The position numbers and the translations under genes were made by a program. The notes below the pieces were generated by a model. That model made no database searches. It was not told the origin of the DNA and saw only the letters and a program-made list of their open reading frames with translations. A DNA stretch of 33,850 nucleotides from a virus, in IMG/VR virus record IMGVR_UViG_3300045996_001459, positions 1-33,850 of that record, one strand, 5' to 3'. Shown in pieces: positions 1 through 33,850 of the stretch. How positions within the stretch are numbered: the first letter of the stretch is position 1; each line of letters starts with the position of its first letter.

Positions 1-127
1 CTACGTCCCGCGCACGTTATTACAGGAGCGTGAAAAAAGTGGCAAATTCTCTGTATATGAAAGTTTGCAACGGGTCTACAACTACGCTCCGAACATTTGA
101 CTGCAATACGACTGCAATTCACAATGT
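1..127. repeat. Terminal direct repeat, left copy (circular overlap)
   Basis: Bases 1-127 are identical to 33724-33850. An exact 127-base overlap is the signature of a circular contig built with a k-mer of 127, so the real genome is most simply a 33,723-bp circle. A true 127-bp terminal repeat of a linear virion is less likely but not excluded. The repeat carries part of the attachment region, including one pair of 11-bp arm-type repeats. Confidence 0.95.
100..121 (+). repeat. Second pair of tandem 11-bp arm-type repeats
   Basis: ACTGCAATACG (100-110) followed directly by ACTGCAATTCA (111-121). The second unit is identical to the units at 33637-33658 behind the integrase gene. The pair is framed by an inverted repeat, GAACATT (91-97) and AATGTTC (123-129). 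Probably integrase arm-binding sites on one side of the attP core. Confidence 0.65.
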
Positions 128-180
128 TCCACGCGCTGAAATTGATAATTTTTGTATATTGGCAGGCAAATGAAAATTTA

Positions 181-206
181 CGTGCCCGGCATTTAAAATT
201 AGCGAG
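181..206 (+). repeat. Repeated leader upstream of the first small gene
   Basis: This 26-bp leader (core CATTTAAAATTA) sits just upstream of the gene at 228 and recurs at 435-460, upstream of the gene at 470, with only two mismatches. Sharing between two adjacent unrelated small genes suggests a common regulatory or translational element. Confidence 0.6.
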
Positions 207-227
207 ATGTAAATAAAGAGGTGTGGA

Positions 228-422
228 ATGTTCGGTTACGAAGAAGAGTTGCAAATAAAAATAAAAATCCTGAAAGATATATTGCGGGATTTGACAGAAC
301 TGAAAGAAGATTGCTATTTTGATTCCGGTAGTTTTGAAGTTAGCGGCAGATTCGGCTTTGACGATGAAAAGATAAAATCTTTACAGGCGCGGGCACGGGG
401 AATATTGGAAAAATCTGAATAA
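228..422 (+). CDS. Small hypothetical protein next to attP
   Basis: I do not recognise this 64-residue protein. The N-terminal half is a charged helix rich in Glu, Lys, Ile and Leu (residues 4-28); the C-terminal part is also charged. There are no membrane segments and no cysteine motif. The ATG has a good ribosome binding site (AGAGGTG). It is the first rightward gene after the attP region, with a leader shared with the next small gene at 470. In the circle it lies downstream of the integrase in the same direction, so it may be expressed in the lysogen. A moron or counter-defence role is possible but only inferred from position. Confidence 0.6.
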   Translation: MFGYEEELQIKIKILKDILRDLTELKEDCYFDSGSFEVSGRFGFDDEKIKSLQARARGILEKSE

Positions 423-434
423 AATAAACGGCTT

Positions 435-460
435 CGTGCCCGACATTTAAAATTAACGAG
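435..460 (+). repeat. Repeated leader upstream of the second small gene
   Basis: Second copy of the 26-bp leader at 181-206 (24 of 26 identical). It begins 13 bp after the stop codon of the first small gene and ends 9 bp before the ATG at 470. Possible promoter/operator or mRNA leader element. Confidence 0.6.
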
Positions 461-469
461 GTTTGGGAG

Positions 470-598
470 ATGGAGTTAATAATAGAATGGGACTTTGACA
501 GCGGGGAATTTTTCTTTTCCTACAAAGGTAAACGTGTCGCACCCGCATACTATGGAAAATGGGTTCCCGGCGAATACTATCAAAATCTTACTAATTAA
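470..598 (+). CDS. Very small hypothetical protein (42 aa)
   Basis: Reading from the ATG at 470 gives 42 codons and a TAA at 596-598. The product is rich in aromatic residues (Trp7, Phe9, Phe14-16, Tyr18, Tyr27-28, Trp31, Tyr36-37), so it is probably a small folded beta protein. The ATG follows TTTGGGAG, a plausible ribosome binding site, and the 26-bp leader shared with the gene at 228. The 3' end abuts a strong hairpin at 601-665. No family recognised. The duplicated leader is the main argument that this is a real gene. Confidence 0.5.
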   Translation: MELIIEWDFDSGEFFFSYKGKRVAPAYYGKWVPGEYYQNLTN

Positions 599-600
599 AT

Positions 601-665
601 AAAAAAACCGCCCTTTCCATGCAAGCGAAGACTAATATAAATTAGAGTTCTTTGGAAAGTGGCGG
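601..665 (-). terminator. Intrinsic terminator of the leftward late operon
   Basis: Arms 608-619 and 653-665 form a 12-bp stem with one bulged base (t660). The 33-nt loop contains its own perfect CTAAT/ATTAG hairpin (632-645). Read leftward, the stem is followed at once by seven T residues (607-601). It stands about 95 bp beyond the stop codon of the tail fibre gene. It may also stop rightward transcription from the small genes at 228-598, but it lacks a T run on that side. I see no gene in 666-760. Confidence 0.85.
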
Positions 666-760
666 CTGTTAAAAACGTCCCCGGCGGGTGCGCTCATTTC
701 GACGGTAGAAGCGTCCGGAGTCCTGTTCAATTACACGCTGCAAGTCGCTGCAAATATACG

Positions 761-3163
761 TTAATCGTGCCTGTAATCCAGCGAAAAAGCAAAATAATAG
801 GTAGTGCCGCTATTCACAGCAACCGAGCCATTCCTGAATTGTATAAGGTCGCCGTTTGCCGAGTCTATCATTAAATCATCACCAAGGCCAGGAAGCGCGG
901 TCGGTTCGTGGATTTCACCAACATCAACCGGGTCGGTAAAATAATCTGCTAACTTTATAGACATCGGCAAACCGTTAATATAATCTACCGTCCCGCTACC
1001 TGTACACACAAATTCAATATATCCGCGCGCTTTACAATTCCCGTTATCAAAATTATACTTCCCGCCCTGCGTTGTGTACGTGCCTGTTGCTCCTGTCAGT
1101 CCGAGGGTCGGTGTAAATGTACCTGTGCCTGTTGGGATTGTTTCGTTAATAGTTGCCGATGCATCTGAGAATATATCGCCGCCTGTGCCCTTAGTGGAAT
1201 CTACTGTGCCTAATATCTCGTGTTCATGCGACAATCCGATTACGGAAAGCATGAAATTTTTATTCGCACCGGGGTCTGTTCCACCGTCAAATTCTATGAC
1301 AGGATAGGCATAGTCCTGGTCTTTTAATTTTATAAGTAGTTTAAAAGGCTTTTCCGTTGTTGATGAATCGGCAAAGTGTGGCGTTTCGCATTCAATTCTC
1401 CATTGTGATACGTGAGCGTCCTGCGCGGCTGCTTTATATACATTCCATGCTACCGAAGCATTTACCGTTGTTCCGATTGCACGGGTAGAAAAAATAATTT
1501 TAAATGCAGGAGCTACAGAATAAACAGAGCCGCCAGCCGTAGCAATTTCAGCAACCACAATACGCTGTTCCTGTGTCGGGTGGTGTGGTCGCGCTGTAAC
1601 AATAACATCACGCCTTGCTGTATCTGCCCTCGCTTCTGGGTCAAAAGCGATATTGGTAATTTCAGCCGACAGCGGTGTATTTTTCGTGCCTGTAAAATCT
1701 ACGGTTGCCGCACTACCGTTATCGGATTTTATAGCATACGCACCACCACCCGCTGTTCCCGTTGTAAACAGGTCTGTTCCGTAAACTTTGAGCGTTGTTC
1801 CGGCTTGCTGTGAAATGACCGCACCGCCCGCCACGTGGGAAATAGAACCGCCGATAATGATACAGTCCTCGCCTTGTGTAAATGCGGCGTGATTATTTAA
1901 AGGGTTATCCTGTACGATTTGCGGATTTGTAACAATGGTTTTAAAAGTGCCCGCGATTCCGTGCGCCGGAATGTTCGGGTTTTGCATGGATAAAATCACG
2001 CCGTTCGCAAGAGTGGATTTTGAACGCCCGCGCGGCTTATCTACTCTTGCTCCGATAACGTTAATTACTTCCAATCCGTCAGCTTCACTTATACCATACG
2101 GCGAATCCACATCAACATCAGGCCATGCAACTAAACTTTCATCAGTATGAGTCTTGGAATACGGCTCAAAAGCACGGCAGCCGATATTGGCAACGGGATT
2201 ATTTGAGCCTACTTCAATCCCCGTTCCTTTGATAGTTCGCCCGCCCGCGCTGCCATTTCCCGCGCCTTCGCCATACGCACGGTACGATTGCCCGCCGTTT
2301 ATATCCCTGTAGCCCTGCGCGGAAAGATTGCGCGCCCATGCATTTATAGTATTACCGCCGTCATTTTCATAGGCAAAAGCGCCGTTGTAATCCGCGTGGA
2401 CTTCCACATTTTCATCAATACCACCGACGCATTTATATGTAGCGGCCCCGGAGAGAAATAACGTAAGGTTCTCAGCAACTCCAAGATTCTGTATAGTTGT
2501 GCCGCCCGCTGTGATAGTAAAATCACCTTTTTTTGTCAGCCCTTTTAAACGTCCTGTTGATAAAACCGTGAATCCCGGCCCCGCTCCGCTATAACCACAT
2601 GTCACGTCCACGCAATCTAAAGCGCCGTCTAAAATCAAACCATTCGCCCCTGTTCCCTCTAAATGAGAGTAATAAAGCGTTACCGTAGTAGCTGCATTTG
2701 AAAGGTATGCGATCGTGGAAAGTGCGCCCGCATTAAAACGGATATTGGTAACATCAGAAACCGCCGCAGTCCCGTTATCCAAAAGCCGCTTCATCTGTGG
2801 CAATTCACCTTTCCATTCCGGCAAACCGATATAGTTCACGCCATCTTTTACTACTAAATCCTCTGTGCCGTCGCTATTAATAATAACGATAGTCTGCCCC
2901 GGAGCTGCAGCAGCATTAGCAGTAGCGAAGTCAGCATACGGAAGGTCTTTGCGTCCAATGACGGGCGTCGTATTGGTGGTGGTAACATCAACAAAAAGAG
3001 AATTGGATTCAATCAGGCGGTTGTAAATTTCATCCGATGCGATACGTTCGGCACGCTCGGTGGCGATTACGGTATTAATACCGCCTGCAGTCGGAGCTTT
3101 TTTATTACTCCATGTAGTCATTTCAGGAGTAACAAAACGGGATTTTCCTTTAATGATTTCCAT
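761..3163 (-). CDS. Tail fibre / receptor-binding protein, beta-helix type
   Basis: An 800-residue protein encoded last in the leftward late operon, after the tail hub gene, the usual place for the host-recognition protein. It is rich in Gly, Thr, Asn and Ala, with repeated short beta-strand turns through residues about 90-480, as in right-handed parallel beta-helices of fibres and tailspikes. The N-terminus (1-60) is a short helical attachment region. The last 150 residues contain a separate Gly/Thr-rich domain, probably the tip. I see no clear catalytic motif, so depolymerase activity is not claimed. The ATG follows the upstream stop codon directly (TAAATG). Family assignment rests on composition and position. 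Confidence 0.72.
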   Translation of the reverse strand: MEIIKGKSRFVTPEMTTWSNKKAPTAGGINTVIATERAERIASDEIYNRLIESNSLFVDVTTTNTTPVIGRKDLPYADFATANAAAAPGQTIVIINSDGTEDLVVKDGVNYIGLPEWKGELPQMKRLLDNGTAAVSDVTNIRFNAGALSTIAYLSNAATTVTLYYSHLEGTGANGLILDGALDCVDVTCGYSGAGPGFTVLSTGRLKGLTKKGDFTITAGGTTIQNLGVAENLTLFLSGAATYKCVGGIDENVEVHADYNGAFAYENDGGNTINAWARNLSAQGYRDINGGQSYRAYGEGAGNGSAGGRTIKGTGIEVGSNNPVANIGCRAFEPYSKTHTDESLVAWPDVDVDSPYGISEADGLEVINVIGARVDKPRGRSKSTLANGVILSMQNPNIPAHGIAGTFKTIVTNPQIVQDNPLNNHAAFTQGEDCIIIGGSISHVAGGAVISQQAGTTLKVYGTDLFTTGTAGGGAYAIKSDNGSAATVDFTGTKNTPLSAEITNIAFDPEARADTARRDVIVTARPHHPTQEQRIVVAEIATAGGSVYSVAPAFKIIFSTRAIGTTVNASVAWNVYKAAAQDAHVSQWRIECETPHFADSSTTEKPFKLLIKLKDQDYAYPVIEFDGGTDPGANKNFMLSVIGLSHEHEILGTVDSTKGTGGDIFSDASATINETIPTGTGTFTPTLGLTGATGTYTTQGGKYNFDNGNCKARGYIEFVCTGSGTVDYINGLPMSIKLADYFTDPVDVGEIHEPTALPGLGDDLMIDSANGDLIQFRNGSVAVNSGTTYYFAFSLDYRHD

Positions 3164-4861
3164 TTATTCAGCAGTTAAAAATTTACATTCCATAATGCCG
3201 GTCAAAAAGTCCGGTGTAGCTTCCAGAAGCCATGCGTGCGTGCCCGTAAAATTATCAGGCAGCGTTACTTCATAATATTCGCCAACGTCCTCTGGCATCA
3301 GGTTGTCGGCGTCCAACGGTAGTTTACACGTGATAAGGTGCTGATTTTTCCCGCCAAATTTTGCTATGAGAAAATCGGCAACTGCTTTCGGCAGTCCTGT
3401 AGTCTCTTGTATCTTTAAAACCCACCCTTCCAGATCTGCACCACCTACTTCTTCATACGGCAACGGTGCATTTGTAAGATACAGACCGTCACCATCATTA
3501 ATGTGTACAGCTTCGTGAACTTTCAGATACCCGCGTGTAGCATCGTGATAAAAGAGCTTCCTGTACACCGGGATTGTTTCTGCAAACAGATCCAACGCGC
3601 CGGGGCTTGGATGCGGGTACGTCGGTAAATTGTGAAATATGGCCTTTGGCGCTACGCTCCCATCAGCACGGTGTCCTGAAGAAGTCGCTGTATAGGATTC
3701 AAGGTTATCCGATGGAATATTAGGGAAATCTACCTGTACTTTCTGAATTACATTCGCACACGTTTCTATCGTAAAAGTAGATTCCTGTACTTTTGTAAAG
3801 TCAAGGGCCGTATGGCTTCGCCTGTTTTCATATAGCCGGTGATACTCAATTTCAAACCGGACGCCTTTTTGTTTTGTAGCATCGGCAACACACCGCATCC
3901 GAAATTTTACGCACGTAAAATCACAGAGGTCTTTAATGAACTCCCAGAGAGTTGTGTATTCCCGTATATTCTCGCCATCAATATCATTTGAAAAGAAACC
4001 GGCGTTAAATGAAAGCATCCCGCCAATAATCAGGATTTCATCTACAGGAACAGGCGTTCCCGCCGTAAAAGGATCAGGAAAAAATGCGTTTGAGTGGTCA
4101 TCTAACGGCTCGTAAAACGTGAGCGCGTGAAACGGTGTATTTGTTACTTCCGGAACGGAATTGAGTGTACTGCGAAGGTAGTTCCTTCCGGCAAAACAAT
4201 ATTGGTTTTCAAATGCAGCAAGTAAAAATGTATGCAGGCTGTAAAACTCCATATTCGTGTCAGTCTGCACGTACTTTTGCCGTGTGACCGCACTTTCCGT
4301 GCCTTTATAATCGTAAGCAGTAGTGGATGTGCCAAGCGGTGTAAGTGCAAGCTGAGCCGTAGCAATAGCTTCCGTCGCTGTTTCTTCGGCAACGATCTTT
4401 TCCAACGCAAAGAACTGGTATTCTACCGTTGTTGGCGCGCCGTCCTCAATGGTATATTTCCCCTGTAGTGTTGCCTGTTGCGCTCCGGCAAATTCAAGAT
4501 AATCCTTTACATCACCACCTTCGCCACGATCGGAAAACAGTAAAAACAGGTTTGAATTTGATCCGGAAAACGTTTCAAAATCTTCATCTGCATAAAAAGG
4601 ATTTGCTAAGATTTCCTGAAGGTTTTGAGGAAGTTTGCTATAGTCAAGTTCTACTGTCATTGAAGAACCTAATGCAGCTCCGATCGGCAGGCCTTCCTCA
4701 CCAAACCCGAACTTGGCATTTTTTATAGATAAAAATCCTTCGGAAAATTCATCTTCATTGTCCCAAAAAGCGTAGTGATCGCCTGCCGGACGGATTTCAC
4801 CGCGATAATTCCAGCCGTTATCACCGGTAAAAAGGTGGAAGTATATGCGGTTACGGTCCAT
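3164..4861 (-). CDS. Tail tip / baseplate hub-like protein
   Basis: A 565-residue protein between the distal tail gene and the fibre gene, the place held by tail-associated hub proteins (gp27/gp44-like) in siphophages. It begins with a beta-rich region (residues 1-110), has a long mixed middle, and ends with a domain containing GEYYEVTLPDNFTGTHAW-like strands, consistent with a hub fold that ends in an OB-like domain. No lysozyme or peptidase motif is visible. Its ATG overlaps the previous stop by one base (TAATG), so translation is probably coupled. The name comes from synteny and length rather than a diagnostic motif. Confidence 0.6.
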   Translation of the reverse strand: MDRNRIYFHLFTGDNGWNYRGEIRPAGDHYAFWDNEDEFSEGFLSIKNAKFGFGEEGLPIGAALGSSMTVELDYSKLPQNLQEILANPFYADEDFETFSGSNSNLFLLFSDRGEGGDVKDYLEFAGAQQATLQGKYTIEDGAPTTVEYQFFALEKIVAEETATEAIATAQLALTPLGTSTTAYDYKGTESAVTRQKYVQTDTNMEFYSLHTFLLAAFENQYCFAGRNYLRSTLNSVPEVTNTPFHALTFYEPLDDHSNAFFPDPFTAGTPVPVDEILIIGGMLSFNAGFFSNDIDGENIREYTTLWEFIKDLCDFTCVKFRMRCVADATKQKGVRFEIEYHRLYENRRSHTALDFTKVQESTFTIETCANVIQKVQVDFPNIPSDNLESYTATSSGHRADGSVAPKAIFHNLPTYPHPSPGALDLFAETIPVYRKLFYHDATRGYLKVHEAVHINDGDGLYLTNAPLPYEEVGGADLEGWVLKIQETTGLPKAVADFLIAKFGGKNQHLITCKLPLDADNLMPEDVGEYYEVTLPDNFTGTHAWLLEATPDFLTGIMECKFLTAE

Positions 4862-5355
4862 TATAATTCCACCTGCACAAATGGCAATGCTTCGCGGAAC
4901 CGCATTTCACAGCTGAGAATAATGGATTTTGTTCCGTTCTCATTATCTTCTGTGGATTTTCCCATGATCGCAATCGGAATGGCAAAACCGTCACCATGAT
5001 AGGACAATGCAGGACTGGCCGCCGCTTCATAAGCCGTCAGCTCCAGCCACGTGTATTTTTTACGAAGGATAGTAGCCAATATCCGTTCTTCGTTTATATC
5101 CCAATCCGACGCGCCGTAGGTAACAGGTTCATAGCGTATTTCAAAAGCGCGGCGGGTTCTATTGGGGCCGGACTTCTGCCCGATAATATCAGTGCGCGCG
5201 TCACCTTCCAATAATGTGTTTTCGTATGGCCCTAATATTTTCAGCACACGCGAACCGTAGCCGGTGAATGTTTCGAGTAAGTCTATTTCAATTTCGTCGT
5301 ATCTTCCTACGGTAGTGTCCTGATCTGAATAATGGAGTGTTGCTGTATATGCCAT
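4861..5355 (-). CDS. Putative distal tail protein
   Basis: A 164-residue, beta-rich protein directly after the tape measure gene and before the hub-like gene. This matches the position and size of short distal tail (Dit-like) adaptor proteins, which join the tail tube to the tip. Sequence features are modest: alternating hydrophobic strands, no transmembrane segment, no cysteine cluster. The ATG is 4 bp after the tape measure stop, and the 3' end overlaps the next gene by one base. Function is inferred from order. Confidence 0.5.
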   Translation of the reverse strand: MAYTATLHYSDQDTTVGRYDEIEIDLLETFTGYGSRVLKILGPYENTLLEGDARTDIIGQKSGPNRTRRAFEIRYEPVTYGASDWDINEERILATILRKKYTWLELTAYEAAASPALSYHGDGFAIPIAIMGKSTEDNENGTKSIILSCEMRFREALPFVQVEL

Positions 5356-5358
5356 GAT

Positions 5359-8300
5359 TTACGATCTCCCTGCTAAAGTAAGCGCGTCACGTTTGACTTC
5401 CTTCACTACAGTTCCTGGATCAGCGTGTACGGTGATCTTTGTTGCGCTTGTATGTCTGGTTTTTGAGCTACCGATTTTCTTATTCAGCTCATCAAATTTC
5501 ATTGATAAATGCTGTGTTTGCGAACGGGTTTCTTCGCGTATCGCCTGTAATTCCGCGCGGTGTGATTGCTGCATCAAAACAATACGTTCCTTATCTTCAG
5601 GTTTTATGCGGGAACGGTAAAATTGTTCAGCGTCCCCACCTTTATTAATATGCTCTAATAGCTGCATATTTTTCATTGATGCTTTATGTTCAACGGTATA
5701 TTCAGGCCCTTTCTCGTTCATCAAAACGAGCTGTGGGCCACCCCAAACCATACCGCCTTTTTCACGTTTTTGGAGTCCTGATTCAGCTATACTCACCAAT
5801 CCATACAAAACGCCAGTTAAGCCAGCAGAAGCAATCGGGCCTAATATCGGGCCGAGAGTTTTTATTGATTCGCCAAAAATTCCCGCAACAAAAACAGGTA
5901 TTTGAGATTTTAAAGATTGGAGCGCAATTAATCCGGCCGCATTGGCAAAACTTCCAAGCGTTACAACTTGTGATGTAGCGAATTCAGCAAGCGAAGCGCC
6001 AGCCTGTAATACAGTTTGATTTATTAGTTCAGTACGACCCAAAGCTTTTTGTTCTTCCGTAGCTGTTTCGCTATCCAAAAGCGAAAGGTACTTTTCAGAA
6101 GCGACAGACTGTTTCTGAAGCGTATCTTTTGCAAACTTCGCAGCAGCAGAATTCAGCCCTTTTAACGTTCTCTCTCCGATATCAAACTTCTCACCTTCCA
6201 AATCCTTATCTAATTTCGCACGCTTATTATTCAGGTCATCAATAGATTTTTGATAATCAGCATAAGAAATAACGCGGTTTTTAAGCGAGTTTTTCAGTTC
6301 ATCTTCTGACTTCTGAAGCTCTGACTTTTCCTTATTTATTTTGTCGGTATCAACTTCGGTTTTTTCATTAAAAGCGTCTAACAGCCCGGCTTTTATGTCA
6401 AGTGAGATTCCATAGATTGCATTGGATTCAAGTAAATACTCCTCTTCTGCCGCCGCTTTATCCTTCAGCATTTTTAAAAATGCATCAGTTTCCAAAGCGC
6501 GGTTCCCACGCGCGGCCAATAACTCCGCTTCATAGATTGCGTCAATTTCAGCTAATCGCAACGCACGCTGTATATCCAAGGCCGTGCCTGTTGCATTGAT
6601 CTCAACTAAATTGCGGTCAGTTACATTCTTTTTCGTGAGTTCGGTAAGCTCTTTTTCCTGACGCTGCCGGATAAGTACAGCTGTATTATCTTTAGCAACT
6701 TCCTCTTGAATCCTTTTGAGGTTAGCCCGCGCCGCTGTTACAGCATTTTCATCACTTCCCAAAATTGCCTGAGTAAGTGCCTGTTGCGCGTCAATAACCG
6801 CCTGATTCTTAGTAATATACGTATCAATTTCAGCGGTTTGTTTTGCTTTTAAAAGCTCTAAACGCGCCGTACCGATCTTGTCCTGCGCTGCAAAAGCAGC
6901 TTCAAGCGTAGAAGCATATTTAAGCTCTGATTCAGCTACATCCAGTTTAATCTGAATTGATTTTTCAGCTGCTTCCTGTTCTTTTTGGATGCGCTCTTCT
7001 TCTTTTTTAGCAGATTCAGCCGCGAACTTCCCGCGAATATCTTTGCGCCTTTCAGCGTAAGTTTTTTCAATAGAGGCGATAAGTTTATTAGTAGTTTCAA
7101 CAAACTCTGTTTTTTGAGTGTCAGAAACTTCGCCTTTTTTATTCAGTGCTGTGATTTCAGTAATATCGTCTTTATACTTTTGAACGCGCTCCTGCTGCGC
7201 TTTGTCCAATGCAGCAAGTTCCTTATCCAAGCCTTCCTGCATCCGTAAAAGCTGCTGTTCGTTGCGCTCTGACGTTAACTGATTATTGATTTCGCGGATT
7301 TTATCCGATATATCCTTTAATTTCTCAGGTGGCGGCGGTGCGGGTGGTTTGATTTCATCGGGCTTTGTACTATCATTTGCAGTAACAACAGCTCCCGCAA
7401 TAGTAGCCTTGCGCAAATCAATAAACTTCTGAATAGAAGTTAATACCTTATCGCGGTCAGCGGGTTTAATATCCGAACGTTTTAAAAGCTTCTCCTGGAA
7501 TATCTGCCCTGCCCTGTCTAATTCTTCTGCTGATTTAGCGTTATAAATTGCTCCTGCATATTGCTTTACAAACGCTTCGCCTGCCTGACGCGCGCCGCTT
7601 GTTCCGGTCACGAATTCAGCCGTAGAATTTCCAAGTTTATTCAGCATTCCGACTGCGCCCTTTTCACCACCGCCCGCGAGTGCATCTGCTAAATCGTTTT
7701 CAATTTGCTCTTTTGCTACGTCAATTTTTAAGAATTGCTGTTTTTGAGTAATCTCTTTTGCTTTTTTATCCAGCGCAGTCATTCCATCTTCCAATCGGCG
7801 CAACTCCTCACGTGATAATCCTGCCTGCTTTTGCATATTGGAAAGATTATCACTAAAAGATTTTGTTGAATCAATCAGTCCGGGGTATTGTTTATTAAGC
7901 TGAATGGAAATTTCATTCATTCGCTTCTGTTCTTCAGCTGAACGCTCTGAATTCCGCGCTAATTTTTTATATTCTTCAGCTAATGACTGAGAATTTTTAA
8001 TACTTTTTTGCCGCTCAAGATTAGATTTCTTTTGAGATTCTACAATCTTTAATTCCGCACCGACATCTTCCAGCTTTTCTTCTGCTGAATCATGGAGTGC
8101 ATCGGTCACGCCTTTGATTGCGAACACTAAGCCAGTGAGCCCGGCGACAATTAACACAGCGGGGTTTAACAAAAGGGAAGCGTTCCAACGTTTTGTAGCC
8201 CCATCAGCTACCGTTGTAGTTGCTGTTGTTGTTGCGGTAGCGGCTGACTGTGCGAAAAGCGAAGGCACTAATTTAGATAATATGCTTCCTGCGAAAGTTG

Positions 8301-9561
8301 CGACTTTACCTATAGCACCATCAGGAATAATACTTCCTAATCCCGCTAACGTGGAAACGGTCGGTGCAAGCTGCCCTAATTGTTCAGAAACCGTCACCAT
8401 GCCAACGCCAAACCCACCAAGAGAATCCACCGCGCCAATGGTAAAAGCTTCAAATTCAGCTTTCATCTTTGCCGAACGGACAGCAACGGTTTCAGACATC
8501 TCTTTATAAGCATTGGAAGCAGAACCCGTTGTATCACGAACATCAATAAACGTCTGCTTAAACCCGGCTAAGTCACTATTAAGAACATTAAATCCCGCAC
8601 TTGCTTCTGATGAACTAAATGCGGTTGTCGCGGTCATTCCTGTAGCAGCAAGCCCTTTATTTATCTTCTCTAATGTAACAGGTAAGTCATCCTGCTTTAA
8701 AGAAGCCATAGATACGCCCGCCGCATCAAGAACTTTTTTAAGTTCTTTGCCCGGCTTCTGGATTTCTAATAATAACTGATTGAGCTTGGTAGTGGATTGT
8801 GCGGTAGGAACGCCTTTTGAAGTCATTACGGCCAACGCCGCGCCAACGTTCTCTAATTCTACGCCCGCTGCTGCTGCTGTCGGAACAACGTTTGAAAGTG
8901 TGTTGGAAAGTTCGGCGGCTGAAGTAACACCAAAGTTAATGGTGTTGAAAAATATATCAGAGAATTTCCCTGCATCTTCAGCGCCTTTGCCATAAGCATT
9001 GAGATTTCCCGTAAGAAGTTTTACTGATTCATCCAGCGTAGCGCCCGAACCCGTAGCAAGCTTTGAAGCTTCCTGAGAGAATGAAATAAGCCCATCTTTC
9101 CCACCTTTTACACCGGAAGCAAGCGCGTCAAACATTGCCTGTTGAAGTTGTGCGGCGGTGGCTGCGCTTTCGCCGGTTGCGGCAATAGCAATAGAGGCTT
9201 CACGTAAATCAGGAGCGAGTTTAGCAGCTTCCGGCCCTAAAGTTCGGAGAGAGCCTGTTACGGTATCTAATTCGCGGAAAGGTGCGGAAAGCGAAGAAAC
9301 GCCACCGATCAACTGAGTTATTCCCTGTTGAACCTGGTTAAATTGAAAAGCTTTGTTAAATAGTCCGGCGCTTTCTTTGGATTTATCCAATTCAGTGCGA
9401 AGCTTTTTAACTTCATTTTCAAGTTCATCAATACCGCCTTTTGCGCCACGTGTATCAAGCTTAACAGTGCCGCCAAGAGCCTCAATAGCTTTCTTGACAC
9501 TATTGAAAGCCGTCTGGTTCATTAGCGGATTGACTTGTATATCTACGCTTATTCCTGCCAT
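5359..9561 (-). CDS. Tail tape measure protein (TP901 family)
   Basis: At 1,400 residues this is the longest protein of the genome, as expected for a tape measure, which sets tail length and is threaded through the tube. Residues about 95-340 match the TP901-type tail-length domain (Ala/Ser-rich helices containing GVTSAAELSNTLSNVVPTA and GVPTAQSTTKLNQLL). Residues about 463-486 form a hydrophobic, membrane-like segment. Residues about 490-1150 are long charged coiled coils rich in Lys, Glu and Gln, followed by a second hydrophobic region and a charged tail. I chose the ATG at 9561 (MAGISVDIQVNPL), which overlaps the chaperone stop codon; an earlier in-frame start lies further inside that gene. 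Confidence 0.93.
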   Translation of the reverse strand: MAGISVDIQVNPLMNQTAFNSVKKAIEALGGTVKLDTRGAKGGIDELENEVKKLRTELDKSKESAGLFNKAFQFNQVQQGITQLIGGVSSLSAPFRELDTVTGSLRTLGPEAAKLAPDLREASIAIAATGESAATAAQLQQAMFDALASGVKGGKDGLISFSQEASKLATGSGATLDESVKLLTGNLNAYGKGAEDAGKFSDIFFNTINFGVTSAAELSNTLSNVVPTAAAAGVELENVGAALAVMTSKGVPTAQSTTKLNQLLLEIQKPGKELKKVLDAAGVSMASLKQDDLPVTLEKINKGLAATGMTATTAFSSSEASAGFNVLNSDLAGFKQTFIDVRDTTGSASNAYKEMSETVAVRSAKMKAEFEAFTIGAVDSLGGFGVGMVTVSEQLGQLAPTVSTLAGLGSIIPDGAIGKVATFAGSILSKLVPSLFAQSAATATTTATTTVADGATKRWNASLLLNPAVLIVAGLTGLVFAIKGVTDALHDSAEEKLEDVGAELKIVESQKKSNLERQKSIKNSQSLAEEYKKLARNSERSAEEQKRMNEISIQLNKQYPGLIDSTKSFSDNLSNMQKQAGLSREELRRLEDGMTALDKKAKEITQKQQFLKIDVAKEQIENDLADALAGGGEKGAVGMLNKLGNSTAEFVTGTSGARQAGEAFVKQYAGAIYNAKSAEELDRAGQIFQEKLLKRSDIKPADRDKVLTSIQKFIDLRKATIAGAVVTANDSTKPDEIKPPAPPPPEKLKDISDKIREINNQLTSERNEQQLLRMQEGLDKELAALDKAQQERVQKYKDDITEITALNKKGEVSDTQKTEFVETTNKLIASIEKTYAERRKDIRGKFAAESAKKEEERIQKEQEAAEKSIQIKLDVAESELKYASTLEAAFAAQDKIGTARLELLKAKQTAEIDTYITKNQAVIDAQQALTQAILGSDENAVTAARANLKRIQEEVAKDNTAVLIRQRQEKELTELTKKNVTDRNLVEINATGTALDIQRALRLAEIDAIYEAELLAARGNRALETDAFLKMLKDKAAAEEEYLLESNAIYGISLDIKAGLLDAFNEKTEVDTDKINKEKSELQKSEDELKNSLKNRVISYADYQKSIDDLNNKRAKLDKDLEGEKFDIGERTLKGLNSAAAKFAKDTLQKQSVASEKYLSLLDSETATEEQKALGRTELINQTVLQAGASLAEFATSQVVTLGSFANAAGLIALQSLKSQIPVFVAGIFGESIKTLGPILGPIASAGLTGVLYGLVSIAESGLQKREKGGMVWGGPQLVLMNEKGPEYTVEHKASMKNMQLLEHINKGGDAEQFYRSRIKPEDKERIVLMQQSHRAELQAIREETRSQTQHLSMKFDELNKKIGSSKTRHTSATKITVHADPGTVVKEVKRDALTLAGRS

Positions 9562-9851
9562 GCCTGCGCTTTTTGTAGTGCGAACGCTTCCCAAATGTCG
9601 AGCGCGTCCACGTGGTGATATAAATACAGGTATTCTTTCGTATTTCCGCCCGCTACCAACATCACGATATTTTTATTATCGTAAATTTCCTTTTGCCAGT
9701 CCCGTAAGTGATCGCCATACATTAATGTATAAAAATCCCAAACGGGCTTACCTTTCTTTAGCTCTTCAGCCGTTTTCTTGCGCTGCACTGTAAATGCAGG
9801 GAGTTTTTTAATCTTCTCAATTTCGCGATCAACCGAGTCCGTTCGTTGCAC
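9549..9851 (-). CDS. Tail assembly chaperone, downstream reading frame (T part)
   Basis: This 100-residue frame lies between the first chaperone frame and the tape measure gene, exactly where siphophages encode the T part of the G/G-T chaperone pair. Its only start in the overlap is a GTG at 9851 with no ribosome binding site, and the frame is open upstream only back to a TAG at about 9877. It is therefore more likely translated as a fusion with the preceding frame through ribosomal slippage at the T5 run (9853-9857). It is Trp/Tyr-rich (DFYTLMYGDHLRDWQKEI). The G-T fusion recruits tail tube subunits and the tape measure. Confidence 0.7.
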   Translation of the reverse strand: MQRTDSVDREIEKIKKLPAFTVQRKKTAEELKKGKPVWDFYTLMYGDHLRDWQKEIYDNKNIVMLVAGGNTKEYLYLYHHVDALDIWEAFALQKAQAWQE

Positions 9852-10254
9852 GAAAAATCTGAACCCGTTCTTCTATCCCCACCAAATCTTGCATTCTCCA
9901 AAATTCAGATTCCACCGAGCTACCGACAAACTCCTTGTGTTCAGTTTTTAATTGCTTAGGGTTGATAATTGCTTTAAAAATTTTCAATGTTGTTCGGAAA
10001 CGTAATTCAGATGCAAGGTTATTGCGCTCTATCGCTTTGCGCTGCATATCTTCTGTATAAGCCGCGATGCGGTCTGTGGGATCTTCAATTTTTGCAATTT
10101 CATTAAGTTCTTTAAATTGCTTATCAAGTGTAGAGGCTTCGTTAAAGCGCTCAATTTCTATTTTTAGAAGCTCTTCGCGAACTGCATAGCTTCCAATTTT
10201 GAAATCCACGTCAAAACTTTTTTCAACTTCGCCTTCCAAGTAGATCAATTTCAT
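9829..10254 (-). CDS. Tail assembly chaperone, upstream frame (G part)
   Basis: A 141-residue protein between the tail tube gene and the tape measure gene. The N-terminus is a short beta hairpin (MKLIYLEGEVEKSFDVDFKI) followed by charged helices, as in small tail chaperones of siphophages. The last 23 bp overlap the next frame, and the overlap follows the slippery ATTTTTCG. Separated from the tail tube gene by a strong terminator at 10276-10308, which would lower its expression relative to the tube protein. Assigned by order and architecture. Confidence 0.65.
   Translation of the reverse strand: MKLIYLEGEVEKSFDVDFKIGSYAVREELLKIEIERFNEASTLDKQFKELNEIAKIEDPTDRIAAYTEDMQRKAIERNNLASELRFRTTLKIFKAIINPKQLKTEHKEFVGSSVESEFWRMQDLVGIEERVQIFRATNGLG
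9851..9858 (-). promoter_or_regulatory. Candidate programmed frameshift site in the tail chaperone genes
   Basis: On the leftward strand the sequence is ATTTTTCG, read in the upstream frame as ATT TTT CGT. A Phe tRNA on TTT can re-pair perfectly two bases back within the T5 run (-2), or one base forward on TTC (+1). Both lead into the frame TTC GTG CAA of the downstream chaperone ORF. A -1 shift would not enter that frame. Mu-like phages are reported to use a -2 shift at this place, whereas lambda uses -1. Inference from sequence only. Confidence 0.5.
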
Positions 10255-10275
10255 AGTAGTAGTAATAATAGTTTT

Positions 10276-10308
10276 AAAAAAAGGGTAGCATTATAAAAAC
10301 ACTACCCT
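10276..10308 (-). terminator. Intrinsic terminator after the tail tube gene
   Basis: Read leftward, AGGGTAG (10308-10302), a 13-nt loop and CTACCCT (10288-10282) form a perfect 7-bp stem, and the last T begins a run of seven T residues (10282-10276). It lies between the tail tube gene and the chaperone genes. It probably attenuates transcription so that the abundant tube protein is made in excess over the downstream tail proteins. Confidence 0.8.
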
Positions 10309-10331
10309 GATTATGCTGCATTGCCGATAGA

Positions 10332-10925
10332 TTACGTAGTCGTTAAGAATTTCACAGTTTTGTGAGCGCCTTCTGCAATCGTAGCAACCGTTCCCGACTC
10401 AGTGAACAGTGCTGTAGGAAGCAATCCCGCTACAATAGCCAAAGCTGCTTTTGCTTCAATGGTAGTGAACTTTATTGTTGGTTTTAATGCTTTGCCCGGC
10501 TCCTGTTTGTAAGCTCCTGAGTCACGAGTGATATTACACAATGCAAAATTCACCATGCGATCACCTGAATCTTCTTCGTCAGAACCCACACTTATTACTA
10601 AGAGGGAATCTGCGTCAGATGATGCTCCCTTTTTAACCGAACCATTTTCGCGCGTCAAATCTTCATTTGTTACGGTTGAAGCGTTAACTGTATGCGCACG
10701 TGCTTCGAGGAAAGCCCATAGTGCCGCGTCGTTTTTAAACTGGTCAAGGGAGAAAGTAAAACTGCCGTCAGATTGCGGTGCAAAATCCGTGGAAAGAATG
10801 TCCTCTAAAGCCAATAACGCGTGCGCCTCAGCTGTTGCCGCTGTTGTGCCGTCCGATTGCACTATGCCTGAGTGGTCTGATTTGACCAGAAAAATACCGA
10901 GGTAACTACCGCCGCCGTAATTCAT
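10332..10925 (-). CDS. Major tail tube protein (putative)
   Basis: A 197-residue protein upstream of the chaperone and tape measure genes, the normal place and size for the tail tube subunit of a siphophage. The sequence is Ala/Thr/Ser/Gly-rich, with alternating strands in the N-terminal part (GSYLGIFLVKSDHSGIV) and a C-terminal beta region (GTVATIAEGAHKTVKFLTTT). No signal peptide or membrane segment. A strong terminator follows it, as is common for abundant virion proteins. AGAGAA upstream of the ATG is a weak ribosome binding site. Confidence 0.65.
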   Translation of the reverse strand: MNYGGGSYLGIFLVKSDHSGIVQSDGTTAATAEAHALLALEDILSTDFAPQSDGSFTFSLDQFKNDAALWAFLEARAHTVNASTVTNEDLTRENGSVKKGASSDADSLLVISVGSDEEDSGDRMVNFALCNITRDSGAYKQEPGKALKPTIKFTTIEAKAALAIVAGLLPTALFTESGTVATIAEGAHKTVKFLTTT

Positions 10926-10951
10926 AATTTTTCTCTAATAAGTGGTGAAAT

Positions 10952-11356
10952 TTATAATCGTGTATCTTTTAAAAACAATCCTACGGTAAATGCAACTACT
11001 GCTGCTACTACTCCATAAAAAAACAGTCCTACTTTTGCCGTAAACGGATATTTTTCAACTTCTTTGACAAATCGCGGTTGAATAACTGTCACCGTATCTT
11101 TATAAGGAATTTTCACCGTGTCCGGCTGGATCCTTACATAAAATTTCTTTAACTGTGGGTAGTAGCTCACCATTTGAAGCGTGTCTACTTCCGTCCTGAT
11201 AAGCGTATCCGTAATAAAAACAGCCGGTAGTGTATCGCTAATAAGCGGCGGTAACGCACTCAGGACAGTATCGCGGATTGTTACCGTTTTTGTCGTAGAT
11301 ACCGGCTGGCAGCAGCTACACAGTGTAAATATGATAATGAGTAAAGCTGCTTTCAT
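10952..11356 (-). CDS. Unimolecular-spanin-like lysis lipoprotein
   Basis: A 134-residue protein with a hydrophobic N-terminal signal ending in a lipobox-like LCSC (Cys15 as candidate acylated residue), a periplasmic Thr/Val/Asp-rich beta region (about 20-100) and a single C-terminal transmembrane helix (about 108-129) with a short basic end. An outer-membrane lipoprotein anchor plus an inner-membrane helix in one chain is the architecture of u-spanins such as T1 gp11, which fuse the two membranes in the last step of lysis; T1 gp11 is of similar length. It follows holin and endolysin genes (ATG overlapping the previous stop), which supports the call. No sequence-level family match is claimed. 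Confidence 0.65.
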   Translation of the reverse strand: MKAALLIIIFTLCSCCQPVSTTKTVTIRDTVLSALPPLISDTLPAVFITDTLIRTEVDTLQMVSYYPQLKKFYVRIQPDTVKIPYKDTVTVIQPRFVKEVEKYPFTAKVGLFFYGVVAAVVAFTVGLFLKDTRL

Positions 11357-11559
11357 TTATTCCGGCTTTTTAATTCTTTAATGAGTAATCCTAAAGGAAG
11401 CGCGGTTACGATTGCTGAAGTAAATATTTCAGGGAATGATTCACCACCTTTATACGCAATGACTATATACCAAAGCATTGCACAGAAATTTATCGTCGCT
11501 ATTAGTAATAGTAAGCGCGTGGCTGAAAGTTTGCCGCTATGATCGTGCAGGAAACTCAA
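11353..11559 (-). CDS. Holin-like two-helix membrane protein
   Basis: A small protein with two hydrophobic segments (ATRLLLLIATINFCAMLWYIVIA and FTSAIVTALPLGLLI, split by a short loop) and a charged Lys/Arg C-terminus, the usual look of a class II holin. The N-terminus SFLHDHSGKLSATR resembles small phage holins whose short cytoplasmic start precedes the first helix. I chose TTG at 11559: it follows a strong GGAGAGGG directly after the endolysin stop codon, giving 68 residues. Longer in-frame ATG starts at 11601 and 11631 would lie inside the endolysin gene and lack a ribosome binding site. Confidence 0.6.
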   Translation of the reverse strand: MSFLHDHSGKLSATRLLLLIATINFCAMLWYIVIAYKGGESFPEIFTSAIVTALPLGLLIKELKSRNK

Positions 11560-11560
11560 A

Positions 11561-11962
11561 CTACCCTCTCCAACGTGCTTTTGTTTTCCGAACGTCCACA
11601 TGTACGAAATTGTCGTACAATCCCAAACCACCCGGATGCGATTTTCCTGTAACTACTCCCTTATCTAACGACACGTACAGTTTTGATGGCCTGATTCCCG
11701 CTACATTTATATCTGCCGCTGTGCCTTTCATGTGCTGAGAATCTTTAGCGCCGCCAATCTTTTCATTGTATTCAGGTGTTCTGTAGCCGGAATTAATCGT
11801 TATCGGTGCATTATAGTAGTGGCGAATTGTTTGCAGAATATGCACAAGTTCGTCACTAATAAGGATTTCATCGCTTCCATCCTTACACCGAAACTCTTTT
11901 ACTTTAAAAGATGAAGAAAGCTGCTTTTCCCCATCGGTAGCAAGACTGTATTTTCGTACCAT
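11561..11962 (-). CDS. Endolysin, M15 family D,D-peptidase-like
   Basis: A 133-residue zinc peptidase that would cut peptidoglycan cross-links or stems during lysis. It has the M15-type motif SQHMKGTAADI (His77 and Asp84 as zinc ligands), an upstream SGYRTPEYN and a C-terminal FVHVDVR (His121 as third ligand). There is no signal peptide, so export should depend on a holin. The gene lies between two holin-like membrane genes and is followed by a spanin-like gene, so the four form a compact lysis cassette. GAGGAAG upstream of the ATG is a fair ribosome binding site. Confidence 0.9.
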   Translation of the reverse strand: MVRKYSLATDGEKQLSSSFKVKEFRCKDGSDEILISDELVHILQTIRHYYNAPITINSGYRTPEYNEKIGGAKDSQHMKGTAADINVAGIRPSKLYVSLDKGVVTGKSHPGGLGLYDNFVHVDVRKTKARWRG

Positions 11963-11964
11963 AA

Positions 11965-12300
11965 TTAATCTTCCTCTTCAGAACCAGCCGCACTTTTTAG
12001 AGACTGCCTGCCGTATTTAATACGATCGCGCAGCTTCATAAATCCAAGAATAAAGCCAATAGAACCCGCCGCAATACCGATACTTAAATTTAATATTGTC
12101 AGGATCTCAGCTACCAAACCTATATGAACAAATCCCGCTACTACAGCAAAAAACCCAAATACTTTAGAAGCGATAAAGCCCATGAAACCTAAAAAGATAT
12201 GGGTGTTTGGTATGTTATATTCCTGCACGTTGACTCTGTGGTGCATAGCGTTTTTAAAATCAGGCCGCTGTGGTGAATAGCGGCCTGTATTAGTTTTCAA
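11965..12300 (-). CDS. Small membrane protein, second holin candidate
   Basis: The protein has two strongly hydrophobic stretches (about residues 35-60 and 64-90) and a basic, then acidic C-terminus (RDRIKYGRQSLKSAAGSEEED). It sits directly between the major capsid gene and the endolysin, so it is a holin or holin regulator candidate. The full frame needs a TTG start at 12300 without a clear ribosome binding site; an in-frame ATG at 12246 would give 93 residues and keep both membrane helices. Which of the two small membrane proteins in the cassette is the pore-forming holin cannot be told from sequence. Confidence 0.55.
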   Translation of the reverse strand: MKTNTGRYSPQRPDFKNAMHHRVNVQEYNIPNTHIFLGFMGFIASKVFGFFAVVAGFVHIGLVAEILTILNLSIGIAAGSIGFILGFMKLRDRIKYGRQSLKSAAGSEEED

Positions 12301-12306
12301 TAGTGA

Positions 12307-13290
12307 TTATACTTTCAGGTTGCGAACGCGAAGGATAGAATTTGACTCTTCAATTTTCCATGAAGCGCGAATTTCCCATTTTTCGCGGTACGATTCTTTT
12401 CCTTCCAACGTGCCGTAGTCATTCCACTCAAGGCCTGAGTTCGTCACAAGAGAAGTACGCATTTCGCCAGGGGACATAATGTAAAGTGAAGTTGTATTCG
12501 TTAGCGGCGTTGCGTTATCATCTTCTTCGGTATTCAGGATTGAAGTTGCAAGAACTTTAACAATTGGAATTCCTGCATATGTAGAAATCGGGCGGCCAAA
12601 CAAATCACGGCTTTCACCAATAATGTGTTTTACGCGTGCAATTGTACTGATGCGTGCCGCAAGCGAAGGATTTACAACAATTGCCGTAGGATTTGAAACC
12701 TGAGCTAAAAGCAATTCCATCATTTCAATGAATTCGCCTTGTGCGGTGGAATTCGTCAAATCCATACTATCGTCAGTAGCGGCTGTGTATTCAGCAGCAT
12801 TGGCCACGCCTTTCACTCCTGTAAAGCCCGGAATGTCAGTAGTGCCGTCAAGAATGGTAGTTAAACCGTAAATGCTGTTTGAAGAACCGTCGCTATTAAA
12901 GAGTTTTCCTTCATAACCTTGCGCAAACGAACGCATTTGCTTAACGCCAAGCTTTTCAAGCCATTTGTCAATATTCAATACACCATTTTCCGCATCAGCC
13001 ATGTGCGAACGGTCAATATCAATAGAACCACCATGAATACGCAGTGATCCCGTTTGATCTGACGGCGGTGTTTTATCCGAAGTAGTCCAGCTTCCACCAA
13101 TAGCGCGGGCTGCGGCGGCGGCTGCAATATCAGCAAGTACGTTATAGCGGAATGAAGTAGAACCTTCCTCAAAAGCTGACTGGCTTTCAAGATACGCAAG
13201 GAATGGTGATTCCTGAAGTAAGTACCCAAGCGCAAGATTTCCGCGTCCTGAAGGGCTGTTGATTTTTGAAAGGCCTGAGAGTTGTGCCAT
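12307..13290 (-). CDS. Major capsid protein, HK97-fold type
   Basis: A 327-residue protein following the scaffold gene. Features of HK97-fold capsid proteins: an N-terminal extended region, a central Ala-rich helix (ADIAAAAAARAIGG), a long helix with EFIEMMELLLAQVSNPTAIVVNPS (P-domain-like spine helix followed by a beta strand), and a C-terminal beta region ending with the strand pattern WEIRASWKIEESNSILRVRNLKV (split by short turns). No separate prohead protease gene is obvious. It is the second gene of the leftward late operon, 34 bp after the scaffold gene. Confidence 0.8.
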   Translation of the reverse strand: MAQLSGLSKINSPSGRGNLALGYLLQESPFLAYLESQSAFEEGSTSFRYNVLADIAAAAAARAIGGSWTTSDKTPPSDQTGSLRIHGGSIDIDRSHMADAENGVLNIDKWLEKLGVKQMRSFAQGYEGKLFNSDGSSNSIYGLTTILDGTTDIPGFTGVKGVANAAEYTAATDDSMDLTNSTAQGEFIEMMELLLAQVSNPTAIVVNPSLAARISTIARVKHIIGESRDLFGRPISTYAGIPIVKVLATSILNTEEDDNATPLTNTTSLYIMSPGEMRTSLVTNSGLEWNDYGTLEGKESYREKWEIRASWKIEESNSILRVRNLKV

Positions 13291-13324
13291 TTCTTAAAAG
13301 CTCCGATAAATTATAGGGTGGTGA

Positions 13325-13903
13325 TTAGTTGACTGATTGAGTTTCCAGATAAGCCCGTACTTCAGGGCGTAAAGCTCCTGCAAAGCCGCCTGATGGCTGT
13401 GGTGCATTCGTGTTATTATTGTTACTGCCTGCTACCGGGGCAGGTGCGGGTTTCGCTACCGGGAGCGCGTCTACAATTGCTGCTGTTGCTTCAAAATTCT
13501 GCTCAAATAATGCAATCCAATGGGCTTCCTGTTGTTCATTCTGTGCCGGGATTTGCTTATTCTCCTTCATTTTTTGTATGTATGCAGTAACCTTCGCTTT
13601 TTGATCTGCTGTGGCTTTTTCCTGCAATGCCGATACAGCCGCTTCACGCGCTGCTTTTTCCTCACCAAGCGTAGTAAGTACATCATTTAACTGCTTCTCT
13701 CTCTGCGCTTCTTTTGCTGCAAAATCCTGCTTAATTGACTCCAATTCCGCGCGTAAAGCATTGATTGCGCTTGCATTATGAATATAATTCTGTGAATTGT
13801 CAGGGTTTGGCGGTGTGTCTGGTACTGCGTTGCGTACTTGTGCCTCAACTTCGGGCGTTAAAATTCCAATTGAACGCAGAACATTCAGTATTTGCTCTTT
13901 CAT
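13325..13903 (-). CDS. Capsid scaffolding protein (putative)
   Basis: A 192-residue, highly helical, charged protein just upstream of the major capsid gene. Residues about 45-130 form a long Glu/Lys/Gln/Ala-rich coiled coil, followed by a Pro/Ala/Asn-rich linker (AKPAPAPVAGSNNNN) and a short conserved-looking C-terminal segment (FAGALRPEVRAYLETQ), the typical layout of a scaffold whose C-terminus binds the capsid protein. I chose the ATG at 13903 because a TATAAT box lies at 13928-13933; an earlier ATG at 13957 would be upstream of that promoter. First gene of the leftward late operon. Confidence 0.65.
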   Translation of the reverse strand: MKEQILNVLRSIGILTPEVEAQVRNAVPDTPPNPDNSQNYIHNASAINALRAELESIKQDFAAKEAQREKQLNDVLTTLGEEKAAREAAVSALQEKATADQKAKVTAYIQKMKENKQIPAQNEQQEAHWIALFEQNFEATAAIVDALPVAKPAPAPVAGSNNNNTNAPQPSGGFAGALRPEVRAYLETQSVN

Positions 13904-13927
13904 GGTAGTGCTGTGGTGTTGGTGAAT

Positions 13928-13933
13928 ATTATA
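13928..13933 (-). promoter_or_regulatory. Candidate -10 box of the leftward late promoter
   Basis: A perfect TATAAT on the leftward strand, about 25 bp before the scaffold ATG at 13903. There is no recognisable -35 box at the right distance, as expected for an activator-dependent late promoter. The large dyad at 13970-13998 is centred about 60 bp upstream of the expected start of transcription. Confidence 0.5.
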
Positions 13934-13969
13934 CACAGCAAAGTTCTTTAAAGGCATGAACTATTTAAT

Positions 13970-14010
13970 GCGGTATACCTCACTATGCTGTATACCGCAA
14001 GTTTTTTTTT
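13970..14010. promoter_or_regulatory. Large dyad between the divergent late operons (operator or attenuator)
   Basis: GCGGTATAC (13970-13978), an 11-nt spacer and GTATACCGC (13990-13998) form a perfect 9-bp inverted repeat in the 160-bp gap between the leftward scaffold gene and the rightward gene at 14063. Rightward it is followed by nine T residues (14002-14010), so it can also act as an intrinsic terminator. No rightward gene lies just before it, so either it blocks antisense transcription, or it attenuates the rightward late operon, or it is the binding site of a dimeric late activator. The central position favours a shared control site. Confidence 0.7.
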
Positions 14011-14062
14011 ATCCAGTCAGGTAGTTTAGCGGTGTAGTTCATTCACCACAAGAAAAAACGCT

Positions 14063-14437
14063 ATGCCATACGTAACCTATAATGATATTGAAGAGCTTAT
14101 TCCGGCTGGACTGAAGGGGATTTTAAGCGATGCAGGTACATTCGCTATTTATGAAGCGCAAGCCGCTACTATTATAAGCGGGATTTTAGGAAACGATGTT
14201 CCGGCCGATGCTGACGATGCAGAAGACTTCACCACAACACCAGCCGCGTGGATAATTACCAAGCTTTGTGCATTTGCCAAACTTAGCAATGCAGGTGACC
14301 AGCTTTGGGATTCCATCAATGCCAATTATAAACTTGCACTTGATATGCTGAAGGCACGCCCTACGACGGTGGTCACTTCTGCTTACAGTTTTGCAGGAGT
14401 TGGTGAGTTCAGTAATAATATTAAAACAGGTGGATAA
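14063..14437 (+). CDS. Head-tail joining protein, Mu gp36-like (DUF1320 type)
   Basis: A 124-residue protein that starts with the pattern typical of gp36/DUF1320-like connector proteins: MPYVTYNDIEELIP, then helices with DAQ/DAEDF-like spacing, an acidic DVPADADDAEDF stretch and a helix ending near KARPTT. Such proteins sit at the head-tail interface. It is the first gene of the rightward late operon and its stop overlaps the next ATG (TAATG). Mu encodes its equivalent beside the capsid gene; here the capsid gene lies divergently on the other side of the control region. Confidence 0.55.
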   Translation: MPYVTYNDIEELIPAGLKGILSDAGTFAIYEAQAATIISGILGNDVPADADDAEDFTTTPAAWIITKLCAFAKLSNAGDQLWDSINANYKLALDMLKARPTTVVTSAYSFAGVGEFSNNIKTGG

Positions 14438-14829
14438 TGAACTTTTCTGAAGTATGGGATGCAGCGCATCAAAAGCTTGTGGATGCAGCCACTACCATTG
14501 GAATTCCTGCTGCTTCCATCGTGCAGGGCGGTTTGGATGTGGCTGCCCCGGCAATTAACTCTGAATTACTGCCTGTTACCAATGAAAATTCAGAAAATGG
14601 AGATTTTAAAAACGCTTTGGCAGAACTGAACTTATATGTTCATGCAGAGCCACAAGCGTCGGACGTGGAAGCAATGAAGGCGGCTATGGAATTAGCGGGA
14701 AAAGTTGCAACATCTATGATCAGAACAAAATATATTATAAAATCCAAAGGCGTGGCTCTTGCGGCTATGGAAAGTAATGCCGCGATTGTAGTAATTACTT
14801 ATGTAGTAACCTACAATCCTTTAGGATAA
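14437..14829 (+). CDS. Putative tail terminator / neck protein
   Basis: A 130-residue protein translated in overlap with the gp36-like gene. It has an N-terminal helix, a central segment and a C-terminal strand pair ending ITYVVTYNPLG, similar in layout to small tail-completion proteins that follow gp36-like genes. No diagnostic motif is visible, so the name rests on order (Mu gp36-gp37 position). No membrane segment, no cysteines. Confidence 0.4.
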   Translation: MNFSEVWDAAHQKLVDAATTIGIPAASIVQGGLDVAAPAINSELLPVTNENSENGDFKNALAELNLYVHAEPQASDVEAMKAAMELAGKVATSMIRTKYIIKSKGVALAAMESNAAIVVITYVVTYNPLG

Positions 14830-14856
14830 ATTTTTACTCATTAGATCACCACACTA

Positions 14857-15720
14857 ATGCAACAATGGAAAGCTACGCAGAATAAACACGGCGTCATTGA
14901 CGTGCGAATTCCATATGAAACCCGGAACGGTTTTACTTTTAAAGTCCTGCTTACATCAGACCGCCACCATGACAATCCAAAGTCTGATAATGCAATGGAA
15001 AAACGGCACTTAGAAGAAGCCAAAGCGATCAATGCACCTGTTTTTGATATTGGTGACTTATTCTGTGCTATGCAGGGGCGTAACGACAGGCGCGGGCACA
15101 AAAGCGGTGTGAAACCTCAGGATAGTGTAGATTCCTACTATACGCAAATTGTTGAATCTGCTGCTGAATTTTACGGGCCGTATGCTTCACAGTTTGCCAT
15201 GATAGGTACAGGTAATCACGAATCGGCTGTACTAAACAGGAATGAGATTGATTTAACCGGGCTTCTTTTAAAGTTTATTGAATTACAGACAGGTGTAAAA
15301 ATTAATCGTGGCGGTTATGCAGGATTTACGCGCTTTTGTTTTGAACGTCCGGGCGGTGGTACGACTATTGTCAAGACTATGTTCCATACGCACGGTTCCG
15401 GTGGAAGTTCGCCTGTTACGGGTGGAGTCTTACAATCTGCGCGGCGGGCGGTCTGGAATCCTGATGCTGATATATGTATTAGCGGGCACATTCATTCAGA
15501 GTACAGGCGCTTATTGAGAAGATTCCGCTTAGATAAAAGCGGTACACCTTATTTTGATGAACAATTGCACGTAAGCATTCCAACGTACAAAGATGAATTT
15601 GATGTAAAGGGCGGCTGGCACATGGAGAAAACGGAATCACCACGCCCGATCGGTGCAAGCTGGTTAATATTCACATATCGCAATAGTGATATTCATTTAG
15701 ATACAATTCTTGCACGATGA
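14857..15720 (+). CDS. Calcineurin-like metallophosphoesterase
   Basis: A 287-residue enzyme with the metal-binding motifs of the metallophosphoesterase fold in order: SDRHHD (Asp35, His37), DIGD (Asp67), GTGNHES (Asn120, His121), FHTHG (His177, His179) and GHIH (210-213). It would hydrolyse phosphomono- or diesters with two metal ions; the substrate is not shown by sequence. It lies among head-completion and packaging genes, overlapping the start of the next small gene (ATGA). A role in DNA packaging, nucleotide signalling or counter-defence is possible, but none is established here. Confidence 0.9.
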   Translation: MQQWKATQNKHGVIDVRIPYETRNGFTFKVLLTSDRHHDNPKSDNAMEKRHLEEAKAINAPVFDIGDLFCAMQGRNDRRGHKSGVKPQDSVDSYYTQIVESAAEFYGPYASQFAMIGTGNHESAVLNRNEIDLTGLLLKFIELQTGVKINRGGYAGFTRFCFERPGGGTTIVKTMFHTHGSGGSSPVTGGVLQSARRAVWNPDADICISGHIHSEYRRLLRRFRLDKSGTPYFDEQLHVSIPTYKDEFDVKGGWHMEKTESPRPIGASWLIFTYRNSDIHLDTILAR

Positions 15721-15845
15721 AAAAGGAAGCGTATCTGCTACTCATAGAAGCATTAGAAAAATTCATTGAAACGGCACACCCTCACCATCATATCAAATGG
15801 CTGTGCTTTCAGTTAATAAACAGGTTGTATAAGGAAATATTATGA
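15717..15845 (+). CDS. Very small hypothetical protein (42 aa) in the packaging operon
   Basis: The ATG at 15717 overlaps the metallophosphoesterase stop (ATGA), and the TGA at 15843-15845 overlaps the next ATG in the same way. This 4-bp coupling on both sides is strong evidence that the 42-codon frame is translated. The product is a single amphipathic helix with a His cluster (HPHHH, residues 21-25) and a Trp. No family recognised. Confidence 0.6.
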   Translation: MKKEAYLLLIEALEKFIETAHPHHHIKWLCFQLINRLYKEIL

Positions 15846-16033
15846 CAATCAGTAAAACCGATATTATCACCGAACTGAAGTATAACGGCGGTTCGCTGTA
15901 TTCTACTACTTCAGCGTTAGGGCTTACCATTGAAGAGCTGACTGATCGCATGGAAGCTGACTTGGAAATTAAGGAAGTGATGCTTCAGGCACGTAAGGAA
16001 TATAGAGAGAAACATCCAATTAAGACAGCGTGA
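15842..16033 (+). CDS. Small HTH-like protein
   Basis: A 63-residue protein starting MTISKTDIITELKYNGGSL (then YSTTSALGLTIEELTDRMEA), compatible with a small helix-turn-helix: an initial helix, then a second helix and a turn (ALGLTIEEL). It lies three genes upstream of the large terminase in a coupled operon. It could be a DNA-recognition or regulatory protein of packaging. No family match claimed. Confidence 0.5.
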   Translation: MTISKTDIITELKYNGGSLYSTTSALGLTIEELTDRMEADLEIKEVMLQARKEYREKHPIKTA

Positions 16034-16034
16034 A

Positions 16035-16256
16035 ATGACAAACTTTCTTGCACCACAAAATTACAGTTCTGCATTAAAAAGCAATGCAGAAAACTACCTT
16101 TTGAACTGTTTTTCGGGCAATAAGGAGACGGCTGTCTATACCGAGCTTATCAATGCAGCAATGGTAATTACGGGCGGACTGGCGTGGTTTCAGCCGCAAA
16201 ACGTGCAGATTAACGTGCAGAATCCTGAACAAATTGACGATAACGAAGAAGAATGA
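16035..16256 (+). CDS. Small hypothetical protein of the packaging operon
   Basis: A 73-residue protein with a short helical region (residues 10-45), a hydrophobic middle (AAMVITGGLAWFQPQ) and an acidic tail (NPEQIDDNEEE). It lies between a small HTH-like gene and the small terminase, 1 bp after one stop and 4 bp overlapping the next start. Not recognised. Confidence 0.5.
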   Translation: MTNFLAPQNYSSALKSNAENYLLNCFSGNKETAVYTELINAAMVITGGLAWFQPQNVQINVQNPEQIDDNEEE

Positions 16257-16660
16257 CACCGGAACAGGAAAATTTTTTAATAGTCTTTGAAAACTCACTT
16301 GGAATAGTGATGACTGCGTGTGAAAAGTTTGATATTTCACGCAAGACATACTATAACTGGCGGGATTCCTGCGAAGAGTTTGCAACGGCGTGTGACCGGA
16401 TAAAAGAACAGTCCGTAGATTTTAGCGAAAGCAAGTTATTTGAACTGATAAATGGTGTAACATCGGTAAAATATGCCAAAAAGGAAGGTGAAGAAGATGT
16501 GATCTACGACATACCGCCAAATGCAAATTGCGTTATGTTCCACCTGAAAACTATCGGTAAAAAGCGTGGATATGTGGAGAAAACGGAAGTAGATACAACA
16601 GAAGTAAAAAAACTGACAGTCAATATACGGAGAATCCTGCCCGATGGAAGTCGTGACTGA
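16253..16660 (+). CDS. terS: Terminase small subunit (putative)
   Basis: A 135-residue protein directly upstream of, and overlapping, the large terminase gene. The N-terminal half has a helix-turn-helix of small terminase type (GIVMTACEKFDISRKTYYNWRD, split around the turn), which binds the pac site. The middle is helical (oligomerisation) and the C-terminal part is basic/beta (ELTVNIRR-like end), which would contact the large subunit. The Trp/Tyr-rich recognition helix (YYNW) is typical. Motifs, size and position agree. Confidence 0.75.
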   Translation: MTPEQENFLIVFENSLGIVMTACEKFDISRKTYYNWRDSCEEFATACDRIKEQSVDFSESKLFELINGVTSVKYAKKEGEEDVIYDIPPNANCVMFHLKTIGKKRGYVEKTEVDTTEVKKLTVNIRRILPDGSRD

Positions 16661-17918
16661 TTTAGGAGTGAATGACTGTTATATTCCCCTTTTAGATAAT
16701 GAAGATAGATACCTAATCCTTTATGGCGGGGCTGGATCTGGAAAATCGTGGTTTGCAGCTCAAAAGATTTTACTCAGGGTTTTAAATGAAGAAGGTCATA
16801 GGATATTGGTTCTGCGAAAAGTAGCGCGCACTATGCGTGAATCTGTTTTTTCTCTTTTAAAAGACGTTATAAAAGCTGAAGATTGGAGCGATTTCTTCAC
16901 TATAAAGGAAAACGAAATGCACTTCAGGTGCATTAACGGAAATGAGATTATAAGCGCGGGTGTAGATGATCCTGAGAAACTTAAATCTATTGCAGGGATT
17001 ACATCAGTTTGGATTGAAGAAACAACGGAACTAAGCGAAAACGAATTTGATCAGGTGGATTTGCGATTACGTGGAGAAACCAAAAACTATAAACAAATTC
17101 TCCTCTGTTTTAATCCGATTGATGAAACGCATTGGCTGAAAAAGAGATTTTTTGACACGCACCCCGCTGACTGCACCGTTACGCATACAACGTATTTAGA
17201 TAACGGTGAAATCGGCAAAGAGTACAAAGAGATTCTGCTTTCTTTAAAAGTTAAAAACCCGCCGTATTACGAAGTTTATTGCCTTGGAAAGTGGGGACGC
17301 TTAAAAGAAGGGTTCATATTCAAATCCGATTATTACAGCGAATGGAATGAAATTCCACAGGACGCGCGCGGCGTGATCTACTGTGATCCGAACCTTTCAA
17401 AGAAAAGCGAAGGTGACACCACGGCAATAGTAAAGCTTCTGTATTCTGCTTCTACGCATAAATACTATATAGCTGATGCGGTTTGCCGTTCATTCAGTGA
17501 CAGTAACGAACTGTTACGTGAAGTGCTGAGTATGCGGGACGATCAGGCTAAAAGTATTGCATTTGATGGCCATGTAAATCAGGAATCTACATGGAGTATG
17601 CATATTCAGAACTATTGCAGGCAGAGAAATTTACCTTTTCCGGTGGTGGAATTTAAGCGATACCGCGTGGATGACCTGGCGAAAAATGCACAGTGGGTGT
17701 GGACTGATAACGCTTTTCAATTCCCGCCGCATTTTAAAGCTCGTGAAGATGGTGAACGGTTCGCTTCACAAATGTTCTCTTTTGCCGGAAAAAAAGCCGG
17801 GAATAAAGACGATGCACCGGACGCGCTTATATGTGCATTGGAATTTATCACCGAACGCGGAATGACACGAAACAATATGAGTGCAATCGCAAAATCTTTA
17901 CTAACAAAACATACATAA
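16644..17918 (+). CDS. terL: Terminase large subunit, PBSX-type
   Basis: A 424-residue packaging motor. ATPase domain: Walker A GGAGSGKS (28-35), Walker B VWIEE (122-126), coupling motif LLCFNP (153-158). Nuclease domain of RNase H fold: CDP (Asp248) with GDTT (Asp258), AFDGH (Asp308) and the C-terminal DDAPDAL (389-395). Length and motifs fit the PBSX/Terminase_3 family, whose members often package by headful, which agrees with a circular assembly. It overlaps the small subunit gene by 17 bp and is followed 5 bp later by the portal gene. Confidence 0.95.
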   Translation: MEVVTDLGVNDCYIPLLDNEDRYLILYGGAGSGKSWFAAQKILLRVLNEEGHRILVLRKVARTMRESVFSLLKDVIKAEDWSDFFTIKENEMHFRCINGNEIISAGVDDPEKLKSIAGITSVWIEETTELSENEFDQVDLRLRGETKNYKQILLCFNPIDETHWLKKRFFDTHPADCTVTHTTYLDNGEIGKEYKEILLSLKVKNPPYYEVYCLGKWGRLKEGFIFKSDYYSEWNEIPQDARGVIYCDPNLSKKSEGDTTAIVKLLYSASTHKYYIADAVCRSFSDSNELLREVLSMRDDQAKSIAFDGHVNQESTWSMHIQNYCRQRNLPFPVVEFKRYRVDDLAKNAQWVWTDNAFQFPPHFKAREDGERFASQMFSFAGKKAGNKDDAPDALICALEFITERGMTRNNMSAIAKSLLTKHT

Positions 17919-17923
17919 TCACC

Positions 17924-19123
17924 ATGTACCAATTAGCTGAACTAAACAAAAAGCTGCTGCCATCAGTAGAATACGCATTTAAAAAGCTTGCTGAAGCTGA
18001 TAAAGCAGACGACAAACGCGATGTACGTCCTCTTATGTCAATTCTATACAGGATAGTACAGGCGTCACCACGTACACGCGGGCACTTAATGACACGCTCC
18101 ACAGGTGTAAGTTCTTTTACATGGGAATTGACCTCTGAAGATGACAGCTTACAAGAAGAACTGATATTGGTGAAGTCGCGCCTTCGTGATGCTATCCGTT
18201 CAATACTTCGCTATTCCGTAGATACAGCCGCTTACGGTGCAATGCTTCTGCAATTAGCATGGGAATTATCACCACAGACGAAAGCACAGACACCGCGGCT
18301 TGTAAAACGTTACCTTCCTTTTGAATTTGAACGCTATGATGAATCCAGCGTTGCAATATTTGATGACACTGCCAAGCTCAATCGTAAGAAAGTAGCTCCG
18401 GAAGATTATAATTTTATCTATGCTTTTGATGATTCTACCGAGCGTGGCGGCGTGTTGCGAACTATTATGATCCATGAGATTCTCAGGCACGAAACAGTTT
18501 TAGAGTGGGCTAACTTTAACCAAAGGTTAAAAGGTGTCGTTGCGGGAATGATAAATATTGACGAAATACGAAAAGCGGGATTGAATGATGAACAGACAGC
18601 GGAGCAAATTGAAGCTTTGGATGCTACATTAGCGGGTGCAGGAAAGAATAATTATCTAAAAGCGATACATGGCATAGATATTCAATTCAAAACACTTGTA
18701 GAAGCTGCCGGCAATGTTTCTTTTAAAGAATATTTGCAAATGCTGGAAAATTCCATCGCTATTGCAATACTTGGTCAGGCTAACACAGCAGAACTTCCTT
18801 CAGGTGGTGGCAGCCGTGCCGCGTTGCAGATTTTAAACATGATCCGTGCCGATATTGTTTATAACGATATGCAGCGTTGCACAGAGCTTATCAATAATTT
18901 ACTACTGACTGACTACCGGTTGAATAAAGATAACACAGCTACTACCGTTCCTTATGAATTCACCTTCATACATGATGAAGCGATTGATATAGAAACATAT
19001 TCAGTTGTAATCGGAAATTGCATTGATCACGGCATTCCGCTTGATGCTTCTGAAGTATATACAAAGCTTTCACTTCAGCAGCCGAAACCCGGTGAAGAAC
19101 TAAAAGTCACTCCTGCACTATAA
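17924..19123 (+). CDS. Portal protein, Mu gp29-like (DUF935)
   Basis: A 399-residue protein with the DUF935 layout: N-terminal helices and a region with TRSTGVSSFTWEL, a long central portion (WANFNQRLKGVVAGMINID), the segment GNVSFKEYLQMLENSIAIAILGQ followed by a Gly-rich GGGSRAALQ, and a C-terminal helical stem/crown. I chose the ATG at 17924, 5 bp after the terminase stop; an earlier in-frame ATG at 17831 lies inside the terminase gene and adds 31 unlikely residues. It forms the dodecameric DNA channel at the capsid vertex. Overlaps the next gene by one base. Confidence 0.9.
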   Translation: MYQLAELNKKLLPSVEYAFKKLAEADKADDKRDVRPLMSILYRIVQASPRTRGHLMTRSTGVSSFTWELTSEDDSLQEELILVKSRLRDAIRSILRYSVDTAAYGAMLLQLAWELSPQTKAQTPRLVKRYLPFEFERYDESSVAIFDDTAKLNRKKVAPEDYNFIYAFDDSTERGGVLRTIMIHEILRHETVLEWANFNQRLKGVVAGMINIDEIRKAGLNDEQTAEQIEALDATLAGAGKNNYLKAIHGIDIQFKTLVEAAGNVSFKEYLQMLENSIAIAILGQANTAELPSGGGSRAALQILNMIRADIVYNDMQRCTELINNLLLTDYRLNKDNTATTVPYEFTFIHDEAIDIETYSVVIGNCIDHGIPLDASEVYTKLSLQQPKPGEELKVTPAL

Positions 19124-19632
19124 TGAAAATAATCCTTAAAGATACTACGCTTAATCGTGCCGGACAGCGTATAGTAGCTATTATAAAGCAACGGACGTTA
19201 GAAGGTATAGATAAGGATGGAAATCCTTTTAAACCGTATTCTACACGTCCGTTTGCTATGCCAGCGGGTGCAATGACACAGAGAACCCGCAAGAGCCTGT
19301 ATAAAGATGGAAAAATTCAGTATTTTAAAAGGAATGGTAAGCTGTGGGTAGTGGTAAAAGATGGCTATGCGGGATTTAAGAAGGTTAATAATAATAAAAC
19401 TGCTTATGATGGTACGGTGAATCTATCTGCTACCGGCGATATGATGCGCGGAATTACCGTACTGAGTGCAAGTAATAACACTATTACAATAGGCACAACA
19501 CGCACAGAAGCTGCTAAAAAGTTAATGTGGAATATAGATAAAGGCCGCAATCCTTTGGGAATCACAGCCAGTGACTTGAATGATCCTGTTTTAATAAAGA
19601 TTCTTGCTGAAGGTGTGATTATTCAGTTTTAA
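19123..19632 (+). CDS. Phage virion morphogenesis protein, Mu gpG-like
   Basis: A 169-residue basic protein resembling gpG/virion-morphogenesis (tail-completion) proteins. It has an N-terminal helix (RAGQRIVAIIKQRTLEG), the motif GIDKDGNPFKPYS typical of this family, a YDGTVNLSATGDMMRGI core and a C-terminal beta end. It follows the portal gene, with ATG overlapping its stop, as G follows the portal and F genes in Mu. The gpF-like gene here is its convergent neighbour rather than its upstream partner. Confidence 0.75.
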   Translation: MKIILKDTTLNRAGQRIVAIIKQRTLEGIDKDGNPFKPYSTRPFAMPAGAMTQRTRKSLYKDGKIQYFKRNGKLWVVVKDGYAGFKKVNNNKTAYDGTVNLSATGDMMRGITVLSASNNTITIGTTRTEAAKKLMWNIDKGRNPLGITASDLNDPVLIKILAEGVIIQF

Positions 19633-19694
19633 AGTGCAACATACTGCCCCTTTAAAGCATTATACTGCTATAAATGTTAATAAATAGTGTGAAT

Positions 19695-19710
19695 GTGCAG
19701 GATAATGCAC
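19695..19710. terminator. Weak hairpin between convergent operons
   Basis: GTGCA (19695-19699), six-base loop, TGCAC (19706-19710) lie in the 90-bp gap between the rightward gpG-like and leftward gpF-like genes. The stem is only 5 bp with no T run, so termination is doubtful; it is the only structure I see in this gap. Confidence 0.25.
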
Positions 19711-19722
19711 CAATATAAATAA

Positions 19723-20343
19723 TTATTCACCATCCACCCAATCATGCTTACATCTGAATCCACCTTTATACAGCAATACAGGCAAACCCTGCCCATTGCT
19801 CATTTTCTCAATTTCAGCTATCGTATAGGATTTCCCTAAGTGACCTTTACACCACGAACGTTCAGCTGGCGGCCCGATCAGCTTTAACTTTTTAACTCCT
19901 GCTTCCTGCATATCAGCTACATTCTTTGCTGCGTCAAATCCACTAAGCGCTGTTCTTGTAATAGCATCGGCATAGTGCCCGAACGTTCCAATAATACGCT
20001 CAGTTGCTTTTTTAATATCCTTGCTGCCCTGCCCTTTCTCAATGCCGTCAATGACTGTTTTTAATACTCTGCGATTGATCCTATTGCCAGCGCGAGCAAA
20101 TTCCTTGCCAGTGGTCTTTAGTACGGTAGCTGTGTACTTAGTGAGCGTTTTATTCATGGTGCGGGACGTAAGCCACTCAAATTCTTTTTCAGCTTCCTTT
20201 AGCATGGAATCGGACAGACCGTTATACACCTGCTTATTAAAAAGCTTGTTCAGTTCACGTCGTAGCTTCTGCGAAGTCCAACCCTCACTAATGGCATAAT
20301 CAACTAATTCACGTAATCGCTTCTGAATTTCTTTAGGATGCAT
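19723..20343 (-). CDS. Minor head protein, Mu gpF / SPP1 gp7-like
   Basis: A protein of about 206 residues. The N-terminal half is helical, and the C-terminal end carries the family signature of phage head morphogenesis proteins: a Cys-His region (SWCKGHLGKSYTIAEIEKM), NGQGLPV and a final GGFRCKHDW with the conserved Cys-x-His-x-Trp. gpF-like proteins enter the procapsid with the portal. I chose the ATG at 20343, which has AGGTGG five bases upstream; a GTG at 20352 would add three residues. It is the only morphogenesis gene in the leftward early block, overlapping the Ogr-like gene by 11 bp. Confidence 0.8.
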   Translation of the reverse strand: MHPKEIQKRLRELVDYAISEGWTSQKLRRELNKLFNKQVYNGLSDSMLKEAEKEFEWLTSRTMNKTLTKYTATVLKTTGKEFARAGNRINRRVLKTVIDGIEKGQGSKDIKKATERIIGTFGHYADAITRTALSGFDAAKNVADMQEAGVKKLKLIGPPAERSWCKGHLGKSYTIAEIEKMSNGQGLPVLLYKGGFRCKHDWVDGE

Positions 20344-20560
20344 TGTTACCACCTAATGCATTATACGTGCGTACAGTTTTGGTGATCGCTACCGTAAGCG
20401 TGGTCTCAGATAAGAACCTGGCGTTGCAATTGTTATTCTCGCATTGATAAACGCGCGTATCACAATGCTCACTATCTACCCATTTCCCGTTTTTAAAACG
20501 CCTGCCTTTGTGTGTCCTGACTAAAGTGAGTGTTTCTTTTAAACAATGCTTACAGGTCAT
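20333..20560 (-). CDS. Ogr/Delta-like zinc-finger protein, candidate late-gene activator
   Basis: A 75-residue protein with two cysteine pairs, CKHC (Cys3, Cys6) and CENNNC (Cys40, Cys45). The second part, TRVYQCENNNCNARFLS, closely follows the pattern of P2 Ogr and P4 Delta, where a Tyr-x-Cys-x4-Cys-x3-Phe block ends the finger. In P2 this family binds a dyad about 55 bp upstream of late promoters and recruits RNA polymerase. The loop between the pairs is 33 residues here, longer than the about 22 usual in Ogr. It is the last regulatory gene of the early operon, just before a head gene. Another zinc-ribbon function is possible. Confidence 0.65.
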   Translation of the reverse strand: MTCKHCLKETLTLVRTHKGRRFKNGKWVDSEHCDTRVYQCENNNCNARFLSETTLTVAITKTVRTYNALGGNNAS

Positions 20561-20611
20561 TGGTGATCTCTTTTTAGTTAAAAATTATTCCCTGCTGTGT
20601 ATGGTGGGTTA

Positions 20612-20624
20612 GTGTGTAAAGTGT
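20612..20624. repeat. 13-bp direct repeat, copy near the Ogr-like gene
   Basis: GTGTGTAAAGTGT at 20612-20624 is repeated exactly at 20772-20784. Read leftward (ACACTTTACACAC) one copy precedes the Ogr-like gene and the other precedes the small gene at 20624-20758. It contains a -35-like TTTACA, so it may be a shared promoter or operator element. Confidence 0.5.
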
Positions 20625-20758
20625 TAGCTTATCGCTTTGATTCGTGATTCTGTGAATTGAATACGCTGTATCAATTGTTTTTGTATTGTTATGCTATTAA
20701 CAAGCTGCAGTAGTGCAGTCATTATTAAAATTTGATTTTCTAATATAGTCTTTTCCAT
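20624..20758 (-). CDS. Very small hypothetical protein (44 aa)
   Basis: An ATG at 20758 with AGGTGGT just upstream opens a 44-codon frame ending with TAA at 20624. The product is a Gln/Ile/Leu-rich amphipathic helix (EKTILENQILIMTALLQ...), likely a short coiled coil. It fills most of the otherwise gene-free 237 bp between the Ogr-like gene and the gene at 20798; the rest of that gap holds two copies of a 13-bp repeat. Not recognised; the ribosome binding site and the heptad-like pattern are the support. Confidence 0.45.
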   Translation of the reverse strand: MEKTILENQILIMTALLQLVNSITIQKQLIQRIQFTESRIKAIS

Positions 20759-20771
20759 TACCACCTCTATC

Positions 20772-20784
20772 GTGTGTAAAGTGT
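20772..20784. repeat. 13-bp direct repeat, copy upstream of the small gene
   Basis: GTGTGTAAAGTGT, identical to 20612-20624. It lies 14 bp before the ATG at 20758 on the leftward strand. Confidence 0.5.
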
Positions 20785-20797
20785 GAATTATTTGGGG

Positions 20798-21055
20798 TTA
20801 GATATAGTCCTTAACAGTTTCCCGCTCTCCGATTAAGCATTGTCCGCGTAGATTCTCTTTTTGGGTTGTAAATACTTCCATGCCATGCACGCTCTCAATG
20901 CTGCCAAACATTTCTTTATCCAAGTCAAGTATTGATTCGCGTAACTCATCTTTTAAAGCGAAATACTGCTCCTCGTGCAAAAGTATTGCTTCGGTTTTCC
21001 CACCAACAGCTTGCACGTTCTTTTGAGCCTGTATAATCACATCGGTTATTTTCAC
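20798..21055 (-). CDS. Hypothetical early protein
   Basis: An 85-residue protein starting with GTG at 21055, which overlaps the previous stop (GTGA) and has a strong GAGGTGAGGGA upstream. Predicted mixed alpha/beta: helix 4-20, strand 23-27, helix 31-48, a possible strand with GMEVF and a charged C-terminus. I do not recognise the family. Part of a long chain of overlapping early genes. Confidence 0.6.
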   Translation of the reverse strand: MKITDVIIQAQKNVQAVGGKTEAILLHEEQYFALKDELRESILDLDKEMFGSIESVHGMEVFTTQKENLRGQCLIGERETVKDYI

Positions 21056-21402
21056 TCCCTCACCTCATTTGTTACTGGTTGTGGATTGGATTGGATTGTT
21101 TTAATAGCTACACGAGCAAACTTTTTATAATAATCAATGTCCTGATTCACTACTTTTGTTATGTTTAAAGAAGTCCACACGCCTTCACGAGCTTGCCTGT
21201 CTGAAATCTCTATTCTTTTAAGAATACAGTAGGAACCCCAAAGCTCATGGTTTATTCCAACTCCAAACCGTCCACTAATTGCCTTTAAAATCTTTTGCAA
21301 GGATTCCAGTTCTTCATTTGTTAGGCGATGTGGATTCTCTTTTAAATCCTTCATGCCAAGCGCAAAAGCAACCTCATACTCCAAATCTTTAGCGTTCACC
21401 AC
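21052..21402 (-). CDS. Hypothetical early protein
   Basis: A 116-residue protein with no recognised domain. The frame opens with two consecutive GTG codons (21402, 21399) after GGGGGAT; there is no ATG in reach, so a GTG start is needed. The sequence is largely helical with charged residues and one Trp-rich stretch (NHELWGSY). It overlaps the following gene by 4 bp. Confidence 0.6.
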   Translation of the reverse strand: MVNAKDLEYEVAFALGMKDLKENPHRLTNEELESLQKILKAISGRFGVGINHELWGSYCILKRIEISDRQAREGVWTSLNITKVVNQDIDYYKKFARVAIKTIQSNPQPVTNEVRE

Positions 21403-21433
21403 ATCCCCCTTTACAAGTTCATAAAATTTGCAT

Positions 21434-21451
21434 CATATCACTTATGATATG
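21434..21451. promoter_or_regulatory. Perfect inverted repeat in an early intergenic gap
   Basis: CATATCA (21434-21440), four-base spacer, TGATATG (21445-21451). It lies in the 54-bp gap between two leftward genes in an otherwise overlapping gene chain. No T run follows on either strand, so an operator or RNA processing hairpin is more likely than a terminator. Confidence 0.45.
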
Positions 21452-21456
21452 CCGCA

Positions 21457-21831
21457 TTATTGGTTATTTTGTGATACGAGGTCTGTTAATGCTGCCTTTG
21501 ACTGCGCGACTTTGACCGAGGCTTCAAATAGTGAGCCGTGAAGTGTCGGCGCAATACCTGTAAACGGCTCGCTTCTGTTATACTCCCGTTTCAATCTGAA
21601 TGTGAAATAAAGCCCGTCATTGCATTCATCGGTACTACAGCCTGAATAATCTGGCAACTTCCTCACCGCTTCCACACACTCCATCAACTGCGCTGCGTTT
21701 TCGCGGGGATTCCAGTTTCCAATTGTCTTATCAAGCTCGTAGCAATAAAGGCGTATTATCCCGCTTGGGTAAACCTTTTCCACCTCATACCCGCACAGCT
21801 TCGCAAGCAGTATATTTTGTTCGGTACTCAC
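21457..21831 (-). CDS. Hypothetical early protein, possible phage ABA-sandwich fold
   Basis: A 124-residue protein read from GTG at 21831 (AGGTGG upstream; GTGA overlap with the previous stop). The pattern of an N-terminal helix containing LLAKLCGYEV, then NWNPRENAAQLMECVEAVRKL, a strand (YFTFRL) and a final helix with EASVKVAQSKAAL resembles small phage proteins of the ABA-sandwich type, in which a short alpha-beta-alpha unit is common. Function of that family is unknown to me. The assignment is tentative. Confidence 0.6.
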   Translation of the reverse strand: MSTEQNILLAKLCGYEVEKVYPSGIIRLYCYELDKTIGNWNPRENAAQLMECVEAVRKLPDYSGCSTDECNDGLYFTFRLKREYNRSEPFTGIAPTLHGSLFEASVKVAQSKAALTDLVSQNNQ

Positions 21832-22328
21832 TTGCCACCTCCAATGCCGAACACATCGTATTTGTTTTTAAGGGCGTAAGTTATAATCGCAACTTGGTTG
21901 TAATGGCTTTGTGCATACGGCATAGTATATTCCGCTACACATAGGTGAATTTCAAAGTCATCATGAATAAAAACAGTGAACGGGTCTCCCTGTGTATCTT
22001 TGCCGGAAACACTTACAACTCCTAAATTCTCGCTAATTTTTACCCCTTCAATAGTCAAAGGTACACCACCTTCATTCATTGCCATCTTCGCAATCTCAAC
22101 CGCGTGTACCGTGCCGTCAGGTTGGGTTTTGGTGAGGTCGGAGAAGGGTGTGAATTTAAATCTAATTGAGTGCCCCTCAAATAGCTCAAAGTATTCACCT
22201 GTATTCACTAAGATTGTATTGTCCTGCCCGTCATAACCCATTAGGTAATAACCTTCATCACCCTCTAATTCTAAATTCGTTCCGATATAGGATACAATCG
22301 GATTCCACGCCGCCAGTACATTATTCAT
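21828..22328 (-). CDS. Hypothetical early protein
   Basis: A 166-residue protein of mixed beta content (GYYLMGYDGQDNTILVN, strand-rich centre, FTVFIHDDFEIHLCV). I set the start at the ATG at 22328: it has GAGGGGG at good spacing and overlaps the upstream stop by 4 bp (ATGA). A longer in-frame extension to 22418 would run 90 bp into the previous gene. No recognised family. Confidence 0.6.
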   Translation of the reverse strand: MNNVLAAWNPIVSYIGTNLELEGDEGYYLMGYDGQDNTILVNTGEYFELFEGHSIRFKFTPFSDLTKTQPDGTVHAVEIAKMAMNEGGVPLTIEGVKISENLGVVSVSGKDTQGDPFTVFIHDDFEIHLCVAEYTMPYAQSHYNQVAIITYALKNKYDVFGIGGGK

Positions 22329-22762
22329 CGCCCCCTCTCGGTTTTGGATTGGGGAAGGTGAAGTTTCGCTTTTAAAAGCTCGCGTAATTTGTTGACTGTT
22401 TTTTGATGCCTGTACCATAAATTGTGTTCACTCCCGCGTGTGGCTTCTGGTTTCGGAACAAGCGCGGAAAGTTCGTCAGGTAAGCTCAAAACCAACCCCC
22501 GCAACGCATCAACTTCTTGCTGTAATTTCATGTAAGATTTGCCGTCAAGTTTTATTCCTTTTAAAACTTCCGATGGTGTATTGCCTACAAAGTTCAAAGC
22601 GGCGCAGATGTGGCGGGCTGTGGGTTCGTCTTTTATACCAGAGCAAATCTTATCTCCACTGGCGTCAAACACCACCCATTCGCTACGGGTATATCTACCG
22701 CCCGGCACAAGGTGAGTTACTTGCTTAAATTCATATACACACGGCGTTGCAATCTTATTCAT
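22325..22762 (-). CDS. Hypothetical early protein
   Basis: A 145-residue protein with a beta-rich N-terminal part (YEFKQVTHLVPGGRYTRSEW, then VVFDASGDKIC) and a C-terminal helical part with many Leu/Lys. The segment EPTARHICAALN resembles short phage proteins where a residue-update helix ends in CxALN, but I cannot name a family. Overlaps the upstream gene by 8 bp and the downstream gene by 4 bp. Confidence 0.6.
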   Translation of the reverse strand: MNKIATPCVYEFKQVTHLVPGGRYTRSEWVVFDASGDKICSGIKDEPTARHICAALNFVGNTPSEVLKGIKLDGKSYMKLQQEVDALRGLVLSLPDELSALVPKPEATRGSEHNLWYRHQKTVNKLRELLKAKLHLPQSKTERGR

Positions 22763-23027
22763 TGGTTTGCTCTGGTTGTGGTTTGAGTAATGTTGAATAA
22801 TACCCCTTTAAAGAGATAGCTGCGTCGATTGCCTCCTGCTTGGTTAAGTACCCCTCGAATCCAAATCGGGCATTGTACGGCGCAAGCATTATTATTCCGA
22901 GCTTAGGGAAAAAACGCTCCTGTAATTCACTATTTGTAATTTTTTGGAATCCGATCCTGCCAGCCGCCGCATACTCTATTTTCTTGGAATGTTCCAAGGC
23001 GTCAAATTTCTTTTTTGTCATTCTCAT
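22755..23027 (-). CDS. Hypothetical early protein
   Basis: A 90-residue protein with a basic N-terminus (MRMTKKKFDALEHSKK) and no recognised domain. Two in-frame ATGs (23027, 23021) follow GAGGAGATGGAGAG, a rich purine ribosome binding region. One copy of the 18-bp repeat found around the tRNA-like gene (23044-23063) lies just upstream. Confidence 0.55.
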   Translation of the reverse strand: MRMTKKKFDALEHSKKIEYAAAGRIGFQKITNSELQERFFPKLGIIMLAPYNARFGFEGYLTKQEAIDAAISLKGYYSTLLKPQPEQTNE

Positions 23028-23043
23028 CTCTCCATCTCCTCAT

Positions 23044-23063
23044 ATAATCGGCAGTTAAAAAAT
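23044..23063. repeat. Repeat copy A (TAATCGGCAGTTAAAAAA type)
   Basis: First of three copies of a motif with core ATCGGCAGTTAAAAA. This copy spans the stop codon of the gene at 23055-23294 (read leftward, TTTTTTAACTGCCGAT). The other copies are at 23310-23327 and 23453-23471, on both sides of the tRNA-like gene. Confidence 0.65.
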
Positions 23064-23294
23064 ACCAGCTTCAACTAATTCATCGGTACCAAGGCGGCGC
23101 GCAAGCTGTTGAGCAACCGAGCGCATGATTTGCCATTCTTCATTTCCCGTAGCCGAAAGGTCAACCTGTGTGTTTGGTGAATTCCAATTTTCAGGTACTT
23201 TGTAAAAGTTGTCTTTAATGTGAATAAACCCTAAATCTAATGCTTTGGCGTGGCGGATTTCATCAGTAATTCCGCTTTGGTTATTTGTTTTCAT
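23055..23294 (-). CDS. Hypothetical early protein
   Basis: A 79-residue protein with no recognised domain; contains a possible short strand-turn (GFIHIKDNFYKVPENW) and a C-terminal helix. I chose the ATG at 23294 since GGAG lies seven bases upstream; another ATG at 23300 is too close to that site. The open frame extends further upstream through the tRNA-like gene and repeat copy B, which is unlikely to be coding. Confidence 0.5.
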   Translation of the reverse strand: MKTNNQSGITDEIRHAKALDLGFIHIKDNFYKVPENWNSPNTQVDLSATGNEEWQIMRSVAQQLARRLGTDELVEAGIF

Positions 23295-23309
23295 ATTCAT
23301 TCTCCGTAA

Positions 23310-23327
23310 TAAATCGGCAGTTAAAAA
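23310..23327. repeat. Repeat copy B, 3' flank of the tRNA-like gene
   Basis: TAAATCGGCAGTTAAAAA, ending 13 bp from the tRNA-like gene. Identical over 18 bases to copy C on the other flank. Confidence 0.7.
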
Positions 23328-23340
23328 TACGCCGGATTTG

Positions 23341-23440
23341 GCGCCACGGCGGGACTCGAACCCGCAACCCAAGCCATTCACAAGGTTAATTACTTCTCGC
23401 TACTTATCGGCCTGCTCTACCACATTGAGCTACGCGACTC
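23341..23440 (-). tRNA. tRNA-His(GUG)-like gene with a 24-nt insertion in the anticodon arm
   Basis: Read leftward from 23440 it shows: G-1 paired to C73 (the tRNA-His identity feature); an acceptor stem of seven positions with one A-G mismatch and two G-U pairs; T8 A9; D arm GCTC/GAGC with a standard 9-nt loop containing GG; A26; T arm GCGGG-TTCGAGT-CCCGC. The anticodon arm GGCCG/TGGCT is split: 24 extra bases (23407-23384) lie between position 31 and the loop TTGTGAA. Removing them leaves T33, anticodon GTG and A37. It may be a degenerate tRNA, a tRNA with an unusual intron-like insert, or a tRNA decoy. The bases after C73 read CAA, so CCA is not cleanly encoded. Confidence 0.7.
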
Positions 23441-23452
23441 CATACCGGCTTA

Positions 23453-23471
23453 TAAATCGGCAGTTAAAAAA
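23453..23471. repeat. Repeat copy C, 5' flank of the tRNA-like gene
   Basis: TAAATCGGCAGTTAAAAAA, beginning 12 bp from the 5' end of the tRNA-like gene and matching copy B over 18 bases. No gene is evident in 23472-23567. Confidence 0.7.
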
Positions 23472-23567
23472 TTACTGTGAAAAGGTAGTGGCCATTTGGC
23501 ACAGTTGGAAAATCCAGTAAAAAAGGGTGTTTTCTTGGGTAGTTTTTTAAAAGAAATCCACCGTTTT

Positions 23568-23849
23568 TTAAACAAAATTTGCTTTGTTATTTGTAATAAT
23601 GTAATGTGATTTGCACGGAAAATTAAAATTTCCGACGGAAGGCGAAAGCGAAACCTTATCGCCTTTTTCCGTCAAAACCCATTTATACTCTCCGCTCAAC
23701 GGAGTAATAGTTTTACTTCCACACCCGCATAGACAATTATGCACAGCCGTACCGTATTCTTTTGAGATATACAGTTTTCCTTCTTCCAACTCGCGCGGTA
23801 TAAATTCAACAAATACCGGCTCTACATCAACTTGTTTTATAGTTTTCAT
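23568..23849 (-). CDS. DUF6527-like metal-binding protein
   Basis: A 93-residue protein whose central and C-terminal blocks match what I know of DUF6527: LYISKEYGTAVHNCLCGCG (putative zinc ligands His37, Cys39, Cys41, Cys43), then SLSPSVGNFNFPCKSHYII (Cys79, His82). In bacterial genomes DUF6527 genes are often next to E1-like ThiF and ubiquitin-like protein genes, suggesting a part in ubiquitin-like conjugation or defence systems. Here no ThiF, E2 or ubiquitin-like partner is visible, so it stands alone. A GGTGGT touches the ATG. A role in counter-defence is an inference only. The chain ends a little after the second block, slightly short compared with bacterial members. Confidence 0.75.
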   Translation of the reverse strand: MKTIKQVDVEPVFVEFIPRELEEGKLYISKEYGTAVHNCLCGCGSKTITPLSGEYKWVLTEKGDKVSLSPSVGNFNFPCKSHYIITNNKANFV

Positions 23850-23859
23850 ACCACCGTTT

Positions 23860-24285
23860 TTAAAGAGATTCGTGATGACGGTCTGATGACCTTTGATTTA
23901 CTTCCATAAATTGCGCTACTATCGAAAATTCGGTTTCGTATGTGGTTGGAAGTTCTGCGCTCATCGGGTGTGAAAAAACCGTGAACTCCAATTTGCTACC
24001 ACCATAAAGCGCACAAAAAACTTTCTTATCCTCCGGGACTTCACGCCGTAGCCGTTCGGCAAAATCCGTAAGATTTGTGTAGATTCCTAAAGGAGTAAAA
24101 ATCCTATCGCCTTCCGGGTGAAAATGCGTCTTAGCCAGCAGAATGCCGTTTGCAGTAGTGTTGTAGTATCGTTCAAATTCCGATATATCAGTGAAATCAG
24201 AATATGCTTTACTATTATTACATTCTACGTTTGGGCGTTCTTCGATAAAGCTTAAGAATAAGTTTGAAGTCTTTGAATTTTCCAT
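23860..24285 (-). CDS. Hypothetical accessory protein
   Basis: A 141-residue protein without a recognised domain. Residues 30-120 look like an alpha/beta domain (ISEFERYYNTTANGILLAKTHF, GIYTNLTDFAERL, KVFCALYGGSKLEFTVFSHP). It precedes the DUF6527-like gene by 10 bp and could be co-expressed with it. Nothing shows its function. Confidence 0.55.
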   Translation of the reverse strand: MENSKTSNLFLSFIEERPNVECNNSKAYSDFTDISEFERYYNTTANGILLAKTHFHPEGDRIFTPLGIYTNLTDFAERLRREVPEDKKVFCALYGGSKLEFTVFSHPMSAELPTTYETEFSIVAQFMEVNQRSSDRHHESL

Positions 24286-24324
24286 ATTCTCGTTTTAAAG
24301 GTTTAGTAAATTCGACCGTTTAGA

Positions 24325-24522
24325 TTAAAATCCGTTACTGTTGTAGCCAAAAGCTTTTAAAGCATCTTCTACATTTAATTCGCTTGGATTTACACCCATC
24401 AAATAATTGCGGCCATTATTTAATCTTTCGCGCAATTCTTTTATCATTTCATTCGCAGCTTTAAAACCTTCGGAAATTATCTCTCCGTCGGATAGCTCCC
24501 TGCCTGTTGCAATTTCTTTCAT
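24325..24522 (-). CDS. Small hypothetical protein
   Basis: A 65-residue, mainly helical protein. I set the start at the ATG at 24522, with GTGGTGGT upstream as probable ribosome binding site; the GTG codons inside that motif are in frame but less likely starts. Contains a charged coiled-coil-like helix (AANEMIKELRERLNN). No family recognised. Confidence 0.5.
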   Translation of the reverse strand: MKEIATGRELSDGEIISEGFKAANEMIKELRERLNNGRNYLMGVNPSELNVEDALKAFGYNSNGF

Positions 24523-24560
24523 AATGACCACCACTTACTCAATAATTATAAAAATAAACC

Positions 24561-25199
24561 TCAATCTCTTTCCCGGAGAGGGAAGCAAAGGCGGTTTGTA
24601 AAGAATAAATCGCGTTCATCTTTAGAGAGTGAATCAAAAGCCGCTTGCAGAGATAAATCGTCTTTAAATCTCGGCACCCCGTAATCCTGCAAAGTCCAGT
24701 AACCGAAAACTTGATCTCTATCATTGCGGTACGGTAGCCAACCATGCTTTCTGTATGAATCCTCACCACCCCAACTCTCCCTCGCCATCTCCGCTACCTT
24801 CACCTGTACCGCTATTTTGTCGAGTTGTTGCGGCGTGAGGGAGAAGAAGAGTTTGCCGAAAGTAAGGAGCTTTTCGCGGTACTGTTCGGCTTCTTCATAA
24901 GTTGTATGCCAGTTGCCAAACCTAAAGGCGAACTGTTGTTCTTCGCTATTATCCCAAAGGGTCGGCGCGCTAATATCGCTATCTGTAAATACCATAAACC
25001 CAACTTCACCCTTTTTCGGATAATTCCCCTGCTTCTGCTCCCGGAGTTGCGCGAGTTCGGATTGGTATAGCGCGCGCTCTTCTTCTAATTCTTTACTTGT
25101 TCTCGCAGTTGATTCACTCAATCTTTTTAAGTGTCTGTTCACCACCTCAATGCAGCTTTCCAACTCCTTTTCCCGTTCTGTTTTGTCAGTTGTGTTCAT
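24561..25199 (-). CDS. Hypothetical protein with N-terminal coiled coil
   Basis: A 212-residue protein. Residues 5-57 are a strongly charged coiled coil (EKELESCIEVVNRHLKRL, KELEEERALYQSELAQLREQ); residues 60-210 form a folded domain with several Trp (NWHTTYEEAEQYREKL, YRKHGWLPYRNDRDQVFGYW). I do not recognise the domain. It follows the HTH gene at 25205 by 5 bp in the same operon. Confidence 0.55.
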   Translation of the reverse strand: MNTTDKTEREKELESCIEVVNRHLKRLSESTARTSKELEEERALYQSELAQLREQKQGNYPKKGEVGFMVFTDSDISAPTLWDNSEEQQFAFRFGNWHTTYEEAEQYREKLLTFGKLFFSLTPQQLDKIAVQVKVAEMARESWGGEDSYRKHGWLPYRNDRDQVFGYWTLQDYGVPRFKDDLSLQAAFDSLSKDERDLFFTNRLCFPLRERD

Positions 25200-25204
25200 T
25201 GTTG

Positions 25205-25591
25205 TTAGATTTGGTGGTTAAAATATTGGCTGTGAATACTTGGAATAATGCGGTCTGTCGGGCGTATGAATGCCGGCTTACTGATCCCGCGGGCCGTGCC
25301 TTTTATCCAGTTTGGCGGTGTTTCAATTATTGCCTGTTCACTGCGCTTCTGCCGGATGACCTGTACCGTAGATTCACCTTTTTTCCGCTTTACGGTATGG
25401 GTAGCGTTCATAATGCTTTCAGCGTTGCGTTTCTGGCTTTTTGACCGTATTTCTACGCCCATTTTACGAAGGATTAAGCTGATAGACTGATGCGAAAGGC
25501 CGTAAACACATTCCAGGCTTCGCATTGAATTGTTATTCAGATAATCTTCTTTGATCTTTTTATTGCGTTCTGCAATTTCTGCGTATGTCAT
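25205..25591 (-). CDS. HTH DNA-binding protein
   Basis: A 128-residue basic protein. Residues about 10-48 form a helix-turn-helix: a first helix (IKEDYLNNNSMRSLECVYG), a turn and the recognition helix LSHQSISLILRKMG, as in resolvase/Mor-like small regulators. The remainder is basic and probably unstructured (KRKKGESTVQVIRQKRSE). A good GGAAAGAG precedes the ATG. Possibly a middle-gene regulator; it is placed between the replication genes and the accessory genes. Confidence 0.6.
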   Translation of the reverse strand: MTYAEIAERNKKIKEDYLNNNSMRSLECVYGLSHQSISLILRKMGVEIRSKSQKRNAESIMNATHTVKRKKGESTVQVIRQKRSEQAIIETPPNWIKGTARGISKPAFIRPTDRIIPSIHSQYFNHQI

Positions 25592-25657
25592 GCTCTTTCC
25601 TTTTCTAATTTTTTAATTTTTATTTGTTGTTCGCGGTCGTTTTTCTTGCAATCTACT

Positions 25658-26458
25658 TCATACATTCTTCCGCCACTTCACCTGAGCTGCATAAGGATCA
25701 GCCTGTACATCGGCATAGAGTTCGCGGAAAGCAGGTACAAAAATCTGTGCTTCTTCTAATTCAACAATGCGTCCGGCCATCATCAAACTTTGCTTTTTCC
25801 AATACTCTGCCGTTTCCATTTCCGCAACTGCTTTTTTCCTGAATTCGCCTGTTGAATTGGCAGATTGTGGATTCAAAGCCACGCGCAAAGCTTCTTTTGT
25901 TTGGTGTAATTCAGCATCGCGGTCAATCTTTTCATTTACCAGATTCTGAATTTCTTTTAAAAGGCCGCTTCGCTCAACGTCCGGCTGGTAGTTTTCACGT
26001 CCTGCGGCATTACCTTCAGCATATCCGTATTGCTGGTATTTTTTGCACAATGCCCTTTGTTCTTCTACCGTCATTACCACCATTTCAGGTGATTCTAATT
26101 TCTTCAGCATTTCCGCTGTCGGGAAGAAATCACCAAATTCTAACTGTGCATCTTTCCCTCTGAATTGCGGAAAGTATTTCCATGTGCCGGACATTAACCA
26201 CATTTCGGCGTTTTTCTGTTGGGTAGCTGAAAAACTTGATGATGTCAAATGTGCTACCAGAAGATCAAAAAAACTATCCGGTGGCGCTACGTGCTGCAAG
26301 TGCTTTAGGTTGTTCAAGAGGGAATCCAGCCACAGTATCAGGCTTTCGCGATATTCCGTGCCGTGCGAGGCGGTCTGAAGATTGCCGTGCCGTGTCTGCG
26401 AGCGTATCTGTTGTTCTACCAGTGCCGCCGCGTCCGATATTGGTGTTATTGTTGCCAT
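25658..26458 (-). CDS. Hypothetical protein overlapping the replication initiator gene
   Basis: A 266-residue protein starting inside the replication gene: the ATG at 26458 lies 185 bp before that gene's stop. The N-terminal 80 residues have a protein-like helical composition (SLILWLDSLLNNLKHLQHVAPPDSFF), and the C-terminal half is a charged coiled coil. No start codon of ATG type exists between 26458 and 26203, so either the overlap is real dual coding or translation starts at about residue 86 (MWLMSGTWKYFP). Probably a replication accessory protein by position; no family named. Confidence 0.6.
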   Translation of the reverse strand: MATITPISDAAALVEQQIRSQTRHGNLQTASHGTEYRESLILWLDSLLNNLKHLQHVAPPDSFFDLLVAHLTSSSFSATQQKNAEMWLMSGTWKYFPQFRGKDAQLEFGDFFPTAEMLKKLESPEMVVMTVEEQRALCKKYQQYGYAEGNAAGRENYQPDVERSGLLKEIQNLVNEKIDRDAELHQTKEALRVALNPQSANSTGEFRKKAVAEMETAEYWKKQSLMMAGRIVELEEAQIFVPAFRELYADVQADPYAAQVKWRKNV

Positions 26459-27101
26459 TGCTTTGTTTTTTTAGTGGGAATAATCCCGTCCAGTTTGCAT
26501 TAATAGATTTTTCAATAATTGCAATTGCATCGGCTTTGTTTGCGATTAGCGTTTTAAATTGAGATTTCGCACTTCTCTCAGTCAAAGGTTCGCTTTTTTC
26601 AAAACGGAATAAAATCCAATTTGTCCACGATTCAAGAAAATTTTCAATAACTAAAAGTTCAGCAGGCACCAACCCAATAAATACTTCTTTATATTCTTCT
26701 ATTCTTCTATTCTTGTTAGTGTCCACTTGTTGTCCATCTGCTGTCCACTTGTTGTCCATCTGCTGTCTTTTTTGCTGTCCACCTGATTGATACTCTTGCC
26801 ATTTAAGCAAGGTAATAAGCCGTCCGCGCGTGCATTTCTGCTGTTCAATCTGTTGTCCGCTTTCTAACGCACTCAATACGCGCTCTACCGTCGTCTCTTT
26901 CACGCCTGTTTTCTTGGAAATCTCGGTTCTGCCGGTGATAATTTGACCGGGTTTTAGTATAATTTCCTCAGTCCCAAAGGTAGATTTTTGCTCTTTATGT
27001 GTCACATGACAGAGTAAAAAAACCCAAACAGCTACCCAATCAGGATTTTTAGATTTTGGATTGTCGTAAATTTTCCGGTGGAGTTTTAGCCATCCTTCCA
27101 T
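26274..27101 (-). CDS. Phage replication initiator / replisome organiser-like protein
   Basis: A 275-residue protein. The N-terminal winged-helix domain has the layout common to phage replication proteins of O/DnaD type: GWLKLHRKIYDN, a helix with WVAVWVFLLCHV, then LKPGQIITGRTEISKKTGV and a recognition segment (VERVLSALE) ending with KGRLITLLKWQEYQ-like sequence. A Gln/Lys-rich linker follows, then a helical region and a Gly/Asn-rich, probably disordered C-terminus. It would bind the origin and recruit host helicase. It lies beside a nuclease and the annealing protein. The last 185 bp also encode the start of the next gene. Confidence 0.7.
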   Translation of the reverse strand: MEGWLKLHRKIYDNPKSKNPDWVAVWVFLLCHVTHKEQKSTFGTEEIILKPGQIITGRTEISKKTGVKETTVERVLSALESGQQIEQQKCTRGRLITLLKWQEYQSGGQQKRQQMDNKWTADGQQVDTNKNRRIEEYKEVFIGLVPAELLVIENFLESWTNWILFRFEKSEPLTERSAKSQFKTLIANKADAIAIIEKSINANWTGLFPLKKQSNGNNNTNIGRGGTGRTTDTLADTARQSSDRLARHGISRKPDTVAGFPLEQPKALAARSATG

Positions 27102-27123
27102 ATATTTTCCGGTGAGGCGTTTT

Positions 27124-27453
27124 TTAAAATGGTGTTTCTGTCTGTAATGCTTCCTTAATCAATTCAATAGTTTTCATCGTACAAAGCTCCGTTGGAACGG
27201 TTCTAATAAGCCTGTACCCTTTGCAAGCAGCAAGGTTATACTTTTCCATATCTTTGATGAAGCCGGAGCCGCGTGTGTGCCTTCCTGCTTTCCACACGCC
27301 GCCCTCAACTTCAAGCGCCACCATTTCCGTTTGCCAGCAATAATCAAATCTGAATTTGCGGTCATTAGCGAACTTGAATTCAGGTGTTGGAATTGGCAGC
27401 CCTTCACTTTTTAAAAGCTGAAAAAAGATCATATCGTTTGTGCTGGCTGGCAT
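27124..27453 (-). CDS. PD-(D/E)XK endonuclease, phage recombination/repair type
   Basis: A 109-residue nuclease fold protein. It has the motif chain seen in small phage Holliday-junction/endonuclease-like proteins: KFRFDYCW (Asp37), ALEVEGGVW (Glu48, Glu50 around the second motif) followed by GRHTRGSGF, DMEKYN and GYRLIRTVP. It would cut DNA using a metal ion, perhaps branched recombination or replication intermediates. It is placed next to the Bet-like annealing protein and the replication initiator. The ATG overlaps the upstream stop by one base. Confidence 0.8.
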   Translation of the reverse strand: MPASTNDMIFFQLLKSEGLPIPTPEFKFANDRKFRFDYCWQTEMVALEVEGGVWKAGRHTRGSGFIKDMEKYNLAACKGYRLIRTVPTELCTMKTIELIKEALQTETPF

Positions 27454-27695
27454 TAACTAACCACCATCCAAAAAGCAACCACCACCAATAAAATCACCGA
27501 TGCAAACAAACACACAGCCGGAACAGGATTTACACGATTATTTGCATACACACCTAATGCTTCTACAAGGTCAATTTTACGTACTGATTCATCTTCAGTA
27601 AGCCCGACAATAGAACCGTTCTTTGTATGAAGCGCGATTAGTTCACCACCGGGAGTGATTATGTAATCACTCCCGATAAAGTCAATAGTTTTCAT
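27453..27695 (-). CDS. Small membrane-anchored hypothetical protein
   Basis: An 80-residue protein with a soluble N-terminal part (residues 1-52, beta-hairpin-like with YIITPGGELIALHT) and a single hydrophobic C-terminal helix (AVCLFASVILLVVVAFWMVV). Lies between the annealing protein gene (4-bp overlap) and the nuclease gene (1-bp overlap). A tail-anchored early protein; function unknown. Confidence 0.55.
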   Translation of the reverse strand: MKTIDFIGSDYIITPGGELIALHTKNGSIVGLTEDESVRKIDLVEALGVYANNRVNPVPAVCLFASVILLVVVAFWMVVS

Positions 27696-28756
27696 TTGGA
27701 TTCACTCTCATTAGGGATTTCACCAAGTTGTAAAGCAAATTGAATTTGATCTTTTACAGCAGAATTTTTAAGGTCTGCAATAATTTCTTCAAAGCGGTTT
27801 TGTGGAATATTTTTACGTTCTACTGGGAATATTCCATAATGTTCTTTTAAAAGGTGATGCCACAATTCAGGATTCCACCCCTCTTTATTGGCAACCCTCA
27901 TAAATTCCGCAACTTGTTTTTCGTTAATCATTAAAACTTCTTCTTGCGAATGTTCTGCTTGATGGTTTGTTGCGCGCAAATCAATAGATTTTTGAACGAT
28001 AATTACTTTTTCTTTGAGTTCGCGAACTGTGTAATTATTCAGGTTGTTTAATGCAGCGATTCTTTCGTTTTCGCGGATAAATTCGTTATTTAAAAGATTG
28101 GTTAATTTTCCTCGCAAATCTTCTAAATCAACAATTGGTAAACTCTCAATAATAGCAGGTTCGGAAATTTCGCCTGTCGTGGTATCTACGCGTTCAGCCT
28201 GCTGCATTTCGTCATTTGTGTAGATTCCCGAAAGGTCTTGTGGGTATGCTTTTCTAAGCGCCAAAGCTTCAGCAACTTTTGAAAGCATCGTGTGAGGCAT
28301 TTTCTTCCACATGAAATCCAATCCAGGCGCCGGAACATATTCATTCCAGTACGCTACACCGACAGCCGCGCAAAAACGGATATTGCCTTTAAATCTGTAA
28401 ACTTTTACTTTTGCACATACAAGCTGCCCGTTGTTCTCAATAAATTCCGGTTCGTCCTGCCCTGCATAGTCTCCGGAGCGTTCGGCAATTACGCGGAATC
28501 CGTCAATAGAAGTTTGGATAGTCATTTTCCATTCATCTTTTACTTTGCGCTTCATAAAGTAGATTTGCCGCGCTAACGGATCAAGTCCTGACTTTTCGCA
28601 CTGGTGGATGAAAAGCTGAAGTTCGTCAAGTGTAGCGCCTTTCGCTACCGTCCTTTTAATAAGCTCAATTTTTTCGTCAGTTAATCCTAATCCCTCGCGT
28701 GTATGCTGCACGCCCTGCGAAACACCGTTTTTATGTAATACTAATTCTTGTTCCAT
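27692..28756 (-). CDS. bet: Single-strand annealing protein, Bet/RecT family
   Basis: A 354-residue recombinase. It carries the Bet-type blocks LDELQLFIHQCEKSGLDP, an ARQIYFM segment, the central SIDGFRVIAERSGDYAGQ and the late KMPHTMLSKVAEALALRKAYP followed by YTNDEMQQA. The C-terminal 150 residues are helical and less conserved. It anneals complementary single strands during phage recombination or recombination-dependent replication. I chose the ATG at 28756, with AAAGG at good spacing; the upstream ATG at 28777 overlaps the previous gene and has no ribosome binding site. No dedicated Exo gene is adjacent; the small nuclease at 27124 is the nearest partner. Confidence 0.9.
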   Translation of the reverse strand: MEQELVLHKNGVSQGVQHTREGLGLTDEKIELIKRTVAKGATLDELQLFIHQCEKSGLDPLARQIYFMKRKVKDEWKMTIQTSIDGFRVIAERSGDYAGQDEPEFIENNGQLVCAKVKVYRFKGNIRFCAAVGVAYWNEYVPAPGLDFMWKKMPHTMLSKVAEALALRKAYPQDLSGIYTNDEMQQAERVDTTTGEISEPAIIESLPIVDLEDLRGKLTNLLNNEFIRENERIAALNNLNNYTVRELKEKVIIVQKSIDLRATNHQAEHSQEEVLMINEKQVAEFMRVANKEGWNPELWHHLLKEHYGIFPVERKNIPQNRFEEIIADLKNSAVKDQIQFALQLGEIPNESESK

Positions 28757-28766
28757 TTTCTTACCT

Positions 28767-29306
28767 TTAATATTCATTTCGTGAATAATCCTGCCCGTAT
28801 TTCCAATGATTGGATTTTGATATTGACAGCATGGGCTTTTCTTCTGCCTTGCGTAACTCTTCGCACTTTTTAGAATGAATGTAGCGGAAAAGTATATTCA
28901 GGCTTCGCACATTACTTTCTGACAACTTGTTCTCATTCCAACCGTTGGCTTCTAATATGATATTCATATTGTGCCCGGTCGGATATTCAGCCCGGTTACA
29001 ATCCTTATAATGAATCCCCCCGAACTCATCAAAGAATAAGCTGTGCGATTCTGCTATGGAACTGATCTGTGAAGATTTCCCTTGCGATTGTGGCAATACT
29101 TTAGTAAGTTGGTGTAGTTCGGTTTCCATCTGAACAACCTCTTTTAAGCTCTTGCCGCTGGAACGGTAGGGGCTTTTTTGTTTAAAGTAGGCAGTACAAA
29201 GTATTTCACATTGCCGCGCGCTATAAGCTTCATTTCTTCCTGTAATAGCTGCTCCCGCGTTGTGCAGGTTATCCAGCCGTTGTTCCTTGTACCTAATTCC
29301 CGCCAT
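28767..29306 (-). CDS. Hypothetical early protein
   Basis: A 179-residue protein without recognised domain. The sequence is mixed, with a charged N-terminus (IRYKEQRLDNLHNAG), a Cys-containing helix (SARQCEILCTAYF) and a C-terminal helical part (SLNILFRYIHSKKCEELRK). Encoded just upstream of the Bet-like gene, so it may assist recombination, but nothing in the sequence proves this. Confidence 0.5.
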   Translation of the reverse strand: MAGIRYKEQRLDNLHNAGAAITGRNEAYSARQCEILCTAYFKQKSPYRSSGKSLKEVVQMETELHQLTKVLPQSQGKSSQISSIAESHSLFFDEFGGIHYKDCNRAEYPTGHNMNIILEANGWNENKLSESNVRSLNILFRYIHSKKCEELRKAEEKPMLSISKSNHWKYGQDYSRNEY

Positions 29307-29337
29307 CTGATCTGATACATTTTGCTCTCTCCTGTTT

Positions 29338-29613
29338 TTAAATAATTATTCCAAAACCTTTAAAATATTCTTCCGGCGTCTGGTTTGGCGTGGACTTCTG
29401 CTTTTTTACTTTAGGCTGTTTAGGTTCATTGGCCTTCCGTTTTATTTCCGCTTCTGCCCGTAAAACCGCTGTGATTGTTGCTGAGCGCCGGGGCTGCTTT
29501 TTTGCTGAGCTTAAAACAACTTCTAAAATCTTATCTTTTGCCCATGTGTCCAGCGTTTCGTAGCTGTGCCCTCTCATTTCAGCAAGCTTTGGCAATGTGT
29601 AGAGCTTTTCCAT
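29338..29613 (-). CDS. Small HTH-like hypothetical protein
   Basis: A 91-residue protein with an N-terminal helix-turn-helix-like pattern (LYTLPKLAEMRGHSYETLDTW, split at the turn) and a strongly basic Lys/Pro/Gln-rich tail (KANEPKQPKVKKQKS). Likely DNA binding. The start overlaps the previous stop by one base. No precise family. Confidence 0.5.
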   Translation of the reverse strand: MEKLYTLPKLAEMRGHSYETLDTWAKDKILEVVLSSAKKQPRRSATITAVLRAEAEIKRKANEPKQPKVKKQKSTPNQTPEEYFKGFGIII

Positions 29614-29864
29614 TAGTGGATCTGATAATTATTAGTATGCTCTAAAATGTAAGCGTTCGCCCTCTCTTCCAATGTCATTATCCTTTTATCCTGGAAGTCC
29701 TCTGTTTCAATGACAAGCCTTTCAAATGCGTGCTTTTCTGTGATAGGGCTTATCCTTTCGCCGCTTACCTTCCTCTGCTTTAAAAGCTTTATTTCGCAGA
29801 AAGCGCGGTCAATATCCAGTTCCTCTGCTTCTAAATTCCCGCCGTGATCCCATGGTGTTAGCAT
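29613..29864 (-). CDS. Hypothetical early protein
   Basis: An 83-residue acidic/basic mixed helical protein. I chose the ATG at 29864: AAAGAGG lies seven bases upstream, and the earlier in-frame ATG at 29882 overlaps that ribosome binding site. No recognised domain. Confidence 0.5.
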   Translation of the reverse strand: MLTPWDHGGNLEAEELDIDRAFCEIKLLKQRKVSGERISPITEKHAFERLVIETEDFQDKRIMTLEERANAYILEHTNNYQIH

Positions 29865-29895
29865 TGTGTTACCTCTTTTCAAATGTTAAATTTTT

Positions 29896-29916
29896 GCTCA
29901 AAAGTGAGCGGTTTTT
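29896..29916. promoter_or_regulatory. Short hairpin in an early intergenic gap
   Basis: GCTCA (29896-29900), AAAG loop, TGAGC (29905-29909), then GG and five T residues on the rightward strand. It faces against the direction of the early operon, so it could be an antisense terminator or an operator. Weak evidence (5-bp stem). Confidence 0.3.
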
Positions 29917-29960
29917 AAAATGCTTCTGGAAAAGCTGTTAGTTTTAGTGAATGAGTTTTT

Positions 29961-30170
29961 TTAGTTGGGCTTCTGTGATTGCAGTTTTTCAACTTTTGCT
30001 TTCACCTTTTTACGAAGGTCAGCCATGCCTTTTGTAAATTCACCGTAAGCCTTCGTAGCTACTGATTCTCCCGTTAATATCCTGTATTTAGCAGTAGATG
30101 GAGCCAGTCCAAGAATGTCAGCGGTTTCTTTTAAAACTCCACGCTGGAAAGTTGTTTGTTTGTTTGCCAT
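29961..30170 (-). CDS. Small HTH protein, early regulator
   Basis: A 69-residue basic protein with a helix-turn-helix (ETADILGLAPSTAKYRIL) at residues about 15-32 and a Lys-rich C-terminal helix. It is among the first genes of the leftward early operon, the usual place of Cro- or CII-like regulators. The short length leaves room for only one DNA-binding domain. Exact role unknown. Confidence 0.6.
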   Translation of the reverse strand: MANKQTTFQRGVLKETADILGLAPSTAKYRILTGESVATKAYGEFTKGMADLRKKVKAKVEKLQSQKPN

Positions 30171-30226
30171 GATTTGCGTTATTTTGTTGATAAATGTTGT
30201 TGTTATTTACAAAGAATGTGAATCTT

Positions 30227-30484
30227 ATGTACTCTCGTGAAGCTCTTGACAATGCTGATCTGATGAAGCGCTTGCAAAAAATTGAAAGTGCTGTGCTTGA
30301 AAATCAGACATTAATTTCCACAATGTTCCAAAACCAGCTTTTGATAATGGGGAAATTAGGTTTTGATATTGAAGAAGAATTAAAATCGGTTCGCCTTCGC
30401 GTAAGTGAAAATCATGCAATGCATTTTAGAGATTCGCAAGAATCCGATCCACTTTCAAAGCAAAGCCCGTACGACAAAGCTTAG
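30227..30484 (+). CDS. Small coiled-coil hypothetical protein
   Basis: Read from the ATG at 30227 it has 85 residues: a heptad-like helix (LMKRLQKIESAVLENQTLISTMFQNQLLIM, continuous), then a charged region. It is the only rightward gene between two leftward early genes, and its 3' end overlaps the leftward gene at 30426-30602 by 59 bp. An ATG at 30194 would extend it by 11 residues but has no better ribosome binding site. If real it would be transcribed against the early operon. Not recognised. Confidence 0.45.
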   Translation: MYSREALDNADLMKRLQKIESAVLENQTLISTMFQNQLLIMGKLGFDIEEELKSVRLRVSENHAMHFRDSQESDPLSKQSPYDKA

Positions 30485-30602
30485 CATTAAAATTCTCCCA
30501 ATCTGCTAAAGCTTCGTGCTGAACTTTTTCGCGGTAGTCTAACTCTTCGCGGACGGCTTCGCGAATAAGATTTTTTAGCCAGTTGCGGAAGATGTTTCTC
30601 AT
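30426..30602 (-). CDS. Small hypothetical protein, first gene behind the leftward promoter
   Basis: A 58-codon frame from the ATG at 30602 to TAA at 30426. The product is a charged helical protein (MRNIFRNWLKNLIREAVREEL at its start) with two Trp residues. The consensus promoter at 30645-30676 points straight at it, about 40 bp upstream of the ATG, which is the main support. The 3' end overlaps the opposite gene at 30227-30484. Not recognised. Confidence 0.5.
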   Translation of the reverse strand: MRNIFRNWLKNLIREAVREELDYREKVQHEALADWENFNAKLCRTGFALKVDRILANL

Positions 30603-30644
30603 TGTGTTTTTCCGTTGTTGTTTGTTGTTGTTGTTAAGTACAGT

Positions 30645-30676
30645 GCAAATATATGAGAAGTTTCTAACATTGTCAA
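30645..30676 (-). promoter_or_regulatory. Leftward early promoter
   Basis: Leftward strand: TTGACA (30676-30671), 17-bp spacer, TATATT (30653-30648), extending to TATATTTGC (30653-30645). This is a near-consensus sigma70 promoter and at the same time fits the Bacteroidota -7 element TAnnTTTGY. It faces the leftward early genes and is overlapped by inverted repeats at 30661-30701, as expected of a repressed early promoter. Confidence 0.75.
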
Positions 30677-30701
30677 GAGAAATTTTAGAAATCTCTAAAA
30701 T
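30661..30701. promoter_or_regulatory. Operator palindromes of the immunity region
   Basis: A perfect inverted repeat, ATTTTAGA (30682-30689), four bases, TCTAAAAT (30694-30701), lies between the early promoter and the repressor gene. A second pairing, TTTCTAA (30661-30667) with TTAGAAA (30685-30691), brackets the -35 box of the leftward promoter. The half site TTAGA/TCTAA thus occurs three times in 41 bp, the pattern of multiple repressor sites. Confidence 0.65.
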
Positions 30702-30717
30702 AAATTGTTAAAATATT

Positions 30718-31092
30718 ATGGAAGGTTGGGGAAAAAGATTGAAAGTCCTTGCAAAACAAGGGTTTGGCGGAGTTGGAAAACTTGCTGAAAAACTTGGCAT
30801 GTCCTCTTCTCACTTATCACAATACATTGGAGAGGAGAATTCGCCCGGTCTGGAGTTCTTTAAAAAAGTCGCCGATGTTGGTGGAAACGTGAATTGGCTT
30901 TTAAATGGTAGTGGTGAGATGTTAGATAATTCTAATAATTGGGATTTTGACCACGCGGGAGCTATGGCAAGCTTTCCAAATTCGGTAAATGAAAAATTGG
31001 AACATTTTAAACCTGAAAAAAGGAAGGCGCAAAAAGCTACGATTATAGTAACTGATGAAACGGGCAAACAAATTGCGTATGAAATAGGGTAA
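30718..31092 (+). CDS. CI-like HTH repressor without peptidase domain
   Basis: A 124-residue protein. Residues about 5-60 form an XRE-type helix-turn-helix (GKLAEKLGMSSSHLSQYI) followed by GGNVNWLLNGSGEM, the end of the DNA-binding domain typical of phage CI-like repressors. After a linker there is a short beta end (KATIIVTDETGKQIAYEIG), but no S24 peptidase domain. It is divergent from the leftward early promoter, with palindromes directly upstream. The ATG lacks a Shine-Dalgarno site and the leader is short. A separate S24 protein follows 30 bp downstream. Confidence 0.8.
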   Translation: MEGWGKRLKVLAKQGFGGVGKLAEKLGMSSSHLSQYIGEENSPGLEFFKKVADVGGNVNWLLNGSGEMLDNSNNWDFDHAGAMASFPNSVNEKLEHFKPEKRKAQKATIIVTDETGKQIAYEIG

Positions 31093-31122
31093 TAATTTAT
31101 TCACAAACAAAGGTTTTTCACC

Positions 31123-31560
31123 ATGTACGAAACCCGTGTTGTTGAGATTCTTGGAATAACTGATGCTGATGGAACGGAAATTCTGCCATTTTTTGAAGTG
31201 CCTGTAAATGCCGGGACTGGCAACGGAATTGAAGATAAAATAAAAGGCAAGCTGAACTTATACGACGAACTCGTAAAGCACCCGAAAGCAACCTTTACGG
31301 TTCGTGTGAGCGGGGATTCAATGACGGGAGCAAATATTTTTGACGGGGATTTATTGATAGTAGATAAATCGCTTGTTGCTGAATTTGGGAAAATCGTGGT
31401 AGCTACTATAAATGGCGAAACGGTTGTAAAAACTTTAGAAGAAAAGGACGGGAAAGCTTATTTAGTCAGTCAGAATGGAACATACAAGGCTATCCAGATA
31501 ACGGAAAATTCAAACATAGAAATACACGGCGTAGTTACGTCAATCACACACCAAATTTAA
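31123..31560 (+). CDS. UmuD/LexA-like S24 peptidase (split repressor partner)
   Basis: A 145-residue protein very similar in layout to UmuD. Ser66 (SGDSMTG) and Lys103 (GETVVKTL) are the catalytic dyad, 37 residues apart as Ser60 and Lys97 are in UmuD. Ala30-Gly31 (PVNAGTG) lies 36 residues before the serine, just where UmuD has its Cys24-Gly25 cleavage site. The segment LVKHPKATFTVRVSGDSM mirrors LIQHPSATYFVKASGDSM of UmuD. No UmuC gene is nearby. Placed directly after the HTH repressor, so it may be the RecA-responsive half of a split immunity switch. Confidence 0.85.
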   Translation: MYETRVVEILGITDADGTEILPFFEVPVNAGTGNGIEDKIKGKLNLYDELVKHPKATFTVRVSGDSMTGANIFDGDLLIVDKSLVAEFGKIVVATINGETVVKTLEEKDGKAYLVSQNGTYKAIQITENSNIEIHGVVTSITHQI

Positions 31561-31573
31561 AAGAGGTTCGCCA

Positions 31574-31948
31574 ATGGGATTTTTTGATAACATGGCAGCA
31601 AAAGCCGCAGCCCAAAAAGATGAAAAGTACCAGAAAAAACTTGCACAAGCGCAAACGTACTTAATTGAAGGTGAAGAAATTTTATCACTTTTTCAGCTTC
31701 TAAATGATTTCGCCTGCGTGACGAACAAACGTTTATTATTCGTAGACAAAACTTTTATGTCTAAAAAGACTGGCGTTGTTTCTGTACCATTAAGCAAGGT
31801 TACTGAAATAGCGCTTCTTCTTGGTGGCGCATTCTCATTTACAACCGAAGTAGAAATAAAGGTAGGAACGGCAGATCACTCATTAACCTTTTTAAATAGT
31901 GAAGTTGCAGGAGATTTTTACAAAGCGATGGTTTCGGTAATTTGTTAA
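31574..31948 (+). CDS. Bacterial PH-domain protein
   Basis: A 124-residue protein. After a short charged helix (MAAKAAAQKDEKYQKKLAQA) comes a beta-rich domain of bacterial PH type: YLIEGEEILSLF, the hallmark VTNKRLLFVD, KKTGVVSVPLSKVTEIAL and TEVEIKVGTADHSLTF, ending with a helix (EVAGDFYKAMVSVI). The function of phage PH-domain proteins is unknown; such domains may bind proteins or membranes. It has an AAGAGG ribosome binding site with the leader ending TTCGCC, much like that of the next gene. Probably expressed in the lysogen. Confidence 0.75.
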   Translation: MGFFDNMAAKAAAQKDEKYQKKLAQAQTYLIEGEEILSLFQLLNDFACVTNKRLLFVDKTFMSKKTGVVSVPLSKVTEIALLLGGAFSFTTEVEIKVGTADHSLTFLNSEVAGDFYKAMVSVIC

Positions 31949-31973
31949 ATAATTTTTAAAAGGAGTTCGCCAC

Positions 31974-32423
31974 ATGAGAAAGTTTCTTACGGTAATTTTT
32001 GCGTGTATAGTTTTATTTGGTTGTGGTGATGATGCAAATCCGGTTAATAATGCTGCTGACGTTGAATCAGCTTTAAATGGTGAGTGGATAATAGATGTTA
32101 CTGAGATAGAGCCGAACTCAGGTGGCATAGGGGGGAGCAACATAAAGATTGGAAAATTCAGTGCAAAATCTTCTGTCTATACAAGCAACGGAATAAAAGT
32201 TGTGGTATGGGAATCTGACCTTACACCCCTCACGAACGGATTCACCCTTTCAATAGCAAACAAAGGATTTGATTCAAAATATCAATGGAGTTCTTACAAA
32301 AGTCAGTCAATTAGCGGCACCTTCTCAAACTTTGACAAATGGAGCGGTTCTGTTTCTCTTAGAAATACGACTTATGATGGCACTTTCGGTTATATAGCTA
32401 CCGTTACAGCAACCCGGAAATAA
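31974..32423 (+). CDS. Lipoprotein, possible lysogenic conversion factor
   Basis: A 149-residue protein with a clear lipoprotein signal: MRKFLTVIFACIVLFGC, Cys17 acylated, followed by Gly-Asp-Asp. The mature part is a Ser/Thr/Gly-rich beta domain of about 110 residues (GEWIIDVTEIE near its start, GYIATVTATRK at the end). Encoded between the immunity genes and the integrase in the direction active in the lysogen, with a perfect AAGGAG site. Superinfection exclusion or host surface change is a reasonable guess, not shown. Confidence 0.75.
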   Translation: MRKFLTVIFACIVLFGCGDDANPVNNAADVESALNGEWIIDVTEIEPNSGGIGGSNIKIGKFSAKSSVYTSNGIKVVVWESDLTPLTNGFTLSIANKGFDSKYQWSSYKSQSISGTFSNFDKWSGSVSLRNTTYDGTFGYIATVTATRK

Positions 32424-32457
32424 ACCCCACACTTTTAAAATTACCTTAATCTGCAAA

Positions 32458-32476
32458 TTGGACAAAAACTGTCCAA
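32458..32476. promoter_or_regulatory. Inverted repeat before the integrase gene
   Basis: TTGGACA (32458-32464), AAAAC spacer, TGTCCAA (32470-32476), a perfect 7-bp dyad ending 6 bp before the integrase ATG. It covers the place of a ribosome binding site (none is visible), so it could be an operator or an RNA hairpin that controls integrase translation. It lacks a T run. Confidence 0.55.
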
Positions 32477-32482
32477 AAATAT

Positions 32483-33634
32483 ATGCCTAAACCACGTTCC
32501 CCGCGCGTATGGCTGCTATCGGAATACGACGGCTTTACAAAACTGGAAAAAGCCCAGGCGAAATATTATGACGAATTTGCCTTTGTATTCCCTTTTAAAA
32601 GCAAAAGCGGGCGGGAATATGCGTGGACGTCTATAAACCACCCGAAATTCCGCCACCGCCGCGAATCATGCAGCAAGGCGGGGTTACTGTTCATACCTGA
32701 GAACAAGCAGGTCGCGCTCCGTATTTTACTTGAAAAGCTGACAGAAAAAGAACCTGATGAATCTGAGTGGACGGTCATGCGCGCTTTTATAGAGTATCAC
32801 AAGACGTATGCCGATGAATTAGGCAAAAGCGAACGCGGCGCGCTCAATTCCGCGATAAAAGTTTTCCTGACAAAAGAAATAAAAGATATTCCCCTTTCAA
32901 ACCCCCCGGCTATCCGCGCTGGCATCCTGAAAATAAAAAAGGATGCTAAAACAAGAACGGGCGAAGCATTTGCACCGGCTACCCTGCACACGTATATGCA
33001 CACGGTGCGGAAAATATTTAATGAAGCAATAAAACTTGAAAAGGCAACGGTCAATCCTGTGTTTTTAGAGGATATGCCGTCTATCCCGCCTGCCGTTGGA
33101 AATCCGTGGGGTTATATTGAGTTTTTAAAATTCCTCTACTGGCAGCAGCAAAACGCGCCAAAAATAGTTGCAAATGCATTTGAGTTTATATCCTATTTCG
33201 GCACGCGCGCTTTTGAAACCGTGCAATTAAAGTTGTCAGAATTTGACAATAGGCAGATCACTATTGACGGCAAACGCTCCCGTGCTGACAAACCAAAAAT
33301 ACGAACAATTGCGGTCAGGTTAATTCCGGGTGGCGCCGAAGCCCTTGAGCGTTTTAAAAAGGACAGCAAAAATGAATATTTATTCTCAGGACGGAAGGGG
33401 CACATCACAAAATGGACTTTAAATTATTGGCTTAACCGCTGGAAAGATATAAATAAAATTGAAAATGACAAAGATATTCACGAAATTAGGGATATGGCGT
33501 TAAATATGTGGGAAGAAGTTTTTAAGCTCCCTGTTACCGTTCGTGAAGAAATGGCCGGGCACTCTGAAAAAGTCTATAAGGAAAAATACCGTAAAAAAGT
33601 AACAGCTGAATGGTTAGAGAATATGTCTGCATAG
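32483..33634 (+). CDS. int: Tyrosine integrase
   Basis: A 383-residue site-specific recombinase. N-terminal arm-binding and core-binding regions span about 1-200. The catalytic domain shows FGTRAFETVQL (Arg242), a basic beta region with Lys264/Lys270, HEIRD (His333, Arg336), AGHS (His360) and KEKY (Tyr369 as nucleophile, nine residues after His360). It would integrate and excise the phage at attP, whose arm-type repeats start 3 bp after its stop codon. The gene ends the rightward lysogeny operon. Confidence 0.93.
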   Translation: MPKPRSPRVWLLSEYDGFTKLEKAQAKYYDEFAFVFPFKSKSGREYAWTSINHPKFRHRRESCSKAGLLFIPENKQVALRILLEKLTEKEPDESEWTVMRAFIEYHKTYADELGKSERGALNSAIKVFLTKEIKDIPLSNPPAIRAGILKIKKDAKTRTGEAFAPATLHTYMHTVRKIFNEAIKLEKATVNPVFLEDMPSIPPAVGNPWGYIEFLKFLYWQQQNAPKIVANAFEFISYFGTRAFETVQLKLSEFDNRQITIDGKRSRADKPKIRTIAVRLIPGGAEALERFKKDSKNEYLFSGRKGHITKWTLNYWLNRWKDINKIENDKDIHEIRDMALNMWEEVFKLPVTVREEMAGHSEKVYKEKYRKKVTAEWLENMSA

Positions 33635-33636
33635 TG

Positions 33637-33850
33637 ACTGCAATTCAACTGCAATTCAGATCGTAAAAATACGGTAAAAACAGGTAAACAGTAAATTCTC
33701 AATATAGCTTCAAAGCCAAGCCGCTACGTCCCGCGCACGTTATTACAGGAGCGTGAAAAAAGTGGCAAATTCTCTGTATATGAAAGTTTGCAACGGGTCT
33801 ACAACTACGCTCCGAACATTTGACTGCAATACGACTGCAATTCACAATGT
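33637..33850. other. attP: Candidate attP region of the phage (continues to about base 130)
   Basis: Directly after the integrase stop codon lie two perfect tandem 11-mers, ACTGCAATTCA, at 33637-33647 and 33648-33658. A second tandem pair, ACTGCAATACG and ACTGCAATTCA, lies about 165 bp further on at 33823-33844 (equal to 100-121). Two pairs of short repeats with a helical-turn period, flanking a gene-free stretch next to a tyrosine integrase, is how arm-type sites are arranged around a phage attachment core. Between the pairs are four GTAAA boxes (33662-33693) and the octamer AAATTCTC twice (33692 and 33767), possible excisionase or core-site candidates. The crossover core cannot be named without a host attB. 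Confidence 0.7.
33724..33850. repeat. Terminal direct repeat, right copy (circular overlap)
   Basis: Exact copy of bases 1-127, offset 33,723. Features here (the arm-type repeats at 33823-33844 and the inverted-repeat arms) are the same physical sites as those near base 100, not extra copies. Confidence 0.95.

Follow-up and report, generated by a model that had tools for sequence, protein, structure and literature searches.

The DUF6527 gene and its setting in the phage record

The gene studied here is an intact open reading frame of 93 codons, running from ATG to TAA, that encodes a DUF6527 protein (Table 1). It lies in a window of 33,850 nucleotides, the whole stretch of DNA analysed, which is at the same time an entire IMG/VR virus record. 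Terminase_3, Portal_Mu, RecT and PhageMin_Tail proteins are encoded in the window, and integrase-like and LexA/CI-like genes were recognized from their sequences. As read from this gene content, the window is a temperate siphophage, in which the DUF6527 gene is an accessory gene. The gene belongs to a leftward gene run that includes recT, and we infer that it is expressed early, probably on one transcript with the gene directly upstream. For the protein encoded by this upstream neighbour, we found no Pfam family, no PHROG and, by a pattern search, no relative in the viral collection. On the other side, between the DUF6527 gene and the next gene, there is a tRNA-like element that scores above the gathering threshold (Rfam tRNA, 32.8 bits). 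In ARAGORN it appeared only when introns were permitted, and was then called tRNA-His(gtg), its anticodon loop carrying a 24-nt insert. The element and the next small gene are flanked by copies of a repeat, two of them exact and one with 3 mismatches; three matches were obtained in 0 of 100 shuffles.

Table 1. Coordinates of the DUF6527 gene, its conserved blocks and adjacent features in the window
Feature	Position	Strand	Basis
Gene next upstream of DUF6527, 10 bases between the genes, encoding a 141-aa protein of unknown family	23860..24285	-	ORF
DUF6527 (PF20137), core-only, 93 aa, without C-terminal tail	23568..23849	-	ORF + profile
Codons H37-N-C39-L-C41-G-C43-G44	23718..23741	-	alignment of 117 family members
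Second conserved block, codons P70-S71-V72-G73-N74	23628..23642	-	alignment of 117 family members
Third conserved block, codons C79-K-S-H82-Y83, putative metal ligands	23601..23615	-	alignment of 117 family members
tRNA-like element	23341..23439	-	Rfam tRNA
Repeat TTTTAACTGCCGATTTAT, three copies	23043..23060, 23309..23326, 23452..23469	-	

The protein scores 69.7 bits with the Pfam profile of DUF6527, whose gathering cut-off is 23.6; the match (E 2e-19) spans residues 34-91 and profile positions 2-61 of 63. The family had been proposed in a sequence-only reading of the locus on the strength of two blocks, both of which are present in the protein (CLCGCG at residues 39-44 and GNFNFPCKSHYII at residues 73-85), and the profile search bears this assignment out. 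Up to E 10, Pfam gave no family besides PF20137, and on this basis we rejected another zinc- or metal-binding family, the alternative raised in that reading; likewise, no PHROG and no PADLOC model matched. The AlphaFold2 model of the protein is confident and all-beta (pLDDT 96, pTM 0.86), and the viral BFVD model A0A8E7FZU2 superposes on it with TM 0.88-0.92. Among solved structures, the DUF6527 profile had no sequence match, whereas Foldseek searched with the model returned a best E of 1.9. A second structural search (VIA) reached Z of at most 2.8, and neither search hit a solved peptidase at a significant level. Six of the ten matches listed were to the middle insertion domain of Legionella MavC/MvcA (6p5h and others), a weak all-beta similarity (Z 2.1-2.8). 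Since there is no sequence similarity and the Z values are far below a trustworthy level, we do not claim kinship. The missing structural match does not by itself make a case for a new fold.

DUF6527 in bacterial operons and in phages

In bacteria, DUF6527 is found as the third gene of operons (type-1) that begin with a Multi_ubiq ubiquitin-like protein (Ubl, PF14452) followed by a DUF6791-ThiF E1. In every operon examined, the DUF6527 gene was directly 3' of the ThiF E1 gene, with Multi_ubiq ahead, and these three-gene operons confirm the association with ThiF E1 and Ubl genes in bacteria that had been suspected in the sequence-only reading. Type-1 operons occur on chromosomes and on plasmids, one plasmid reaching Klebsiella. 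Their Ubls end in an invariant Ser, not Gly-Gly. The Ubl and E1 genes overlap by 26 bases in most of them (L011, L012, L014-L017, L148 and others) and by 41 bases in L153-L155. Iyer et al. (2006) described the metal-binding signature C-x3-C-x35-38 ... for a conserved protein of their operon type 6e, which they guessed to be an adaptor or to act like an E3 (PMC1779556). The spacing in the window protein, C39-x3-C43-x35-C79-x2-H82, fits type 6e, for which the last pair is printed as H-x2-C (PMC1779556). The window protein is a member of the same Pfam family, with 42-52% identity and the same invariant core residues. Unlike the type 6e proteins, it is tail-less, has no Ubl or E1 gene beside it and falls in a clade made up of phage copies only.

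A second kind of operon, present in the bacterial family of Rufibacter, consists of a gene for a JAB-ThiF fusion and then a divergent DUF6527. The fusion matches the solved Citrobacter BubCD (9ea4, E 4e-78), and at the level of sequence these operons are those of the Bub pathway. According to an open paper that discusses Bub operons, protection against phage has not been demonstrated for them (PMC13373217). The Bub-type DUF6527 is like the window copy in being tail-less and in having C39/C41/C43, S71, C79 and H82, but it follows a JAB-E1, and H37 and the G73-N74 pair, both of which the stand-alone window copy keeps, have been lost from it. The window copy belongs to neither kind of operon. Scans of the whole window record revealed no ThiF and no Multi_ubiq-type Ubl, and the protein ends with the core, which separates it from type-1 copies; the record has no E1, and the protein lies outside the Bub-type clade.

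The sequence-only reading had described a single phage copy without the other components. The absence of ThiF and Ubl from the record agrees with this description, but the copy is by no means an isolated one. Scanning viral contigs with a 7-sequence alignment, we detected 68 DUF6527 loci, which together with named phages and the window make up 60 non-redundant groups (90% identity). On these counts, DUF6527 in phages is a widespread core-only subfamily, found in dozens of unrelated phages. DUF6527 was already known as a family, and phage copies are present but unremarked in public records. Those of Erwinia phage pEa_SNUABM_29, Burkholderia phage FLC9 and Dulem virus 40, all annotated as hypothetical, are stand-alone and core-only like that of the window (43-51% identity); they come from other phage lineages and have other neighbours.

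Partner genes are rare around phage copies. An E1 was present inside the fetched flanks of a single viral locus, L051, whose contig measures 6.5 kb and whose DUF6527 has a tail, and among 40 whole records scanned, one had a ThiF match and one a Ubl-like domain. The ThiF match is on contig G614, the contig of L053 (89484-89702, minus strand), roughly 10 kb from a stand-alone DUF6527. On the phage contig of L044, a 147-residue frame (4876-5316, plus strand) has a C-terminal domain similar to Multi_ubiq Ubls (hhalign 96%; with a model trained without this frame, E 7e-4 among 14080 ORFs). It ends in the same invariant C-terminal Ser as the operon Ubls, and no relative of the frame was found in the viral or named-phage collections. 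Across the 60 groups, there was no convincing recurrent partner gene adjoining DUF6527, and the largest neighbour cluster mixes antisense frames. A gene for a small Cys-rich (CxxC) protein immediately adjoins DUF6527 in four phage groups (L027, L029, L035 and L037). In viral contigs L065, L067 and L069, two DUF6527 copies are about 2 kb apart (4535-4835 and 6896-7285, plus strand). Open frames of L086 (3738-4277) and L089 (6695-7234), both on the plus strand, have a CxxC...CxxC zinc-ribbon-like stretch ahead of the DUF6527 core. The divergent DUF6527 of the L137 type had no match in named phages.

The tree of 117 sequences was derived from an alignment with only 89 usable columns, and therefore the deep branching order is unsure. 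The window falls inside a 22-member phage-only clade (support 100/99) that spans diverse phages, with a Rufibacter prophage copy as sister (98/87); this copy is 73% identical to the window protein over its full length. Bub-type copies form a single clade (100/98). Under midpoint rooting, operonic type-1 copies fall within the phage diversity, and thus the domain could have served phages first. The position of the root is not certain, and a test of a single origin of all phage copies did not reject it (p-AU 0.18).

Conserved core and missing tail

The residues C39, C41, G42 and C43 are invariant in all 117 aligned family members, S71 is present in 115 and H82 in 116. Among phage-type copies, H37 and C39/C41/C43 are kept in 64 of 64 and H82 in 63. 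In 20 phage sequences, C79-x-S81 is changed to Y79-H80-A81 (Y-H-A-H-Y in 19 and Y-H-A-Y-Y in one), a pattern expected if one metal ligand replaces another, Cys by His. The conservation, along with this swap of C79-K-S for Y-H-A, suggests that the Cys/His cluster binds metal. Purifying selection on close phage homologues is strong, with dN/dS of 0.03-0.17 for close pairs within the clade of the window; for the window itself, the nearest pair is saturated at synonymous sites. Together with the invariant residues and the identity to the Rufibacter copy, these values put the gene well outside what chance would produce.

The distribution of H37 is largely the inverse of that of the JAB domain. The residue is present in 64/64 phage-type and 43/46 type-1 (JAB-less) copies but in 0/7 Bub-type ones, and every Bub-type sequence has Trp in place of G73. 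Loss of H37 alongside JAB and its retention where JAB is missing would be expected if H37 took part in deconjugation and JAB could take over that task. However, this pattern amounts to one clade versus the rest, and L153-L155, a clade of JAB-less operons, are likewise without H37. The C-terminal tail, defined as at least 15 residues beyond the core, also divides the copies. It is present in 45 of the 46 type-1 operonic copies (15-75 residues; the tail-less one is from Streptomyces) and in none of the 64 phage-type copies, which include one from a bacterial MAG (L019). Of the tail-less phage copies, L055, L087, L074, L080, L086 and L089 are placed among the operonic ones in the tree, and the contigs of L055 and L087 carry a phage primase or portal gene. 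The association of tail with context is striking but not statistically secure, because the two switch together at only two or three independent places on the tree.

Mobility, possible hosts and role

In Erwinia phage pEa_SNUABM_29, the DUF6527 gene occupies the exact junction of two genes whose counterparts in Salmonella phage SPAsTU are separated by 15 bases. The flanks are common to 71 syntenic jumbo phage records, only one of which has DUF6527. Similarly, the window and the locus of its closest homologue have in common only DUF6527 and, weakly, a LexA-like gene among nearby genes. Such apparent cargo behaviour is typical of counter-defence genes but does not prove that DUF6527 is one. As to the hosts, relatives of the window terminase occur in several Bacteroidota genomes. 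Their identity is 44-52%, some being of partial length, and we rejected naming the host by terminase as even the best relatives are too distant. One of these genomes (G156) also has a type-1 operon (L095). The sequence-only reading had called for a search of likely hosts for such operons. In 200 sampled genomes from the family of Rufibacter, a possible host family, DUF6527 is present in 24 and Multi_ubiq in 16 (about 8%), and all 16 Multi_ubiq genomes also carry DUF6527; of the DUF6527 genes, 11 belong to type-1 operons and 5 to operons of the Bub type. Among Bacteroidota, DUF6527 was found in 25 of 395 genomes. Given G156 and the counts for the family of Rufibacter, operon-bearing bacteria do exist among the possible hosts.

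Our preferred reading, to which we assign a probability of only about 0.35, is that the window DUF6527 is a counter-conjugation protein that would interfere with a host Ubl pathway through an active core. The phage core would recognize the Ubl or the Ubl-E1 assembly, and its conserved H/C site, probably with a bound metal, would process the Ubl or remove it from targets. It would do so without the C-terminal tail of operonic copies, and the phage would presumably benefit. This reading is favoured by the operon partners, the presence of DUF6527 in all 16 Multi_ubiq genomes, the kept H/C core with its Y-H-A swap, the low dN/dS, the loss of the tail, the cargo insertion, the JAB/H37 pattern and the Ubl-like domain of L044. 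Against it stand the lack of a significant match to any solved peptidase, the confinement of the JAB/H37 pattern to one clade, L153-L155, the small number of tail contrasts, the midpoint-rooted tree with its possible phage ancestry, the statement on Bub operons in PMC13373217 and the low proportion of genomes with Ubl. DUF6527 proteins have been described as peptidases of Ubl conjugates, a description to which we give no evidential weight. That the tail-less phage protein is, more specifically, a deubiquitinase-like counter-defence enzyme that strips Ubl, with at least one phage (contig G609) adding a Ubl mimic, seems unlikely to us. Bacterial ubiquitin-like conjugation operons are newly characterized, and the spread of a core-only copy as cargo among phages that are not related would naturally hint at a part for these operons in infection. 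The window DUF6527, a small protein with a high-confidence model, could help in finding what the family does.

A strong competing explanation, almost as likely as our preferred reading, is that DUF6527 is a metal-binding phage protein with a role unrelated to Ubl, and that the tail was gained after bacterial Ubl operons had taken up the domain. The phage lineages are indeed more diverse than the operonic clade and surround it under the midpoint root, although the position of this root is uncertain. Homologues adjoin virion genes in jumbo phages and occur in phages whose records have no Ubl or E1, and most genomes of the sampled host family are without Ubl as well. On the other hand, the neighbours are mostly not conserved and therefore indicate no phage pathway, and the other syntenic Seoulvirus-like records lack the gene, which is more in keeping with optional cargo than with a core role.

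Interference with a host pathway might also require no catalysis. The core could occupy the E1/Ubl surface of the host DUF6527, the missing tail blocking productive assembly. Such a decoy, which we regard as rather improbable, agrees with the kept core and the absent tail in every phage copy, including operonic-derived ones, and with the 42-52% identity between host and phage cores. Yet a decoy needs surface contacts and not all of the buried or metal-type residues, whereas H37, S71 and the Cys/His set are conserved, even if a structural metal site could account for part of the Cys/His conservation. The proposal of a dominant-negative partner fares poorly if it means a merely dead copy, because the core motif residues are nearly all kept and purifying selection is strong, but a binder could be conserved too. 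Counter-conjugation, if it takes place, would thus probably proceed through an intact metal site and not by means of a dead decoy. The derivation of two or three phage lineages from operonic copies, as it seems from the tree, might even point to a relic, a non-functional piece that was acquired accidentally from a host operon. This is highly improbable and in practice refuted by purifying selection among close homologues: dN/dS is well below 1, the motifs are intact and the phage-only clade of 22 members extends over diverse phages.
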